From the NCBI RefSeq assembly GCF_006539685.1, contig NZ_BJNM01000004.1, forward strand, positions 62,001 through 126,000: DNA of 64,000 nt, read 5' to 3'. Below, in pieces: positions 1-64,000 of the stretch. The DNA comes from Gluconobacter oxydans (lineage in GTDB: Bacteria > Pseudomonadota > Alphaproteobacteria > Acetobacterales > Acetobacteraceae). The notes under the pieces were generated by a model, which was given only the letters and a program-made list of their open reading frames with translations, did no database searches and was not told where the DNA came from. A program made the position numbers and the translations under genes. Position 1 is the first letter of the stretch; every line of letters begins with the position of its first letter.

Positions 1-288
1 CTCATCATCGCGCTCATCATTACGATGGGGCCGACGGGCATTATCGGTCCGAACTCCATGGTGGGCGTCCTGTCCGAACAGTCCGACCGTGCCGGTTCGG
101 CCTCGGCGCTGGCGGGGACGATGCAGTATCTGTTCGGCGCCGTAGCGAGCGCCCTGTTCGGACTGATGCCGTCGGGAACTGCCGTTCCCATGGCGCTTTT
201 TCTATCCTTCGCCTTTGTCGCGGCCATGGGGTTTGCCCTGCTGCGCCCCAACCTGCCGGCCGTGGCAGAACCGTCGCATCACTCCTGA
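1..288 (+). CDS. MFS multidrug transporter, C-terminal end (partial)
   Basis: The frame is already open at the window edge, so only the last 95 residues are present. They form about three hydrophobic segments with glycine/alanine-rich helices, and the stretch GPNSMVGVLSEQSDRAGSAS followed by ALAGTMQYLFGA is typical of the last helices of Bcr/CflA-type drug/H+ antiporters in the inner membrane. The end is natural (a polar tail then TGA). The substrate cannot be told from this fragment. A single-domain response regulator follows 27 bases downstream on the same strand. Confidence 0.7.
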   Translation, partial: LIIALIITMGPTGIIGPNSMVGVLSEQSDRAGSASALAGTMQYLFGAVASALFGLMPSGTAVPMALFLSFAFVAAMGFALLRPNLPAVAEPSHHS

Positions 289-315
289 AAATACATCCGT
301 CATGAGGGCCCTGCC

Positions 316-672
316 ATGAAAGCCTTGCTTGTCGAAGACGATGCCGCCATCGCCCTGGTGGTCGAAACGGTTCTGGTGCGCGAAGGCTGGAGCGTGCGCC
401 ATGTGCCAGACGGCGCCTCGGCGCTGGAAGGGGATGAGGCACCGGATCTTCTGGTGACGGATCTCAACCTGCCCGGCGCACGGAACGGGCTGGAAATCGC
501 GCATCTGCTGCGCGAGCGCCGCCCGCAGATGGCCGTCGTGCTCATGTCTGGGGACTACGAAGAAAGCGATATGGCCCCGCAGGGTATGGCCGTCCTGCCC
601 AAACCGTTCCGCAGGGCAGGGCTTCTCGCAGCCATCGCACAGGCCACCGAACAGGTGCGGGATCAGGCTTGA
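316..672 (+). CDS. Single-domain response regulator (CheY-like)
   Basis: This 118-residue protein is a bare receiver domain with no output domain. It has the acidic pair EDD near residue 8, the phospho-acceptor aspartate in LLVTDLNLPG (about residue 52) and the conserved lysine in LPKPF near residue 95. An SD-like GAGG precedes the ATG. Stand-alone receivers act by protein-protein contact in a phosphorelay or on a motor or kinase, in the cytoplasm. No histidine kinase lies beside it, so its partner is unknown. Confidence 0.82.
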   Translation: MKALLVEDDAAIALVVETVLVREGWSVRHVPDGASALEGDEAPDLLVTDLNLPGARNGLEIAHLLRERRPQMAVVLMSGDYEESDMAPQGMAVLPKPFRRAGLLAAIAQATEQVRDQA

Positions 673-766
673 GGTTAGGCGTCCGGCGTAATCCGGGGTT
701 GAGTCGGGGGGGAGAGTCCCCTACATGCCGCGCTGTTTGCCATGACCAGATGAAAGCAGTGCCGCC

Positions 767-1306
767 ATGTCGTTTCAGGATCCCCAGCCTCTCGATCTCA
801 AGAACTACATTCGCGAGATTCCGGATTTTCCGAAGCCGGGCATCCTGTTCTACGACATCTCGACCCTGATCCGCTCGCCCGACGCCTGGCAGGTCGCCAC
901 CGCCCGTCTGGCCCGCGTGATCGCCGCCTGGCAGCCGGACATCCTGGCCGGAATCGAAAGCCGCGGCTTCCTGACGGCCGCACCGCTCGCCCTGCGTCTG
1001 GGCTGCGGCTTCACGATGCTCCGCAAGCCGGGCAAGCTGCCGGGCAAGACCATTTCCCTGAAATACGGTCTCGAATACGGCGAGGACGAGCTGCACATCC
1101 AGGCCGACGCCATCAAGCCGGGCCAGCGCGTCGTGGTGCTGGACGATCTGCTGGCAACGGGCGGCACGCTCGCGGCCTCCATCGATCTTCTGCGCAAGGT
1201 CGGGGCCGAAGTCGTGGGCGCGTCCGTGCTCATCGAACTGGCGGACCTGAAAGGCCGTGAGAAACTGGACGTTCCGCTGAACGCTCTGATGACATACGAC
1301 GAATAA
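767..1306 (+). CDS. apt: Adenine phosphoribosyltransferase
   Basis: The product, 179 residues, is the usual length for Apt, the purine-salvage enzyme that makes AMP from adenine and PRPP. The PRPP-binding motif [13 protein letters not shown] lies around residues 123-135, and the N-terminal [14 protein letters not shown] (about residues 15-28) is characteristic of the family. The start gives [11 protein letters not shown], in line with other Apt proteins. A nitroreductase follows after 11 bases, suggesting co-transcription. Confidence 0.95.
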
Positions 1307-1317
1307 GGGAACACCAC

Positions 1318-2148
1318 ATGTCGGGCACCTCTTCCGAACGGATTTCCACGCTGTGGCAGACACGGTACCGCACGCCGGCGCCGAAAACCCTGCCGGACAA
1401 CGCGGTGCTCGACCTGCTGCTGTCGCATCATTCGGTCCGGGCCTATCTGCCCGACGCCCTGCCTGAAGGCACGCTGGAAGCCGGTATTGCCGCCGCATCC
1501 TCGGCCGCTACGTCCAGCAATCTTCAGGTCTGGTCCGTCGTAGCCGTTGAAAACCCGGAAACGCGCGCCCGACTGGCAGAGCTCTGCGGCAACCAGAAGC
1601 ATATCGAGGTCGCGCCCCTGTTCCTGGCCTGGATCGTCGATCTGGCCCGGCTGGAGCGGATCGCCGAGCGGGCAGGGATGGGGCATGAGGCGCTCGACTA
1701 TCAGGAGACGTTCCTCATGGCGACGCTCGATACGGGGATTGCCGCCCAGAACGCCGTGACCGCGTTCGAATCCCTCGGTCTGGGCACGGTCTATATCGGC
1801 GGCCTACGCAACCATCCCGAAGAAGTCTCCAGTCTCCTCTCCCTTCCGCCGCGTTCGGTCGCGGTCGTCGGGCTCTGTGTCGGCAAACCCGATCCGGCCG
1901 CCCAGAACGGCTACAAACCGCGTCTGGGGCAGGATGTTGTCCTGCACCGCGAGCGTTACAGCACGGAAAACGAAGCCAAAGGCATTGCGGCCTATGACCG
2001 CATCGCGGATGACTACCAGAAGGAACAGGGCCTGACCTCGCGGGTCTGGTCGGAAACGGTCGCCAAGCGGGTGGACAGCTTCAAAGGCCTGAGCGGACGG
2101 CACGTCATCCGCACGGTGCTGCACAGGCTCGGCTTTCCGCTCCGCTAA
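1318..2148 (+). CDS. NADPH-dependent FMN oxidoreductase (nitroreductase family, NfsA-like)
   Basis: The 276-residue protein has the nitroreductase fold: HHSVRAYLPDALPEG near residues 38-52 (FMN phosphate contact), AASSAATSSNLQVW around 60-73, and the later GLGTVYIGGLRNHPE. The C-terminal extension after about residue 200 resembles the NfsA/Frp group, which uses NADPH. Such enzymes reduce nitroaromatics, quinones or flavins in the cytoplasm; the physiological substrate is not clear. It directly follows apt. Confidence 0.85.
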   Translation: MSGTSSERISTLWQTRYRTPAPKTLPDNAVLDLLLSHHSVRAYLPDALPEGTLEAGIAAASSAATSSNLQVWSVVAVENPETRARLAELCGNQKHIEVAPLFLAWIVDLARLERIAERAGMGHEALDYQETFLMATLDTGIAAQNAVTAFESLGLGTVYIGGLRNHPEEVSSLLSLPPRSVAVVGLCVGKPDPAAQNGYKPRLGQDVVLHRERYSTENEAKGIAAYDRIADDYQKEQGLTSRVWSETVAKRVDSFKGLSGRHVIRTVLHRLGFPLR

Positions 2149-2475
2149 ACGTGAAGTCCAGGTGCGGCAAAGAAATTCCTTCTGCGCCGAAAGTGTCCGC
2201 AAAAGGTGAAAGCCGTATTTTTTCAGGGCGTTGGTGCGGATACTGGAACTGAAAAATAAACCATTCTCCCAGAGCTGCCTTTCGGGAATATGCGGAGCGA
2301 GTTTTATTTTGAACTTGCACCCCGCCGGAAATTGACGGCATATTCAGGGCGCAGCTGTTTTTCCGGCTGGAGAATATCGCCTTGCGTTTATCCGCACGGG
2401 CGCACCTTCCCCCTCTGAAAAAACTGATTACGTGAATGTTTGCGCGTAAAGCTGCGTTATCAAAGGAGACCTGCA
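2149..2475. other. Long non-coding leader before the cold-shock gene
   Basis: These 327 bases hold no convincing gene and are clearly more A/T-rich than the flanking coding sequence. They separate the nitroreductase stop from the cold-shock ATG. A long structured 5' leader is a known feature of cspA-type cold-shock mRNAs, so much of this may be transcribed; I could not fix a promoter with confidence. A good SD (AAAGGAG, 2462-2468) sits 7 bases before the downstream start. Confidence 0.5.
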
Positions 2476-2682
2476 ATGGCGACAGGTACAGTAAAGTGGT
2501 TCAACGCCACGAAGGGCTTCGGTTTCATCCAGCCCAGCGACGGCACCACAGACGTTTTCGTTCACATTTCTGCTCTCGAAAAAGCCGGGCTGCAGAACCT
2601 GAATGAAGGCCAGCAGGTCTCTTACGAGATTGAAGACGGCCGCAACGGACGCAAGTCCGCAGGAAGCCTCAAGGCGCTCTGA
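2476..2682 (+). CDS. Cold-shock protein (CspA family)
   Basis: This 68-residue protein is a single cold-shock domain with both RNA-binding motifs: KWFNATKGFGFI (RNP1, residues 7-18) and DVFVHISAL (RNP2, about 26-34). It binds single-stranded RNA/DNA and acts as an RNA chaperone. The ATG at 2476 is chosen because AAAGGAG precedes it with normal spacing and the protein then begins MATGTVKWF, as usual for the family. A rho-independent terminator follows at once, so it is monocistronic. Confidence 0.96.
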   Translation: MATGTVKWFNATKGFGFIQPSDGTTDVFVHISALEKAGLQNLNEGQQVSYEIEDGRNGRKSAGSLKAL

Positions 2683-2684
2683 CG

Positions 2685-2710
2685 AAATGGTGGCTCCGGC
2701 CACCATTTTT
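2685..2710 (+). terminator. Rho-independent terminator of the cold-shock gene
   Basis: A perfect 10-bp stem (AAATGGTGGC, 2685-2694, with GCCACCATTT, 2699-2708) closes a TCCG loop and runs into five Ts (2706-2710). It starts three bases after the stop codon. Confidence 0.9.
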
Positions 2711-2795
2711 CGTTTAAGGCACTTTTCCACGCCATCGCTTTCGCGCAGACGCACGGTATAACAGCGGCTCTGACCTGCTGTGCCGGAGCCGCGCC

Positions 2796-5282
2796 CTGAC
2801 TTTTACCCTTCCCCCCGAACTCCCTGTCACGGCTATCCTGCCAGAGCTTCTGGCAACATTGGAGACGCAGCCCAACGCCGTCCTCGTCGCCCCGCCGGGC
2901 GCGGGCAAGACGACGCTGACGCCGCTCGCGCTTCTGGATGCACCCTGGTTCGGAACACAGCGCCTCATTCTCGTGGAGCCCCGTCGCGTGGCAGTCCGTG
3001 GTGCGGCGTCGCGCATGGCGTCGTCGCTGGGGGAAAAGCCGGGCGGCATTGTGGGCTTCCGCACCCGCACCGATTCCGCCATGTCCGCCAGAACGCGCAT
3101 CGAAGTCGTGACCGAAGGCCTGCTCCTGCGCCGCCTGCTGACCGACCCGCTGCTGGACGGCGTGGGTGCGGTTCTGTTCGATGAAGTGCACGAACGCTCG
3201 CTGGATCTGGATGCGGCTCTGGCGTTCTGTCTGGACATGCAGCGTGAAATGCGGCCGGATCTGCGGATTCTGGCCATGTCCGCCACGCCGGATGGCCGCG
3301 CCTTCACGACGCTGATGAACGCTCCGCTGATCGAGAGCGAAGGCCGGCAGTACCCTATCGACATCCGCCACACCCGCGATATTCCCCACATGCGGGAGCT
3401 GCCCGAAGCCTGTGCCCGCGCGATCCGTCAGGCTCTGGCGGAAGAAGAGGGTGACATCCTCGCTTTCCTGCCCGGCGTGGGCGAAATCCGCCGCACACAG
3501 CCCCTTCTGGAGGGCACGGTTCCAGTCTTTCCGCTGCATGGCGAACAGGCCACCGAGGATCAGGACCGCGCCATTGCCCCGTCCGATACGCGCCGCGTCG
3601 TTCTGGCGACGTCCATTGCCGAGACGTCCGTCACCGTCTCCGGCGTGCGGATCGTCGTCGATGGCGGCCTGCGCCGGGCCCCGCGTCTTGATCCGAATAC
3701 CGGTCTGTCGCGGCTGGAAACGCTGAAAATATCCCGCGCCACCGCCACCCAGCGCGCAGGCCGTGCAGGGCGGCAGTCTCCGGGCATTGCCATTCGCTTA
3801 TGGTCGGAAATGACGCAGCGCAGCCTGCGCCCGCAGGACGCCCCTGAAATCCTTGTGGCCGATCTCACGGATTTCGCGCTCGTCACCGCCGCATGGCAGG
3901 AAGTCATGGGCACGGTTCCGGACAGTCTGCCTCTGCTGGACACGCCACCAACGGGCGTTCTGGCTGGCGGGCGCGAACTGCTGCGCGAACTCGGCGCGCT
4001 CGATGACGCCAACCGTATCACCGCCCTCGGCAAACGCATGGCATCCCTCGGCACGCATCCGCGTCTGGCCGCGATGCTCTGCGCGGCCCGCACACTGCCG
4101 GAGCGTGTGACGGCGGCCTGTCTGGCGGCGCTTCTGGAAGAGCGGGATCCGCTCCGCCCGCGCACGAACCGCCCGTCCGGTCCTGCGCCGGGAGCCGATA
4201 TCCGCACACGTCTCGCTTTATTCGAGCGCGACGACCCGCGCGCGGATCGTGCCAGCCTGTTCCACATGCGTCAGTCCGCCAAACGGTTCCTACGCCGCAT
4301 GGGCGACCGGGAGGTGCCGCTCGCACCCCTGCCGGACCACGCAGGCGCGCTGCTCGCTGCCGGCTTCCCGGATCGTGTCGCGCAGGCGGCGGGCGAACTC
4401 GGGCGTTTCCGGTTGGCGGGCGGGGGGAGTGCCCGCGTCTCAGCCAATGATCCGCTGGCCCGCGAAAAGCTGCTGGCCGGTGCGGCGTTTCACACCCGCA
4501 CCTCAACGGAAATCACGCTCGCAGCCCCGCTGGATGCCGAGAACCTGCCCCAGACCCTGCTGGATCGGACCCGCGAGCAGGTGGAAACGACACTGGACGG
4601 CACATCCGGCCGCATCATCGCCCGCCGCAGGCTCCGTCTGGGCGCGCTGGTCCTGCGGGACCGCAACGGCGAGATCAGTCCCGAGGAAGCGCAGACGCTC
4701 CTGATGCAGCAGGTCGCCGCGAATCCGGCGCAGGCCCTGACCTGGACAGAGGCCGGGCGCCAGTTCCAGGCCCGCGTGGCCCATGCCCGCGCCACCTATG
4801 CGCCCCATCTGCCAGACCTGTCCGATGACGGATTGGCGGCATCGCTCGACTGGCTGGAGCCTTATCTGGCCGGGTGTGACCGCCTGTCGCAGGTCAGGGC
4901 GCTGGACCTGCTCTCCATTCTTCGCGCCCGTCTGGACTATGCCGATCTCGCCGCGCTGGACCGCAAACTCCCGCCGCGCCTGACGCTGAAGGCCAGCACG
5001 CACGACATCGACTATACCGGCGCGGTCCCCACGGTCTCCGCCCGTGCGCAGGCCTTTTACGGCACGGCGCAGACGCCGCAGCTTGCGGACGGACAACTTG
5101 CCCTCCAATGCGCGCTGCTGTCCCCGGCCGGGCGGCCGCAGGCGATCACGGCTGATCTCGCAGGATTCTGGAAAGGAAGCTGGGCCGACATGCGCCGGGA
5201 CATGCGCGGACGCTATCCCCGCCATGACTGGCCCGAGGATCCCGCGACAGCCGAGCCACCCAAACCCCGCCCGAGGCGTTGA
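2796..5282 (+). CDS. hrpB: ATP-dependent helicase HrpB
   Basis: A DEAH-box RNA helicase of the HrpB family. Visible motifs are Walker A APPGAGKTT, DEVH with downstream SAT (AMSATPDG), and ATSIAETSVT plus QRAGRAGR in the second RecA domain, followed by the long HrpB C-terminal region. The frame has no ATG near the N-terminus. The first listed start-like codon is a TTG at 2859, but the frame runs further upstream and encodes LPVTAILPELLATL, which matches the conserved HrpB N-terminus. A CTG at 2796 has GGAG seven bases ahead, so I place the start there (828 residues). Its role is unclear in most bacteria. The gene stands alone. Confidence 0.9.
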   Translation: MTFTLPPELPVTAILPELLATLETQPNAVLVAPPGAGKTTLTPLALLDAPWFGTQRLILVEPRRVAVRGAASRMASSLGEKPGGIVGFRTRTDSAMSARTRIEVVTEGLLLRRLLTDPLLDGVGAVLFDEVHERSLDLDAALAFCLDMQREMRPDLRILAMSATPDGRAFTTLMNAPLIESEGRQYPIDIRHTRDIPHMRELPEACARAIRQALAEEEGDILAFLPGVGEIRRTQPLLEGTVPVFPLHGEQATEDQDRAIAPSDTRRVVLATSIAETSVTVSGVRIVVDGGLRRAPRLDPNTGLSRLETLKISRATATQRAGRAGRQSPGIAIRLWSEMTQRSLRPQDAPEILVADLTDFALVTAAWQEVMGTVPDSLPLLDTPPTGVLAGGRELLRELGALDDANRITALGKRMASLGTHPRLAAMLCAARTLPERVTAACLAALLEERDPLRPRTNRPSGPAPGADIRTRLALFERDDPRADRASLFHMRQSAKRFLRRMGDREVPLAPLPDHAGALLAAGFPDRVAQAAGELGRFRLAGGGSARVSANDPLAREKLLAGAAFHTRTSTEITLAAPLDAENLPQTLLDRTREQVETTLDGTSGRIIARRRLRLGALVLRDRNGEISPEEAQTLLMQQVAANPAQALTWTEAGRQFQARVAHARATYAPHLPDLSDDGLAASLDWLEPYLAGCDRLSQVRALDLLSILRARLDYADLAALDRKLPPRLTLKASTHDIDYTGAVPTVSARAQAFYGTAQTPQLADGQLALQCALLSPAGRPQAITADLAGFWKGSWADMRRDMRGRYPRHDWPEDPATAEPPKPRPRR

Positions 5283-5369
5283 TTCGACGCGATCTTTGCC
5301 ATGATCTTAGGATGTGGAACAATTCTGTGTTAGCAGCATGGCTATGACGATGTTCCTGTCCTGTTTCCC

Positions 5370-6626
5370 ATGAACCGCGCCCTGCAGGCTGCTGCGATCG
5401 GTGCCGGAACAGCCACTGTCGTGACGGTGGGGCTGATGCTGGCTTTGCGCGGCCATGGGAATACTGCGCAGCCGGTCCCGCATCCTGCGCAACAGCCACA
5501 AAAACCGCTGGTCATGCAGGCCCCAGCGCCGAAAATGCTCCCGACGATCATCCCCGATCGCACGGTTGCAGGCGAAAACACGGACGCGCAGGGCATCCCG
5601 ACACAACCCGCCGTCGTCCCCGCACCTGCGCCCGCTCTGCCGCCGCTTCTGGTCAAATACGGCCCGCTGAGCTTTGCCCCGCTGGTGCGGCAGGTGATCC
5701 CGGCCGTCGTCAACATCGCCATTACCCAGAATCGCCCGGACGGACACGACCACATTCCGCCCCAGATTCGCGGAACCCCGCTGGAAAAGCGCTACCGGGA
5801 CCGGATGAAGCGCCAGCAGGAAGAAATGGTCGGCGCCGGATCGGGCTTCATCGTCGATCCGTCCGGGATCATCGTCACGAACCGCCATGTCGTGGGCGGC
5901 GCGGACAAGGTCGTGGTCTCGCTGTCCAACGGGCATGAAATGCCGGCGCGCCTGCTGGGGGCCGATCCGTTGACGGATATCGCCGTCATCAAGGTCGACA
6001 GTCCCGAGCCGCTCCCGCATGTCACCTGGGGTGACAGCCAGCAGACCGATATCGGGGACTGGATTCTTGTCGCGGGTAATCCGTTCGGTTTCGGGTCATC
6101 CGTGACGGCGGGCATTGTCTCGGCGGTCGGGCGCGATCTGGGGATCGGCTCGCTCGACGATTTCATCCAGCTCGACGCCCCGATCAATCCCGGTAATTCG
6201 GGCGGCCCGGCCTTCAACATGCGTGGGCAGGTCGTGGCCGTGAACGCCGCCATCGTGACCCCCGCGGGTGGCTCGGTCGGGATCGGTTTCGGCATCCCGT
6301 CCGAAATCGTCGCTCCCATCGTCGCGGAAATCGAGGCGACCGGCCATGCCGAACATGGCTGGCTCGGCATCACGCTCGATGATGGCGACACCGATATCGG
6401 CATTGCCGGCGTCGATAATGGTGGCCCCGCCCAGAAGGGCGGTCTGCGGCGCGGCGATATCGTCACCCAGGTCGACAATGTGCCCGTCACCAGTGCGCGG
6501 ATGCTCTTGCGCAGTATCGCGGCGGCCCGTCCGGGCATGACCCTGACCTTCCGGATCCAGCGCGGCAAGAAAACCCTGATGCTGCCCATCCATATCGGCC
6601 CGCGTCCGCAGGATGCGGATGACTGA
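5370..6626 (+). CDS. HtrA/Deg-type periplasmic serine protease with PDZ domain
   Basis: The 418-residue protein starts with a single hydrophobic segment (residues 4-26), then a proline/alanine-rich linker, a trypsin-like domain and one C-terminal PDZ domain. The catalytic triad can be read: His173 in TNRHVVGG, Asp203 in LTDIAVIKV and Ser277 in GNSGGPAF. The PDZ domain begins near residue 325 (HGWLGITLDD). It should degrade or refold misfolded envelope proteins. A small lipoprotein overlaps its end and a two-component pair follows, so this may be an envelope-stress cluster. A second Deg protease lies at 37619. Confidence 0.9.
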   Translation: MNRALQAAAIGAGTATVVTVGLMLALRGHGNTAQPVPHPAQQPQKPLVMQAPAPKMLPTIIPDRTVAGENTDAQGIPTQPAVVPAPAPALPPLLVKYGPLSFAPLVRQVIPAVVNIAITQNRPDGHDHIPPQIRGTPLEKRYRDRMKRQQEEMVGAGSGFIVDPSGIIVTNRHVVGGADKVVVSLSNGHEMPARLLGADPLTDIAVIKVDSPEPLPHVTWGDSQQTDIGDWILVAGNPFGFGSSVTAGIVSAVGRDLGIGSLDDFIQLDAPINPGNSGGPAFNMRGQVVAVNAAIVTPAGGSVGIGFGIPSEIVAPIVAEIEATGHAEHGWLGITLDDGDTDIGIAGVDNGGPAQKGGLRRGDIVTQVDNVPVTSARMLLRSIAAARPGMTLTFRIQRGKKTLMLPIHIGPRPQDADD

Positions 6627-6837
6627 GCTGTTCCCCGGCAGAACGATCCGCCTTGGCCTGTGCGGTGTTCTCCTGCTGGGCGTTCTGGCCGGATGCAGTC
6701 CTGTCCCGCCCTCGCAGGGGCAGAGCGGCTATCGGGACGGGCTTTCGGAAGCGTCTCCGTTCTCATGGGGGCCGATCAGCGCGTCCTCCCTGCGCGATGC
6801 CCAGCAGAACGATTTTGACAACGCAATCCCCCGCTAG
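6613..6837 (+). CDS. Small lipoprotein of unknown function
   Basis: A 74-residue product with a lipoprotein signal: positively charged start, hydrophobic LGLCGVLLLGVLAG, then a lipobox cysteine (LAGC, Cys near residue 28). The mature part is only about 47 residues and has no recognisable domain. It overlaps the end of the protease by 14 bases, pointing to translational coupling and a shared envelope role. A second ATG at 6619 could be the start instead. Confidence 0.65.
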   Translation: MRMTELFPGRTIRLGLCGVLLLGVLAGCSPVPPSQGQSGYRDGLSEASPFSWGPISASSLRDAQQNDFDNAIPR

Positions 6838-6937
6838 ACGCGTCTTTCTGTAACAACCGCCTTTGACGGCTTCTCTCAAGCCGGTATTCTTCCTCACAGG
6901 AACGGCAAGACTGCGTTCGGAAGGAAGAAAGACAACG

Positions 6938-7618
6938 ATGCGTATCCTGCTGGTCGAGGACGATCCGACAGTCCGTGCTTTCGTGCTCAAGGGCCTGCGG
7001 GAGGCCGGGCATGTCGTGGACGAGGCGGATAATGGCAAGGACGGCCTGTTTCTGGCCGTCAGCGAGAATTATGACGTCGTGATCCTGGACCGGATGCTGC
7101 CGGGCGGCATCGACGGGTTGCGGATTCTGGAAACCCTGCGCGGGCAGAAGAATGCAACGCCGGTCCTGCTGCTCTCGGCGCTGGCGGATGTGGACGAGCG
7201 TGTGGCTGGCCTCAAGGCCGGCGGCGACGACTACATGACCAAGCCCTTCGCCTTCTCCGAGCTTCTGGCGCGCGTCGAGGCGCTGGGCCGTCGTGGGCGC
7301 CCTGAAAGCGCGTCGCAGACGCGGCTTGTTGTGGGCGATCTGGAAATGGATCTGCTGTCCCGCACCGTCAAACGCGGCGGCGAGAAGATCGACCTTCAGC
7401 CGCGCGAGTTCCGCCTGCTGGAATTCCTGATCCGTCATGCCGGGCAGGTCGTGACCCGCACCATGCTGCTCGAGCGCGTGTGGGACTATCATTTCGACCC
7501 GCAGACCAATGTGATCGACGTGCATGTCTCGCGCCTGCGCCAGAAAGTGGACAAGCCGTTCGACAAGCCCATGATCCACACGATCCGCAACGCCGGCTAC
7601 ATTCTGCGGGCGGACTGA
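6938..7618 (+). CDS. OmpR-family response regulator
   Basis: The 226-residue product has a receiver domain (acidic residues at 8-9, phospho-acceptor Asp51 in VVILDRMLPG, Lys102 in MTKPF) and a winged-helix DNA-binding domain from about 130 (REFRLLEFLIRHAGQVVTR, NVIDVHVSRLRQKVD). The ATG at 6938 has a GGAAGGAAG SD region and yields the normal MRILLVEDD start; a longer reading is possible but has no support. It sits directly before its kinase. Confidence 0.93.
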   Translation: MRILLVEDDPTVRAFVLKGLREAGHVVDEADNGKDGLFLAVSENYDVVILDRMLPGGIDGLRILETLRGQKNATPVLLLSALADVDERVAGLKAGGDDYMTKPFAFSELLARVEALGRRGRPESASQTRLVVGDLEMDLLSRTVKRGGEKIDLQPREFRLLEFLIRHAGQVVTRTMLLERVWDYHFDPQTNVIDVHVSRLRQKVDKPFDKPMIHTIRNAGYILRAD

Positions 7619-7624
7619 TTGTTG

Positions 7625-9058
7625 ATGCTGCGGCGCAAGGTCCGCTGTTTCGGTCTGGTTCTGAAACGGCGCCTGCGCTGGCCGATCCGTTCGGCCGGGC
7701 TGAACTTCGCTCTGGCTTACGGCCTCGTCTTCGTGATTTCGGCCGGAGCGTTCCTGTCCTTCATCTGGTGGAACACGACCGGCCAGCTCGACAGTCAGGT
7801 CGAGATCGCGGTGCAGGTCGATGCCGCCGACCTGTCCCACCGCTGGGCGCAGGGTGGCCCCACCGCACTCAGCCTCGCCATCCAGGACCGGCTTGACCAG
7901 AACGTCGATGACGACGAGCTGTATCTTCTGGTCGGCCCGGACGGACGGAAATATGCTGGAAACCTGCCGGGCTGGCCTGTCGTCATCACCCGGCTGGATA
8001 CGTTTTACGAACTGGCCATCAAGCGCGACGGTTTCCGCACCAACGCCAAGATGCATGCCTATCCCCTGACGCAGGGTTTCCGGATGATCGTCGGGCGTGA
8101 CGTCCGCGGGCGACAGCTCGTCCGTCACGTCCTGACCGATACGCTGATCTGGGCGTGGATCATGGTGACATTGCTGGCAGCCGGTGGCGCGCTGGCGATC
8201 CGGCGCATTTTCCGGCAGGTCGTCCGCTCCATCGCCCGCACCACGGCGGCCGTTGCGCAGGGCGATCTGAGCCAGCGCATTCCGCTGACCGGCAACGAGA
8301 CGGATCTGGTGGGCCAGACCGTCAACACCATGCTCGAGCGGATCAACCGCCTGATGGATGGCGTCAAACAGGTTTCCAATGCCATCGCCCACGACCTGCG
8401 CACCCCGATCGCCCGTGCCCGCGCCCGTCTTGAGGACGCCAACCGCACCGCCACGTCGGCCGAGGAGCTTCACGCCGCTATCGACCGCGCGGTCATGGAT
8501 CTCGACCGGGTGACGTCGATTTTCGAGGCCCTGCTCAGAATCGCGCAACTCGAAGCCGGGGCCAGACGCGCCGCCTTCACGGTGCTGGACATCCGCCCGC
8601 TGCTGGAAGGATTGAGCGAACTTTACGAGGCCTCTGTCGAGGATGCGGGCCTGCATCTGGATTTCAGGGCAGGGGCGGTCCAGCCGGTCAATGGCGATCC
8701 GCATCTGCTGCAACAGGCCGTCGCCAATCTGCTGGACAACGCCATCAAGTTCGCGCCCCCCGGAACCACCATCACTCTTTCGGTGGACATGCAGGGCGAG
8801 CGTCTGGCCATCACCGTCGCCGATCAGGGGCCGGGCATGAGCGAAGACGATCTGAGCCGTGCTTCGGAGCGCTTTTTCCGTGCCGAAACGGCCCGCAACA
8901 CACCCGGAGCCGGGCTTGGCCTCTCGCTGGTGCAGGCCGTGATGAGCCTGCATGGCGGTGCGCTGGAACTCAGGGCTGGCGAGCTGCAAACCGGGCAGCC
9001 CGGCCTGTCGGCGACGCTCCTGCTCCCGGTCGTGCCCGCCGTGTCCCGAAAGGGATGA
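7625..9058 (+). CDS. Sensor histidine kinase
   Basis: A membrane histidine kinase of 477 residues. It has a first membrane segment near residues 28-52, a periplasmic sensor loop, a second membrane segment near 180-200, a HAMP linker, the phospho-acceptor His256 in AIAHDLRTPIARA, and an ATPase domain with N-box NLLDNAIKFAP, DQGPGMS and GAGLGLSLV. The start overlaps the end of the regulator region; TTG codons at 7619 and 7622 precede the ATG used. The stimulus is unknown; its position behind an HtrA protease suggests envelope stress. Confidence 0.92.
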   Translation: MLRRKVRCFGLVLKRRLRWPIRSAGLNFALAYGLVFVISAGAFLSFIWWNTTGQLDSQVEIAVQVDAADLSHRWAQGGPTALSLAIQDRLDQNVDDDELYLLVGPDGRKYAGNLPGWPVVITRLDTFYELAIKRDGFRTNAKMHAYPLTQGFRMIVGRDVRGRQLVRHVLTDTLIWAWIMVTLLAAGGALAIRRIFRQVVRSIARTTAAVAQGDLSQRIPLTGNETDLVGQTVNTMLERINRLMDGVKQVSNAIAHDLRTPIARARARLEDANRTATSAEELHAAIDRAVMDLDRVTSIFEALLRIAQLEAGARRAAFTVLDIRPLLEGLSELYEASVEDAGLHLDFRAGAVQPVNGDPHLLQQAVANLLDNAIKFAPPGTTITLSVDMQGERLAITVADQGPGMSEDDLSRASERFFRAETARNTPGAGLGLSLVQAVMSLHGGALELRAGELQTGQPGLSATLLLPVVPAVSRKG

Positions 9059-9116
9059 CGGAAGTTTCATCCACGCCCCACTCTGCGCTTAGCTGGAATG
9101 GGCTACACAATCCGTG

Positions 9117-9461
9117 ATGCGCTTCTCCCTGCCTTCACCGACCGTTCTTCCGGCCTTCTGTCTGCTCGGCTGTCTGGCCGCGTCGCCGGTCCTGCGTCCG
9201 GTGCAGCACCTGCCAGCGGGACATTCGGACGATGCCATCCCGGTGACGTCCGAAAACGCGGAATACTGCGCTCGTCTGCGCAAAAACGTGGATGCCCGGC
9301 TGGCCGCTCCTCCTGCTGCCATTCCGCTGGGAATCATGGAAGACGCCCGCCATCTGCGCGCGCAGGGAGACCTTCTCTGCACGCAGGGCCATGTCCGCGC
9401 CGGGATCGAACGCCTGCGTCGGGCGTTGGTCCTGCTGAAACACGCTCCGGAACCGCGCTGA
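9117..9461 (+). CDS. Small secreted protein of unknown function
   Basis: About 114 residues with a signal-peptide-like N-terminus (MRFSLPSPTVLPAFCLLG and on), then a mostly polar mature region with cysteines in NAEYCARLRKN and GDLLCTQGHVRAG. The spacing of the latter half (QGDLLCTQGHVRAGIERLRRAL) looks helical, like one TPR-type hairpin. A GTG three bases earlier is also possible. No known family was recognised. It lies between a kinase and a SIMPL-domain gene. Confidence 0.6.
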   Translation: MRFSLPSPTVLPAFCLLGCLAASPVLRPVQHLPAGHSDDAIPVTSENAEYCARLRKNVDARLAAPPAAIPLGIMEDARHLRAQGDLLCTQGHVRAGIERLRRALVLLKHAPEPR

Positions 9462-9505
9462 CGGCATTTCGGACGTCCTCAAGACACCTGTCCTCGGGAG
9501 ACCTG

Positions 9506-10234
9506 ATGATCCGTTTTTCCCTGCCCCGGCCTGTTCCACTTCTGGCGGCTGCTCTGGCTTTTTCTCTCATCGCCCTGTCCGGAACAGGCGTATTTTCCAC
9601 CGCACAGGCAGCCGACATGCAGCAGAACACCACCCAGCTTGATTTCAGCGTCATGGGCACCGCCCATGCGGTTCCAACGGAACTGACGGTGCGTCTTTCC
9701 GTCCGCTCCGACAGCCCGTCTGCTGCGGCGGCCCAGAAGGACGTGAACACCCGGATGGCTGCTGCCATGAAGCTGGCCGGCGGTCAGGACGGAATCGTGG
9801 CGAAGGCGGGCGGATACTCCATTTACGAAAACACGCCCGAGCATGGCCCCAAGAGCTGGACGGCCCGGCAGGAGCTTGAACTCAGCGGACAGGATTCCGT
9901 GCGGCTGCTCGGCCTGGCCGGACAGCTTCAGTCACAGTCCCTGATGCTGGAAGGCCTCGACTGGTCGCTCGACGATGCCACCCGCGACCGCCTGCTGCAG
10001 GAAGCCCGGACGGAAGCCCTCAAAAAGGTCCGCTCCCAGGCCGAACAGAGCGCGCAGACCCTGGGCCTGCGTCTTGCGCGCCTCAAGGAAGTCCGCATTT
10101 CCTATCAGGAACCGGGCCCCCGCCCCGTGATGCTCATGGCCGCCCGCATGGCCGATTCCGCCCCGCCGCAGCGTAGCCCGGACGAGCAGACCCTTCGCGT
10201 GAATGTCTCCGTGCAGGCCGAACTGTCGCCATGA
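9506..10234 (+). CDS. SIMPL-domain (DUF541) periplasmic protein
   Basis: The 242-residue protein begins with a signal peptide ending near AQAAD (residue 35). The rest follows the SIMPL/DUF541 pattern: LDFSVMGTAHAVPTELTVRLSV, then alternating coil and beta segments, and the late block GLRLARLKEVRIS before PRPVMLMAARMA. The ATG was chosen because CGGGAG lies upstream and the frame then gives a clean signal peptide. Members are linked to oxidative or envelope stress, but the mechanism is not established. Confidence 0.82.
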   Translation: MIRFSLPRPVPLLAAALAFSLIALSGTGVFSTAQAADMQQNTTQLDFSVMGTAHAVPTELTVRLSVRSDSPSAAAAQKDVNTRMAAAMKLAGGQDGIVAKAGGYSIYENTPEHGPKSWTARQELELSGQDSVRLLGLAGQLQSQSLMLEGLDWSLDDATRDRLLQEARTEALKKVRSQAEQSAQTLGLRLARLKEVRISYQEPGPRPVMLMAARMADSAPPQRSPDEQTLRVNVSVQAELSP

Positions 10235-10262
10235 TCCTCCCCCAGCCGGGACTTCGCGGATC

Positions 10263-10610
10263 ATGGTGACGGTCTGGTTCGATGGCGGCTGCCCGCTCTG
10301 CCGCCGTGAGATCGCGTTGATGAAACGTCTGGACCGGCGCGGTGCCATCCGCTTCATCAATCTGGAGTCGGACCAGGGCTGCCCACTGGACCGGGCCACT
10401 CTGTTGGCCCGGTTTCAAGCCGAGGAAGACGGGCATCTTTATGAAGGTGCTGCTGCCTTCGCCGCCATGTGGCGCGCCATTCCCCTGCTGCGTCCTGTGG
10501 GTCTTGCAGCCCGCAATCCGGCCGTTCTGGCCGTTCTGCAATGGGGATACGGCAAATTCCTGCTCATCCGCCCATTTCTGCAACGCCTGACCCGCAGACT
10601 GGAAGGCTGA
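10263..10610 (+). CDS. DCC-family thiol-disulfide oxidoreductase-like protein (DUF393)
   Basis: A 115-residue protein that opens with VTVWFDGGCPLCRREI; the D-G-G-C-P-x-C signature (residues 7-13) defines the DCC family and resembles a thioredoxin-like CxxC active site. It is probably a cytosolic disulfide reductase with unknown partner. It follows the SIMPL gene after 28 bases. An upstream ATG at 10203 is less likely because the extension is not family-like. Confidence 0.85.
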   Translation: MVTVWFDGGCPLCRREIALMKRLDRRGAIRFINLESDQGCPLDRATLLARFQAEEDGHLYEGAAAFAAMWRAIPLLRPVGLAARNPAVLAVLQWGYGKFLLIRPFLQRLTRRLEG

Positions 10611-10692
10611 ACCGTACAGCAGGACAGGAAAACGGAGGATTTTAAGGGTTTCTTAGGAGGCGTCCGCTACGACGGAAAAAAAAGGAGCCTTC

Positions 10693-12162
10693 ATGCCCAA
10701 CTCTTTCCGTTTGCTGGCGCAGGACATTCTCGCTCTTGGTGAGGCAGGCGACATCCCGTCTGCGCTCGAAAAGCTGCATGAAGGCATCCAGACCCTCCCT
10801 CAGGATCCCCATTCCACGTTTCTGGCAGGATGTCTTTATGAACGCTTCCGGGACTGGCCGCAGGCGCGCAGCTTCTATCTCCAGAGCCTGCACATGAACG
10901 TGCATGCCCCGAGAATCTGGCATCGTCTGGGTATCGTCTGTCTGGAAGCCGGCGATCTGGACGGTGCGGAGAGGGCGCTGAAAGTCGCGATCCAGCAGAA
11001 GCCGTCCGAGGCCCCCTATTACATCGATCTCAGTCTGGTTCAGGCCCGCCGGGGTCTGTTTGACGATGCCCTTGAGAACGCCGTAACCGGCGACGCGCTT
11101 TTCCCCGACCATGTCCCGGCCATCAACAATATTGCTCACGCCCTGCAGTGCCTTGGCCGAAGCGAAAAGTCCCTGCCGTATTATGACAGGGCCATCGCGC
11201 TCGCTCCCGAAAACGGTGTCTGTCGTTTCGGGCGCGCTGTCAGCCTCCTGAAAACCGGAAATTTCGATGCCGGGTGGCGTGAATATGAATGGCGCTGGCG
11301 CTGCTGTCAGACCCCGCGCACAGACCTCACTGTCCCGCAGTGGGAAGGTGAAGACCTGAGCGGCAAGACCATCCTGGTCCATCACGAACAGGGCTATGGC
11401 GACACACTCCAGTTCATCCGCTTCGTGCCCCTCCTGAAAGCGCGCGGAGCCACGGTCGTGGTTCAGGTACCCATCCCGCTGGTCAGGCTTCTGGAACGGG
11501 TGGAAGGGATCGATCAGATCGTCTCGGTGCTCGACCCCGCGCTACATCTGGACCTGCACTGCCCGATGGTCGGTCTGCCATTCCGCCTGAAGATGACACC
11601 GTCCACAGCGCCCGGCTGTCCGTACCTGTCCGTCCCTGCCGAAGAGCAGATCAGGGAAGGGGGCGCGCTTCGCCAGAGCCTGACGGAAAACATGGCACAG
11701 CCCGATCTGATTGTCGGACTCGTCTGGAATGGTGATCCCAGGGCGCATGATCCTGTTGCCACACAGGTTGATCGTCGGCGGAGCGTGCCTCTGGAGAAAC
11801 TCGCGCCCCTGATGGAAGTGGATGGCATCCGTTTCGTCAGTTTCCAGCTCGGCATGCCCAAAAACCAGATTGCCGAAACGGGCCTGCCCGTGACCGACGT
11901 GACGGACGGGATCATCGATTTCGCTGATACGGCAGCCCGGCTTTACGGCGTGGATCTGCTGATCAGCGTGGACACGTCCATCGTCCATCTGGCTGGTGGA
12001 CTCGGCCTGCCGGTCTGGATGATCTCACGCAGCGATGCCTGCTGGCGCTGGGGCGAAACCGCTACGACGACGTCCTGGTATCCGAGCATGCGGATTTTCC
12101 GCCAGCCCCGCTCGGGGGATTGGGAAACCCCGGTCGCCGAGATCGCAGGAATGCTGCGGTAG
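10693..12162 (+). CDS. TPR protein fused to a GT9-like (heptosyltransferase-like) domain
   Basis: The 489-residue protein has two parts. The N-terminal ~210 residues are TPR-like helical pairs (for example RIWHRLGIVCLEAGDLDGAE and SEAPYYIDLSLVQARRGLFD). The C-terminal part, from about residue 210, resembles glycosyltransferase family 9: VHHEQGYGDTLQFIRFVPLL, and late ISVDTSIVHLAGGLGLPVW, the pattern of nucleotide-sugar binding in ADP-heptose transferases. A strong SD (AAAAGGAG) precedes the ATG. It may act on surface glycans or glycosylate proteins; substrate unknown. It ends at a bidirectional terminator. Confidence 0.78.
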   Translation: MPNSFRLLAQDILALGEAGDIPSALEKLHEGIQTLPQDPHSTFLAGCLYERFRDWPQARSFYLQSLHMNVHAPRIWHRLGIVCLEAGDLDGAERALKVAIQQKPSEAPYYIDLSLVQARRGLFDDALENAVTGDALFPDHVPAINNIAHALQCLGRSEKSLPYYDRAIALAPENGVCRFGRAVSLLKTGNFDAGWREYEWRWRCCQTPRTDLTVPQWEGEDLSGKTILVHHEQGYGDTLQFIRFVPLLKARGATVVVQVPIPLVRLLERVEGIDQIVSVLDPALHLDLHCPMVGLPFRLKMTPSTAPGCPYLSVPAEEQIREGGALRQSLTENMAQPDLIVGLVWNGDPRAHDPVATQVDRRRSVPLEKLAPLMEVDGIRFVSFQLGMPKNQIAETGLPVTDVTDGIIDFADTAARLYGVDLLISVDTSIVHLAGGLGLPVWMISRSDACWRWGETATTTSWYPSMRIFRQPRSGDWETPVAEIAGMLR

Positions 12163-12222
12163 TTCGTCGCGCTCTATCGGACGAATCTCGAAGCCGAGGC
12201 CGCCTAACGGACAAGCCATAAA

Positions 12223-12258
12223 AAAAACCGGCCGATCCCGAAAGGGCGGCCGGTTTTT
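12223..12258. terminator. Bidirectional rho-independent terminator
   Basis: A 12-base arm (AAAAACCGGCCG, 12223-12234) pairs with CGGCCGGTTTTT (12247-12258), with an inner CCC/GGG pairing around a GAAA loop. Both strands end in a T-run, so it can stop transcription of the TPR/GT9 gene from the left and of infC from the right. Confidence 0.9.
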
Positions 12259-12281
12259 CATTTGTGAACTGAAAGCGCCCC

Positions 12282-12818
12282 TTAGCGGGGTGCGATCACC
12301 ATCAGCATCTGGCGGTTTTCAAGACGGGGCATCTGCTCCACCTTCGCCTTTTCCTCGACTTCCTGGCGGATACGCTCAAGCATCTTGATGCCGAGCTCCT
12401 GATGGGCCATTTCGCGGCCCTTGAAGCGCAGGGAAATCTTGACCTTGTCGCCTTCGTCAAGAAAGCTGTGAATGGCCTTGAGCTTCGTCTGGAAGTCATG
12501 CTCGCCCGTACCGGGACGAACCTTCACTTCCTTGATCTCAATGACCTTCTGCTTCTTGCGGGCTTCGTTCTTCTTCTTCTGCTGCTCATACTTGAACTTG
12601 CCGTAGTCGAGAATCTTCACGACAGGAGGAACAGCGGTCGGGCTGATTTCCAGAAGGTCGAGACCCACCGAAAAAGCGCGCATCAGGGCATCCCGGGTCG
12701 TCATAACGCCCTGCATTTCGCCTTCTTCGTCAATCAGACGAACCTGCGGAACACGGATTTCCTCGTTGACGCGCGGTCCTTCACGGGTGGGCGCGGCCTG
12801 CATCGGCGGTCTAGCTAT
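12282..12818 (-). CDS. infC: Translation initiation factor IF-3
   Basis: IF-3 keeps ribosomal subunits apart and checks the start codon. The product has the N-terminal domain with [17 protein letters not shown], the lysine-rich linker [19 protein letters not shown] (about residues 80-100 of the ATG form) and the C-terminal RNA-binding domain. An ATG lies at 12803, but the nearest SD (AGGAG, bases 12825-12829) is 21 bases from it and only six from an in-frame ATA at 12818, giving [10 protein letters not shown]... (178 residues). A rare start is normal for infC because IF-3 represses its own translation, so I use ATA. thrS lies upstream, as in many bacteria. Confidence 0.93.
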
Positions 12819-12956
12819 GGTCAGCTCCTGTCATCAGTTTCTCTCGGGTCCGGTCAGCAGCATCCGCCTTCACGAAGAAAGGCGGGATACGGCCATTTCC
12901 GATCCCGTTCCTTCTGCACATAGTCCTGCCTTACGCCCGGTGCAAGGGGATTACGT

Positions 12957-14894
12957 TCAATCCTTTGCAAAGCGCGCGATGTCGGGGGCCTGAGCCTCTT
13001 TCGCAAGCGCTGCAACGGCGTCGTCGAGGGACAGGATCTCCTGTGCCGCGCCGCCCAGACGGCGCATGGCGACCTTGCGCTCCTCGGCTTCGCGGCGACC
13101 CACGACCAGGATGACCGGAACGCGCGCAAGGCTGTGTTCGCGGATCTTGGCGTTGATCTTATCACTGCGGGTATCGGTCTCGACCTGGAGGCCCGCAGCC
13201 TTGAGCGTTGCCGCAACTTCGTTGGCATAGTCGGCGGCGTCAGAGACGATGGACGCCACGACAACTTGCGTCGGCGCCAGCCAGAGCGGGAACTTGCCGG
13301 CATACTGCTCGATCAGGATACCGATGAAGCGCTCGAAACTGCCGAGAATCGCGCGGTGCAGCATGACCGGGCGGTGGCGGTTGCTGTCCTCGCCAATATA
13401 GGAGGCATCCAGACGCTCCGGCAGGACATAGTCCACCTGAAGCGTGCCGCACTGCCAGTCACGGCCGATGGCATCGGTCAGTACGAATTCCAGCTTCGGA
13501 CCATAGAATGCGCCTTCGCCCGGATTGTACTCGTATTCGACGCCCGCGATTTCGCAGGCCTTTTTGAGCGAGCCTTCCGCCCGGTCCCACACTTCATCCG
13601 AACCCGCACGCGTTTCCGGACGGTCGGAAAACTTCACGCGGAAGGTATCGAATCCAAGATCGGAATAGACCTCCGCCAGCATCTTCACGAACTTCGCGGT
13701 CTCGTCCGCGATCTGGTCGTCCGTGCAGAAGATATGGGCGTCGTCCTGCGTAAAGCCGCGCACGCGCATGATGCCATGCAGCGCGCCTGACGGTTCGTAA
13801 CGGTGACACGCGCCGAATTCCGCCATCCGCAGCGGCAGCTCACGATAGGAGCGCAGGCCGTGGCGGAAGATCTGCACATGGCACGGGCAGTTCATCGGCT
13901 TAAGGGCGAGCGTCTTGTCCTCGTCCTCGACGGTCGCGATGAACATGTTCTCGCGATACTTGTCCCAGTGGCCCGAAGCCTCCCAGAGCGCGCGGTCCAC
14001 AAGCTGCGGGGTGCGGACTTCCTCGTAGTTGTTCCGCTCCTGCGCACGACGCATGTAGTCCTGCAGAACCGTGTACAGGCGCCAGCCCTTGCGGTGCCAG
14101 AAGATCTGGCCGACGGCTTCTTCCTGGATGTGGAAGAGGTCCATCTCGCGGCCGATGCGACGATGGTCGCGCTTCTCGGCTTCCTCAAGGCGCAGGAGAT
14201 GGGCGTCCAGCTCCTTCTTGTCGCGCCAGGCGGTGCCGTAGATGCGGGTCAGCATGGGGTTGCGGTGGTCGCCGCGCCAGTAGGCCCCGGCCACGCGCAT
14301 CAGCTTGAATGCCGTGCCGACATCACCAGTGGTGCGCAGATGCGGGCCGCGGCACAGATCGAGCCATTCGCCCTGACGGTAGATCGAGATCTGCTCATCT
14401 TCCGGCAGGTCCTGGATCAGCTGCGCCTTGAAGTCCTCGCCCTTTTCTTCAAAGAAACGGATGGCGTCGTCACGGTCCCAGACCTCGCGGACGAACGGCG
14501 TATTGGCCGCCACGATCTCGCGCATCTTGGCTTCGATGGCTGGGAAATCTTCCGGGGTGAACGGCTTCTCGCGGGAGAAATCGTAATAGAAGCCGTCCTT
14601 GATGCTCGGTCCGATCGTAACCTGCGTTTCAGGCCACAGGGACTGCACGGCCTCGGCCAGAACATGCGCCGCGTCATGGCGGATCATTTCCAGCGCGTCC
14701 TCATCCTTACGGGTGATGAACTTTACGGACGCGTCGCTGCTGATTTCGGTGCCGATATCGACGGGCTTGCCGTCCACTTCCATCGCCATGGCGGCCTTGG
14801 CGAGACCCGGCCCGATGGAAGCGGCGATCGTCGTGCCCGTCACCGTCCCGTCGAATGTGCGGACGCTTCCGTCGGGGAGTGTGATGGCGGGCAT
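12957..14894 (-). CDS. thrS: Threonyl-tRNA synthetase
   Basis: The 645-residue product has the full class II ThrRS layout: TGS domain at 1-60, editing domain with [11 protein letters not shown] (residues 73-83) and the GFYYDF region, catalytic core with motif 2 [13 protein letters not shown] and [13 protein letters not shown], motif 3 [19 protein letters not shown], and an anticodon-binding domain. It charges tRNA-Thr with threonine. It lies 138 bases upstream of infC and is co-oriented, the common thrS-infC order. A hairpin in its leader is described separately. Confidence 0.97.
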
Positions 14895-14920
14895 GGAGAT
14901 CGCTCCTGTGCGAGTGGGGA

Positions 14921-14938
14921 CGGCAGATCGGTCTGCCG
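14921..14938 (-). promoter_or_regulatory. Hairpin in the thrS 5' leader
   Basis: A perfect 7-bp stem (CGGCAGA / TCTGCCG) with a four-base loop lies 27 bases upstream of the thrS ATG. thrS is autoregulated by leader hairpins in some bacteria, but this is weak evidence here; it could also be chance. Confidence 0.35.
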
Positions 14939-15007
14939 AAAAACGAACCGGTAAATGGCCTCAATCCCCGCCGCGCTGCAACCCCCAGACGGACAGACAG
15001 TCTGTTT

Positions 15008-16063
15008 TCAGGTCGCTTTGTCCATCTGGAGCACGAGCGGCGGGACATTGCCGGGATCGGACTGCCGGCCTTCATCCCATCCGCAGGTCAGATAATGGAT
15101 GAGCGGCCAGATCCCGTAATAGGCATCCTGCGCCACATCCGGGTTGTTCGCGGCGTAGAAAACCGGATCGAACACCCGGTATTCGTGCTGCTGCCCGTCC
15201 TCCAGCGCCCGATGCGCGACAAAGCCGGATGGAATGTTGAGGGGGGGATGCGGAATGGTATTGTCGGTTCCAAGCAGGATATCCGGATCAATCCCCAGTT
15301 CCCGCAGGCGCTGTGCGATCACGGAGGCATAGATGTTCGGAACAGGCCGATACCCGGCGGCAAAATCCTCGGAGCCGGTTTCGAAATAGAAGTGAAGATG
15401 CGTTCCGTCCTGAGGGTGCTCCAGCGTCTCGCCGGTTTCCGAAGCAGCCAGTTTCTGCCGCGCGAAACGGCGGATTTCTTCATAGTCCGGGCGATTGTGC
15501 AGATGGAGATGCACGAACGGCGTGCGGACATAGCGCTCGGGATAAATGCTCTGCGGATTGTGAAAGCCGCGGTCCAGACTGACGATTGTCTGTGCCCGGA
15601 ACAGCCCACGCCGCACGATCTGCGGCAGATAGTAATCCGGAGCTTCCGGCACGTTCAGCAGAAGCCGGTCCGTGATGAAGGTAGCGTTTTCCTGCATCAG
15701 ATAATCGAACTGCCGCCGGATGACCTCCGGATCGAGCGAAAGCTGGTCCAGAAAGACCGTCAGGAACTCGTCGCAGTCCAGTGGTACGGCAAAATCACAG
15801 GCATTCTCCGCGTCCCACTGCCGGATGATCCCGGCAATGACGTCCCCCTTGTGCAGGAAATCGCCGGGGGACGCATGGTCCCGGACGATGTGGACCCCTT
15901 TGCCTTCATACCGCGTCTGGATGTCCAGAACGGCCGGATCGGTCGAGCCGTTGTCGATGACGGTCAGATTTGAAAAACCGAAAATCGCCGCGTGCCACAG
16001 AATCCAAGGCTCCAGCAGTGTCGCCTCGTTCTTCTGCATCATGACGCAGCGGACCCGGGTCAT
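15008..16063 (-). CDS. Glycosyltransferase family 2-like protein
   Basis: A 351-residue protein with a GT-A fold: MQKNEATLLEPWILWH (residues 9-24), the donor-site VIDNGSTD (about 35-42) and the metal-binding DCDEF in FAVPLDCDEFLTVF (about 94-98). This pattern fits the Glyco_tranf_2_4/GT92-like group, which makes cell-surface glycans. It overlaps the upstream GT9 gene by ATGA, so the two are translated together. Acceptor and sugar are unknown. Confidence 0.82.
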   Translation of the reverse strand: MTRVRCVMMQKNEATLLEPWILWHAAIFGFSNLTVIDNGSTDPAVLDIQTRYEGKGVHIVRDHASPGDFLHKGDVIAGIIRQWDAENACDFAVPLDCDEFLTVFLDQLSLDPEVIRRQFDYLMQENATFITDRLLLNVPEAPDYYLPQIVRRGLFRAQTIVSLDRGFHNPQSIYPERYVRTPFVHLHLHNRPDYEEIRRFARQKLAASETGETLEHPQDGTHLHFYFETGSEDFAAGYRPVPNIYASVIAQRLRELGIDPDILLGTDNTIPHPPLNIPSGFVAHRALEDGQQHEYRVFDPVFYAANNPDVAQDAYYGIWPLIHYLTCGWDEGRQSDPGNVPPLVLQMDKAT

Positions 16064-16980
16064 CGGGAGAGCATTGCCTCCATGCAGGTCTCGACCCGGG
16101 AAGCGGGCAGCATCGCCAGATCAGGTACCACGATCAGATCCGTCCGGCCTGCCGTGGGGGTGAGGGGCGCTGTCAGGCGCGGGTCGCTGTCATGGCCAAA
16201 GAGCGTGATGCAGGGCGTGTCCATCGCGGCAGCCAGATGCATCGGCCCGGTGTCGTTCCCGATCACGATCTGCGCCCGGTCCAGTACGCCAGCCAGTTCC
16301 AGCAGCGTGGTCCGGCCCGTCAGGTCGAGGGCGGTGGGGCAGAGGCGCAGAATGTCCTGAGCCAGCGGCGCCTCGGCCTGTGTTCCCACGATGACCGGGC
16401 GGATGCCTTTGGCCACGAGGGCTCTGGCGATCTCGGTAAAGCGAGATGTAGGCCAACGTTTCTGTGGGCGGTGGAACGCCGCACCCGGCACCAGAACGGC
16501 GTAGGGCGCGGCGATGTCAGACCCATGCCCCTGAAGCCAGCGCGGAACACTGCGGGGCAGGGGCGTGACACCGGCGTCATGAAGCTGGTCATCCAGTCGG
16601 GCCAGCGTATGCATGTCGTTGCGTGACGGATTGCCGTGCGGATGGCAGCACCCGTCGGAAATGCCGGACCAGTTTGCGGGTTGTCCGGCGAGGCGGAAAT
16701 AGGTTTTCGAACGCCCCGAGGTCTGAAGATCGAAGACCCGGTCGTAGCCGCGGAGTTTTCTGGAAAGGCGCCACAGCCCCGGCAGGTTGCCCATCGACGG
16801 ACGGTCATCCGTCAGGATTTCGTCGAACCACGGCGCAGCACGGGCCAGATCCACGAAGGGCGCAGTGGTCAGGAGGGTGAGTGTGGCGTGGGGAAAAGCG
16901 GCCCGGATGGACGCGAAAGCTCCGAATGCCTGAACGAAATCGCCCAGGGCGCCGAGCTTTATGACAAGAATGCGACTCAT
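16060..16980 (-). CDS. Glycosyltransferase family 9 (ADP-heptose:LPS heptosyltransferase-like)
   Basis: The 306-residue product begins MSRILVIKLGALGDFVQAF, the hallmark of heptosyltransferases, and near the C-terminus has IVIGNDTGPMHLAAAMDTP, the nucleotide-sugar site. It probably adds a heptose or similar sugar to the LPS core at the inner face of the membrane. It is followed by the GT2-like gene (four-base overlap). Confidence 0.87.
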   Translation of the reverse strand: MSRILVIKLGALGDFVQAFGAFASIRAAFPHATLTLLTTAPFVDLARAAPWFDEILTDDRPSMGNLPGLWRLSRKLRGYDRVFDLQTSGRSKTYFRLAGQPANWSGISDGCCHPHGNPSRNDMHTLARLDDQLHDAGVTPLPRSVPRWLQGHGSDIAAPYAVLVPGAAFHRPQKRWPTSRFTEIARALVAKGIRPVIVGTQAEAPLAQDILRLCPTALDLTGRTTLLELAGVLDRAQIVIGNDTGPMHLAAAMDTPCITLFGHDSDPRLTAPLTPTAGRTDLIVVPDLAMLPASRVETCMEAMLSR

Positions 16981-17000
16981 GGGCCGACTTTAGCAGGGTG

Positions 17001-17038
17001 TTGCGGAACGCCAACCATTCACGGTTGCCGTTCCGCAA
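17001..17038. repeat. Large imperfect palindrome
   Basis: Two 16-base arms (17001-17016 and 17023-17038) are inverted copies with one mismatch around a six-base loop. It lies between grpE and the GT9 gene, both on the minus strand, next to a second shorter hairpin. No T-run follows, so it is not an obvious terminator; it may be a REP-like or mRNA-stabilising element. Confidence 0.6.
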
Positions 17039-17039
17039 A

Positions 17040-17061
17040 GAAATCCCGGACGTGGGATTTC
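17040..17061 (-). terminator. Possible grpE terminator hairpin
   Basis: An 8-bp stem (GAAATCCC / GGGATTTC) with a six-base loop lies about 30 bases after the grpE stop; the minus strand continues TTTG, a weak T-rich tail. The neighbouring palindrome may add to termination. Confidence 0.45.
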
Positions 17062-17092
17062 GGTCCTTCGCCCCTCTGCTCGAGGGAAGGGA

Positions 17093-17725
17093 TCAGACCG
17101 TCTTGTCGACGCCCTGCGGAGCAGCCTGCGCCCCACCCTTAGCCACAACGACCATGGCGGGTTTCAGCAGACGGCCCTTGAGCAGCCATGCGGGCGTCCA
17201 GGACTGCATGACATGGCCCGACGGATGCTGGTCGGACGGCTGTTCTGCCATGGCCTGGTGCAGGTTGGCGTCGAATGGCTTGCCGGTCGGGTCTTCGCAG
17301 GTGATGCCGTGGCGTTCGAGAATGTTGATGAAGGAGCGCTCGGTGCCTTCGATTCCCTCACGCAGCTTGGTGATGAGGACGTCTTCGCCTTCGGTCTTCG
17401 CGGGCAGGGATGCCAGGCCGCGCTGAAGGTTCTCGGCAGCCTCGACCACGTCACGGGCGAATTTCTGGATGGCGTACTGGCGCGCATCCTCGATGTCGCG
17501 CTTGGCGCGGGCGCGGATGTTCTGGCTTTCGGCTTCGGAACGGACCCAGCGGTCCTTGAGTTCCGCAACCTGTGCTTCAAGAGCCTCGATCCGGGCTTCG
17601 GGAGTCGTCTCTTCCAGCGTTTCACCGCCGGTTTCGTTCATGCCCGGCGTTTCGTGGCCGGAGGTCTCGACGCCCTGTTCAGGCACGTCGTGGGCCGTTT
17701 CCGGCGAGGCGTTGTGGTCTGTCAT
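17093..17725 (-). CDS. grpE: Nucleotide exchange factor GrpE
   Basis: GrpE releases ADP from DnaK. The product has a charged, disordered N-terminal tail, a long coiled coil (EARIEALEAQVAELKDRWVR, then SEAESQNIRARAKRDIEDAR) and the beta-domain signature with PSDQHPSGHVMQSWTPAWLLKGRLLKPAMVVVAKG split across residues 170-205. Upstream in-frame codons exist, but the ATG at 17725 has an AGAAGG SD and gives MTDHNASPE, so I use it (210 residues). No dnaK or hrcA is in the window. Confidence 0.93.
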   Translation of the reverse strand: MTDHNASPETAHDVPEQGVETSGHETPGMNETGGETLEETTPEARIEALEAQVAELKDRWVRSEAESQNIRARAKRDIEDARQYAIQKFARDVVEAAENLQRGLASLPAKTEGEDVLITKLREGIEGTERSFINILERHGITCEDPTGKPFDANLHQAMAEQPSDQHPSGHVMQSWTPAWLLKGRLLKPAMVVVAKGGAQAAPQGVDKTV

Positions 17726-17774
17726 GTCACGACCTTCTGCTATGGGACGGGCCATCATGCGGCCCCGTTCTTCT

Positions 17775-17810
17775 TCAGGAGATAACGCTGATTGTCTCAA
17801 AGACAAGGGT
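17775..17810 (-). promoter_or_regulatory. Candidate grpE promoter with short palindrome
   Basis: Read on the minus strand, CCCTTGTC (-35-like, RpoH-type CTTG core) is followed by TTATCTCC about 16 bases later. The -35 region overlaps a perfect TTGTCT-TTG-AGACAA palindrome (17792-17806). Heat-shock control fits grpE, but the -10 match is only moderate. Confidence 0.35.
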
Positions 17811-17920
17811 TGCGCTGTCGCATAGCGACGCATCATGTCACTGAAAAGCCTATTTTCCGCCATCATGGATCATGGGTTATAGGTAAAAGGCCGCAACAGT
17901 TCTCAGCAGACGGACCCCTC

Positions 17921-18691
17921 ATGGAGACGCCCCGAACCCCCTACGCGCCGCCCGCTTCTGCCTCGCAGACGCCGACCGGAGCCTCCGCCGCGCCGATCAT
18001 CGCGCTGGTGGACGATGACCGGAACATTCTCGCCTCCGTCCAGATGACGCTCGAAGCCGAAGGATTTACCGTCCACACCTATACCGATGGCGAAAGCGCG
18101 CTGCAGGGCATTACCTCGCGCCCCGTCAGCCTCGCGGTTCTGGATGTGAAGATGCCGCGCATGGACGGCATGGAACTGCTCCAGCGCCTGCGCGCGCGCT
18201 CGAACCTGCCGGTAATCTTCCTGACGTCCAAGGACGAGGAACTGGACCAGCTCATGGGCCTGCGCCTGGGGGCTGACGACTACATCACCAAGCCGTTCTC
18301 CCAGCGCCTGCTGATCGAACGCATCCGCGCCCTGCTGCGCCGTCAGGATGCCAGCCGGGCCGAGGCCACGGGTGTTGCCGCCGTCGGGTCCGCCATCGTG
18401 CGCGGCCAGCTCTCGCTGGATGAGACGCGCCACCAGTGCCTGTGGGGCGGCCAGGACATTGCGCTGACCGTCACGGAGTTCCTGCTGGTCAAGGCGCTTG
18501 CCCTGCGTCCGGGCATGGTGAAGTCCCGCGATCAGCTCATCGACGCCGCCTATGGCGACAACATCTATGTCGATGACCGCACGATCGACAGCCATATCAA
18601 GCGCGTCCGCAAGAAGTTCCGTCAGGTGGACGATGAGTTCAACCAGATCGAGACGCTCTACGGCATCGGCTACCGTTACCGGGACGAGTAA
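17921..18691 (+). CDS. chvI: Response regulator ChvI
   Basis: The 256-residue OmpR-family regulator has [10 protein letters not shown] (30-38), phospho-acceptor Asp75 in [11 protein letters not shown] and Lys124 in ITKPF, then a winged helix ending with the ChvI-typical [13 protein letters not shown]. Its pairing with a ChvG-type kinase and the downstream hprK-rapZ-EIIA-HPr-EI genes matches the alphaproteobacterial arrangement. ChvG/ChvI senses acid or envelope stress. The ATG at 17921 is chosen because the upstream in-frame stretch is not family-like. Confidence 0.92.
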
Positions 18692-18697
18692 GCACGC

Positions 18698-20536
18698 GTG
18701 GATGACGACGCCGCCTCCTTCCCGACAGGTCACGCGCTCGACGTCGACCGGCTCGAACAGGGCCGCGACCGGCGCCGTGCCGAATCGGCCCGCGCGGGGC
18801 TGGGCGAGTCCCTGCGGAGTGTCGGCGCAAAGATCCTGAGGCGTCTGCGCCCCCGCCGGGCGTCGGAGATCTCCCTGTCGCGCCGGCGTCTGGCTTCACC
18901 GCTTCTGGTGCGGATCCTGCTGCTCAACGCCCTGCCGCTTGCGCTTCTGGCCGTCACGCTGCTGTTTCTGGACCAGTTCCAGAACGGTCTGCTGGAAACC
19001 GACGTCAACGCCCTGCGCGAGCAGGCCCATATCTATGCCGGAGCCCTCGGCCAGTCCGCCGTCCGGGTCAGCGCCCATGCGCCCGGCCATCCGGCGCCCG
19101 GCGGCAATCTGGAGCTGGACGTCGCGCAGGCCCGCCCCCTGTTGGCCCGTCTGACCGAACCGAGCCCCAACGCCCATGCCCTGCTGTTCGATCCGGACGG
19201 CAAGCTTGTCGTGGACAGTCGCACGGCCTCGCGCGGCAAACAGGATCATGCCGCTCCCGATCCTGTCGATGGAGGATCGTGGCAGCCGCCCCGGAACAAT
19301 ATTCTCGAAAGTTTCTACGACTGGCTGCTGTCGCTCCTGCCGCTGACCTCCAGCGAGGAAGTGACGCTCGACACCAATGACACCGCCATGGACGGCCCGC
19401 ATGATGCCCAGCCGTTCCATTCCCAGGCGGAACTGCCGCCTTTCATCCGGCGCACCAAGGACCATCAGCTTGTCGTGACGGTCGTGGAGCCTGTCGTGCG
19501 CGATGGCGTGACGGTTGGCGAAATCCAGCTCACCCGCCACGCACCAGAAGTGGATCGCACGCTGTTTGCCGTCCGCTCCTCGATCCTGTCGCTGGTGCTG
19601 GCGGCGCTGGTCGTGACGGTCCTGCTGTCCTGGTATCTGTCGCTCACGATCGCCCGGCCGCTGCTGACGCTGGCGCGTGCGTCCAACGACATGCGCGAGA
19701 CGGATGGCCGCAAGGACCTCGTGCCCGAGCGGCTTCTGGCGCGGCGTGATGAAATCGGCGTTTTGGCACGCTCGCTCCGGGGCAGCGCGCTCGCGCTCTG
19801 GGCGCGGATGGACGACATCGAACGCTTTGCCGCCGATGTCAGTCACGAGATCAAGAACCCGCTCTCCTCCATCCGCTCGGCCATCGAGACGCTTCCGCGC
19901 ATCCAGATCGCTGAACGGCGCGAACGGCTCCTTGGCATCATCAATAGTGACGTCAAACGGCTCGACCGCCTGATTACGGACATTTCCGACGCCAGCCGCA
20001 TTGACGCGGAACTCTCCCGCGTGCGCCCTGAGCCGGTCTCCGTCGTGGCCCTTCTGTCCATTCTGGCGGAAATGCATCAGACGACGCGCCGGGAAAACGA
20101 TCCCGTGCTCCGGCTTGATGTCCGCGATCAGGACCCGCCGCTGAAGGCGCTGGCCGTGGAGGACCGTCTGGTGCAGGTCCTGCGCAACCTGATCGGCAAT
20201 GCGGTGTCGTTCTCGCCGCCAAAGGGCATCATCGCCCTGCATGCCAGCGCGCGCGACATTGCCGGGGAAGGGCCCGGGACCGGCAGTGTGGTTGAAATCA
20301 CCATCACCGATCAGGGCCCTGGCATTCCGCCCGGAAAGCTCGACAGCATTTTCGACCGTTTCTATTCAGAGCGGCCCCAGACCGAGAACTTCGGCCAGCA
20401 TTCCGGACTCGGCCTCGCGATCAGCCGGCAGATCATTCACGCCCTGCGCGGCAGTCTGTTCGCCGAGAACCGCATGGATGCGTCCGGGGCGATCCGCGGC
20501 GCCTGCTTCGTGGTGCGACTGCCCCGCGCGCCCTGA
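18698..20536 (+). CDS. chvG: Sensor histidine kinase ChvG
   Basis: A 612-residue kinase starting at GTG six bases after chvI. It has a cytosolic N-tail, a first membrane segment (about 68-92), a large periplasmic domain, a second membrane segment (near 290-312), HAMP, phospho-acceptor His383 in DVSHEIKNPLSSIRSAIETL, N-box RNLIGNAVSF, DQGPGIPPG and GLGLAIS. The spacing and sequence are those of ChvG/ExoS. It should phosphorylate ChvI. Confidence 0.92.
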   Translation: MDDDAASFPTGHALDVDRLEQGRDRRRAESARAGLGESLRSVGAKILRRLRPRRASEISLSRRRLASPLLVRILLLNALPLALLAVTLLFLDQFQNGLLETDVNALREQAHIYAGALGQSAVRVSAHAPGHPAPGGNLELDVAQARPLLARLTEPSPNAHALLFDPDGKLVVDSRTASRGKQDHAAPDPVDGGSWQPPRNNILESFYDWLLSLLPLTSSEEVTLDTNDTAMDGPHDAQPFHSQAELPPFIRRTKDHQLVVTVVEPVVRDGVTVGEIQLTRHAPEVDRTLFAVRSSILSLVLAALVVTVLLSWYLSLTIARPLLTLARASNDMRETDGRKDLVPERLLARRDEIGVLARSLRGSALALWARMDDIERFAADVSHEIKNPLSSIRSAIETLPRIQIAERRERLLGIINSDVKRLDRLITDISDASRIDAELSRVRPEPVSVVALLSILAEMHQTTRRENDPVLRLDVRDQDPPLKALAVEDRLVQVLRNLIGNAVSFSPPKGIIALHASARDIAGEGPGTGSVVEITITDQGPGIPPGKLDSIFDRFYSERPQTENFGQHSGLGLAISRQIIHALRGSLFAENRMDASGAIRGACFVVRLPRAP

Positions 20537-20665
20537 GGCTGACAGGCCGGCCGGAGCCTGAACGGTGATGGCCGGTCCTGAGGACAGCCCGTCAATCACG
20601 CCCGGCACGAGCGTCGCCGCAAAAGGCAGGGCCAGGACCAGCAGCGGGAGGAGATGTCGGGCCAT
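20366..20665 (-). CDS. Possible small exported protein
   Basis: An open frame of 99 residues begins five bases after the UrcA-like gene stop, with GAGGA about ten bases ahead of its ATG. The first 30 residues look like a signal peptide (MARHLLPLLVLALPFAATLV). The C-terminal half lies antisense to the end of chvG and has the composition of a shadow frame, so the true product, if any, is uncertain. Confidence 0.35.
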   Translation of the reverse strand: MARHLLPLLVLALPFAATLVPGVIDGLSSGPAITVQAPAGLSASGRAGQSHHEAGAADRPGRIHAVLGEQTAAQGVNDLPADREAESGMLAEVLGLGPL

Positions 20666-20670
20666 GGCCG

Positions 20671-21063
20671 TTACTTCCTCGCGGACAGGGCGAGGAAGAC
20701 ATGTCCGTTCCTGCGGCTGGCCCGCTGCCGGTCGCGCAGGTCATACAGACTGGTCCGGGCATCGGAGAGGGCATCCTGTTCGCAGTCGGTCACGTCGGTT
20801 GCGAGCAGCCAGTCTTCCTCCTGAAGCTGGTGGCAGACGGCGTGGGAGGCTTGGGCGACCTGCTGCGTCGCCGTTTCCCAGCCCTTCCGGGACGTGAGAT
20901 CCAGCGAGGACAGATCAACTCTCATGCTGACCCTGCCAGTGCTGGCAGGCGTGGTGCTGGCCGAAGTTGTCCCGGTTTGTGTCGGGATAGCGCGAGCGGC
21001 CTGCAGCGGCAGGATGACGCTGGCAGACAGGGCGCAGAACAGAAGGGAAGAAAAGCGGATCAT
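20671..21063 (-). CDS. UrcA-family secreted protein
   Basis: This 130-residue protein has a signal peptide ending near AARA (residue 24) and the UrcA pattern in the mature part: VDLSSLDLTSRKGWETATQQ followed by VAQASHAVC, with a second cysteine in DVTDCEQDALSDAR. UrcA proteins are small, secreted and of unknown function in alphaproteobacteria. The ATG at 21063 gives the clean signal peptide; a longer frame exists but has none. It lies, opposite in strand, between chvG and hprK. Confidence 0.75.
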   Translation of the reverse strand: MIRFSSLLFCALSASVILPLQAARAIPTQTGTTSASTTPASTGRVSMRVDLSSLDLTSRKGWETATQQVAQASHAVCHQLQEEDWLLATDVTDCEQDALSDARTSLYDLRDRQRASRRNGHVFLALSARK

Positions 21064-21187
21064 GGCATGAAGCTCCTGAAGAGGAATCCGACGCTCGTGG
21101 CGTCTGGAAATCTTCAATGCATGAATCGTGCCAGTTTCTGTTTTCTGCGCCTTAAATCCGTTCGGAAAAGTTGCCTGAAGCCCTAAA

Positions 21188-21201
21188 ACCGTAAAAACGG
21201 T
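21188..21201 (-). terminator. Weak terminator after the RidA-like gene
   Basis: On the minus strand ACCGT-TTTT-ACGGT (five-bp stem) is followed by TTT. The stem is short, so this is tentative. Confidence 0.35.
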
Positions 21202-21232
21202 CTGTTGCGCCATAAAATGGTGTATTTTACTG

Positions 21233-21604
21233 TTATTTATCCGGTGTGGCGGTCAGGCTGAGGGCGATGCGCTGCTCGGGTAGAGGGAAACGCTGCACGA
21301 TCCGCAGGGTCAGCGCGGGTTTTGCTGCCGCCAGGGCCTCGTTCAGGGCGGCCTGACACTGGGCGAAGGTCTGGCCTTCGCGAATCATGGCGGCGACGTG
21401 CCGGGTATGGCCCAGGGTGAGGCCATGATCGGCCAGAGCTTCGGAAATGGCGGAAAGTGCGGCCTGACATTCATCCGACAGCCGGCCGGGACGGTCCCCG
21501 TCCGGACCGAAGCCACTGAAATCGGTGCAGGTGACTTCGTCTCCATGTACGGTGACGGTCTGGTGGGGGAAGGATGCGCCCATGGGTTCGTGGTCCTGCT
21601 CCAT
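21233..21604 (-). CDS. RidA/YjgF-family protein
   Basis: The 123-residue product has the RidA fold pattern: VTVHGDEVTCTDFSGFGPDG, then ALSAISEALADHGLTLGHTR and MIREGQTFAQCQAALNEALA. RidA members hydrolyse reactive imine/enamine intermediates, though many homologues have other roles. The terminal catalytic arginine is not plainly placed (ALTLRIVQRFPLP is the likely region), so the exact activity is open. A start at 21583 is also possible. Confidence 0.65.
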   Translation of the reverse strand: MEQDHEPMGASFPHQTVTVHGDEVTCTDFSGFGPDGDRPGRLSDECQAALSAISEALADHGLTLGHTRHVAAMIREGQTFAQCQAALNEALAAAKPALTLRIVQRFPLPEQRIALSLTATPDK

Positions 21605-21673
21605 GTCAGGGATTCGTCATGCCCCTGTCCGACCCAAGGTCTTAGTCCGCTCCCGTGGAGGTCGCAATCCATC

Positions 21674-22135
21674 ATGTCCGTCCTGTCATTTCTGCCTGAA
21701 GGCTCGGTCCATGCCTGCTGCGTGGCGTGGAACGGAGACGGCGTGCTGATTTCCGGCCCTCCCGGCTCGGGGAAATCCGAGCTGGCTTTGCGGTTGATGG
21801 ATGCGGGTTTCGATCTTGTGGCGGATGACCGGGTCCTGCTGGACGGCGCCGTGGCGTCCGCCCCCGAACGCCTTGCGGGGCTGATCGAGGTGCGAGGGGT
21901 TGGAATCCTGAGGACATCTTTTGTCACAAACGCGACGGTGCGTCTGCGGGTCTGTCTGGGCGAGGGGCAGCCCCGTCTGCCGGAGCCCTGCCGGGACCCG
22001 TGGACGGGAGCGGTCATGCTGCGTCTGGAGCCCGGTTTTCCGGGAACGGTGGCGCGGATCAGGGCGGCCCTGAAGGCCTGCTGCGGCACCTATGAATGGG
22101 TCGCTGGAGCAGGCGAAAATGTTGCGGAAACGTGA
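21674..22135 (+). CDS. hprK: HPr kinase/phosphorylase, short alphaproteobacterial form
   Basis: The 153-residue protein has only the catalytic domain: P-loop GPPGSGKSELALRLMDAG (residues 33-50), DLVADDRVLL and the signature GLIEVRGVGIL (about 73-83). The longer Firmicutes enzyme has an extra N-terminal domain that is absent here, as is normal for alphaproteobacteria. It phosphorylates/dephosphorylates HPr on serine, tying PTS state to ChvG/ChvI and metabolism. The start ATG at 21674 begins MSVLSFLPEG. Confidence 0.9.
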   Translation: MSVLSFLPEGSVHACCVAWNGDGVLISGPPGSGKSELALRLMDAGFDLVADDRVLLDGAVASAPERLAGLIEVRGVGILRTSFVTNATVRLRVCLGEGQPRLPEPCRDPWTGAVMLRLEPGFPGTVARIRAALKACCGTYEWVAGAGENVAET

Positions 22136-22184
22136 AGGTGCGAAATAGTTCCGCACAAAGGGAAAAACGGCTAGAGTGTGGCGC

Positions 22185-23150
22185 ATGGCATCGGCGAACC
22201 ATCCCGAGTCTGGCTCCATATCCGGATATGATCATGGTTCCCGCCGGATCCTGATCGTGACGGGTCTGTCCGGGGCGGGAAAATCATCCATATTGCGGGT
22301 TCTGGAAGATCTGGGTCATGAGGTCGTGGACAACCCACCCCTGAACCTGATCCAGGCGCTCGCCTCACGGGCCGGGCAGAATCTGGCCATCGGGATCGAT
22401 GTCCGCAGTCGCGGGTTCGAGGCCTCCCGCGTGCTGGAAGAGCTCGAACGCCTTCGACTTCTGCCGGACTGCTCGGTCCAGCTCCTTTACGCCACTGCCG
22501 AACCCGAAATCCTTCTGCGTCGCTTCACCGCCACGCGCCGCCGCCATCCTCTGGTCACCAGCGGCACCATTCTTCCCGGAATTGAACAGGAAACCGCCCT
22601 TCTGGCGCCACTGCGGGCGAATGCGGATCTCGTCATCGACACGTCCGACCTGCCATCGCCGGAACTGCGGCAGCTGATCGAGACTCGCTTTGGCAGCACG
22701 GGCGGGGAAGGGCTGACGGTTGCACTGATGTCCTTTGCCTATCCGTCCGGTCTGCCCCGCGAGGCGGACATGGTTTTTGATGCACGCTTCTTGCGCAATC
22801 CCCATTATGATCCCACCCTCCAGCCCATGACCGGACTGGATGAGGCAGTGGTGCAGTATGTGAAGTCGGACCCGGCCTATCCCGCATTTTTCGGCCATAT
22901 CCAGAGCCTTCTGGAGCTTGTGCTTCCCCGCTTCGTCGCGGAAGGCAAGAAATACGCGACCATTGCCATCGGGTGCAGTGGCGGCCGTCACCGCTCGGTG
23001 ACGATCGTGGAAGAACTGGCCCGTATTCTCCCGAAAACCGTACCGGTCGGGCCGATGATGGTCCTGCACCGTGAACTCGCCCGCAAGGGTCTGGCGTCCT
23101 GGCGCTGGGCCGTTCCACCCCAGGATCCCTCACAGGACACAACGGTATGA
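22185..23150 (+). CDS. rapZ: RNase adapter / nucleotide-binding protein RapZ
   Basis: A 321-residue P-loop protein with VTGLSGAGKSS (about 26-36), VDNPPLNL and the C-terminal block IAIGCSGGRHRSVTIVEELA, as in RapZ (YvcJ). It binds nucleotides and, in enterobacteria, directs RNase E to a small RNA; in this cluster its role is unproven. A GTG at 22176 gives three more residues. It overlaps the EIIA gene by ATGA. Confidence 0.9.
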   Translation: MASANHPESGSISGYDHGSRRILIVTGLSGAGKSSILRVLEDLGHEVVDNPPLNLIQALASRAGQNLAIGIDVRSRGFEASRVLEELERLRLLPDCSVQLLYATAEPEILLRRFTATRRRHPLVTSGTILPGIEQETALLAPLRANADLVIDTSDLPSPELRQLIETRFGSTGGEGLTVALMSFAYPSGLPREADMVFDARFLRNPHYDPTLQPMTGLDEAVVQYVKSDPAYPAFFGHIQSLLELVLPRFVAEGKKYATIAIGCSGGRHRSVTIVEELARILPKTVPVGPMMVLHRELARKGLASWRWAVPPQDPSQDTTV

Positions 23151-23587
23151 TCGGACTGATGCTGGTAACGCACGGGCGCCTTGGGGATGTCCTGCTGGAA
23201 ACGCTGGTTCATGTCGTGGGCCCCCAGACCCAGGTCGGCGTGGTGGGCGTGGCGGATGATGACGATCCGGCGATGCTCCGCCCGGCCGCCGAACGTCTGC
23301 TCCAGCGCCTCGATACCGGGGACGGAGTGCTTCTGCTGACGGATATTTTCGGCAGCTCGCCGTCCAATCTGGCGCTCTCGCTGCGGGAGCCGGGGCATGT
23401 CGAGGTCGTGTCGGGCGTGAATGTACCCATGCTGGTCAAGCTGGCAAAAACGCGGCGGGATCTGGACCTTGCAGGCTGCGTGGAAAAGGCCACAATGGCC
23501 GGGCGGAAGTATATCGCCGTGGCGTCACAGCTTCCCGACCCCTGTCTCCATGGCGGGCCGCGTGCCTGTACGCTGCCGGTTCATTGA
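23147..23587 (+). CDS. PTS mannose-type EIIA component
   Basis: 146 residues with the EIIA(Man) start IGLMLVTHGRLG, where His9 is the phosphate acceptor. LLLTDIFGSSPSN (62-74) and VVSGVNVPML are also conserved. It probably serves a regulatory phosphotransfer chain (no sugar permease is present) downstream of HPr. Confidence 0.92.
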   Translation: MIGLMLVTHGRLGDVLLETLVHVVGPQTQVGVVGVADDDDPAMLRPAAERLLQRLDTGDGVLLLTDIFGSSPSNLALSLREPGHVEVVSGVNVPMLVKLAKTRRDLDLAGCVEKATMAGRKYIAVASQLPDPCLHGGPRACTLPVH

Positions 23588-23601
23588 ATTGAGTTCACTG
23601 A

Positions 23602-23901
23602 ATGAGCGACACGACCCTTTCTCCCGGTACAGTTGCCCCCCGCACCGTCACCATCGTCAATCATCTGGGCCTTCATGCCCGCCCCGCCGCCAAGATCGTC
23701 ACCACAGCCGAGCGTTTTGACGCCGAGACCACGATCGCCCATGGCACCAATGTCGTCTCCGCCCTGTCGATCATGGGGCTGATGATGCTGGGCGCGGGAG
23801 AAGGGCAGGACGTCACGCTGCGTGCCCACGGCCCGCAGGCCGCCGAAGCGCTCGATGCACTGGCAGCCCTGATCGCGGACGGGTTTGGCGAGCGTGACTG
23901 A
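23602..23901 (+). CDS. ptsH: Phosphocarrier protein HPr
   Basis: 99 residues with the HPr active site GLHARPAAK (phospho-His25) and the regulatory serine in VVSALSIMGL (Ser56), the target of HprK. The residue before this serine is Leu where most HPr proteins have Lys. The N-terminus is about ten residues longer than in E. coli HPr. It starts 14 bases after EIIA and overlaps the EI gene. Confidence 0.93.
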   Translation: MSDTTLSPGTVAPRTVTIVNHLGLHARPAAKIVTTAERFDAETTIAHGTNVVSALSIMGLMMLGAGEGQDVTLRAHGPQAAEALDALAALIADGFGERD

Positions 23902-25768
23902 AGCCTCAGGGCGACCGACCCGCAGCCGTTCCGCCCGCTCCTCCCGCCGCAGCCCGCGCTCCGGCGTTTTCCTTCAGGGCAAGGCCATCACGCCGGGCAT
24001 GGGGCTTGGCCCCGCAGGGCGTGTCGAGGAACTTCCCCTTCCCGACATTACCGAGCGCTACAGCGCCATCGGGCCGGAAGCCGAGGGCGTCCGGCTGGAC
24101 GAGGCGATCGCCCGCGCGCTTCACCAGATCGAAAAGATGCGGGACCGGCTGGTCGGACTGCCGGAAGAGGGCCGCGAGGAAATCGCCTCTCTTCTGATGG
24201 TCTATGAGCGGATGCTCGGCCCGTCGCGTCTGCTGCGTCAGGTCCGCAGCCGGATTGCCGATGAGGGTCTGTGCGCCGAGGCCGCCGTCTCGGAAGTCAC
24301 GCGGGAACTGGCGTTGCAGGTCTCGCGCATGGCCGAGGCCGTGGCGCGCGAGAACAATAATACGCAGGAAGCCGATGCCAATCTGCGTCTGGCGGGAGAG
24401 TTCGAGGAAATCGGCCGCCGCCTCGTGCGGAACCTGACCGGCATTTCCTATCGCGCGTTTTCCAGCCTGCCCCCTGGCTCCGTTCTGGTGGCCGAGCAGC
24501 TCCGTCCGGCCGATGTCGCCATGATCGACCCGGCCCGGATTGCGGCCGTGGTGACGCAGGGCGGTGGTGGGGCCGATCACACGGCCATCCTGCTGCGCGC
24601 GCTCGACATTCCCGCCATCCTCGCCGTGCCGAACCTCATGGCGCAAGTACAGGAAGGCGAGATGGTGGTCGTGGACGGGCATCTCGGCACCGTCACGCTT
24701 TCCCCCAACGAAACCGAACTGCGTCTGGCGGCGGAATCCGCACAGCGTGAAGTCAAGGAAAAGCGGGCTTTCGGGCGCCTCAAGCGCCTGCCGGCCCAGC
24801 TTCAGAGCGGCGAGGACATCGAGCTTTCCGCCAATCTGGAACTCCCGGCGGAACTGCCGATGCTGATGCGCAATGGCGCCAAGGGCATCGGCCTGCTGCG
24901 CAGTGAATTCCTGTTCGGCGAACGCGAGGACCTGCCCGACGAAGACGGCCAGACAGACGCCTATCGCGCCATCGTTCAGGCCATGGACGGGCGTCCCGTG
25001 ACGATCCGCGTGCTGGACTGGGGCGGCGAGAAGGGCCGGGCCTGCATGCGACGGCTGGGTCTGGCGGAGCAGGTTGCGGATGGCGACAATCCCGCGCTGG
25101 GTCTGCGGGGCGTGCGGCTTCTGCTCCGCGTGCCGGAGGTGCTGGAAACGCAGTTCGCGGCCATTCTGCGGGCCGCCGAGCCTGCCGAGGGTGTGCCCCC
25201 CGGACGGGTGAGGATCCTGCTGCCGATGGTTACGTCATCGGACGAAATCGTGGACGCCCGCGAGATTTACGACCGCGTTGTGCGCCGCCTCAAGCGCAAA
25301 GGACACATGCTCCCCGATCCGCTGCCCCCGCTGGGGATCATGGTCGAAACGCCGGCCGCGGCCCTCACGGTGGATACGCTGGCCCGACACGCCGATTTCA
25401 TGGCGCTCGGCACCAATGACCTGACGATGTACACGCTCGCCGTGGACCGGGCGGATTCCATGGTGGCGGACCGCTACAGCCCGCTCCATCCCGGTGTGCT
25501 GAGGCTGATTGAGGCGGCTGCGGATTCGGCGCTGCGGGCGCGCCGTCCGATTTCGGTCTGTGGCGAGATGGCGTCGGATCCCCGGGTGGTGGCGCTGCTG
25601 ATTGGCCTGGGTCTGCGGTCCTTTTCCATGAATTCCGCCTCCCTGCCGCGCGTGAAACGCCTGATCCGTACCCTCACCCTCGAAGACTGCGACCAGCTGC
25701 GCCGGCAGGTCATGCTGGAAACCGACCCGGTCGTGATCCGCGATCTGGTGCGGCAGTTCGCAACCTGA
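23894..25768 (+). CDS. ptsI: Phosphoenolpyruvate-protein phosphotransferase (enzyme I)
   Basis: Enzyme I moves phosphate from PEP to HPr. From the GTG start (in-frame TTG at 23885 is possible) the product is 624 residues. It has an arginine-rich N-tail, the HPr-binding helices, phospho-His229 in GGGGADHTAILLRAL, the PEP barrel with LLRSEFLFGERE and VLDWGGEK, and the cysteine in ISVCGEMASDP (about 556). There is no GAF domain, so this is not the PtsP form. It overlaps ptsH by eight bases. Confidence 0.92.
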   Translation: MTEASGRPTRSRSARSSRRSPRSGVFLQGKAITPGMGLGPAGRVEELPLPDITERYSAIGPEAEGVRLDEAIARALHQIEKMRDRLVGLPEEGREEIASLLMVYERMLGPSRLLRQVRSRIADEGLCAEAAVSEVTRELALQVSRMAEAVARENNNTQEADANLRLAGEFEEIGRRLVRNLTGISYRAFSSLPPGSVLVAEQLRPADVAMIDPARIAAVVTQGGGGADHTAILLRALDIPAILAVPNLMAQVQEGEMVVVDGHLGTVTLSPNETELRLAAESAQREVKEKRAFGRLKRLPAQLQSGEDIELSANLELPAELPMLMRNGAKGIGLLRSEFLFGEREDLPDEDGQTDAYRAIVQAMDGRPVTIRVLDWGGEKGRACMRRLGLAEQVADGDNPALGLRGVRLLLRVPEVLETQFAAILRAAEPAEGVPPGRVRILLPMVTSSDEIVDAREIYDRVVRRLKRKGHMLPDPLPPLGIMVETPAAALTVDTLARHADFMALGTNDLTMYTLAVDRADSMVADRYSPLHPGVLRLIEAAADSALRARRPISVCGEMASDPRVVALLIGLGLRSFSMNSASLPRVKRLIRTLTLEDCDQLRRQVMLETDPVVIRDLVRQFAT

Positions 25769-25826
25769 GAGCTGTTTGTGGCGGGGTCTCTCGGCAAAGC
25801 GCGACGGGAATGCCATATTGACCCTC

Positions 25827-26381
25827 ATGCCGGATTCTTCTGCCATCGCTGACACGCTCACCTTTTCGCCCGAGGTCACGGAACGCCTCGACCGCACGGC
25901 CGAATGGTGCCAGCGCAACGGACAACGCCTGACGGAAACCCGCCGTCTCGTGCTGGGTCTGATCCTGTCGAGCGAAAAGCCCTCCGGCGCCTATGACCTT
26001 CTGGCCCGACTGCGCCCCGCCCATCCGAAAGCCGCGCCGCCCACGGTTTACCGCGCGCTGGAGTTTCTGCTGGAGAACAGCCTGATCCACCGTCTGGAGC
26101 GGCTGAGCGCCTTTGTCGGCTGTTCGCATGCCGTGGAATGTCCGCATGGCTGCAATCACCATGACGAAGGCGGGATGCACCGTGCGCAGTTCCTGATCTG
26201 CCGCGGCTGTGACCGCGCCTGGGAACTGGAACAGGATGCCATCGCCCCGGTCCTGACCCGCGCGGCGCAAAGCATGGGATTCCGTGCCGAAGCCGCCACC
26301 GTTGAAATCGAAGGTCTGTGCGCGGCCTGCCAGAAAGCCGGCGTTACGCCGGTGCGGCGTCCCAAAACCGCAGCGGGCTAA
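25827..26381 (+). CDS. Fur-family regulator, Zur-like
   Basis: The 184-residue protein has a Fur winged helix (QRLTETRRLVLGLILSSEKP, then PPTVYRALEFLLENSLIHRLE) and a cysteine/histidine-rich metal region: VGCSHAVECPHGCNHHDEG, then LICRGCDRAWEL and a final CAAC pair. Two CxxC motifs supply the structural zinc site. The order and spacing suit Zur, which represses zinc uptake genes when zinc is plentiful; Fur itself cannot be fully excluded. The ATG at 25827 was chosen as the first plausible one. Confidence 0.82.
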   Translation: MPDSSAIADTLTFSPEVTERLDRTAEWCQRNGQRLTETRRLVLGLILSSEKPSGAYDLLARLRPAHPKAAPPTVYRALEFLLENSLIHRLERLSAFVGCSHAVECPHGCNHHDEGGMHRAQFLICRGCDRAWELEQDAIAPVLTRAAQSMGFRAEAATVEIEGLCAACQKAGVTPVRRPKTAAG

Positions 26382-26387
26382 GACATC

Positions 26388-26840
26388 ATGGGCCGCCGTT
26401 CCCCGCCCCCGGCGTCCCTGTTTGAAAAGCTGCCGAAATCTTGCCGCCCTCAGTCTTCCAGTAAGCCACTCCGCGTTCCCGCGCCTGCGACGGAGCAGCC
26501 GGACCTTCTGGACTGGAGCCCACCGCTCACGCATCTGGCCGCTGCGGATGTTGAGGCCTCTTTTCTCGACCCCACCGGTTTCCGCCCCCCTGCGGGAGAG
26601 GCGTTCGTGTATCACCTGACGGACGCCGGAACCGCCCGGAGCTTCGTGCGGGATGGTCTGCCGCTGACGGACGGCCTCATGTTCCGCACCGCCGTCAATC
26701 TGGCGGAAGACCTCGCGGATGTTTCTGCCGCAGGCGAGATGGGGGTGGTGCGGGTGCGTCGCCGCCTGATCCAGCCCTGGCTGACAGAAGATCGTCAGGA
26801 CGGCCGTCCGTGCTATGTGCTCGGACCACAAACGTCATGA
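26388..26840 (+). CDS. Uncharacterised protein, possible ADP-ribosyltransferase-like fold
   Basis: A 150-residue protein with a disordered, proline-rich N-terminal half (to about residue 65). The second half contains EAFVYHLTDAGTARSFVRDG, then LMFRTAVNLAEDLADVSAAG and MGVVRVRRRLIQPWL before RPCYVLG. The opening (VYHLTD...xxxRDG) faintly recalls the small RNA-2'-phosphotransferase/ART-like fold, but I see no full catalytic triad, so the call is very tentative. It starts six bases after the Zur gene and ends 33 bases before the asparaginase gene. Confidence 0.5.
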   Translation: MGRRSPPPASLFEKLPKSCRPQSSSKPLRVPAPATEQPDLLDWSPPLTHLAAADVEASFLDPTGFRPPAGEAFVYHLTDAGTARSFVRDGLPLTDGLMFRTAVNLAEDLADVSAAGEMGVVRVRRRLIQPWLTEDRQDGRPCYVLGPQTS

Positions 26841-26873
26841 CAGACACCATGAGAGGCAGGAGAGGAATTCATT

Positions 26874-27893
26874 ATGGCAGCACAGTCGGGCCTTCTGGCC
26901 GAGGTCACGCGCGGCGGACGTGTGGAATCCCACCATCTGGGCCGGGCCGTCGTCGTGGATGCCGATGGTGGCGTGGTCTGGTCCTGCGGTGACGTGGATG
27001 CCGCGGTCTTCCCGCGCTCGACCGTCAAATCCCTGCTGGCTATCGAACTGGTGGAAAGTGGCGCGGCCGACCGGCTCGGCCTGAGCAATGATGCGCTGGC
27101 TCTGGCCTGCGCTTCGCATGGCGGCGAGAAGGCCCATGCCGAAATGGCTGCCACGATGCTGGCTTCCGTGGGGCGGGATGTCGGGTCTCTGGAATGTGGA
27201 ACGCACTGGCCGACCTATGAACCTGCGGGCCGCGCTCTGGCCGCCGCGCATCAGAACGCCTGCCCGCTGCACAATAACTGCTCCGGCAAACATGCGGGCA
27301 TGGTGTGCCTGTCCTGCGATCAGGGTGTCGATCCGACCGGCTATATCGATCCGTCCCACGAGATCCAGCGCCGCGTGACGGATGTGCTGGCCGCAATGAT
27401 GGACACACCACATGACGACAGCAATCGCGGCATGGACGGCTGCTCCATGCCGACCTATGCCGTTCCGCTGAAAGCGCTGGCGAAAGGTTTTGCAAGATTT
27501 GGCGCGGGAACCGGACTGTCTGAAGGGCGTTTCCGTGCGGCTACACGACTTCGTGAGGCCGTGGCGGCCAATCCATTCATGGTGGCCGGGACGGGACGCT
27601 ATGACACGAAGATCATGGATCGCTTCGGCACAAGGGCTTTTGTGAAGATGGGCGCGGAAGGCGTGATGATCGCCTCCCTGCCGGAGCTGGGCCTCGGTCT
27701 GGCGATCAAGACCGATGACGGTGCCAACCGTGCCGCAGAGGTCGCAATGTCCGCCCTGCTGCGTCGCTTCGGCGGGGAAACCCTGTGTGCGGACGTAGCA
27801 GACCGCGACATTCTGGACACGACATCCGTCCAGACACTGCGGAACTGGAACGGCTTCACGGTCGGCGAAATCCGCAGTGCCCTGCCGCTGTAA
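26874..27893 (+). CDS. L-asparaginase, Rhizobium etli (class 3) type
   Basis: The 339-residue protein is in the PF06089 family and is unrelated to the E. coli enzymes. It splits asparagine into aspartate and ammonia. From memory of the structurally studied R. etli enzyme, the key residues are Ser48, Lys51, Ser80, Cys135, Lys138 and Cys189; the same residues appear here one position later: Ser49 and Lys52 (RSTVK), Ser81 (CASHGGE), Cys136 and Lys139 (NNCSGKHAG), Cys190 (DGCSMPTYA). A clear SD (AGGAGAGGAA) precedes the ATG. It has no signal peptide, so it is cytoplasmic. Confidence 0.9.
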   Translation: MAAQSGLLAEVTRGGRVESHHLGRAVVVDADGGVVWSCGDVDAAVFPRSTVKSLLAIELVESGAADRLGLSNDALALACASHGGEKAHAEMAATMLASVGRDVGSLECGTHWPTYEPAGRALAAAHQNACPLHNNCSGKHAGMVCLSCDQGVDPTGYIDPSHEIQRRVTDVLAAMMDTPHDDSNRGMDGCSMPTYAVPLKALAKGFARFGAGTGLSEGRFRAATRLREAVAANPFMVAGTGRYDTKIMDRFGTRAFVKMGAEGVMIASLPELGLGLAIKTDDGANRAAEVAMSALLRRFGGETLCADVADRDILDTTSVQTLRNWNGFTVGEIRSALPL

Positions 27894-27981
27894 ACGGTTT
27901 TGTGTTACAGATTACGGATATGACATCCCGGCAACAGGTGGGGTGTCACTTTATGACTGAGTGAAAGGAACGCGCTACCAG

Positions 27982-29409
27982 ATGAATGATCAGGTCGGAA
28001 CGACAGAGACCCTGTTGCCGCAGGATGACAGCAGCACATCCATTTTCGATGCAACACGCTTCAAGATCATCGCCATCGGCGTGATCGCGGCGCTGGCGGG
28101 CCTCATGTCCGGACTTGATATTGGTGTTGTGGCTGGCGCGCTGGATCTTTTCGGCAAGGAATATCACGCCTCCACCGTCGCGCTGGAATGGGTCGTCAGC
28201 TCCATGATGGCCGGCGCGGCGGCGGGTGCGCTGAGTGCGGGGTGGATGTCCAAGGCGCTTGGCCGGAAGCATTCCCTGATCGTGGGCGGCGCGATTTTCG
28301 TGATCGGGACAATCGGCTGTGCGATGAGCTGGTCAGTTGCCTCCATGATCTCCTTTCGGGTGGTCATGGGGATCGCGGTCGGCATTTCCGCCTTCACGGC
28401 CCCGCTCTACCTGTCCGAAATCGCCAGCGAGGATGCGCGCGGGGCGATGGTCTCGACCTATCAGCTCATGGTGACGGTCGGCATTTTCATCGCGTTCCTG
28501 TCCGACACCTATTTCTCCTACAGCGGCAACTGGCGCTGGATGTTCGGCGTCGCCGGTATCCCGGCCGTGCTGTTCCTGATCGGCGTCCTGTTCCTGCCCT
28601 ACAGCCCGCGCTGGCTGATGGCGCAGGGGCGACAGAAAGAAGCCAAGCAGATCCTGCTGGACCTGCGGGATGATCCGCTGGAAGCCGCCAAGGAAATCCG
28701 CGCCATCCGCGAACAGCTGGAGACGAAACAGGAAGGTTTCAAACTTTTCCTGACCAACTCCAATTTCCGTCGCTCCGTAGCGCTGGGCGTGATGCTGCAG
28801 ATGATGCAGCAGCTCGCAGGCATCAACATCGTCATGTATTACGCGCCCAACATCCTCGCGGCCGCGCATTTCGATGCACAGTCGCAGATGTGGTGCACGG
28901 CGATCATCGGTCTGGTGAACATGCTCGCGACCTTCGTGGCGCTGAGCCTGGTCGATCGCTGGGGCCGCAAGCCGATCCTCTATGCGGGCTTTACGGTCAT
29001 GGCGCTCGGCATGGGCGTTCTGGCCATGCTGCTCCAGACCGGCATGACCACGCAGTCTTCGCAGATCGCGGCCGTCTTCCTGCTGATGATCTTCTGCGCC
29101 GGTTTCGCCATGTCGGCGGGACCCCTGACATGGGTCCTGTGTTCCGAAATCCAGCCGCTGGCCGGACGCGATTTCGGGATCGCCATTTCGACCTTCACCA
29201 ACTGGATGACGAATCTTCTGGTGGGTGTCAGCTTCCTGACGCTCATGCAGACGCTGGGAACGGCGGGCACGTTCTGGCTCTTCGCCGGGCTGAATGCGCT
29301 GTTCCTGCTGCTGACGATCCTCTTCGTCCCCGAGACGCGGGGCATGTCTCTTGCAGTCATCGAAAAACGGCTCATGCAGGGTGTGAAACTCCGCAAACTG
29401 GGCCGCTAG
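27982..29409 (+). CDS. Sugar/H+ symporter (MFS sugar porter, GalP-like)
   Basis: About 475 residues with 12 membrane segments. The family motifs are present: GRKHS after helix 2, the loop between helices 6 and 7 with PYSPRWLMAQGRQKEA, and DRWGRKP after helix 8; the QQLAGINIVMYYAP sugar-site segment (helix 7) points to hexose transport. It most likely imports glucose or galactose with protons. A GTG at 27961 is also in frame, but the ATG gives a family-like N-terminus. A strong terminator follows. Confidence 0.9.
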   Translation: MNDQVGTTETLLPQDDSSTSIFDATRFKIIAIGVIAALAGLMSGLDIGVVAGALDLFGKEYHASTVALEWVVSSMMAGAAAGALSAGWMSKALGRKHSLIVGGAIFVIGTIGCAMSWSVASMISFRVVMGIAVGISAFTAPLYLSEIASEDARGAMVSTYQLMVTVGIFIAFLSDTYFSYSGNWRWMFGVAGIPAVLFLIGVLFLPYSPRWLMAQGRQKEAKQILLDLRDDPLEAAKEIRAIREQLETKQEGFKLFLTNSNFRRSVALGVMLQMMQQLAGINIVMYYAPNILAAAHFDAQSQMWCTAIIGLVNMLATFVALSLVDRWGRKPILYAGFTVMALGMGVLAMLLQTGMTTQSSQIAAVFLLMIFCAGFAMSAGPLTWVLCSEIQPLAGRDFGIAISTFTNWMTNLLVGVSFLTLMQTLGTAGTFWLFAGLNALFLLLTILFVPETRGMSLAVIEKRLMQGVKLRKLGR

Positions 29410-29441
29410 AGTTTTCCGGGCATCACCATCGAGTGACCATG

Positions 29442-29468
29442 CGCCCGGCCCCTCTGGCCGGGCGTTTT
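29442..29468 (+). terminator. Rho-independent terminator after the sugar symporter
   Basis: A perfect 9-bp GC-rich stem (CGCCCGGCC / GGCCGGGCG) with a five-base loop followed by TTTT. Confidence 0.9.
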
Positions 29469-29496
29469 CATTTAAACCTTCATCAAGGAAACGCGC

Positions 29497-29919
29497 TTGA
29501 GCGAATTCTCCAGACCTTCCCGTGACTTCGACCGCAATGTGAGCAAGGGCGGCGTCCTGCTTGTCTATGCGCTTTATATCGCCCGCTTCTTCACGGGGAT
29601 CAGTCTTCTGGCGGGTGTGATCCTTGCCTATATCCTGCGCGGATCGAGCGTGGGCGTGGAGCGGGCGCATCTGAACTGGCTGGTGCGCCTGTTCTGGTAC
29701 GATGTGGCATTCATCATCGGTTCGGCCGCCCTGTTTCTGGCGTGCTTCATGACGGAACCGCCGGGAAGTTCAGGTCCCGGTCAGCTTCTCTTCCTGCTGC
29801 CGATCGGCATTTTCGTGGTCTGGAATATCGTCCTGCTGGTCGCGCTCATTGTGGGGCTGCGGGGCTTCCTGGCTGGACGTGGCCCGCTGCCGGAACGCTT
29901 CCGCGCCCTGGCCGAGTAG
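29497..29919 (+). CDS. DUF4870-like membrane protein (paralogue 1)
   Basis: The 140-residue protein has three to four membrane segments: LLVYALYIARFFTGISLLAG, LFWYDVAFIIGSAALFLA and LFLLPIGIFVVWNIVLLVALI. It shares the pattern VYALYIAxFFTG...HLNWLVRLFWY with the next gene, so they are paralogues. Start is TTG. Function unknown; the family is often annotated as a small membrane protein. Confidence 0.72.
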   Translation: MSEFSRPSRDFDRNVSKGGVLLVYALYIARFFTGISLLAGVILAYILRGSSVGVERAHLNWLVRLFWYDVAFIIGSAALFLACFMTEPPGSSGPGQLLFLLPIGIFVVWNIVLLVALIVGLRGFLAGRGPLPERFRALAE

Positions 29920-29931
29920 GTTTCGCCGTCG

Positions 29932-29953
29932 AACTGGCGTAATTCGCCAGTTT
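29932..29953 (+). terminator. Weak hairpin after paralogue 1
   Basis: An 8-bp stem (AACTGGCG / CGCCAGTT) with a TAATT loop lies 12 bases after the stop but is followed by only one extra T, so termination would be weak. Confidence 0.35.
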
Positions 29954-30060
29954 CCCGGCTTTCAGAGTGGCCGCTCTTGCCAGAACATCGGTAAATCCGG
30001 TTCTGGCACGGTTCATGCATCAAGGTTGCTGTCGAGTTTTTCTCAGAGGAGCTTTCCCTC

Positions 30061-30486
30061 ATGTACGCATCCTACGCCCCGTATGAACCCGCAAACCGCT
30101 ACGGCCGCGGAGACGACGCCGAAACCGCGCGCGATCTGGTCCTGCTGGTTTACGCCCTGTACATCGCCGGCTTCTTCACGGGCGTGACCGCCCTGATCGG
30201 GGTGATGATCGCGCATTCAGGCCGCCGCGCCGCGACGGGGCTGAAGCGCGCGCAGCTGGACTGGCAGATCCGGATGTTCTGGTACGGCGTTCTGGCCCTG
30301 ACGGTCATCGGGATGATCCATCTCATGGTCGCGGGTCTGGGCGCCATTACGGGCGGCCTCGGACTGGTGTTCATGGTGGTGCCATGGGGGCTGACGCTTG
30401 CCTGGGGAATCCTCACGACCTGGGCGATTGCGCGTGGTGTTCATGCTGCGCTGCTCAATCGCCCCGTTGCCACTGCACAGTTCTGA
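30061..30486 (+). CDS. DUF4870-like membrane protein (paralogue 2)
   Basis: The 141-residue product parallels the upstream gene: LLVYALYIAGFFTGVTALIG, the AQLDWQIRMFWYGVLALTVI segment and a last helix near residues 105-130. The N-terminus is more polar (MYASYAPYEPANRYGRGDD). Its SD is AGAGGAG about nine bases ahead. The two copies suggest a tandem duplication. Confidence 0.75.
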   Translation: MYASYAPYEPANRYGRGDDAETARDLVLLVYALYIAGFFTGVTALIGVMIAHSGRRAATGLKRAQLDWQIRMFWYGVLALTVIGMIHLMVAGLGAITGGLGLVFMVVPWGLTLAWGILTTWAIARGVHAALLNRPVATAQF

Positions 30487-30506
30487 AGCCGGAAAGATCC
30501 CATCCC

Positions 30507-31244
30507 ATGGCCCGTTTCACGCTCTCTCTTCCTATTCTCGCCCTCGGGACCGCACTGGCCTTTCCGGTTTGTGCCGCGCCGCTGAGCCAGTCCTCCATTT
30601 CGGATGATATTTCCCAGTCCACCCTGCCTGAAGGCGGCAAGTTCTCCACCGTCAGCGGAGATGTCACTGTCGGGACATCGGACGGCGCCCTGTCCGTCCG
30701 GACCGTCAGCGGCGACATCCATGTCACGCAGTCTCACGGCCCGCTCGATGTCCATACGGTCAGCGGTACGCTGGATGTGGAGCATGCCGCCGGAGCCGTC
30801 GAGGTCCGCAGCGCGAGTGGAAATGTCACGCTGGACCACGCGGACGGCGCCGTCTCCATCCGCACCATGAGCGGCGAGAGCACTCTCGATCACGCCGGCC
30901 GGGATATCATGGTCCGCAGTATCAGCGGGGACATGACCCTGATGCTCGACGCTGCGTCCAAGATGCGCACGATCGATATCGGCACGATCAGCGGCGATAT
31001 GACGATCCATCTGCCGCATGGCTTTGGCGGAACATTCGACATCCGCCTGAAACAGCGTCGTTCAGAGACGGCGCTCCCTCTCCAGCAGTCCCTCGGCCTC
31101 ACGGTGCATATGGGGAACTGGGAGAAAGACACCGGCAATTCGGAAGAGGTCCGGACGATTACGGCCACTGGCAAGGTCGGCGATGGCCGTGATCACATCA
31201 TCGTCCGCAGCGTGGCCGGGTCCTTGAAGCTCGTTCAGGACTGA
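30507..31244 (+). CDS. Secreted DUF4097-like repeat protein
   Basis: The 245-residue protein has a signal peptide (MARFTLSLPILALGTALAFP, cleavage near CAA) and a mature part made of repeated strands of about 18-19 residues carrying SG(D/N/E): FSTVSGDVTV, VRTVSGDIHV, VHTVSGTLDV, VRSASGNVTL, IRTMSGESTL, VRSISGDMTL, IGTISGDMTI. This suggests a right-handed beta-helix as in the DUF4097 (putative adhesin-like) family. Ligand and partner unknown. The gene follows the two membrane proteins. Confidence 0.78.
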   Translation: MARFTLSLPILALGTALAFPVCAAPLSQSSISDDISQSTLPEGGKFSTVSGDVTVGTSDGALSVRTVSGDIHVTQSHGPLDVHTVSGTLDVEHAAGAVEVRSASGNVTLDHADGAVSIRTMSGESTLDHAGRDIMVRSISGDMTLMLDAASKMRTIDIGTISGDMTIHLPHGFGGTFDIRLKQRRSETALPLQQSLGLTVHMGNWEKDTGNSEEVRTITATGKVGDGRDHIIVRSVAGSLKLVQD

Positions 31245-32032
31245 GCGTCGCTTTCAAAGCCCATCGCCCGCAGGCTCGCTGCCATGAACTCTGGTGGCGG
31301 GGCCTGTGCGCTGAGCGTGTCGGACGGCAGGCTCAGTTCCAGACTGCGGGCCAGAAGATGCAGCCCCGGCAGGGCTGAGCCGTCCGGAGCAGGCATTCCG
31401 TAAACCGGATCGCCAAGGATCGGCGTGCCCAGTTCCGCGCAATGGATGCGCGCCTGATGCGTGCGCCCGGTGAGCAGTTCCAGCTCTACCCAGCACAGAC
31501 CTTTGCTACGTCCCAGAACCCGCCAGCGCGTGCGGGCTTCGTCGCCCTTCGCATCAACGACCATCCGCCAGCCCGAGGCGTCAGACTGACGCAGAAGCGG
31601 CGCGTCGATCTCGCCGCTATCCTGCGGAAGATCACCCACCACGACGGCCCAGTACAGCTTGTGGGCCTGCCGCTCCTGAAACGCCTTCTGCGCCTCGATC
31701 AGCGCCGTCTTGCGCCGTGCGACCAGCAGACAGCCGGACGTATCGGCATCCAGCCGATGCGCCAGCCACGGTCCCCCGCGCGGATGCGGGAGCAGTCGCG
31801 TTTCAACGGAATCCTGCGTGGAGGGACCGGGATGAACGGCCAGCCCAGCCGGTTTGTACAGAATCAGGAAGCGAGGGGTTTCCAGCAGGACGGGAATGTC
31901 CATGCCGGGGTGAAATGGGGTGCGCGGCCCTTCCGGGGCAGGGGAGGCGGCCTGTTGGGGCAGGCGCCGTGGTTTATGTGCGTTGCGCGCGGCTTTTGCG
32001 CGCCGGATCCGGTCTTTCCGGTCAGTCTTCAT
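31235..32032 (-). CDS. RluA-family pseudouridine synthase
   Basis: The 265-residue product has the RluA active-site block AHRLDADTSGCLLVAR, with the catalytic Asp near residue 94, followed by RTHQARIHCAELG. It converts uridine to pseudouridine in rRNA or tRNA; the exact site is not predictable. The first ~43 residues are basic and may be an extension; the next in-frame ATG begins MDIPVLLETPRFL. Its start overlaps the ftsK stop, and its end overlaps the stop of the upstream-strand gene by 10 bases. Confidence 0.87.
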   Translation of the reverse strand: MKTDRKDRIRRAKAARNAHKPRRLPQQAASPAPEGPRTPFHPGMDIPVLLETPRFLILYKPAGLAVHPGPSTQDSVETRLLPHPRGGPWLAHRLDADTSGCLLVARRKTALIEAQKAFQERQAHKLYWAVVVGDLPQDSGEIDAPLLRQSDASGWRMVVDAKGDEARTRWRVLGRSKGLCWVELELLTGRTHQARIHCAELGTPILGDPVYGMPAPDGSALPGLHLLARSLELSLPSDTLSAQAPPPEFMAASLRAMGFESDAQS

Positions 32033-34769
32033 GCTCTTCCTTGCGGCGGATCAGGATCTCGCGTTTGCCCACATGGTTGGCAGCCCCGATGATGCCTTCC
32101 TTTTCCATCTGGTCGATCAGCTTGGCCGCGCGGTTATAGCCGATGGAGAGATGGCGCTGGATGAAGCTGGTGGAGGCGCGGCCTTCACGCATGACGACGT
32201 CCACCGCCTGATCGAACAGGCTGCCTTCCCCGTCACCACCCGAGCCGGACCCTGCCGTCAGGCCGCCCGCGCTGTCGTCATCCTGCCCGGAGACCACATC
32301 GTCGTTATAGATCGGGTCGCCCTTGGAGCGCAGATCGGCCACCACGGCCTCGACCTCGTCATCCGCCACGAACGGGCCGTGGACACGCGTGATGCGCCCG
32401 CCGCCCTGCATGAACAGCATGTCACCCTGGCCCAGAAGCTGCTCTGCGCCCTGTTCCTGAAGGATGGTGCGGCTGTCGAATTTGCTGATGACCTGGAAGG
32501 AAATACGGGTCGGGAAGTTGGCTTTAATCGTGCCGGTGATGACGTCAACGGAAGGCCGCTGCGTCGCCATGATGACGTGAATGCCAGCCGCACGGGCCTT
32601 CTGGGCCAGACGCTGCACCGCCGTCTCGATTTCTTTGCCTGCGACCATCATCAGGTCAGCCATCTCGTCGATGACGACGACGATATAAGGCAGGTTTTCC
32701 GTCGCGACCTGCTGTTCGTCGAACACCGGGCGGCCCGTCTCGGGATCGAAACCGGTCTGCACCCGTTTGGTGACCATTTCGCCCGTGGCGCGAAGCTGGT
32801 TCACGCGCTCGTTGTAGCCGTTGATGTTGCGGACCTGAAGCTGCGCCATCAGGCGATAGCGGCGGTCCATTTCCTGCACGGTCCATTTCAGCGCGCTGAC
32901 GGCCTTGGCAGGTTCCGTCACGACCGGCGTCAGGAGATGCGGAATGCCATCATAGATCGAAAGTTCGAGGATCTTGGGATCGATCATGATCAGGCGGCAC
33001 TCTTCCGGGCTGAGCCGGTAGAGCAGCGACAGGATCATGGCGTTCACGCCAACCGACTTACCCGAACCCGTCGTACCCGCGACGAGCAGATGCGGCATCT
33101 TCGCGAGGTCCGTATAGACCGGCACACCGGCAATATCCTTGCCGAGCGCGATCTGCAGGCGTCCGGTGCCGTTGAGCCATTCCGGCGTGCGCAGCAGTTC
33201 GGAGAAATAGACCGTCTCGCGCTTGGCGTTCGGGACCTCGATGCCGATCACGTTGCGCCCCGGCACGGTCGCGATACGCACGCTCAGAACCGACAGGGAG
33301 CGCGCCACGTCGTCGGCCAGCCCGATCACGCGGGACGAGCGGATGCCCGGTGCGGGTTCCAGTTCGTACAACGTGACGACCGGACCGGCATGGATATCGC
33401 CGATCGTGCCCTGCACGCCATAATCGGCCAGAACGCTTTCCAGCAGCCGCGCATTGGACTGCAACGTCTCCTGAGACGGCCCGGTCACGGCGTGCGGCGG
33501 CGGCGGGTTCAGCAGGGAGAGGGAAGGCAGTTCCCAGCCGGTCGTTACGGCATTGCGCGGCGCAACAGGGCGCGCGGGTACAGGCTCGGGCGGACGTTCC
33601 GGACGGCGCATTCCGAACAGGCCGCGCTTCTGCGGCTCGGGTTCGGGTGGCGTGTCGATGCTGCTCTGCGACAGGTCCTCGTCCATTTCGTCGTCGATCT
33701 GGCGCCGCACGGGCGGCAGCGGCGTGTCGCGCTGGCGGGCGATCTGGGCCAGACGCTCGGCATAGGGGTTGGACGGGACGTCCTCTTCTTCGGGGGCAGC
33801 GGTCTGGCGTGCGCGGGCAGCCGCGGCTTCCGTCTGGCTGATTGCGCGCGTTTCCGCGGCAGGCTGGCTGTAGGGATCGTCCTGCGTTTCCATCGGCGGC
33901 TGCATCCAGCCGGTATTCTGCGGTACGAAGGGCGCGGGACGCGAGCGCGGATCGCTTTTGCCGAAGCTGCGGCGCAGGAAGGAGAGGGGGGCCGCATCCG
34001 CAGCCGGCGCGCCACCGGCGGGGCTTGGCTGGAATTCATACATCCGCGGGTCCGGAGCCGGGCGATCGGTGGTCTGCGGACCGTTCATGCGTTTTGCGAG
34101 CGAGAACGGCTGGCGGCCCAGAAGCATGAGCGTCTGGCCCAGCGCGCGCCATTCGCGGGCTTCAAGACCCATGGCGAGCGGGAGCAGAAGCCCCATCAGC
34201 AGCAGGACCAGAATGACAGCAATCGCGTTCCCGGCGGCACCGGCTTCCGCATGGGCCGCGTCCAGCAGGCGATGCGCGCAGGACACACCCATTTCGCCGC
34301 CGAGACCGCTGGCGGTCGGCCAGGCGACCTCAAGTCCCGGAATGAGAAGTTGGAGCGTGCCGATGAAGGTGGCGCTGGCGGGCAGGAGGGCGAGGGCAGC
34401 CACGATCCGCAGGATCGGCAGGCTCATGCCGTGATGTCGGACCATACGCCAGGCCCAGGCCAGCAGGATGACGATCGGCATGCCGCTGCCGAGGCCAAGC
34501 CACTGGATCAGCCCGTCCGAAATGGTCGCGCCCGTGCGGCCCAGCAGGTTCGTCGGCTGCGTTCCGGTCGAGGTGTTGAAGGACGGATCGTGCGGATTGA
34601 AGCTCCACAGGGCGATCCCGACCGCCACGGCGAAGATCAGCAGGACAAGCCCGAGCAGCTCCATGCAGCGTGCGCGCAGGGCACTGCGCAGTTTTGGTGT
34701 CATGTGCCGGCCATGCGCGTCGCGGACGATGTTGCGCACTGTACTGGTCGATCGGCTGAACGCGGCCAA
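32022..34769 (-). CDS. ftsK: DNA translocase FtsK
   Basis: The 915-residue protein carries the N-terminal membrane domain (about four segments in residues 30-230), a long proline/glutamine-rich linker and the motor domain: Walker A GTTGSGKSVGVN (around 563-574), Walker B VVVIDEMADLMM, and the C-terminal gamma winged helix that reads KOPS sites. It pumps chromosomal DNA at the septum during division. A TTG at 34769 begins the frame; an ATG at 34703 is an alternative start. A 969-codon frame antisense to it is a shadow. Confidence 0.93.
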   Translation of the reverse strand: MAAFSRSTSTVRNIVRDAHGRHMTPKLRSALRARCMELLGLVLLIFAVAVGIALWSFNPHDPSFNTSTGTQPTNLLGRTGATISDGLIQWLGLGSGMPIVILLAWAWRMVRHHGMSLPILRIVAALALLPASATFIGTLQLLIPGLEVAWPTASGLGGEMGVSCAHRLLDAAHAEAGAAGNAIAVILVLLLMGLLLPLAMGLEAREWRALGQTLMLLGRQPFSLAKRMNGPQTTDRPAPDPRMYEFQPSPAGGAPAADAAPLSFLRRSFGKSDPRSRPAPFVPQNTGWMQPPMETQDDPYSQPAAETRAISQTEAAAARARQTAAPEEEDVPSNPYAERLAQIARQRDTPLPPVRRQIDDEMDEDLSQSSIDTPPEPEPQKRGLFGMRRPERPPEPVPARPVAPRNAVTTGWELPSLSLLNPPPPHAVTGPSQETLQSNARLLESVLADYGVQGTIGDIHAGPVVTLYELEPAPGIRSSRVIGLADDVARSLSVLSVRIATVPGRNVIGIEVPNAKRETVYFSELLRTPEWLNGTGRLQIALGKDIAGVPVYTDLAKMPHLLVAGTTGSGKSVGVNAMILSLLYRLSPEECRLIMIDPKILELSIYDGIPHLLTPVVTEPAKAVSALKWTVQEMDRRYRLMAQLQVRNINGYNERVNQLRATGEMVTKRVQTGFDPETGRPVFDEQQVATENLPYIVVVIDEMADLMMVAGKEIETAVQRLAQKARAAGIHVIMATQRPSVDVITGTIKANFPTRISFQVISKFDSRTILQEQGAEQLLGQGDMLFMQGGGRITRVHGPFVADDEVEAVVADLRSKGDPIYNDDVVSGQDDDSAGGLTAGSGSGGDGEGSLFDQAVDVVMREGRASTSFIQRHLSIGYNRAAKLIDQMEKEGIIGAANHVGKREILIRRKEEHED

Positions 34770-34858
34770 GTCTCGTCACCCCGTCGGTTTTCTGGATTAG
34801 CGGCTTGTAAAATTCACTCTGAACTATAGCCGACAGGGTACTGAATACAGAGGGAAAA

Positions 34859-35458
34859 TTAAGGAAAAGTGGAGGAATGCCTCCAGATCGTCACCTTCGC
34901 GGTGCCGAAACGACGCTCGCAGAGGATTTCTGGCGTCAATGTGGGCATAAAGTGTTCGGAAGGTGGCACGATGGGCGTGAATTCTTCCGTGGCTCCCGTC
35001 TCGGCCACGATCAGCGCACCTTCCGCCAGCCAGCCGGTCCGCGCCAGTGCCCGCAGACCCGACTCGACCAGTCCCTTGCCATAGGGCGGGTCCAGAAAAA
35101 CCAGCGTGTAGGGTTCAGTGGCTTTGGGCGGATGCGTGACGCTGCAACTCAGGACACGGGAGCGGTCCCGCGCCTTGCAGATGTCCAGATTGGCGCGCAG
35201 GGCCGCTAGCGCATTCCGGTCGCGCTCGATGAAGGCGGCCTTCTGCGTCCCGCGTGACAGGGCTTCAAGCCCCAGTGCGCCTGTTCCGGCGTAGCAGTCC
35301 AGCACGAGGGCCTGTTCCAGTTCGTCCTGCCCGTACCAGGGCGCATGGGCGAGCATGTCGAAAATCGCCTGTCGCGTGCGGTCCGATGTCGGGCGCGTGC
35401 TGGTTCCGGATGGCGCGGTCAGGGCGCGGCCCTTGTTGTCTCCTCCAACAATCCGCAT
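34859..35458 (-). CDS. rsmD: 16S rRNA m2G966 methyltransferase
   Basis: The 199-residue protein starts MRIVGGDNKGRAL, typical of RsmD, has SAM-binding CYAGTGALGLEALSRG (about 51-66) and the catalytic DPPYGKG near 121-127. It methylates G966 of 16S rRNA. The start lies four bases from the stop of the RluB-like gene, so the two are coupled. Confidence 0.93.
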   Translation of the reverse strand: MRIVGGDNKGRALTAPSGTSTRPTSDRTRQAIFDMLAHAPWYGQDELEQALVLDCYAGTGALGLEALSRGTQKAAFIERDRNALAALRANLDICKARDRSRVLSCSVTHPPKATEPYTLVFLDPPYGKGLVESGLRALARTGWLAEGALIVAETGATEEFTPIVPPSEHFMPTLTPEILCERRFGTAKVTIWRHSSTFP

Positions 35459-35461
35459 GGA

Positions 35462-36256
35462 TCAGCGCGTCCGGTGACGCTTCGGCGCGGGAAGATCCGG
35501 CACCTGTTCGCGCAGGGTCTTGCCCGGCACTTCTTCCAGTTCGCGTGCCTTGAGCGAGCCAAGCTGGAACGGTCCGTAAGACAGGCGGATCAGGCGGCTG
35601 ACATGCAGGTTCAGGCCTTCCATGACGCGCCGGATCTCGCGGTTCTTGCCTTCGCGCAGACTGACCGTCAGCCAGGAATTGTCGCCCTTCGTGGAGTCCA
35701 GCGCGGCTTCGATAGAGCCGTAGCGCACGCCTTCATATTCGAAGCCGTCGATCAGCGAGGCCAGACGCTTCTCATCCACAACGCCAAAGACGCGCACGCG
35801 GTAACGGCGGACCCAGGAATTGCCCGGAAGCTCAAGGCGGCGGGCCAGCTCACCGTCATTGGTCAGCAGCAGCAGACCCTCGGAATTGATGTCCAGACGC
35901 CCGACGCTGATGACGCGCGGCATGCCCTCGGGCAGCGTGTCGAACACCGTCTGGCGGCCCTGCGGGTCCTTGTGCGTCGTCATCAGGCCATCGGGCTTGT
36001 GATACCGCCACAGGCGCGTGCGCTCGGGGGAGTCCACGGGCTTGCCGTCCACCAGCACGATGTCGCCCGGCTGCACGAAGGTCGCCGGATGCGTGACGAT
36101 CTGTCCGCCCAGTTTGATGCGGCCGTCCTCGATCATGCGTTCGATATCGCGGCGGCTGGCCACGCCGGCGCGGGCCAGCGCCTTGGCGATACGCTCGCCT
36201 TTCGGGCCGGAGGTTTCCATGTCGGGGGCGGTGTTTTCGGTATTGTCGTCGGTCAT
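35462..36256 (-). CDS. RsuA/RluB-family pseudouridine synthase
   Basis: The product (264 residues from ATG 36256) has an N-terminal S4 RNA-binding domain (GERIAKALARAGVASRRDIE) and the catalytic GRLDINSEGLLLLTNDG, with the active Asp in that motif. The RluB group modifies U2605 of 23S rRNA, RluF/E others. A charged C-terminal tail follows. Its start overlaps the previous amidotransferase stop by ATGA. Confidence 0.88.
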   Translation of the reverse strand: MTDDNTENTAPDMETSGPKGERIAKALARAGVASRRDIERMIEDGRIKLGGQIVTHPATFVQPGDIVLVDGKPVDSPERTRLWRYHKPDGLMTTHKDPQGRQTVFDTLPEGMPRVISVGRLDINSEGLLLLTNDGELARRLELPGNSWVRRYRVRVFGVVDEKRLASLIDGFEYEGVRYGSIEAALDSTKGDNSWLTVSLREGKNREIRRVMEGLNLHVSRLIRLSYGPFQLGSLKARELEEVPGKTLREQVPDLPAPKRHRTR

Positions 36257-36975
36257 CGTGCAGTCTCCACAAGCGCCGCATACAGGCGACGGTCGCCGGG
36301 GTCGAGGGAGAATTCGGGGTGCCACTGTACGCCGATGGCAAAACCGGGGCCTTCAAGCTCGATCGCCTCGATTGTTCCATCCGGCGCGCGGGCGCAGATT
36401 CTGGCCGCTCCGGGGTTACGCACGGCCTGATGATGCGAAGAGTTCACCGCCATGCGGTCCGCTCCCACGATCTGCGCAAGTTTCGTGCCGGGAACGATCT
36501 CGACGTCATGTCCAGGTTCGTGGCGCGGGTTTGGCTGTTCGTGTTGCAGGGTCTCGGGAAGGTGCTGGATCAGCGTGCCACCGGCTTCCACGGCCAGAAG
36601 CTGCATCCCGCCGCAGATGCCCAGAACCGGCTTGCCTTGCGCCAGCGCCGCCCGCAGCAGGGCCAGTTCGGCGGCTGTCCGGGTGGGGCGCGGGCTGGTC
36701 ATCGGGTGTGACGGCTCACCATACAGCGCCGGATCGACGTCGAATGCGCCACCCGTGACGATCAGCCCGTCCAGCCGCGCCATCAGGGCTTCGGCATCGC
36801 AGTCATAGCCCAGACAGACCGGCATCCCGCCCGCATCGCTCACGGCCGTCAGGTAGTTTTCCCGCAGCGCATGGAACGGATAGCGCGAGAACTGCCCCGG
36901 CCCACCGGGTTCATGATCCAGCGTCAGGCCGATCAGGGGCGCGCGGCGCGAAGGGGATGGACGGGGAAGGGTCAT
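36253..36975 (-). CDS. Class I glutamine amidotransferase-like (PuuD-type)
   Basis: About 240 residues with LGICGGMQLLAVEAGG (nucleophile Cys near residue 113), a late WHPEFSLDPG (catalytic His/Glu) and the family N-terminus PLIGLTLDHEPGG. It resembles gamma-glutamyl-GABA hydrolase PuuD, which breaks down the putrescine pathway intermediate. No other putrescine genes are near. Alternative starts are 36975 and 36987; the ATG at 36975 is used here. Confidence 0.82.
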   Translation of the reverse strand: MTLPRPSPSRRAPLIGLTLDHEPGGPGQFSRYPFHALRENYLTAVSDAGGMPVCLGYDCDAEALMARLDGLIVTGGAFDVDPALYGEPSHPMTSPRPTRTAAELALLRAALAQGKPVLGICGGMQLLAVEAGGTLIQHLPETLQHEQPNPRHEPGHDVEIVPGTKLAQIVGADRMAVNSSHHQAVRNPGAARICARAPDGTIEAIELEGPGFAIGVQWHPEFSLDPGDRRLYAALVETAR

Positions 36976-36993
36976 GCGCCGCATCATCGCATC

Positions 36994-37500
36994 ATGATTC
37001 AGGGTGAGACAAGGATTCAGACGGATATCGGCCCGGCCATGCAGATCGCGTTGCAGGCCGCGCGCGAGGCGGCGTCGTGCGGAGAAGTGCCGGTGGGCGC
37101 GGTCGTGCTCGCACCCGACGGGAATGTGCTAGCAGTTGCGCGCAATCATGTGGAAGGGGCGCATGACGCTTCCGCCCATGCCGAGCTGCTGGCCATGCGC
37201 GAGGCTGCCACGCGTTTGAAAAGCCCGCGCCTGACGGACTGCACGCTGGTCGTGACACTGGAGCCGTGCTCGATGTGTGCGGCCGCGATCGTGCACTTCC
37301 GGATCGGGCGGGTCGTGTTCGGGGCTTATGATCCCAAGGGCGGTGGCGTGGAACATGGGCCGCGCATTTTCGAGCGTCCGTCCTGCCTGCACCGCCCGGA
37401 AGTGATCGGCGGGGTGTGTGAACGCGAGGCGTCGGAGATGCTGAAAGCGTTTTTCCGCAAGCTGCGCGTCGCGTCGCAGAAGAGCCTTCCGGACGCCTGA
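36994..37500 (+). CDS. tadA: tRNA adenosine(34) deaminase
   Basis: The 168-residue product has the cytidine-deaminase zinc motifs HAELLAM (His/Glu near 58-60) and PCSMCAAAIVH (Cys near 91 and 94). It makes inosine at the wobble position of tRNA-Arg. No SD is visible before the ATG at 36994; the ATG at 37039 (MQIALQAAREAASCGEVPVG) looks closer to the usual family start. It is divergent from the amidotransferase, with start codons 6-18 bases apart. Confidence 0.88.
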   Translation: MIQGETRIQTDIGPAMQIALQAAREAASCGEVPVGAVVLAPDGNVLAVARNHVEGAHDASAHAELLAMREAATRLKSPRLTDCTLVVTLEPCSMCAAAIVHFRIGRVVFGAYDPKGGGVEHGPRIFERPSCLHRPEVIGGVCEREASEMLKAFFRKLRVASQKSLPDA

Positions 37501-37618
37501 ATTCACAGTCCGTCATGAACTTACGGATGTTTCACACGCCGGTCAGCTTGCGGAACGGGAACGGGGTCCATAGTTCAACGCTATAGCCATGATGTTTTCG
37601 TAACCAGTCGGGATTGAC

Positions 37619-39178
37619 ATGACCTCACGTTTTCGCGCCTCCCTCTCCGCCCTTGCTGCCACCACGATGCTGGTTTCGGCGCCGTTCGCTTTCGCGGACA
37701 CGCCCTCGGCCGCCCCCCAGGCCGGTGCCACGACAGCCGCCAGCGGAGCCATCAAGCCGCAGACGGGCGTTCAGACGCTTCCCAACTTCGTCAACCTCGT
37801 CAAACAGGTGAAGCCCGCCGTCGTCTCCATCACGTCGCACATCAAGGCGGATGTGGCCGATGAAGAGGAAAACGGCCCGGGCGGTGGCGGCGGGCAGGGC
37901 GGCGGCATGCCGTTCCCGTTCCCCTTCCCGTTCCAGATGATGCCGCAGCAGCAGCCCAACCGCACGGTCGAGGCCCGCGGCTCGGGGTTCATCATTTCGT
38001 CTGACGGCTATGTCGTGACCAACAACCACGTCGTGAACGGTGCGACCAAGGTCACGGTCACGCTTGATGATGGCACGACGCTGCCCGCCAAGATCATCGG
38101 CCGAGACCCGAAGACGGACGTTGCCCTGCTGCGCGTCAAGCCGACCGGCAAGCTGCCGTTCATCGAACTGGGCGATTCCGATGAGGTCCAGCCGGGCGAA
38201 TGGGTCATCGCCGTGGGCAATCCTTACGGTCTGGGCGGCACGGTGACGGCAGGTATCGTCTCCGCGCTGGGTCGTGACCTGCATTCTGGTGCCTATAACG
38301 ACTTCATCCAGGTCGATGCGCCGATCAATCACGGCAACTCGGGTGGTCCGCTGTTTACGCAGGACGGCAAGGTCGTGGGCATCAATTCCATGATCATCTC
38401 GCCGAACGGCGGTGGCTCGATCGGTATCGGCTTTGCGATCCCGTCCGACACCGTGAAATCCGTCGTGAGCCAGCTTGAAAAGACCGGCCATGTCACGCGC
38501 GGCTATCTTGGCATTGAAGGGCAAGACATCTCGCCGACCATGGCGCAGGCCCTGAACCTCCAGTCCCCGGAACCCGGTGCTCCGCCGCGTGGCACGCTGG
38601 TGGCTTCCGTCTCCAAGGGCAGCCCCGCCGAGAAGGCCGGCATCAAGAGCGGTGACGTCGTGACCACGCTCAACGGAAAGCCGATCAAGAACGGGCACGA
38701 TCTGGCAGTAAAGGTCGTCTCCATCGCGCCGGGCACGCCCGCGACGCTCGGACTGCTGCGTGACAGCAAGCCGATGACGGTGAACTTCACGGTCGGCAAC
38801 CTGTCCGCCCAGGATCACTCTTCGGGCGATGCGACCGACAGCGCACAGTCCGGTGCAGGCAAGCTGGGTGTGTCCCTGGCCTCGCTGACACCGCGGGCGC
38901 GTCAGGAACTGGGTCTCGATGACAGCGTGCAGGGCGCAGTCGTGGCCGATGTCGTGCAGGGTTCCCCGGCCGATCAGTCCGGTATCCGCCCGGGCGACAT
39001 CATCGTCGCCGTTGGCAACCACGTCACGCCGTCGCCCAAGGCCGTGGTGGCGCAGGTGCACGAGGCGCTGGGCCGCAAGCAGCCGCCGCTCCTGCGGATC
39101 CTGCGTGACGGACAGCAGCTCTTCGTCGCTGTCTCCCCGAACGGTTCGGACGACGACAGCTCCGATGACGGCCAGTAA
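37619..39178 (+). CDS. Do-like serine endoprotease, two PDZ domains
   Basis: 519 residues with a signal peptide (cleavage near AFAD, residue 27), an acidic/glycine-rich stretch, then the protease with triad His137 (TNNHVVNG), Asp167 (KTDVALLRV) and Ser241 (HGNSGGPLF), and two PDZ domains (about 290-385 and 415-510). This is the DegP/DegQ/MucD layout. It should act as a periplasmic protease and chaperone. It is separate from the 5370 protease, which has one PDZ and a membrane anchor. Confidence 0.93.
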   Translation: MTSRFRASLSALAATTMLVSAPFAFADTPSAAPQAGATTAASGAIKPQTGVQTLPNFVNLVKQVKPAVVSITSHIKADVADEEENGPGGGGGQGGGMPFPFPFPFQMMPQQQPNRTVEARGSGFIISSDGYVVTNNHVVNGATKVTVTLDDGTTLPAKIIGRDPKTDVALLRVKPTGKLPFIELGDSDEVQPGEWVIAVGNPYGLGGTVTAGIVSALGRDLHSGAYNDFIQVDAPINHGNSGGPLFTQDGKVVGINSMIISPNGGGSIGIGFAIPSDTVKSVVSQLEKTGHVTRGYLGIEGQDISPTMAQALNLQSPEPGAPPRGTLVASVSKGSPAEKAGIKSGDVVTTLNGKPIKNGHDLAVKVVSIAPGTPATLGLLRDSKPMTVNFTVGNLSAQDHSSGDATDSAQSGAGKLGVSLASLTPRARQELGLDDSVQGAVVADVVQGSPADQSGIRPGDIIVAVGNHVTPSPKAVVAQVHEALGRKQPPLLRILRDGQQLFVAVSPNGSDDDSSDDGQ

Positions 39179-39203
39179 GTCAGGCGTCCGGGCAGCAGTC
39201 CCG

Positions 39204-39239
39204 AAAGGCGGGAAGGGTCAGACCTTCCCCGCCTTTTTC
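39204..39239 (+). terminator. Terminator after the Do-like protease
   Basis: AAAGGCGGGAAGG pairs with CCTTCCCCGCCTTT with one bulge, followed by TTTTT. Confidence 0.85.
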
Positions 39240-39304
39240 ATGTTTGTATTCCATATCGAATCCGGAATATGTTCGTCGTTCCGGATGGAATGGGATGTCA
39301 CGCA

Positions 39305-39508
39305 ATGGATCTGGCTACGGTCGTCGGCTGGATCGGTGCGATTGCATGGGCCGCGACCGGAGACGATGCGAAAATCAAGACCCGCTTCCGGGCGCTTTCA
39401 ACCCGCAAAAAGGTCCTGCTCGTTCTGGAGCTTGTTTTCATAGAAGCCGCAGCGACGGGATATCTCGTGTTCCATCACTCTTCTCATGCAACACGTCTCC
39501 TGCACTGA
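39305..39508 (+). CDS. Possible small membrane protein
   Basis: A 67-residue frame encodes MDLATVVGWIGAIAWAATGD followed by a basic patch (TRFRALSTRKK) and a second hydrophobic segment VLLVLELVFIEAAATGYLVF. Such a two-helix pattern is plausible for a real small protein, but no SD is convincing and the neighbour converges on the other strand seven bases beyond. Confidence 0.4.
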   Translation: MDLATVVGWIGAIAWAATGDDAKIKTRFRALSTRKKVLLVLELVFIEAAATGYLVFHHSSHATRLLH

Positions 39509-39515
39509 TCCGGGC

Positions 39516-40877
39516 TTAGCGCTCCGCTTTGCCAATCCGGTCATAGAAGAACCACACGCCCAGCATCTGCGAGAGCAGGATCGTCGCATTACATGCCGCC
39601 GTCGACAGACAGGCCCCCGCCAGCCCGAAATGCCGGGTCAGGACGTAAAGCGCGGGGAAATAGACCGTCATGATGGCCGTACGGTTCGTCATGAGGAACT
39701 TCACATGCCCGACGACGATCAGCAGCGGCTCTAGCGGGATGACCAGCAGGCTGAACACTGCCGCCAGCAGCATGATGGAAATATAAAGCGACGTGTGATG
39801 CACATGGACATGCAGCAGGAAGCGGAAAATCGTCGAGCCAAAGAACGCCGACAGCAGCAGAAGCGCGACTGAAAGTCCGCTCAGAACGCCGAACATCTTC
39901 CACGTCACGCGCTTGAGCCCACGCCAGTCCTGCCGGTCCCGCATCCGGACCAGTTCGGGATAGAGCACGGGCGAAATAAGCTGCGCGGGAGTGACAATCC
40001 CGTCGGCGATTTGGCGGCAGACGCGGAAGACGGCGGCCTCGGCCGGTCCCAGCCCGTTACCGACCAGCAGGGTCGCCACATGGCCCGAGATGTTGCCCAG
40101 CGTCTGGTTGACGCTTGCGGCGCGAGTGAACTGCCACATGCCCGGAAGCTGCCAACGCCAGTGCCGGAACGCCCGGAAATACCGGAACTGGAATTTCCGG
40201 TGCAGGATATCCAGCGCGTAATGGATGTAGAAGCCGTAATCGATGACGATCGTCATCGCCCAGATGAACAGGAAATATCCGAGCTTGAGGTGCAGCACAT
40301 AGCCCAGCAGGACGCCGAACGTCTTCACAAGGGCCGCACAGCTGTCGATGATCGGGACGAGATGGAATTTCCCCGCCATCCTGAGGATGCCGTTCGCCCA
40401 GCCTGAATACATCAGCGGACTGACGAACATGTACAGGTCGGCCAGAAACCGCACATGCGCGGACCAGTGCGCGGTGTGTCCGTAGATCTGCACGCCCACC
40501 AACCCGAACACGATGGCGCAGGCCGCCGAGATCGTATCGAGGCGGATGCAGAAATGGATCACCCGGTGCAGGATATCCGTATCACCATTGCCGAAGCTCT
40601 CGCTGCCGAAACGGATCAGCGTCTGCCAGGACTGCATCCGCGACAGAACCGAACTGGTCGAGGCCAGCGAATGGATCAGGATCAGCAACCCGAAATCGGA
40701 CAGTCCCAGCGCCCGGACAGCCAGGGCGATATAGATGAAGCTGCACAGCGCATTGGCGATGCGGCCGAGGGTGAGCACACTGACGTTTCGGAAAATGGAT
40801 CTGAAAACGGAGCGCTCGCCGGACATGCGGGCCTTACTGACCACAAAGCCCCGAAACTGTCCATGCTGCGTGGCCAT
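39516..40877 (-). CDS. Polysaccharide flippase-like membrane protein
   Basis: 453 residues with about 12 membrane segments and the RfbX/Wzx-type pattern: VSVLTLGRIANALCSFIYIA near the N-terminus, ALGLSDFGLLILIH, VNQTLGNISGHVATLLVGNG mid-protein and late LTRHFGLAGACLSTAACN. It probably flips lipid-linked glycan units across the inner membrane. Divergent from a putative glycosyltransferase that may belong to the same pathway. Confidence 0.8.
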   Translation of the reverse strand: MATQHGQFRGFVVSKARMSGERSVFRSIFRNVSVLTLGRIANALCSFIYIALAVRALGLSDFGLLILIHSLASTSSVLSRMQSWQTLIRFGSESFGNGDTDILHRVIHFCIRLDTISAACAIVFGLVGVQIYGHTAHWSAHVRFLADLYMFVSPLMYSGWANGILRMAGKFHLVPIIDSCAALVKTFGVLLGYVLHLKLGYFLFIWAMTIVIDYGFYIHYALDILHRKFQFRYFRAFRHWRWQLPGMWQFTRAASVNQTLGNISGHVATLLVGNGLGPAEAAVFRVCRQIADGIVTPAQLISPVLYPELVRMRDRQDWRGLKRVTWKMFGVLSGLSVALLLLSAFFGSTIFRFLLHVHVHHTSLYISIMLLAAVFSLLVIPLEPLLIVVGHVKFLMTNRTAIMTVYFPALYVLTRHFGLAGACLSTAACNATILLSQMLGVWFFYDRIGKAER

Positions 40878-40913
40878 GCCGCAGGGGGGAATGTCGCAGG
40901 CGACGGATGTTTC

Positions 40914-40941
40914 TTGACAGAGGGCGGTCAGGGATTATGAA
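40914..40941 (+). promoter_or_regulatory. Candidate sigma-70 promoter
   Basis: A perfect TTGACA (40914-40919) is followed after 16 bases by TATGAA (40936-40941). It would drive the transferase gene at 41076 with a leader of about 130 bases. Confidence 0.5.
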
Positions 40942-41075
40942 GAAATTATTACACATCTCGTTGCCAGGGTTCCTGCACACGAGATCTGGCAGCGATCCGT
41001 TTTCTCCGGAAGGCCACCCCACGAAAAAATGCAGGTTTCAGCCTGTTTTTTCAGGCAGGACGCATCTCATCAGTC

Positions 41076-42191
41076 ATGAAAATCGCCTTCATCTACATCG
41101 CTGAACCTTATCAGTGCTACCACACGGCCTCGGTTGCCAGCGCCCTGGCTGCAATTCCGGGGCATGACGTGGTGGAGTATTACAGCTTTCCGGAAACGGT
41201 GGAGCATCTCTCCCGCATCCGCCAGGCGCTGGACGTACCAGCCCTGCCGCTGAAGGCTTTCCCCAAATCCCTCAAGGCCCGCCTACTGAAGCGCGCAAGA
41301 CGGCTCGATCGGGAGCGCCTCGTGGTGCTGCGCGAGAACATTGTCGAGCTGAACCAGTATGATGCGGTCGTGGCCACCGAATACACGGCGGGTGTCCTGA
41401 AGGAGATGGGGCTTGCCGGTCCAAAGCTCATCCTGCTCATGCATGGCGCCGGGGACCGTTACGTTAATGACGAGCATCTGGTGCGGGAGTTCGATCTGAC
41501 GCTTGTGCCCGGTCCGAAGGTGGAGAGCTACTTTCAGGACAAGGGTCTGCTGCGTCCGGAGACCACGCGGGTTGTCGGCTATCCGAAATTCGACGTGTTC
41601 GAGGCGGTGCAGCGGGAAAAGACGATCTCGTTCGCCAATGGACGGCCGTTTGCGCTGTACAATCCGCACTACCAGCGCAAACTGACATCCGCTTCAGGCT
41701 GGATGATGCCGCTGATCCGGCGCTTCAAGGCCCAGAGCGACTACAACCTCGTTGTGGCGCCCCATATCAAGACCTTCCACAGGGGCTTCGGCATCCGCGA
41801 GCGTCAGCTCAGGCGTCAGCGCAGTCCGGAAGTGATGGTCGATACGGGGTCGTCCGCCATGCTGGACATGACCTACACGTCCCAGGCCGCGCTCTATATC
41901 GGCGATGTCAGCAGTCAGGTTTACGAGTTTCTGGGTATTCCGCGTCCCTGCGTCTTCCTGAACCCACGCAAACTGCCCTGGCGGGATGATCCGTATTTCC
42001 TGCACTGGACGCTCGGGGACGTGGTGGAGGATCTCGACGATCTCATGCCCGCCATCGCCCGCGCACAGGAGCGTCATGCGCTCTATCGCCCGGCGCAGGA
42101 AAAGCTGTTTCGCGAAACCTTTGGCGAGCCGCTGCTGGGGGCGTCCCAGCGTGCGGCCGATGCCATCGCGCAGTTCATGATTGCAGCATGA
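41076..42191 (+). CDS. GT-B-like transferase (CDP-glycerol glycerophosphotransferase-like)
   Basis: The 371-residue protein starts MKIAFIYIAEPYQCYHTASV and has ALYNPHYQRK mid-protein, then VDTGSSAMLDMTYTSQAALY and IGDVSSQVYEFLGIPRPCVF, the pattern of the CDP-glycerol glycerophosphotransferase/GT-B fold where a nucleotide donor is bound. Function in capsule or LPS decoration is likely; donor unknown. It ends only six bases before the sdaA gene, which converges on it. Confidence 0.7.
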   Translation: MKIAFIYIAEPYQCYHTASVASALAAIPGHDVVEYYSFPETVEHLSRIRQALDVPALPLKAFPKSLKARLLKRARRLDRERLVVLRENIVELNQYDAVVATEYTAGVLKEMGLAGPKLILLMHGAGDRYVNDEHLVREFDLTLVPGPKVESYFQDKGLLRPETTRVVGYPKFDVFEAVQREKTISFANGRPFALYNPHYQRKLTSASGWMMPLIRRFKAQSDYNLVVAPHIKTFHRGFGIRERQLRRQRSPEVMVDTGSSAMLDMTYTSQAALYIGDVSSQVYEFLGIPRPCVFLNPRKLPWRDDPYFLHWTLGDVVEDLDDLMPAIARAQERHALYRPAQEKLFRETFGEPLLGASQRAADAIAQFMIAA

Positions 42192-42197
42192 GCGCCC

Positions 42198-43556
42198 TCA
42201 GCATTCGGGGAAATTGACCGCCAGACCGCCGAGGGACGTTTCCTTGTAGCGGTGGTTCATGTCGCGACCCGTCTCGGCCATCGTGCGGATGACCTGATCG
42301 AGCGAGACGTGATGCGCGCCATCGCCGTGCATGGCGAGGGACGCCGCGTTGACGGCCTTGATCGCGCCGAAGGCATTGCGCTCAATGCACGGAATCTGCA
42401 CCAGTCCGGCCACCGGGTCGCAAGTCATGCCCAGATGGTGCTCCATCCCGATCTCGGCCGCGTTCTCCACCTGAAGCGGCGTGGCACCCAAAGCCGCAGC
42501 AAGTCCGGCAGCAGCCATTGAGGACGCCACGCCCACTTCGCCCTGACAGCCGACTTCCGCGCCCGAAATCGACGCATTGAGTTTGAACAGCCCGCCAATG
42601 GCCGCGGCAGTCAGCAGGAACCGGCGCTGCCCGTCGAGCGAATATTCGGGGCAGAACTCGCGGTAATAGCGCAGCACGGCCGGGATCACGCCCGCTGCAC
42701 CGTTGGTCGGTGCCGTAACGACGCGCCCGCCAGCGGCGTTTTCCTCGTTCACGGCGATGGCGAACAGGCTGATCCAGTCCATGATCCCGTGCGCGGTAGG
42801 CTGGTTGCTGCGGCTCTGTTCCTGAAGCCGCTCGTACAGCGCAGCCGCCCGCCGGCGCACGTTCAGCCGCCCCGGCAGCGTGCCGGAACGGTGCAGCCCG
42901 GCCTCCACGCAGTCCATCATCACGGCTACGATCCGGTCCAGATACGCCTCGACCTCGGCGCGCGGGCGCAGCACGCTCTCATTGGCCAGAACCACACCCG
43001 CGATATCGAGCCCCGTTTCCTGCGTGCGGGTCAGGAGTTCCGCACCGTTGGTGAAATCATACGGCATGTCGGGCTGGGCATAGGTCGCGGTTTCGGTCGC
43101 CTGTTCGGGGACGATGAACCCGCCGCCCACCGAACAGAACCGCGCACAGGCCAGCAGGCGGTCTTCGGCATCGAACGCCTCGAACTGGAGCGTGTTGGGA
43201 TGAACCGGCGGGATGGTCTTCGTGTCGAGGACGATGTCTGTTTCCGGATCGAACGGCGTGGGATGGCCCCTGAACGGGATCAGATGCGTCTGGTTCACGG
43301 AGGTTACGATACTGTCCGCCAGCATCGGATCCATCGTGTCGGGCTTTTCTCCCGCCAGCCCGAGAATGACGGCGCGGTCCGTCGCATGGCCCCGCGCCGT
43401 CCAGGCGAGCGAGCCGTAAAGCGTGACGCGCAGACGCGCCACGTCCGCCGCATGGGGCAGGGTGTCTGCGAAACGTGCGGCCGCGCGCATGGGGCCAACA
43501 GTGTGTGAAGAAGACGGACCGATCCCGATCTTGAACAGGTCGAACAGGCTGATCAT
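42198..43556 (-). CDS. sdaA: L-serine ammonia-lyase, iron-sulfur, single-chain
   Basis: The 452-residue protein has both domains: the beta domain opens [20 protein letters not shown], and the alpha domain has [20 protein letters not shown] and [20 protein letters not shown], with cysteines for a 4Fe-4S cluster. It turns L-serine into pyruvate and ammonia. Its ATG abuts the ltaE stop, so the two form an operon. Confidence 0.94.
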
Positions 43557-44621
43557 TCAGGCGGCAATCTCTGCAAGCAGTGCGTCAACGTCCTGCTCCC
43601 GCGTGTAAAAGCTCGGCACAAGACGGATGAGCGTGCCGGATACCCCTTCCGGTGTCGGCCAGCGATAGAAGGCGTAGCCCGCGGTTTCCAGGTCCTTGAC
43701 GAGAAGGTCCGGCAGGATGACGAAGACCTCGTTGCCCTGCGTCTCGAACGGAAGCTGTGCTCCGGCATGACGGCGCAGACCCTCGACGATCCGCTGCGCC
43801 ATGGCGTTGGCATGCGCGCTGTTCTTCAGCCACAGCCCGTCTTCCAGCAGGGCCAGAAGCTGCGCGCTCAGGAACCGCGCCTTGGACCACAGATGCCCGC
43901 TGCGCTTGATGCGCCGCTCGAAATCCTTCAGCGCCGGGCGCGTGCGTTCATTGACGAAGAACACGACCGCTTCCGCCGCCAGCGCCCCGCATTTCGTGCC
44001 GCCGAACGACAGAACATCCACCCCGGCTTTCCATGTCGCTTCGGCCGGTGTGCAGCCCAGATGCGCGATGGCATTGCTCAGCCGCGAGCCATCCAGATGC
44101 ACGGGCAGGTCCTGCTCATGGGCGATGCCGCACAGCGCTGCCAGATCCTTCAGGGCATAGACCGTGCCCCATTCGGTGGCCTGCGTCAGGGACAGCGCCT
44201 GGAGGGGGGGCTTGAGAATCCCGCCCTGCGCATTGGCCCGCAGACCCGTCCGCAGGGCCTCGGGACTCATCCGGCCATCGGCGGAAGACAGCGTGACGAG
44301 CTTGGCGCCATGCATGAAGAATTCAGGCGCCCCGCCTTCGTCATTGCTGATATGCGCGCTCTGGTCGCACAGCACCGCGCCATAGGGCGCCACGAGCGCG
44401 GAGAGCGCCAGACTGTTGGCCGCTGTCCCCGTCACGACGGGGAAAACCGCGACTTCTGCCTCGAAGACCTCGCCGAACCGTGCATTGAGGGATCGGCTGA
44501 GGATATCATCGCCATAGGATCCGACGCTGCCTTCATTGGCGCGCATCATGGCTTCCATCACGGCGGGGCAGGCGGGGGAAACATTGTCACTGGCGAAGTT
44601 CTTGCGTATTTCGTCGGTCAC
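43557..44621 (-). CDS. ltaE: Low-specificity L-threonine aldolase
   Basis: A PLP enzyme of fold type I that splits threonine (and allo-threonine) to glycine and acetaldehyde. Visible are NFASDNVSPACP near the start, the PLP lysine in LSFGGTKCGAL and HLDGSRLSNA. I use a GTG at 44621 because GAGG lies eight bases ahead and no SD fits the ATG at 44693, which would add 24 residues; 354 residues result. Its stop abuts sdaA. Confidence 0.88.
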   Translation of the reverse strand: MTDEIRKNFASDNVSPACPAVMEAMMRANEGSVGSYGDDILSRSLNARFGEVFEAEVAVFPVVTGTAANSLALSALVAPYGAVLCDQSAHISNDEGGAPEFFMHGAKLVTLSSADGRMSPEALRTGLRANAQGGILKPPLQALSLTQATEWGTVYALKDLAALCGIAHEQDLPVHLDGSRLSNAIAHLGCTPAEATWKAGVDVLSFGGTKCGALAAEAVVFFVNERTRPALKDFERRIKRSGHLWSKARFLSAQLLALLEDGLWLKNSAHANAMAQRIVEGLRRHAGAQLPFETQGNEVFVILPDLLVKDLETAGYAFYRWPTPEGVSGTLIRLVPSFYTREQDVDALLAEIAA

Positions 44622-44704
44622 GAGACCATCCTCAGTTCCTGCGGCCGTCACGGCCTGTTCGTCAGCGTAACTGAAATGACTGCCAGTTGTCATCCGGAGT
44701 GCCC

Positions 44705-45619
44705 ATGAGCATGTTGTCCCCTGAGAAGCCTTCCGAACCGGCGAAGATCATTGACGGCAAGGGCATTGCCCGCGCCCTGACCGATCAGGTGGGCCGCGAA
44801 GTGGCAAAGTTCGTCGAGCAGGGCAATACCATTCCGGGCCTTGCCGTCGTTCTGGTGGGCAATGACCCGGCCTCTGAAGTCTACGTGAAGAACAAGGCGA
44901 TCCAGACCCATCGCGTGGGCATGCGCTCCTTCATGCACATGCTCCCGCAGAGCACGTCGCAGGACGAACTGCTGGACCTGATTGCCCAGCTCAACGCCAA
45001 CCCGAAGATCCACGGCATTCTGGTGCAGCTTCCGCTCCCCGCCCAGATCGATCCGGTTGCGGTGACGAACGCCATTGCCCCGCACAAGGACGTGGACGGT
45101 CTGGGTGAGGTCAATGCCGGCCGCTTGTCGCTCGGGATCGACGGGATCGTGCCTTGTACTCCGCTGGGCTGCCTGATGCTGCTCCAGTCCGTGCACAAGG
45201 ATATGACCGGCATGCACGCCGTGGTGATCGGCGCGTCCAACCTTGTGGGCAAGCCGATGGCGCAGCTCCTGCTCAAGGAGAACTGCACGGTCACGGTCGC
45301 GCATATCCATACGCGCAACACGAAGGAACTGGCCCGGGAAGCGGACATTCTGGTCGTGGCAACCGGCAAGAGCGAACTGGTCCGTGGCGACTGGATCAAG
45401 CCGGGCGCGACCGTAATCGATGTCGGCATCACCCGGGTCCCGGCCGAGAATGGCAAGACCCGTCTGGTGGGTGACGTGGCATTCGACGAGGCGTTCCCGA
45501 TCGCCGGTCACATCACCCCGGTTCCGGGTGGTGTGGGTCCGATGACGATCGCCTGCCTGCTGCACAATACGCTTCAGGCCGCCCGTGCGACGCAGGCCGT
45601 CGCGGACGCGTCTTCATGA
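44705..45619 (+). CDS. folD: Methylenetetrahydrofolate dehydrogenase / cyclohydrolase
   Basis: The 304-residue enzyme has [18 protein letters not shown] (with the catalytic Lys), LVQLPLP, and the NADP-binding [20 protein letters not shown]. It interconverts methylene-, methenyl- and formyl-THF. The ATG follows GGAG at five bases. It overlaps metF by ATGA. Confidence 0.94.
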
Positions 45620-46368
45620 CCCGCGTTTCGGTCGAGCTGGTTCCGCGCTCCCCCGAGGCCCTGCTGACGGATGTGCAGACCGTCCGCGACGTTCTGCCGC
45701 AGGTCCGCACGCTGAACGTTCCGGATCTGATGCGTTTTGATCTGCGCAGCTACGACGCCGCTTCGCTGGTCACCAAGCAGGCGCCGTTCGAGGTCATCCC
45801 GCATATCCGCGCCGTCGATATCGCGCCGGGCGCACCGCTGCCGGGCGCGGACCGTCCGGAACTGACCTCCATCCTCGTGGTCGCCGGCGATCCTCCATCG
45901 GCCGGTAGCGACTGGAAGGTCTATCCCAACACATCCGCCCAGATCATCGAGCGCTACCGTCGTGAAGCGCCGCATCTGAAGGTCTATGCGGTATTCGACC
46001 CCTATCGCCGCGCCCCGTATCAGGAACTCGAGGACATCGCCCGCAAGCGCGACGCCGGGGCCTGCGGGTTCTTCACGCAGCCGCTGTTCGATATTCCGAT
46101 GCTCGAATACTGCATGGACTGGCTGCGGGACGACACGGTGTTCTGGGGCATTTCTCCCGTTCTGGGCGATAAATCCCGCCGTTACTGGGAGCGCGTTAAC
46201 CATGTGGTCTTCCCGCGTGACTACGATGGAACGCTGGAGGGCAACATCGCTTTTGCGCGCCGGATGCTGGATGTCATCCGCGGGAAAAACGACAACGCCT
46301 ATCTGATGCCCCTGAAAGTTGATCTGGCATCCTATCTGGGAGCGCTTGACGACATTATAACGGGGTAA
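45616..46368 (+). CDS. metF: Methylenetetrahydrofolate reductase-like protein
   Basis: The 250-residue product has [12 protein letters not shown] at the start (like the SFEFFPP catalytic strand), [22 protein letters not shown] and [17 protein letters not shown]. It is clearly shorter than the usual ~295 residues and divergent, but the fold pattern and coupling to folD support a role making 5-methyl-THF. Another single-carbon flavin reductase cannot be excluded. Confidence 0.78.
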
Positions 46369-46401
46369 CATCGAACCACCGAAACGGAGGGTCCGCCCCG
46401 G

Positions 46402-48402
46402 ATGTCTGTGCGCCTTTTTCTGCTTCCTCTGCTGGGAGGCGTGCTCGTTCCCGCTGCCCTGCTGCCCGAGACCGTTACTGCAAAAACACTCGCCGATCCG
46501 GCAGCCGTCTTCGCCTCCCTGACCCTCCCCGATGCTCCGAACGCCTATCGCTCGGGATCAGGTCTTCCGGGGCCGCAGTACTGGCAGAACCGCACGGATT
46601 ACGTCATCCATTCACGGATCGACACGCAGGCCCATGTCCTGCACGGTTCCGAAACCGTGACCTACAGCAACAACAGCCCCGAGGCGCTGGACGTTCTGTG
46701 GCTCCAGCTCGACCAGAACATCTATCGTGCCGATACGCGCTCTGCGATCGGTGCAGTCGCCACCAGTCACAATCTGGCCGGCAACCACACCGACGGCATG
46801 GTGATCGAGCATGTCTCGGTCGTGCAGGGCGGGCGCGAAGTGGACGTCACGCCCCTCATTTCTGACACCCGGATGCAGCTCACGCTCCCCCGCACAATCG
46901 ATCCGCATGGCGTGGCCTTCGTGAAGATCGACTGGCATTACACGCTGCCCGGTCCGTGGGGTGGCCGCACGGCTGTTACGCCGACACGCGAAGGCGACGT
47001 CTATGAAGTCGCGCAGTGGTATCCGCGTCTGAGCGTCTATGATGACCGCCGCGGCTGGAACACGCTGCCCTATCTGGGTCAGGAGTTCTTTCTGGAATAT
47101 GGCAGCTTCGATTACAGCGTGACCGTGCCCTGGAACTACACGCTGGTCGGTTCCGGTGCGCTGCTCAATCCCGAACAGGTCCTGACCCCCGTCGAGCGCA
47201 ACCGTCTGGCACAGGCGGCGCAGAGCGATGCGCGCATCATGATCCGTACGCTTGATGACATCACAGACCCGAAAAGCCACCTGAGGCAGAGCGGCGAAGT
47301 CACCTGGCATTACGCCATGCGCAACACGCGGGACGTGGCATTCGCGGCCTCGCCGGCTTTCGTGTGGGATGCTGCACGGATCAATCTGCCGCCGATCGTG
47401 CCCTGGGCGAACTATCATCCCGTGCCCCGGCTTGCGATGTCGGTTTATCCGCGTGAAGGGATCGGGCCGCATGGCTGGGACCGTTCAACGGATTACGTCA
47501 AACACGCCATTGAGTATTTCTCGTCGCAGTGGTTCGAATATCCTTGGCCGAACGCCGTCAATCTGGGCGGTCATGGCGCTGGCATGGAATATCCGGGCAT
47601 TGTCTTCGACGGCATGAGCGACCGCGATCCGGAGCTGTTCTGGATCACGACGCATGAACTGGGCCATGGCTGGTTCCCGATGATCGTGGGCACGGATGAG
47701 CGTCGCAATGCCTTCATGGATGAGGGCTTCAACACGTTCATCGACGTCTATGCGTCCGATCACTTCAATAACGGCGAGTTCGCTCCCAAGCGTGATTCCG
47801 AATTCGCGCCCAAAACCGGCAATCCCGCGCAGGACATCGTCCCAGTCCTGACCGACCCTGACGCACCCGTGCTCATGACGGCTGCAGACAGCGTGTCCGA
47901 AAAATACCGCCACAGCGTGACCTATTTCAAAGGCGCCTATGGACTGAAACTCCTGCGCGAACAGATCCTCGGCCCGGTCCGGTTCGACACGGCTTTCCGG
48001 CGCTATATTTCCGAATGGTCATTCAAGCATCCGTCCCCGTCGGACTTCTTCCGCCTGATGAGCAGCGAAGCGGGCGAGGATCTGGGCTGGTTCTGGCGTG
48101 GCTGGTACTTCACCAATGCCGCTCCCGACTATGCGCTGGGCGATATCCATCACGATGCCGGAAAGCCTGCGACCGTGCAGGTCCGCAATTACGGCGAGCT
48201 TCCGCTTCCCGTTCTTCTGCGGGCGGAGTATGCGGATGGCAAATCCGAGGAAATCCGCATTCCGACAGAAGCCTGGCGTCAGGGCAGCGACATCGTTGTC
48301 TCGCTGCCGGTGCATGACGGGCTCAAGGTCGTCACGTTGGACCCCGATCACGTCATCCCGGATGTCGACCGTTCGGATAACCGGATTGCCGTCACTCCCT
48401 GA
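46402..48402 (+). CDS. M1-family aminopeptidase-like zinc peptidase
   Basis: 666 residues with a signal peptide, an N-terminal beta domain and the M1 zinc motif THELGHGWFP (HExxH, His418) with the third ligand in FMDEGFNTF, then a helical region with EKYRHSVTYFKGAYGLKLLR. The usual GxMEN exopeptidase motif is replaced by GHGAGMEYPG. It probably works in the periplasm or on the outer surface. Confidence 0.86.
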   Translation: MSVRLFLLPLLGGVLVPAALLPETVTAKTLADPAAVFASLTLPDAPNAYRSGSGLPGPQYWQNRTDYVIHSRIDTQAHVLHGSETVTYSNNSPEALDVLWLQLDQNIYRADTRSAIGAVATSHNLAGNHTDGMVIEHVSVVQGGREVDVTPLISDTRMQLTLPRTIDPHGVAFVKIDWHYTLPGPWGGRTAVTPTREGDVYEVAQWYPRLSVYDDRRGWNTLPYLGQEFFLEYGSFDYSVTVPWNYTLVGSGALLNPEQVLTPVERNRLAQAAQSDARIMIRTLDDITDPKSHLRQSGEVTWHYAMRNTRDVAFAASPAFVWDAARINLPPIVPWANYHPVPRLAMSVYPREGIGPHGWDRSTDYVKHAIEYFSSQWFEYPWPNAVNLGGHGAGMEYPGIVFDGMSDRDPELFWITTHELGHGWFPMIVGTDERRNAFMDEGFNTFIDVYASDHFNNGEFAPKRDSEFAPKTGNPAQDIVPVLTDPDAPVLMTAADSVSEKYRHSVTYFKGAYGLKLLREQILGPVRFDTAFRRYISEWSFKHPSPSDFFRLMSSEAGEDLGWFWRGWYFTNAAPDYALGDIHHDAGKPATVQVRNYGELPLPVLLRAEYADGKSEEIRIPTEAWRQGSDIVVSLPVHDGLKVVTLDPDHVIPDVDRSDNRIAVTP

Positions 48403-48464
48403 GGTTACGGAAAAGTGCGGGGCACAAAATGCCTCGCATTCCTGTCGCGAACAGGGCACCAAAA

Positions 48465-48490
48465 AGGGCGCCTGGCTGAGCCGGCGCCCT
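48465..48490 (-). terminator. Terminator of flaF
   Basis: An 8-bp stem AGGGCGCC / GGCGCCCT with an inner GGC/GCC pairing; the minus strand continues into TTTTT. It lies 53 bases beyond the flaF stop. Confidence 0.85.
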
Positions 48491-48542
48491 GAAACAGCAT
48501 ATCAGAACCGAAAATGGCAGGGCCAGACAGCCCTGCCGGATT

Positions 48543-48965
48543 TCAGCCAACGAGTTCCAGCGAGGATCTCGTGGGGGCCGTGGAATAGGCACCGGCCATG
48601 GCGGGTGCCACGGTCTGAGGCACCGGTGCTGCGGCCAGGCCTTCGATCATGTCGTTGTTGATGTCGATGAGTGGCTGCAGATCCTTCGGCGCGTTGAAGG
48701 CGGAATTGGAATAACGCATCGCCCAGGATCCCACCTTGATCAGATCGTCGCGCAGAACAGGCGGCAGAGGGCAGTCGACCCGCTCGACGCTCAGGGACAG
48801 CAGGCTCCAGAGCTTCAGATTGGCTGCCAGAGCGGCGACCTTTGCCTCGTGATCGGAAGCCTGCGTCAGCAGCGCATTGACGTGCCGGAACGCCATGACT
48901 TCGACTTCCCGCGAGGAAAGGTAGCTTCCGGACTGTTTCTGGTACTGTGAGGATGCGTAAGTCAC
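48543..48965 (-). CDS. flaF: Flagellar biosynthesis regulator FlaF
   Basis: The 140-residue product matches the FlaF pattern: SSREVEVMAFRHVNALLTQA, AALAANLKLWSLLSLSV and LPPVLRDDLIKVGSWAMRYS. FlaF promotes flagellin synthesis or secretion in alphaproteobacteria. GTG start with AAAGGAG nine bases ahead. The common partner flbT is not present here. A hairpin separates it from the flagellin gene. Confidence 0.87.
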   Translation of the reverse strand: MTYASSQYQKQSGSYLSSREVEVMAFRHVNALLTQASDHEAKVAALAANLKLWSLLSLSVERVDCPLPPVLRDDLIKVGSWAMRYSNSAFNAPKDLQPLIDINNDMIEGLAAAPVPQTVAPAMAGAYSTAPTRSSLELVG

Positions 48966-49067
48966 GAAGGCAAACTCCTTTCGGGAAAGACTGTTTCAGG
49001 AGCCGCTGCGGGATGAAACAGCAGGCTTCTGAAGCAGTCCTGCGTATGGGCAGGGGAAGGTCTGGGC

Positions 49068-49100
49068 CTGAAGGGCGCCGGATAAACCGGCACCCTTCAG
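49068..49100 (-). promoter_or_regulatory. Hairpin between flagellin and flaF
   Basis: A 14-bp stem (one G-U wobble in the minus-strand RNA) begins eight bases after the flagellin stop and closes a five-base loop. No T-run follows, so it may be a 3' stabiliser or attenuator letting some read-through into flaF. Its stem is related to the flaF terminator. Confidence 0.6.
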
Positions 49101-49108
49101 AAACCTGA

Positions 49109-50584
49109 TCAGCCGCGGAAGAGGCTGAGCAGGGTGGAAGACTGCGAGTTCGCAATCGACAGCGACTGAACGGCCAGCTGCTGCTTCGTCTGAAGCGAGG
49201 TCAGCTTGGCGCTCTCTGCCGCCAGATCGGCGTCCGTCAGTGCGCCAACACCCGTCGTCAGGGCATCGGAGAGGCTGGACGTTGTGGTCAGTAGGTTCGA
49301 GATCGTCGAGCTGGAATAACCGATCGTGGACGCCGTACGCGTCACGCTCGAAATCGCTGCCTGGACAACAGTACTGACGACGGCAGCGCCTGTGACGGCT
49401 GTGGGGGTGGCTGCGGAGTTCAGCCCATTGGCAGCAGTCAGGGCATCGCTTGATGTGTCGAGATTGTTGCCAGCAACCGTCAGGTGGTTGTCAGAATCGC
49501 GGCTTACGGCAAAGCCCTGATACTGCATGGCCTGCGTGAGCAGATTGGTCTTGTTGACCATCTTCTGGCTGGCAGAACCGGTCGTCGTTGCCGTATCTGA
49601 GCCGGTGGCACCGCTGAGATCAACGTCGGAGATCACGGTTTTGGCGGTCGCATTGCCGTTCGAATCGGTGCCCGTCGTAACGGTGTAAACGGCGTTGCCG
49701 TTTCCATCCTTGGAGGCAACAACGCTCTTGCCGTTGGCCAGTGAGAACGTCACCGAGCCATCGGAAGCCGTAGTGGAGGTGGTGGTAGATGCAGCTTCCG
49801 TTAGTTTGCCGCTGGCGTCATAGCTGAATGTTCCACCAGAAGCAGTGTTCAGCGCCGATAGCGCATCCGTCTTCTTGCCGTCTTCATCCATGACAAAGTT
49901 ATAGCTGACCAGCGGGTCCGTTGCCGTTCCCATCGCGTCAGTCGTGGTCGTTCCTGAGGTTCCCGCAGCAATTGCCGGTACGCTGCTCAGTTTGAGAGAC
50001 TGGGAACCGGTGTAATTCGTGCTTCCCAGAGCAATGTCCATTCCTGTCGTGTCCATGCTCAGGTTCTTCAGACCGAGACCGGCGGACGTCACGTTGAAGC
50101 CGTTCTGCGTGAACATCGTGCCCTGGGAGTCCATGGCTGTGGACAGGGTCGTGTAGGTCGTGCCGTTGCCCGTCTGGCCGGACAGCAGGTTCACGCCCTG
50201 GAACTTCGCGCCGGTCGCGGCGGAGTCGATGGCGGACAGCGTCTTGGTGATGGCATCGTTCAGGGTCGAGTTGTCGACGCCCGTCGTGTTCGTGCCGATC
50301 GTGGTCGCCAGGGACTGCAGGGAAGCCGAGATGCTCGACAGGCCCTGCGTTGCGGTGTTCAGCACCTGAGCGGAGAACTGAAGGCCCGTGGAAACGCCCG
50401 ACAGCGTCGAGATCTGGGCGGTCATGTTCTGGGCAATGGAGTACATTGCGGGATTGTCGGACGCCGTGTTGACCGACTTGCCCGTGGAGACCGCGTTTTC
50501 GGTCTTGGTCAGGTCAGCCGTCGTCTGGTTGAGGCTCTGGAGTGCGGCCATTGCCGCAGTGTTTGTATTGATTGACAATGACAT
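49109..50584 (-). CDS. Flagellin
   Basis: The 491-residue protein has conserved ends: MSLSINTNTAAMAALQSLNQ and an N-terminal D0/D1 region to about residue 150, and a C-terminal D1/D0 with LTDADLAAESAKLTSLQTKQ ending SLLSLFRG. The centre (about 190-370) is rich in Ser, Thr and Gly, as expected for a surface-exposed variable region. The ATG at 50584 has GGAGAA ahead. It builds the flagellar filament. Confidence 0.95.
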   Translation of the reverse strand: MSLSINTNTAAMAALQSLNQTTADLTKTENAVSTGKSVNTASDNPAMYSIAQNMTAQISTLSGVSTGLQFSAQVLNTATQGLSSISASLQSLATTIGTNTTGVDNSTLNDAITKTLSAIDSAATGAKFQGVNLLSGQTGNGTTYTTLSTAMDSQGTMFTQNGFNVTSAGLGLKNLSMDTTGMDIALGSTNYTGSQSLKLSSVPAIAAGTSGTTTTDAMGTATDPLVSYNFVMDEDGKKTDALSALNTASGGTFSYDASGKLTEAASTTTSTTASDGSVTFSLANGKSVVASKDGNGNAVYTVTTGTDSNGNATAKTVISDVDLSGATGSDTATTTGSASQKMVNKTNLLTQAMQYQGFAVSRDSDNHLTVAGNNLDTSSDALTAANGLNSAATPTAVTGAAVVSTVVQAAISSVTRTASTIGYSSSTISNLLTTTSSLSDALTTGVGALTDADLAAESAKLTSLQTKQQLAVQSLSIANSQSSTLLSLFRG

Positions 50585-50637
50585 TGAATCTGTTCTCCGT
50601 CGGTGCAGGTTTGCGGAGTCAGGATAGGGGGGAGTGG

Positions 50638-50688
50638 TTAACGGAAGCTGAATCCGCACCGTTAAAAAAAGCTCTCCGGAAATAACGG
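50638..50688. promoter_or_regulatory. Inverted TTAACGG / CCGTTAA motif plus a third copy
   Basis: TTAACGG at 50638-50644 faces CCGTTAA at 50659-50665 across 14 bases; TAACGG recurs at 50683-50688. They lie upstream of the flagellin gene and may be regulator sites, though A/T-rich intergenic sequence could produce them by chance. Confidence 0.35.
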
Positions 50689-50742
50689 AAAACCGGGAAA
50701 CAACTGGTTAAATTCACGATTTTTCTTGCGCTTCGTACTCTG

Positions 50743-50757
50743 GAACGAAATAAGAAC
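50743..50757. promoter_or_regulatory. Predicted LexA (SOS) box
   Basis: GAAC-GAAATAA-GAAC is a perfect GAAC-N7-GAAC direct repeat, the reverse strand of the known alphaproteobacterial LexA box GTTC-N7-GTTC. It ends five bases before the ATG of the radical-SAM gene, and no SD precedes that ATG. A loose -35 (TTGCGC, 50726) would put a -10 inside the box, so LexA would block the promoter of a leaderless mRNA. Confidence 0.78.
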
Positions 50758-50762
50758 ATGCA

Positions 50763-51995
50763 ATGAAGAAATCCCTCTCCCGGCGCCTGGCGATTCTGTC
50801 CGATGCGGCGAAATACGATGCGTCCTGCGCGTCGAGCGGATCGGGGCGCAGGGACTCGGCCAAGAGCGGCGGACTGGGGTCCACGACGGGAAACGGCATC
50901 TGCCACGCGTTCACGCCGGACGGCCGCTGCGTGTCGCTGCTCAAGATCCTGCTGACCAATTTCTGCGTCTATGACTGCGCCTACTGCATCAACCGCTCGT
51001 CCTCGAATGTGGAGCGTGCGCGGTTTACGCCGGAGGAGGTCGTATGGCTGACGCTGGAGTTCTACCGGCGCAACTGCATCGAAGGGCTGTTCCTGTCCTC
51101 GGGCATCATCCGCTCGTCCGATCACACGATGGAACAGCTCGTGCAGGTGGCACGGGATCTGCGGCTGAAGCATGGGTTCCGGGGCTATATCCATCTCAAG
51201 ACCATCCCGGATGCCTCGCCGCGCCTGCTGGAAGAAGCCGGGCGTTATGCGGACCGCCTGTCGATCAATGTGGAAATGCCGACCGTGGCTGGTCTGGAGC
51301 AGTACGCACCGCAGAAAAAGGCGGGCGGTATCCGGCAGGCTATGGGTGAGATGCGCCTGAAGATCGATGCGGGCAAGGAGCGCAGCCATACCGGCCGCAG
51401 GGCCGAGCGTTTCTCGCCGGGCGGGCAAAGCACGCAGATGATCGTGGGCGCCGATGCGGCGTCCGATCAGGATATCCTTGCCAGCAGCGCCAATCTTTAC
51501 GGCTCCTACGGGCTGCGGCGGGTCTATTATTCGGCTTTCAGTCCCATTCCCGACGCTTCCGCATTGTTGCCAGCGAAAAGCCCGCCGCTTCAGCGGGAAC
51601 ACCGGCTCTATCAGGCGGACTGGCTGTTCCGGTTCTATGGGTTCGCATTTGGAGAACTGACGGCCGGTCGCGCGGATGGAATGCTCGATCTGGAGCTGGA
51701 CCCCAAGCTGGCCTGGGCGCTGGACAACCGGGCGCTGTTTCCGGTCGATCTGAACCGGGCGTCGAAGGAAATGCTGCTGCGGGTGCCGGGGCTGGGGGTC
51801 AAGGCCGTGGCTGCCATCCTCAGGGCGCGGCGGCATCAGGCGGTGCGGCTGGAGGATCTGGCGCGGCTGAACGTGTCCATCCGCAAGGTGCGCCCGTTCG
51901 TGCAGACGCCGGGCTGGAGTCCCGCCCGCCTGACCGACCGGCAGGATCTGCGCAGCCTGTTCAGCCCCGCGCCGCAGCAGATGAGCCTTCTGTGA
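50763..51995 (+). CDS. Radical-SAM protein of the UdgX-linked DNA family
   Basis: The 410-residue product is a radical-SAM enzyme of the type annotated as putative DNA modification/repair protein (TIGR03916-like). The cluster-binding C-x3-C-x2-C is CVYDCAYC (Cys68, 72, 75). A helix-hairpin-helix DNA-binding segment lies near 327-356 (PVDLNRASKEMLLRVPGLGV). The N-terminal YDASCASSG and the GLFLSSGII block fit the family. The reaction is unknown. It overlaps the UdgX gene by ATG/TGA-type fusion (four bases), with a LexA-like box in front. Confidence 0.9.
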   Translation: MKKSLSRRLAILSDAAKYDASCASSGSGRRDSAKSGGLGSTTGNGICHAFTPDGRCVSLLKILLTNFCVYDCAYCINRSSSNVERARFTPEEVVWLTLEFYRRNCIEGLFLSSGIIRSSDHTMEQLVQVARDLRLKHGFRGYIHLKTIPDASPRLLEEAGRYADRLSINVEMPTVAGLEQYAPQKKAGGIRQAMGEMRLKIDAGKERSHTGRRAERFSPGGQSTQMIVGADAASDQDILASSANLYGSYGLRRVYYSAFSPIPDASALLPAKSPPLQREHRLYQADWLFRFYGFAFGELTAGRADGMLDLELDPKLAWALDNRALFPVDLNRASKEMLLRVPGLGVKAVAAILRARRHQAVRLEDLARLNVSIRKVRPFVQTPGWSPARLTDRQDLRSLFSPAPQQMSLL

Positions 51996-53491
51996 CGCGT
52001 TATGTCCTGACGCTTGAGGACAGTGCCGCGTTTGAACCCTGGCGTGAGATGGCACGGGCGGCCTTGCAGCGCGCGGTCCCGCCCGAAGCCCTCGACTGGC
52101 GCATCCGGGGTGGCGAGACGGATCTTTTCGGCCAGATCACGGATGATGGCGCTGGACTGGAGGCGCTGACGGCCCTGCCTGTCGTGAAAACCGTGACCTT
52201 GCGCGCGTCCTGCATCGCGCTGCTGCCGGATCTGCTGTGCCATTCCGATCCCGGTCGGTTCGCGCTCGCCTACCGGATCGCCTGGCGGGTGCAGGGCAAT
52301 CCGCATCTGCTGGAAGTGGTGACGGATGCCGACATCGCCAGGGCGCGGATCATGGTGCGGCAGAACCGGGAAGACTGCCACAAGATGGCGTCTTTCCTCC
52401 GCTTCCGGGAAGAACCGGTCCAACAGGGCGAGGGGCAGGGCGAGAGGCGGCGGTTCCTCGCCTGGTTCGAGCCGCAGCATCATATTCTTGAACGCATCGC
52501 CCCGTTCTTCTCGAAGCGCTTCACGGACATGGACTGGATGATCCTCACCCCGCGCGGATCGATCCGCTGGGACGGAAAAGAGCTGGTGTGCAGTCCGGAA
52601 CCCTGCGAGCAGCCGGAACTGGACGACGGTTTCGGGGAACTGTGGGACACCTACTATGCCTCGACCTTCAATCCGGCCCGGGTGCGTACCAAAGCGATGC
52701 GCCGTGAAATGCCCGGCCGTTACTGGAAGAACCTGCCGGAAACCCGCCTGATCCCGCAGCTCGTTGCCGGAGCCGAAGCACGGGTGCGGACGATGGCGGA
52801 GCAGGAACTCCAGCCCGCCCCGGCCTTTCATGAGCGTCTGCGGGCCCGTGAGCAGCTTCCGGCCGAACCGATGCCGGATGTGGCAGAAAATCTTGAGGAT
52901 CTGGCCGCTCAGGTCCGGACCTGTACGGCCTGTCCGCTGCACTGCTCGGCCACGCAGGCGGTGGTGGGAGAGGGGCCGGCAGACGCGCGCATCATGGTCG
53001 TCGGAGAGCAGCCGGGCGATCAGGAAGACCTGGCAGGGCGTCCCTTCGTCGGTCCGGCAGGGCAGCTTCTGCATGAGGCACTCGGAGAGGCAGGGGTTGA
53101 TCGCGGTGCGCTGTATCTGACGAACGCCGTCAAGCATTTCCGCTTCCGTCTTCAGGGGCGGCGGCGCATTCATCAGAACCCGGATGCAGGGCATGTGGCG
53201 GCCTGCCGCCCCTGGCTGGAGCAGGAAATCGCGCTGATCCGTCCGAAACTCATCGTCTCGCTGGGGGCCACGGCACTCCGGGCGCTGGACGGGCCGGGCA
53301 TGGCAATGTCGGATGTGCGTGGAACGTCATGGACGGTGGGGCGTGGCGAAAATGCTGTCCGGCGTCTGGCACTCGCCCATCCGTCCTGGCTGCTGCGGCT
53401 GGGGGAGGGCGCGCAGGCTGAGAGCGAGCGGCAGCGCTTCGTCGAGGGGCTCACCCGTCTGAGGGACTTTCCGGATCAATCGGGGTCGTAA
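51992..53491 (+). CDS. DUF4130-UdgX uracil-DNA glycosylase-superfamily fusion
   Basis: The 499-residue protein joins a DUF4130 domain (about 1-250) to a UdgX-type domain (about 300-490). The latter has CTACPLHC (Cys311, Cys314, Cys318) and Cys405 for the Fe-S cluster, the motif A block starting GEQPGD at residue 338, and the loop QGRRRIHQNPD with His394. In mycobacterial UdgX this KRRIH loop histidine bonds covalently to the abasic sugar after uracil removal, so the same chemistry is likely here. It is co-transcribed with the radical-SAM gene. Confidence 0.91.
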   Translation: MTRYVLTLEDSAAFEPWREMARAALQRAVPPEALDWRIRGGETDLFGQITDDGAGLEALTALPVVKTVTLRASCIALLPDLLCHSDPGRFALAYRIAWRVQGNPHLLEVVTDADIARARIMVRQNREDCHKMASFLRFREEPVQQGEGQGERRRFLAWFEPQHHILERIAPFFSKRFTDMDWMILTPRGSIRWDGKELVCSPEPCEQPELDDGFGELWDTYYASTFNPARVRTKAMRREMPGRYWKNLPETRLIPQLVAGAEARVRTMAEQELQPAPAFHERLRAREQLPAEPMPDVAENLEDLAAQVRTCTACPLHCSATQAVVGEGPADARIMVVGEQPGDQEDLAGRPFVGPAGQLLHEALGEAGVDRGALYLTNAVKHFRFRLQGRRRIHQNPDAGHVAACRPWLEQEIALIRPKLIVSLGATALRALDGPGMAMSDVRGTSWTVGRGENAVRRLALAHPSWLLRLGEGAQAESERQRFVEGLTRLRDFPDQSGS

Positions 53492-53500
53492 GGGACGGCA

Positions 53501-53532
53501 CGTTTCAGAGAATGGAAACGGATCAGTTTTTT
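53501..53532 (+). terminator. Possible terminator after the UdgX gene
   Basis: A 6-bp stem CGTTTC / GAAACG is followed, six bases later, by TTTTTT. The gap makes it a moderate candidate. Confidence 0.4.
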
Positions 53533-53566
53533 CCAGCTTGAAGCCCGTGAGACGATATGTCATGGA

Positions 53567-53585
53567 TGACCGAACCGATCGGTCA
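53567..53585. promoter_or_regulatory. TetR operator, copy 1
   Basis: TGACCGAACCGATCGGTCA is an inverted repeat ahead of the efflux adaptor gene. An identical site, except one central base, lies between tetR and the outer-membrane gene (57060). Confidence 0.85.
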
Positions 53586-53661
53586 GTAGAGGGTTTCCAG
53601 GCCCCGCACAGCACATCCGGTCATGATCTGACAGACCTGTTTTCAAAGCGAGACAAACATT

Positions 53662-54768
53662 ATGGCGCAAGGCGATCAGGCCGATCACGCGCAGGGTGAC
53701 ACGACATCCGACAAGAACGGAAAGCCGCAGAAAAAGCGCCATCCCCTTGTCCGTGTCGCGCTGATCCTGCTGGTGATTGTGGTGCTCGTGGGTATCGGGG
53801 CCTATCTTTTCCTGACCCGCAACAATATCGAGACGGATGACGCCTACACGGCCGGTCGCAAGATCGCCATTGCGCCCCACGTCAACGGTTACGTCACGCA
53901 GCTTCTGGTGAACGACAACCAGTTCGTCCATGCGGGTGACCTGCTCGTGCGGATCGACAGCCGCGACTATGCAGCGTCCCTGAACAAGGCTGAAGCCGCC
54001 GTCTCGCAGGCGAAAGCCAATATCGACGCCTACCAGCTCATGCTGGCCGTGGCGCACAAGAACTTCCCGGGACAGCTCGTCACCGCGCAGGGTAATCTTG
54101 CTGCCGCGCATGCGCAGCTCGTCAAGGCGGAAGCCGATTACCGCCGCCAGCGCTCGGTGGCCCGCGCCGCCACGTCGCAGCAGGACATCGACTATGCCCG
54201 CGCCGCGCTGGATCAGGCGAAAGCCCGCGTGCTTCAGGCCCAGGGTCAGCTGACGCAGGCCGAGCCGGTCAAGGAAAACGTGGCCAATGCCGATGCCCGC
54301 GTTTCGCAGGAACAGGCTGCCCTGGCCGCGGCCAATGCGGATCTGGTGCAGGCCCGTCTGAACCTGGAATGGACGGAAGTCCGTGCCCCGCATGACGGCT
54401 GGATTTCCCAGCGTAATGTCGAGCGCGGCAACTTCGTGCAGACCGGCCAGCAGATGTTCTCCATCGTCGAGCCGGAAGTCTGGGTCGTGGCGAATTACAA
54501 GGAAACGCAGCTCACCCACATGCGTCCGGGCCAGAAGGTGGATATCGAGGTGGATGCCTATCCGCAGCTCGAACTGCACGGCCACGTGGACTCCATCCAG
54601 CTCGGCTCGGGTGAATCCTTCAGCGCCTTCCCTCCCGAGAACGCGACCGGCAACTTCGTGAAGACGGTGCAGCGTATCCCGGTGAAGATCGTGCTGGACA
54701 GCGGTCTTGATCCGAACATCCCGCTGGCCCTTGGTCTGTCTGTCGTACCGACGGTCTATGTGAAATGA
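53662..54768 (+). CDS. EmrA-like efflux adaptor (HlyD family)
   Basis: 368 residues: one N-terminal membrane helix (about 30-55), IETDDAYTAGRKIAIAPHVN at the start of the lipoyl/beta-barrel part, a coiled-coil hairpin (AEAAVSQAKANIDAYQL to NADLVQARLNLEW), and VRAPHDGWISQRNVERGNFV. It links the inner-membrane pump with the outer-membrane channel in the periplasm. Overlaps emrB by ATGA. Confidence 0.92.
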   Translation: MAQGDQADHAQGDTTSDKNGKPQKKRHPLVRVALILLVIVVLVGIGAYLFLTRNNIETDDAYTAGRKIAIAPHVNGYVTQLLVNDNQFVHAGDLLVRIDSRDYAASLNKAEAAVSQAKANIDAYQLMLAVAHKNFPGQLVTAQGNLAAAHAQLVKAEADYRRQRSVARAATSQQDIDYARAALDQAKARVLQAQGQLTQAEPVKENVANADARVSQEQAALAAANADLVQARLNLEWTEVRAPHDGWISQRNVERGNFVQTGQQMFSIVEPEVWVVANYKETQLTHMRPGQKVDIEVDAYPQLELHGHVDSIQLGSGESFSAFPPENATGNFVKTVQRIPVKIVLDSGLDPNIPLALGLSVVPTVYVK

Positions 54769-56342
54769 GCGATACTGCCGGGCATCAGGACTGGAAACCC
54801 AGTCACAATCCGTGGCTTGTGGCCGTCACGGTCACGCTGGCGGCTTTCATGGAGGTGCTGGACACCACCATCGTCAACGTGGCGCTGCCGCATATCGCGG
54901 GATCGCTCGGCAGTTCGTATGATGACGCCACCTGGGCGCTCACGTCCTATCTGGTGGCGAACGGAATCGTCCTGACGATTTCGGGCTGGCTCTCGCGGCT
55001 GTTTGGCCGCAAACGCTACTTCCTGATCTGCATCACGATGTTCACCGTCTCGTCCTTCCTGTGCGGACTGGCGACGTCGCTGCCCATGCTCGTGGTGTTC
55101 CGGCTCATGCAGGGCTTCTTTGGGGGCGGCCTGCAACCGAGCCAGCAGTCCATCATTCTCGACACGTTCCCGCCCGAAAAGCGCGGCGCGGCGTTCGGCC
55201 TGACCGCCATCGCCACCATCGTCGGCCCGGTTCTGGGCCCGATGCTGGGCGGCTACCTGACGGACAATTTCTCCTGGCGCTGGATTTTCTTCGTCAACGT
55301 GCCTTTCGGCATCATCACGGTCATGGCCGTGACGGCCTTCGTCGAGGACCCACCCTGGGAGCGCAAGAAGCGCGAGAAGGTGGACGTGGTCGGCATCAGC
55401 CTGATCACGCTGGGCCTCGGCTGCCTTGAAGTCATGTGCGACCGCGGCGAGGATGACGACTGGTTCGGCTCGCCCTTCATCGTCACCATGGGCATTCTGG
55501 GCGCTATCGGCGTCATCGGGGCAATCGTCTGGCTGTGCAATGCGAAGAACCCGCTGGTCCGCCTGTCGGTTCTCAAGGACCGTAACTTCGCGACCGGCAT
55601 GCTGCTGATCTCGATGGTCGGCGCCACGCTGTACGCTTCCGCCATCATCGTTCCGCAGTTCGCCCAGCAGGTGCTCGGCTACACCGCGACGAATTCCGGC
55701 CTGCTGCTCGCTCCCGGCGGCGTGGCGGTGATCTGCCTGATCCCGATCGTGGGGCGGCTGATGAAGTTCATCCAGATGCGCTACATCATCGCCTTCGGGT
55801 TCTTCGCGATGGGCATGGCCATGTTCCAGGCCTCGAACCTCTATGCCGGGACGGATTTCAGGCACCTGATGTTCTACCGCATCAGCCAGACGGCCTCGCT
55901 GGCCTTCCTGTTCGTGCCGATCTCGACGATCGCCTATTCGACCCTGCCGCGCGAACTGAATTCCGATGCGTCGGCCCTGTTCTCGATGGCCCGGAACTAT
56001 GTCGGATCGCTGGCGATTTCGCTCGCCACGGCTGCCATCATCGAAACCCGGCAGCGGCATCAGACCTATGTGACGGACCACATGACCCCGGCGAACCCGG
56101 AGTTCAACAGCTATATCGCCACCGTCCAGCAGGCCGCGCAGGCGCATGGTATGGCCCCGGCCCAGGCGCACAGTTTCGCCATCTACCAGCTCTTCCGGGA
56201 CTTCACGTCGCAGGTCGCCATGCTGGCCTATAACGAGGTGTTCGACTGGATCGGCGTGATCGCGCTGTTCGTGGTGCCGCTGTGCTTCCTGCTGTCACCC
56301 AACGGCAAGAAGGAGGCCCAGGCCTCTGGTGGCGGTCACTGA
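54765..56342 (+). CDS. EmrB/QacA-type MFS drug pump (DHA2)
   Basis: The 525-residue protein has 14 membrane segments and the DHA2 signature EVLDTTIVNVALPHIAG (near residues 27-43), plus GLQPSQQSIILDTFPPEKRG in the loop between helices 4 and 5 and GPVLGPMLGGYL. It exports toxic compounds using the proton gradient, together with the adaptor and outer-membrane factor. Confidence 0.93.
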   Translation: MSDTAGHQDWKPSHNPWLVAVTVTLAAFMEVLDTTIVNVALPHIAGSLGSSYDDATWALTSYLVANGIVLTISGWLSRLFGRKRYFLICITMFTVSSFLCGLATSLPMLVVFRLMQGFFGGGLQPSQQSIILDTFPPEKRGAAFGLTAIATIVGPVLGPMLGGYLTDNFSWRWIFFVNVPFGIITVMAVTAFVEDPPWERKKREKVDVVGISLITLGLGCLEVMCDRGEDDDWFGSPFIVTMGILGAIGVIGAIVWLCNAKNPLVRLSVLKDRNFATGMLLISMVGATLYASAIIVPQFAQQVLGYTATNSGLLLAPGGVAVICLIPIVGRLMKFIQMRYIIAFGFFAMGMAMFQASNLYAGTDFRHLMFYRISQTASLAFLFVPISTIAYSTLPRELNSDASALFSMARNYVGSLAISLATAAIIETRQRHQTYVTDHMTPANPEFNSYIATVQQAAQAHGMAPAQAHSFAIYQLFRDFTSQVAMLAYNEVFDWIGVIALFVVPLCFLLSPNGKKEAQASGGGH

Positions 56343-57013
56343 TGGCGCGGTTCGTAGATCTTCAGGAAGCTGTCGGCGATGAAGCCGGCAAGCTCCGCAA
56401 TTGCGGCATCGCTGTCATCGACCGACAGCCGGAAACGGCGGCGCTGGACGATGCGGGTCTGGCACATGAGCAGGAACTGCTCGGCCGACAGGGCCGGATC
56501 GGCGATGTCCAACTCTCCGCGGGCCACGCTTCGCGTCAGGAATTCCGTCAGATTGCCCAGCGTCCGGTCGAAGCCGTAGCGCCAGAACGTATCGGCCAGG
56601 TTGGGGAACTTCTCGACCTCGCCGATGATGATGCGATACAAGCCCAGAGCCATCGGCGAGATGAGCAGATGGGTCGTCATGTCCGCGAACCGGACCAGCG
56701 TGAGACGAACGGACTGTCCGTCACTGCGCGACAGCGCCACGATGGGCGCGAGACGGCAGCGGGCCTGCTCATCGAAGAACGCGGAGAACAGGGACGCCTT
56801 GCCATCGAAATGATTGTACAGCGTCCCCTTGGACACACCCGCCATCTGCGCGATGCGGGACATGGACGCCCCTTCGTATCCATTCGCCAGAAAGACCGTT
56901 CCGGCACCTTTCAGGATCTGTTCGCGCTTGGCGCACCCTGCAGGATCGGCGCTGCCGGCCTCGTCGGCTCCGGCGGAAGTGCCCGCGCTGCCATCGTCCA
57001 TGATGCCCGTCAT
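56336..57013 (-). CDS. TetR-family repressor of the efflux locus
   Basis: 225 residues; the DNA-binding head is ILKGAGTVFLANGYEGASMS, then RIAQMAGVSKGTLYNHF, followed by the usual helical ligand domain. It overlaps the emrB stop by seven bases on the other strand. The operators at 53567 and 57060 imply it represses emrAB and the outer-membrane gene, and probably itself. Confidence 0.9.
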   Translation of the reverse strand: MTGIMDDGSAGTSAGADEAGSADPAGCAKREQILKGAGTVFLANGYEGASMSRIAQMAGVSKGTLYNHFDGKASLFSAFFDEQARCRLAPIVALSRSDGQSVRLTLVRFADMTTHLLISPMALGLYRIIIGEVEKFPNLADTFWRYGFDRTLGNLTEFLTRSVARGELDIADPALSAEQFLLMCQTRIVQRRRFRLSVDDSDAAIAELAGFIADSFLKIYEPRHQ

Positions 57014-57059
57014 GTGAGCGAGAGATCCTTCTGTCCGTCAGGTCGAGTTCCTGACATGC

Positions 57060-57078
57060 TGACCGAACCGGTCGGTCA
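57060..57078. promoter_or_regulatory. TetR operator, copy 2
   Basis: TGACCGAACCGGTCGGTCA lies in the divergent region between tetR (start 57013) and the outer-membrane efflux gene (start 57112), differing from copy 1 at one central base. Confidence 0.87.
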
Positions 57079-57111
57079 CCGCAAGATCATTTCCGCCTCA
57101 GGAGTTTCTTT

Positions 57112-58689
57112 GTGAGCGCAGCCTTTACTTCCCGCGCGCTGCTTTGCGGCTGCGCCCTGTTCACCCTGTCCGGCTGCCTCATGGTGGGGCCTGAATATCA
57201 TGCGCCCAAGCCCTGGTCGCCGGCACATTACGCCGATCATACGGCCGGCGCGCCCGACAGCATCGTCAGCGAGATGAAGGCCGACAGCCACTGGTGGCAG
57301 ATCTTCCACGATCCGGAACTGACCTCGCTGGAAGACCGTCTGGTCAACCAGAACCTGTCCTTCCGCCTCGCGACCGCCAATCTGGCGCAGAGCCGCGCGC
57401 AGCTCATCATGGCGGGTGCCGAGCGCTTCCCGGCCCTGAGCGCCACGGGTTCGTACCAGCGCAGCCAGCACAGCACCAAGCAGTTGCAGGAAATCATCGG
57501 CCATGTCGCCGGCGGCATCGCGAAATCTGAAGGCGGCTCGATCGGCAGCACGGTCGGCCCGATGCTTCAGGATGCCGCCGGTGGCGCCAATATCCCGCTG
57601 CTGAACCAGTGGCGCAGCGAGATCGACGCGACTTACGAGATCGACCTGTGGGGTCGCGTGGCGCATCAGTACGATGCCGCCAAGGCCGATCTTCAGGCCA
57701 CGGATGAAGAGCGTCGCTCCGTCCTCATCGCCCAGCAGGCCGATATGGCCCATGGTTATATGAGCCTGCGTGGCGACCAGCAGCGCCTGAAGATCCTGCG
57801 CGACAACATCAAGGTCCTGACCCAGATCGCCACCATCGCGCAGGACCGCTATCGCGGCGGCCTGGTGACGGAACTGGACGTGGATTCCGCACAGGCCCGC
57901 CTGCATGACACGCAGGGTCAGGAAGCACAGCTCGAGCAGGCTGTGGCGCAGGAAGAGAATGCACTCGCCCTGCTTCTGGGTGCTCCACCGGAAAGCCTGA
58001 ATACCGAGCTGGAGAAGAACGCCGGCGTGCCGGTCGTCCCGCCGGTCGTGCCCGTCGGCCTTCCGTCCGAACTGGCCCATCGCCGCCCGGACATCCGCGA
58101 AGCCGAAGCCCGTCTGCGCGGTGCGGTTGCCGAAGTGGGCGAAGCGACGGCGGATTTCTATCCGAAGGTCACGATCAACGCCGATTTCGGCTTCCAGACC
58201 CTGTCCTTCCGCGATCTGGGCTTCTGGAACGCCCGTGCCTGGAACGTGGGGCCGTCCATCTCCCTGCCGATCTTCCAGGGCGGTCGTCTGTACGGCCAGC
58301 TTGAGCTGAAGAAATACGCCCAGAAGGCCGCGGCGATTTCCTATCAGCAGACGGTTATCAAGGCCTGGCATGACGTGGACAACGCCCTGATCGCCTATCG
58401 CGATGAACAGCTGCACCGCCAGGGCCTGCAGAACGCCGTCAACGATAACGGCAAGGCATTGGCGCTGGCGCAGAGCCAGTATCGCAGCGGCCTGACGAAC
58501 TACCTGAACGTCCTGAACGCGCAGGCGCAGCTCCAGTCCGCCCAGCTTGATCTCGCCAACAGCGATGCCACGCTGGCGACCAACCTGACGCGTCTCTACA
58601 ACGCGCTCGGCGGTGGCTGGGAAGACGCGCTTCCCGACAGCCGCGATGTGGCCAAGGCGCAGCTCGCTTCCGCCACGCCCGGCCCCTGA
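57112..58689 (+). CDS. Outer-membrane efflux channel (NodT family)
   Basis: The 525-residue TolC-like protein begins at GTG and has a lipobox near LSGC (Cys 22). The two repeats of coiled coils and beta strands are seen (for example NLSFRLATANLAQSRAQL, and VGLPSELAHRRPDIREAEAR, the family signature). It ends with a short tail. It completes the tripartite pump with emrAB. Confidence 0.92.
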   Translation: MSAAFTSRALLCGCALFTLSGCLMVGPEYHAPKPWSPAHYADHTAGAPDSIVSEMKADSHWWQIFHDPELTSLEDRLVNQNLSFRLATANLAQSRAQLIMAGAERFPALSATGSYQRSQHSTKQLQEIIGHVAGGIAKSEGGSIGSTVGPMLQDAAGGANIPLLNQWRSEIDATYEIDLWGRVAHQYDAAKADLQATDEERRSVLIAQQADMAHGYMSLRGDQQRLKILRDNIKVLTQIATIAQDRYRGGLVTELDVDSAQARLHDTQGQEAQLEQAVAQEENALALLLGAPPESLNTELEKNAGVPVVPPVVPVGLPSELAHRRPDIREAEARLRGAVAEVGEATADFYPKVTINADFGFQTLSFRDLGFWNARAWNVGPSISLPIFQGGRLYGQLELKKYAQKAAAISYQQTVIKAWHDVDNALIAYRDEQLHRQGLQNAVNDNGKALALAQSQYRSGLTNYLNVLNAQAQLQSAQLDLANSDATLATNLTRLYNALGGGWEDALPDSRDVAKAQLASATPGP

Positions 58690-58701
58690 AATCCGAAAGC
58701 C

Positions 58702-58729
58702 CGTTCAGGAGGCCGGAGCCTCCTGAACG
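58702..58729. terminator. Hairpin between convergent genes
   Basis: A perfect 12-bp stem (CGTTCAGGAGGC / GCCTCCTGAACG) with a CGGA loop lies between the outer-membrane channel and fba, which converge. There is no T-run, so it may act as a bidirectional structural barrier. Confidence 0.5.
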
Positions 58730-58738
58730 CCGGTCCCG

Positions 58739-59815
58739 TCAGGATTTGCGGGCGACGGACCGGCCCTTGGAGCCCAGGATTTCGAAGGCTTCATCCAGCC
58801 GCTCGACAATGGACTTCTCGCCCACGCGCAGCCATTTGCGCGGATCGTAGAGCGACTTCATCGGCTTGTCGGTGCCGGGTTCGATCTGGTGCTGGAAGGC
58901 CACCGGATGTTCCAGAACATAGCTGCCCACGCCATGCGCGAAGGCGAACTGGATGTCGGTGTCGAGGTTCATCTTGAACACGCCATAGGACACGGCCGCG
59001 TCGATTTCCGCGATCGTGGACCCGGACCCGCCATGAAAAACCAGCGGCAGCGGCTTGGGACCGCTCTGCGTCGCCTTCTGAACGGCATCCTGCGAGTTCT
59101 TCAGGATTTCGGGACGAAGCTGCACATTGCCCGGCTTGTAGACACCATGAACATTGCCGAAAGACGCGGCGATCGACACCGTCCCGATCGGGGAGAGCAG
59201 CTCCCAGGCCTTCAGCACGTCCTCGGGCTGCGTGTAGAGATGCGCGTTATCCGCACCCTCTTCGAGGTCATGGCCGATGCCATCTTCCTCGCCACCCGTC
59301 ACGCCCAGTTCGATTTCCAGCCCCATGCCCAGAGGTGCGAGACGCTTCAGCATGGAAGCCGAAGTCGCCAGGTTTTCTTCCAGCGGTTCCGTGGAAAGGT
59401 CGAGCATATGGGACGTGAACAGCGGCTTTCCGGTCGCCTTGAACTCGTCCTCGCTCATCGTGATGAGGTCGTCGAGCCAGGGGATCAGCTTGCGGTCGGC
59501 ATGATCGGTGTGGAGAATGACGGCGATGCCGTATTCCTTCGCCAGAAGATGGACATGACGCGCCATGGAGGCTGCGCCGAGCACGCGAGCGCGATGGGCA
59601 TCCGGCAGGCCTTCACCGGCATAGAAGCGTGCGCCGCCGTTGGAGACCTGGATGATAACGTCCGATCCGTTACGGGCTGCGGCTTCCAGAACCGCATTGA
59701 CGCTGTCGGTGCCAACGACATTGATGGCGGGGAGGGCATAGCCCCCCTCGTGGCAAGCCTTGATCAGGGCCGTATAACTGGCGCCACTGACGACGCCGGG
59801 GGAAACTCGTGACAT
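58739..59815 (-). CDS. fba: Fructose-bisphosphate aldolase, class II
   Basis: 358 residues with the class II zinc ligands in ILHTDHADRK, the later LDLSTEPLEEN, HGGSGSTIAEIDAAVSYGVF. It cleaves or forms fructose-1,6-bisphosphate. The ATG at 59815 begins MSRVSPGVVSGASYTALIK, which fits the family; five extra residues upstream are possible. Confidence 0.93.
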   Translation of the reverse strand: MSRVSPGVVSGASYTALIKACHEGGYALPAINVVGTDSVNAVLEAAARNGSDVIIQVSNGGARFYAGEGLPDAHRARVLGAASMARHVHLLAKEYGIAVILHTDHADRKLIPWLDDLITMSEDEFKATGKPLFTSHMLDLSTEPLEENLATSASMLKRLAPLGMGLEIELGVTGGEEDGIGHDLEEGADNAHLYTQPEDVLKAWELLSPIGTVSIAASFGNVHGVYKPGNVQLRPEILKNSQDAVQKATQSGPKPLPLVFHGGSGSTIAEIDAAVSYGVFKMNLDTDIQFAFAHGVGSYVLEHPVAFQHQIEPGTDKPMKSLYDPRKWLRVGEKSIVERLDEAFEILGSKGRSVARKS

Positions 59816-59985
59816 GGGCGACTCCAACACAACGCATGAAACGGGCCAGCAGAACGGGCATGGCCGTGATGCGTTGTATTGTACGTTGCTAATCCGTTTT
59901 CGTCATGGGCGCTAAAGTATCGGGAACAGTTGTTGTCAGGATTTGTTGCTTGTGATGCCAACCCAGTGGAGACTATGGAAAAGAC

Positions 59986-60753
59986 ATGGTGCCAAATCTT
60001 TCTGACCCCGATCTTCCCGCCCGTATCCTCGTCGTCGAAGATGACGCGGGCATGCGGACCCTCATTCTCCGTGCCCTTCAGGGCGGCGGTTTCCGTGCCC
60101 GTGGCGTTGCCTGCGGGGACGAGATGTGGGCTGCGCTTGAAGTGGCTCCCGTCGATCTCATCATCATGGACATCATGCTGCCCGGCAAAAGCGGCATCGA
60201 ACTGTGCCGCGCACTGCGCAGCGGGCAGGGTGCCACGCATGAAAACGAGACCCCGCCGGTCCAGGTGCCGATCATCATGGTCTCGGCCCGTGGCGAGGAA
60301 CGCGATCGCGTGAACGGTCTCGAATCGGGCGCGGACGATTACGTTCCCAAGCCTTTCGGTCAGCGCGAACTTCTGGCGCGCGTGCGTGCGGTGCTCCGCC
60401 GTGGCATCGCCACTGGTGCGCCGCAGGAGCGCGTGCGTCGCGAAACACTGCGTTTCGCCGGCTGGACGCTCGACCTGCGTCGCCGCGAACTGACGGACCC
60501 GTCCGGGGCTACCGTCGATATTTCCGGTGCCGAACACGATCTGTTGACGAGCTTTCTGGACAATCCGCAGCGCGTCATCGCCCGTGACCGGCTTCTGGAG
60601 CTGTCGCGGACCCGTCTGGGTGATGTGTCGGACCGCAGCATCGACGTGCTCGTCAGCCGCCTGCGCCGCAAGCTGGGCTCTGACGCCGATCAGCTGATCC
60701 GCACCGTGCGTGGCCTCGGATACATCTTCGTGGCTGAGGTTGAACGCGTCTGA
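59986..60753 (+). CDS. OmpR-family response regulator
   Basis: 255 residues: receiver with VVEDD, phospho-acceptor Asp62 in IIMDIMLPGKSG and Lys in VPKPFGQ (about 116), then a winged-helix domain (RRELTDPSGATVDISGAEHD, SIDVLVSRLRRKLG). It is divergent from fba. The downstream kinase overlaps it by four bases. Confidence 0.92.
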   Translation: MVPNLSDPDLPARILVVEDDAGMRTLILRALQGGGFRARGVACGDEMWAALEVAPVDLIIMDIMLPGKSGIELCRALRSGQGATHENETPPVQVPIIMVSARGEERDRVNGLESGADDYVPKPFGQRELLARVRAVLRRGIATGAPQERVRRETLRFAGWTLDLRRRELTDPSGATVDISGAEHDLLTSFLDNPQRVIARDRLLELSRTRLGDVSDRSIDVLVSRLRRKLGSDADQLIRTVRGLGYIFVAEVERV

Positions 60754-62138
60754 ACATCCAGAACCGCATTCTGCTATGGCCGCTGGGGCTGGTCGGGCGC
60801 GTCTGCGTTGTCCTGACCGTCGCAGTAACACTGGTGTTCCTGACGAACGCCATTTTCTACGGTCAGGCAGAGACCTACATTGTCGATGACGTGCGTATCG
60901 CCCAGCTGGGCGAGGCGCTGAGTACGGATCTGCGCGTGCTTGCCGCGGCTCCCGTCAGCCAGAGATCCTTTCTGGCCGTCATGCTCTCGGGCAGTGAACT
61001 CAGCGTGACCTGGCAGCCCGCCTCGATCACGCCCGCACTGTCGGGACATCATCCGGTCGCACTGACCCAGCTTGTCAGACGCCTGACGGCCGATGATCCC
61101 ATTCTCGAACAGGCCCATCTGGACCTTTATACGCTTGGTCCGGGAAGCGCGGACGTGCTGGGCTCCCAGCGCCTGCCGGACGGAAGCTACATCCGTTTCC
61201 GCGTGCCCGGCATGCTCGGCCATCACCGCGTCACGCGTGGTCTGGCCTCGGCCGCCATCGCGGCGGGGGCCGTGGCTATTGCTGCGGCTATGCTGATCCG
61301 TGGTCTCAGCATGCCGCTCCGTGCGCTGGTATCTGTTGCGGACCGCATCGGCTCCAGCGAGAAATGGGTGCCGCTGGCCGAACGGGGTCCGCCGGAAGTG
61401 CGCGGGCTGGCCCATGCGATCAACGCCATGCAGGACCGCATCCAGAGTCTCATCAATGACCGGACGCAGGCTCTGGCAGCCGTGTCGCATGATCTGCGCA
61501 CGCCGCTGACACGCCTGCGTCTGCGCTGCGGCTTCCTCAGTGACGGGGAAGCGCAGGCCGCCATCGAGGCCGATCTGGACGAGATGGAAGCCATGGTGAA
61601 CGGCATCCTTGCCTATCTGGCGGGCGCGGATGATCCCGAAGTCCCGCGCACCATCAATATCGTCGCCACGCTCGAAACCCTCGTGGACGATCACGCCGAT
61701 CACGGGCGCGATGCCCGCTATGAAGGGCCGGACCGCGCATTGGTGCATGTCCGTCCGCTCGCCATGAAGCGCGTGCTGTCCAACCTGATCGAAAATGCCC
61801 TCAACTATGGCGGCAATGTCCTCGCCACCCTCCGCACCCGCGAGGACGGCGCGCTCGAAATCGCCATCAGCGACAGTGGTCCCGGCATTCCCGAGAGCGA
61901 GTACCAGCGTGTGCTGACCCCGTTCTACCGTCTGGAAGGCTCGCGCTCGCGGGCTACGGGGGGAATCGGGCTGGGGCTTGCGATCGTCCAGCGTGAAATC
62001 GCGCGCGAGGGCGGCTCTCTGGTTCTGGGGCGTGGCGATGCCTCGAAAGGCTATGGCGGCCTGCGCGCGACCATCATCCTGCCCCGGGGACTCCCTTCTC
62101 CTTCAAGGAAAACCGAGGGGCAGGGCGAGCAGGTCTGA
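60750..62138 (+). CDS. Sensor histidine kinase (EnvZ-like)
   Basis: The kinase has an N-terminal membrane segment (LLWPLGLVGRVCVVLTVAV), a periplasmic domain, a second membrane segment near residues 165-185, HAMP, His247 in VSHDLRTPLTRL and an ATPase domain with NLIENALNYGG, DSGPGIPE and GIGLGLAIV. The only ATG-like starts are far downstream (GTG 60834) and would remove the first membrane segment. In frame the sequence runs upstream to CTG 60750, overlapping the regulator stop as CTGA, with GAGG ten bases ahead. I use CTG as the start (462 residues). Confidence 0.9.
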   Translation: MNIQNRILLWPLGLVGRVCVVLTVAVTLVFLTNAIFYGQAETYIVDDVRIAQLGEALSTDLRVLAAAPVSQRSFLAVMLSGSELSVTWQPASITPALSGHHPVALTQLVRRLTADDPILEQAHLDLYTLGPGSADVLGSQRLPDGSYIRFRVPGMLGHHRVTRGLASAAIAAGAVAIAAAMLIRGLSMPLRALVSVADRIGSSEKWVPLAERGPPEVRGLAHAINAMQDRIQSLINDRTQALAAVSHDLRTPLTRLRLRCGFLSDGEAQAAIEADLDEMEAMVNGILAYLAGADDPEVPRTINIVATLETLVDDHADHGRDARYEGPDRALVHVRPLAMKRVLSNLIENALNYGGNVLATLRTREDGALEIAISDSGPGIPESEYQRVLTPFYRLEGSRSRATGGIGLGLAIVQREIAREGGSLVLGRGDASKGYGGLRATIILPRGLPSPSRKTEGQGEQV

Positions 62139-62218
62139 AAACATCCGCCCTGCCGTTAAAAACACGGGAAGTCGGACCAATGCAGTCCCGACACTTGCAC
62201 CTTGGGGAGAAGTGGCAC

Positions 62219-62818
62219 ATGTCAGGGCGACTGGAACGCAAGGACATGACCACGATGTTCATCGAGACCGAAGACACTCCCAACCCCGCCACCCTGAAAT
62301 TCCTGCCCGGCCGCAGCGTGACCGGCGATGCCCGTCCCGTCGATTTCGGCGATGCGGATGTCGCCGCCGGACGCTCCGAACTGGCGAGCGCCCTGTTCGA
62401 CCAGCCGAACGTGCGCCGCGTCTTCCTCGGCGGCGATTTCGTCTCTGTCACCAAGTCCGACGACATCAGCTGGGGCGACCTCAAGCCCGTCGTCCTGGGG
62501 ACGATCACGACCTTCTTCGAAAGCGGCCGCCCGGTCCTGTCCGGCACGCAGGCCGCGCCGGAGCATGACGTCTCCCCCGAAGACGCCGAAGTCGTCAGCC
62601 GCATCCAGGACCTGCTCGACACCCGCGTGCGTCCGGCCGTTGCTGGTGACGGCGGCGACATCGCCTTCCGCGGCTATAAGGACGGCGTGGTCTATCTGGC
62701 CATGCAGGGCGCCTGCTCCGGCTGCCCGTCCTCCCGCGCGACCCTGAAGCACGGCGTCGAGAACATGCTGCGGCACTATGTTCCCGAAGTCGCCTCGGTC
62801 GAACAGGTCGAGGACTGA
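62219..62818 (+). CDS. Nfu-family iron-sulfur scaffold protein
   Basis: The 199-residue protein has the Nfu N-terminal domain (TEDTPNPATLKFLPG) and the C-terminal NifU domain with CSGC in MQGACSGCPSS, where the cluster binds. It delivers Fe-S clusters to client enzymes. The ATG at 62219 follows GGGGAGAAG; a shorter start (62246) is possible. A RutE-like gene starts three bases after its stop. Confidence 0.91.
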   Translation: MSGRLERKDMTTMFIETEDTPNPATLKFLPGRSVTGDARPVDFGDADVAAGRSELASALFDQPNVRRVFLGGDFVSVTKSDDISWGDLKPVVLGTITTFFESGRPVLSGTQAAPEHDVSPEDAEVVSRIQDLLDTRVRPAVAGDGGDIAFRGYKDGVVYLAMQGACSGCPSSRATLKHGVENMLRHYVPEVASVEQVED

Positions 62819-62821
62819 ACC

Positions 62822-63442
62822 ATGGACGGCCAGACATATCCTGATTGCGCCCCGGTTCCGGGCGCAGAAGCCCTGTTCACGCAGGCCCGGACCCCGCGCA
62901 GCTTCTCGCCGCGCCCGGTCGGGGAGGATGTCCTGCGCCGTCTGTATGATCTGGTGAAGCTGGGGCCAACCTCCGGCAACTGCTCACCGGGTCGCTTCGT
63001 CTTCCTCACGACACAGGACGCCCGCGAGCGCATCCGTCCCGCCCTGTCACCGGGAAACGTGGCCCGCGCCATGGCGGCTCCGGTTCTGGCCGTCGTCTGT
63101 CATGATCCGCTGTTTTTCGAGGCGCTTCCCCGCCTGAACCCGCAGGAAGGTCTCCGCGACTGGTTCGCGGCCGATGTGGGTCTGTCCGATGAGACAGCGT
63201 TCCGCAACGGCACGCTGGAAGGCGCCTATCTCATCATGGCCGCCCGGATGCTCGGCCTGTCCGCCATGCCGATGTCCGGTTTCGACAGCTTCATGGTCGA
63301 GGACACGCTGCTGAACGCGACCGGCTGGCGCGTGAACTTCCTCGTGGGTCTCGGTTACCCGGCGGAAAACGAGCCCGCTCCCGATCACGCCGAGCCCCGC
63401 GCCCCCCGCCTGGACTTCGGAGAAGCCTGTCTGTGTCTGTAA
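62822..63442 (+). CDS. RutE-like nitroreductase (malonic semialdehyde reductase-type)
   Basis: The 206-residue nitroreductase-fold protein has ARTPRSFSPRPVGEDVLR, LVKLGPTSGNCSPGRFVFL, and LGLSAMPMSGFDSFMVEDTL, resembling RutE/YdfG-linked malonic semialdehyde reductases. The other rut genes are missing, so the actual substrate is unclear. It overlaps tsaB. Confidence 0.83.
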   Translation: MDGQTYPDCAPVPGAEALFTQARTPRSFSPRPVGEDVLRRLYDLVKLGPTSGNCSPGRFVFLTTQDARERIRPALSPGNVARAMAAPVLAVVCHDPLFFEALPRLNPQEGLRDWFAADVGLSDETAFRNGTLEGAYLIMAARMLGLSAMPMSGFDSFMVEDTLLNATGWRVNFLVGLGYPAENEPAPDHAEPRAPRLDFGEACLCL

Positions 63443-64000
63443 GGACAGTCGTTTTCAACGGGGCAGGGGCCGGAACCGGCCTGACCAGTCTGGTGGCACT
63501 CGTCGAGGACGGGCATGTCGTCGCGGAAAAACTGATGGCCGGTCGCGGTGCCTCCGAACATTTCGCGCCTGCTATCCGAGAACTCCTGACGCAGAACAAC
63601 TGGACTACGTCCCCTGACCGCGTCGTTGCCGTCATCGGTCCGGGTTCCTTTACGGGTCTGCGCTCTTCCCTGTCGCTGGCAGCAGGGCTGGCGGCAGGCT
63701 GGAACTGCCCCACGATCGGCGTCACGCTCGGTGCGGCCATCCGCGCCACACTCGCCCGTCCGGATGCCGTCTGTGTCAGCATCGCCCGTCGCGGCCGGGT
63801 TTTCGTGGACCCGCCGCACGGTCCGGTTACAGCCAGCCAGACCGCCGATCTCGATCCCACAGGCTGGGCCTGCGTGACGGGTGACGCCGTTTCTGAAAAG
63901 ACCGACTGGCCCTGTCCGGTGCTTCCCTGCGAGGCTCCTTATGCTCTGGGTATCGTGCAGGCTGCGCAGGGCGTCACGCCCGGTCCGCTTATGCCGCTCT
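63433..64000 (+). CDS. tsaB: tRNA threonylcarbamoyladenosine biosynthesis protein TsaB (partial)
   Basis: The frame starts at GTG 63433, ten bases inside the upstream gene, and runs off the window end; 189 residues are visible. The family signature VAVIGPGSFTGLRSSLSLA is clear (about 69-87). TsaB helps build the t6A modification of tRNA with TsaD and TsaE. Oddly, the usual N-terminal IDTS motif reads VFNGAGAGTGL here. It was not listed as a closed frame because the end is cut by the window. Confidence 0.85.
   Translation, partial: MSVRTVVFNGAGAGTGLTSLVALVEDGHVVAEKLMAGRGASEHFAPAIRELLTQNNWTTSPDRVVAVIGPGSFTGLRSSLSLAAGLAAGWNCPTIGVTLGAAIRATLARPDAVCVSIARRGRVFVDPPHGPVTASQTADLDPTGWACVTGDAVSEKTDWPCPVLPCEAPYALGIVQAAQGVTPGPLMPL

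Follow-up and report, generated by a model that had tools for sequence, protein, structure and literature searches.

A predicted SOS operon of radical-SAM and DUF4130-UdgX genes with a LexA-type box close to its start codon in Gluconobacter oxydans

The stretch of Gluconobacter oxydans DNA analyzed here (64,000 nucleotides, called the window) carries two overlapping genes on its forward strand, preceded by a LexA-type box. The first gene (50763..51995) was recognized from its ORF, profile and Pfam matches and encodes a radical-SAM/helix-hairpin-helix (HhH) protein of 410 residues. The second (51992..53491), which starts with GTG, encodes a 499-residue DUF4130-UdgX fusion, and the 4-nt overlap of the two ORFs given in the preliminary description was confirmed. 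The same was true of its perfect GAAC-N7-GAAC repeat: the exact sequence GAACGAAATAAGAAC occupies 50743..50757 of the forward strand, is conserved in relatives and leaves a gap of 5 nt before the radical-SAM ATG at 50763. In a Pfam scan of both genes, the matches to Radical_SAM, DUF4130 and UDG exceeded the family cut-offs. The second gene is followed by a terminator-like stem (53501..53520, forward strand), one of four such sites in the region versus 2.1 expected in shuffled sequences.

The radical-SAM protein belongs to TIGR03916, which we take to be the same family as COG4277, and scores 550 bits against a curated cut-off of 343.5. Its CxxxCxxC motif (C68, C72 and C75; 50964..50987, forward strand) is invariant in all 16 members of a wide sequence set that includes the window. 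Three other conserved cysteines, C22, C47 and C56 (50826..50930, forward strand), could coordinate an auxiliary Fe-S cluster; they are invariant in the 28 sequences of alignment A1, and 15 of 16 sequences from several phyla keep them, Gemmatirosa (L283) being the one that does not. An HhH motif was located at residues 328-358 (51744..51836, forward strand) by PF12836 (HHH_3) with an E-value of 6.7e-5, the score lying under the Pfam gathering score (23.4 versus 27). The best fold match of the radical-SAM model was lipoyl synthase (LipA; Z 14.3, 4.2 Å, 223 residues). Despite the fold match, the N-terminal auxiliary-cluster motif of LipA, CX4CX5C, is absent here, the spacing being C22-X24-C47-X8-C56. 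Spore photoproduct lyase (SplB) was absent among the 50 fold matches listed for the model. No reaction assigned to the TIGR03916 family was found in the literature searched, most subscription journals being outside its reach.

Residues 1-251 of the fusion (51992..52744, forward strand) match the DUF4130/TIGR03915 profile at 185 bits, and an AlphaFold2 model of residues 1-258 has a mean pLDDT of 88. The 50 fold matches listed for DUF4130 were mostly RecJ, Cdc45, NrnA, DhhP and family II PPase, which share the DHH/DHHA1 fold, but the best of those listed reached Z 7.4 (4.8 Å, 180 residues). A sequence relationship to RecJ was rejected, since hhalign of A2 against 16 RecJ-family sequences gave a probability of 0.1 out of 100 over 7 columns. 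Besides DUF4130 itself, no family was found in more than two of 39 DUF4130 members scanned with Pfam, and the DUF4130 profile gave only two weak, unrelated matches among PDB sequences. Residues 253-488 (52748..53455, forward strand) match the UdgX profile TIGR03914 at 291 bits, and the closest solved relatives of this domain are the M. smegmatis UdgX structures. Motif A (GEQPG) and the R-loop (RRRIH) are intact and argue for the UdgX assignment, with covalent bonding to abasic DNA as the predicted activity. Alignment to 8iie and 6ajo makes His394 of the R-loop (53171..53173, forward strand) the counterpart of His109, described as the DNA-crosslinking residue in the accessible part of the M. 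smegmatis work (PMC10359453). The domain resembles the M. smegmatis enzyme (6AIL, 6AJO, 8IIE) in motif A and in an R-loop carrying the crosslinking His. It differs in the first R-loop residue (R, not K: RRRIH versus KRRIH), in the fourth position of motif B (HPSWLLR versus HPS(S/A)(L/V)(L/V)R) and in being fused to DUF4130 within an operon that contains a radical-SAM gene.

A match to the box is in itself no proof of regulation, because the count in the window is at chance level (two exact copies found, 1.77 expected); position and conservation carry the case. The genome-wide count was dropped as evidence since the box is frequent in the genome, with 53 + 49 = 102 exact copies versus 10 + 10 for the reversed pattern. 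The host genome has both lexA and recA, each with a box of the same type as that of the operon. Box position was compared upstream of orthologous operons, using a search zone of at most 150 nt from a conserved N-terminal anchor. The first locus set consisted of 56 loci plus the window; of the 58 genomes in the family that passed the cut-off, G146, a fragment, was left out. The exact box, in either orientation, is present in 156 of 173 distinct alphaproteobacterial operon copies (19 have it in the GTTC orientation only) and missing in 17, whereas altered spacers (4-6 and 8-11) occur in 0-3 of the same copies. Related copies do not count as independent samples, and the 80 loci that are named were those with the best scores; with proteins clustered at 80% identity, the box was found in 68 of 79, versus 0-2 of 79 for altered spacers. 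At the 21 loci examined outside Alphaproteobacteria, an exact CTGTN8ACAG LexA-type box was present in 13 and a copy with one mismatch in 3; each of four altered spacers gave 0/21. The operator turns over between classes: the type of box changes and a LexA-type box is kept. Together with the host lexA and recA boxes, the boxes of relatives give good support to the SOS control of the pair proposed in the preliminary description, a control reported in kind in the part of PMC8565304 available to us. Membership of the operon in the alphaproteobacterial LexA (SOS) regulon is thereby well supported at the level of sequence.

The box lies close to the start codon in many relatives. In the 137 GAAC-oriented copies, the distance from box to start is 0-6 nt in 78, exactly 2 nt (the mode) in 44, and more than 6 nt in 59. 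In the five annotated alphaproteobacterial plasmid copies inspected, out of 158 plasmid records, the start chosen by the annotator lies 2-6 nt from the box in every case. For comparison, lexA boxes lie 35-103 nt from the start (27/30 loci) and recA boxes 72-126 nt (17/18). ImuA was tried as a third comparison and abandoned: NF033429 had no match over cut-off in 30 genomes and many of its hits were recA, and 12 ImuA-like loci, parsed by longest ORF only, were kept out of every count. A TTG is found at -19 to -17 relative to the box start in 67 of the 137 copies; at single other offsets (-24, -16) it occurs up to 10 times. In many relatives a -35 at this position would make the -10 fall within the box. 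The box spacers of relatives are -10-like, ATATAGT being the most frequent (18/106), followed by ATATAAG (9/106). By analogy, the window has a candidate -35 (TTGCGC, 50726..50731, forward strand) and, inside the box, a candidate -10 (AATAAG, 50749..50754, forward strand). Note that these hexamers are poor, and a promoter consensus scan found none here.

The preliminary description had taken a missing Shine-Dalgarno sequence as a sign of a leaderless transcript. No such stretch was seen before the radical-SAM ATG in the window, as had been stated; its absence is weak evidence, because the box fills its place and the absence is forced. Among relatives, Shine-Dalgarno-like 4-mers occur in 8/59 copies with a box-to-start distance of 0-6 nt, in 1/6 at 7-12 nt and in 12/41 at 13 nt or more. 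The conserved geometry is what makes a near-leaderless transcript of the operon likely, as a prediction; the window, with its 5-nt gap and weak hexamers, is a less clean example than the 2-nt mode. An operator directly before the start codon offers a clean, testable case of an SOS-induced leaderless message.

The radical-SAM gene and DUF4130 form the near-constant core of the operon. DUF4130 is on the same strand in 191 of 199 loci, with two more recovered by profile scan, and UdgX in 156 of 199. At 30 of the 191 loci the DUF4130 partner is closed and short with no UdgX beside it (5 further loci were not classed), and 21 of these 30 have an exact box. In 23 of the 30, no UdgX over cut-off was found anywhere in the genome or record, although weaker UDG-type matches exist in 16 of them, and the 23 include a plasmid record of 163 kb and a genome that is 84% complete. 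An exact LexA-type box stands at the operon in 16 of these 23, which include Acetobacter musti (L125, 73% in the radical-SAM protein). The other seven of the 30 genomes, those of L011 and L030 included, have UdgX over cut-off elsewhere, which speaks for a kept link of UdgX to the operon. In copies from Bacteroidota, Fusobacteriota and of the Acinetobacter type, only DUF4130 lies beside the radical-SAM gene. In some loci ORFs intervene between the radical-SAM gene and DUF4130, with no common theme by eye, and in L285 a Rad3/DinG-like helicase adjoins the operon.

These data weaken the joint action on uracil suggested in the preliminary description, since radical SAM, DUF4130 and a LexA-type box occur together without adjacent UdgX and mostly without UdgX genome-wide; UdgX elsewhere in 7 of 30 genomes speaks in its favor. 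The question narrows to an SOS-controlled unit of radical SAM and DUF4130, with or without UdgX. As this unit occurs either way, damaged DNA in general, and not uracil alone, becomes relevant as a substrate to test.

On balance we lean towards a bicistronic, near-leaderless SOS operon with a radical-SAM and DUF4130 core, to which UdgX is an add-on. In an undamaged cell LexA would occupy the direct-repeat box and cover the promoter -10. Upon DNA damage, RecA would trigger LexA cleavage and free the box, and RNA polymerase would start at the ATG or within about 3 nt of it. A start there would give an almost leaderless mRNA, translated without a Shine-Dalgarno sequence. Translation would yield a radical-SAM enzyme that binds DNA, together with DUF4130, its near-constant partner, which in this operon is joined to UdgX. 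The radical-SAM and DUF4130 core most likely treats a damaged base by radical chemistry. UdgX, which could bond covalently to abasic DNA once uracil has been removed, would hold or flag a subset of sites. A bolder version seems to us possible but doubtful: the operator, containing the -10 and lying mostly 2 nt from the start, would define an alphaproteobacterial SOS promoter type of its own, and a new kind of base lesion would be repaired jointly by a radical-SAM enzyme that binds an additional Fe-S cluster through C22/C47/C56 and by a DUF4130 protein that is RecJ-like but not a nuclease, UdgX being optional. In that version repression and leaderless initiation would share one 17-nt module.

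Two rivals are the most serious. Under the same SOS control, an ordinary leadered transcript could start upstream of the box, and we hold this to be a minority prospect: the window hexamers are weak, spacers such as ATATAAGG could act as weak Shine-Dalgarno sequences and the spacing of more than 6 nt in 59 of the 137 copies fits it, whereas the spacer hexamer and the TTG phasing place the -10 within the box in many relatives and an upstream start would leave the box within the transcript. Somewhat less probable is a uracil-centered repair system. There UdgX would do the main work, with radical SAM and DUF4130 assisting in the excision, protection or resolution of uracil or abasic sites arising from SOS polymerases. 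The intact UdgX motifs, UdgX on the same strand at most loci, its presence elsewhere in seven genomes lacking it at the operon, and the term putative base excision repair system used in the accessible text of PMC8565304 all suit such a system; the loci without adjacent UdgX, most of them with an exact box and without UdgX over cut-off, and the DUF4130-only copies of Bacteroidota, Fusobacteriota and the Acinetobacter type do not.

Two other readings strike us as improbable. One is DNA modification or anti-phage defense, with the radical-SAM protein as a DNA modifier produced upon damage or infection, as the patchy spread (58 of 150 family genomes over cut-off, and no match in two further genomes from the window's genus) and the copies on 158 plasmid records, some of them chromosome-sized, might suggest; it is opposed by the lack of a PADLOC match, by the conserved class-specific LexA-type boxes and by the rarity of copies from phages or viruses (2 loci in one set, 10 records in another). 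The other is a role in RNA/tRNA modification or metabolism with incidental SOS control. It draws on the fold comparison, in which lipoyl synthase and further enzymes that do not act on DNA matched the radical-SAM model best, but a common radical-SAM barrel is uninformative on substrate, and the HhH segment, the DUF4130/UdgX partner, the helicase at L285 and the SOS boxes speak against it. Finally, a box arising by chance and having no role, which the 102 genomic copies might favor, is scarcely credible and was rejected as untenable given its conservation and the operator turnover.

The accessible part of PMC8565304 describes a UDG/COG4277 operon that is SOS-regulated in Bacteroidetes and cites Verrucomicrobia and Alphaproteobacteria. 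The operon described here is similar in having a UDG-family gene and a COG4277 gene under putative LexA control, and differs from that account, which takes up neither point, in its DUF4130-UdgX fusion and in an operator nearly abutting the start codon. The box is of the type found in Caulobacter SOS promoters (GTTCN7GTTC) in the part of PMC12700426 consulted, and the word uracil is missing from the main text of that paper; the part consulted does not mention how far the operator of this operon lies from the start. Operator-to-start geometry of this kind was not described in the literature searched (most subscription journals lay outside reach), and we make no claim that it is unpublished. The place of such operons in the damage response has already been reported, as far as the available text of PMC8565304 goes, to which the position of the switch and a smaller role for uracil add useful details. 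In the accessible portion of PMC3765255, which gives no promoter data, DUF4130 is called a predicted mutagenesis-related enzyme and is associated with SplB-like radical-SAM and UDG genes; the gene grouping is the same as here, but the radical-SAM protein of our operon belongs to TIGR03916.

Five nucleotides separate the end of the box GAACGAAATAAGAAC (50743-50757) from the ATG of the radical-SAM gene at 50763 (50763-51995; TIGR03916, 550 bits against a cut-off of 343.5). The second gene (51992-53491), which has a GTG start and matches TIGR03915 and TIGR03914 (DUF4130 fused to UdgX), overlaps the first by 4 nt. Both the box position and the overlap are thus as given in the preliminary description. 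A terminator-like stem (53501-53520) is found downstream of the fusion gene. The nearest named copies are those of Gluconobacter loci L121 and L122 (98-99% in radical SAM), which have the same 5-nt spacing. By the look of the sequence, the region 3' of the operon (53662-58689) encodes an HlyD/EmrA-like protein, an MFS transporter and an outer-membrane efflux protein, plus a TetR-like regulator on the opposite strand.

Taken alone, the box match is not more than chance. The exact pattern occurs twice in the window versus 1.77 copies expected, and 102 times in the whole genome versus 20 for the reversed pattern. The host genome encodes LexA, and an exact box (G000:C9:47736-47750, contig C9 of that genome) precedes the start of the LexA match by ~75 nt; recA has a box 101 nt upstream. 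Since both genes carry this box type, it is the right one for the Gluconobacter genome. Two other exact boxes were seen in this genome. One is a GAACAAAAACAGAAC box (G000:C10:58900-58914; L034) 228 nt upstream of an mraZ-like gene. The other (G000:C5:45938-45952; L031), 10 nt before a 482-aa ORF, may mark a further SOS-controlled gene or may have arisen by chance.

Radical-SAM loci over the cut-off were present in 58 of 150 genomes of the family sample, 10 of 190 of the class sample and 53 of 299 of the phylum sample, the window's genome being counted in all three. The search for the box extended up to 150 nt from a conserved anchor in the N-terminal part of the radical-SAM protein. The exact box was found at 43 of the 57 loci in the first family set, which consists of the window and 56 others, and at 75 of the 80 named loci. 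These 80 are the top-scoring of at least 588 relatives and include two xanthomonad loci lacking the box. When the sets were pooled and deduplicated and other classes were left out (class being assigned by kinship labels or record titles, two of which read just Proteobacteria or Pseudomonadota), 156 of 173 upstream regions had the exact box, whereas control patterns with spacers of 4-6 and 8-11 were found in 0-3. Clustering of the proteins at 80% identity gave 68 of 79 versus 0-2. A LexA match was present in 55 of the 58 radical-SAM genomes of the family sample (two lists cross-read; only a weak match in G039), and the three genomes without one (G075, G087 and G146) are 77-84% complete. The proposed SOS control is therefore supported by conservation of the box upstream of orthologous operons together with the same box type at host lexA and recA, LexA binding itself being predicted.

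Such control is not new, because PMC8565304 reports LexA-type regulation of a COG1573-COG4277 operon in Bacteroidetes; for the UDG system it also refers to work on Verrucomicrobia and Alphaproteobacteria. A figure legend in PMC3765255 links DUF4130 to radical-SAM and UDG genes. No description of the operator-start geometry or of UdgX loss from the operon was found in the literature searched, a search not covering key papers. The feature is real and ordinary in kind; it adds a tidy detail of promoter layout and sharpens the question of what the radical-SAM enzyme does.

The geometry bears on the proposal that the transcript is leaderless. Among the 137 GAAC-oriented copies, 78 have 0-6 nt between the box end and the start codon, and the distribution peaks sharply at 2 nt (44 copies), the start being taken as the ATG nearest the conserved N-terminus, a rule whose errors would give longer distances. 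For the representatives of the 80% clusters the values were 29 of 60, with 14 at exactly 2 nt, and in five annotated plasmid copies, chosen out of 158 records, the gap between the box and the annotated start is 2-6 nt. The boxes of lexA and recA are more distant: 35-103 nt from the start at 27 of 30 lexA loci (all within the family) and 72-126 nt at 17 of 18 recA loci. In 67 of the 137 copies a TTG is present at -19 to -17 relative to the start of the box, chiefly at -18 (38 copies), versus 0-10 copies at each other offset from -30 to -9. The commonest spacers are ATATAGT (18 of 106) and ATATAAG (9 of 106), which with the TTG phasing argues for a -10-like hexamer within the box and a -35 element ~17 nt further upstream. 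Transcription would then be expected to start at or adjoining the start codon. Against this, the distance exceeds 6 nt in 59 of the 137 copies and the window hexamers (TTGCGC and AATAAG) are weak. A promoter scan of the window region found no promoter at the operon. Given these hexamers and the 5-nt gap, the strongest claim made for the window transcript is a leader of 0-3 nt. The remainder of the 173 copies have the box in GTTC orientation only (19) or lack an exact box (17). Shine-Dalgarno-like 4-mers were found in 8 of the 59 copies with a distance of 0-6 nt, in 1 of the 6 with 7-12 nt and in 12 of the 41 with at least 13 nt, as well as in 3 of 12 GTTC-oriented copies, but these counts are weak evidence for a leaderless start because in the close copies the box fills that place.

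The preliminary description had also proposed that the encoded proteins act jointly on uracil or another damaged base, and here the uracil part is weakened. By tblastn, 191 of 199 loci have DUF4130 on the same strand (with other ORFs between in a few), and two more (L284 and L285) have it by profile. The contig leaves no room for it in L073, L113 and L173, and it was not found nearby in L251, L254 and L283. UdgX is on the same strand in 156 of the 199 loci. A closed short DUF4130 partner lacking UdgX is present in 30 of the 191 loci (5 more were not assignable), and 21 of the 30 have an exact LexA-type box. Searches of these 30 genomes or records in full gave UdgX over the cut-off elsewhere in seven (those of L009, L011, L015, L020, L030, L105 and L194), indicating that a genome can retain UdgX at a distance from the other two genes. 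The other 23, which include one 163-kb plasmid record and one 84%-complete genome, had no UdgX over the cut-off: seven lacked any match and 16 gave weaker matches that are most likely other UDG families. An exact box is at the operon in 16 of the 23. Hence, the near-constant unit is radical SAM plus DUF4130, which weakens a uracil-centred reading. In L285 (3968-8460), from a human faecal record labelled bacteriophage, these two genes are followed by a Rad3/DinG-like helicase gene.

Outside Alphaproteobacteria, 13 of 21 loci (most of them probably beta- or gammaproteobacterial) have an exact CTGTN8ACAG just upstream and three have a one-mismatch form, whereas four altered spacers gave none in these loci. 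The operon therefore keeps a damage-type operator, the sequence of which changes by lineage. No box of any sort was found at the Acinetobacter-type loci L233 and L284; Acinetobacter is not known to have LexA. The L284 record (CAKLQH020000003.1), named Acinetobacter phage, has glyS, glyQ and an aidB-like gene and resembles a contig of a bacterial chromosome. L163 (Xanthomonas dyei), L194 (Pseudoxanthomonas) and L252 share, upstream of the radical-SAM start, the palindrome TCTCAN5TGAGA, which may be a lineage-specific damage operator. The three xanthomonad-type genomes contain 13 such sites (8, 3 and 2; 0, 1 and 0 for the reversed control). Three are at the operon and four are without clear link. 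Of the others, one precedes a uvrA-like gene by 113 nt, two a helicase-like gene by 1-15 nt and three mraZ-like genes by 158-200 nt, all gene names being read from sequence. Apart from L163, L194 and L252, the loci concerned include L289, L295, L296, L291, L293 and L300.

The window UdgX has an intact GEQPG motif and the R-loop RRRIH, the His of which corresponds to the DNA-bonding His of M. smegmatis UdgX. Of 156 UdgX matches, 146 have GEQPG, and the R-loop ends in His in 129 and in Tyr in seven, the search expression finding none in 20. For DUF4130 a good model was obtained (pLDDT 88), and DHH-family proteins such as RecJ and Cdc45 make up most of the fold matches listed for it (Z at most 7.4). 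Foldseek gave no match at E 0.001 or better and comparison with RecJ-family sequences gave no sequence support for a relation; a RecJ-like DHH fold may be taken as a lead only. By sequence the radical-SAM protein has no close relative of solved structure (12 matches, best E 0.03). Structure comparison of its model (mean pLDDT 76; poor at the N-terminus) gave radical-SAM barrels, with lipoyl synthase the best of the listed matches (Z 14.3). CxxxCxxC is present in all 16 sequences of a wide set and C22, C47 and C56 in 15, and these three residues may ligate an auxiliary Fe-S cluster, although their spacing differs from that of the LipA auxiliary-cluster motif. L283, from a Gemmatirosa plasmid, encodes a 36% identical homologue in which CxxxCxxC is kept and C22, C47 and C56 are missing; it has no DUF4130 close by and is perhaps of a different subfamily.
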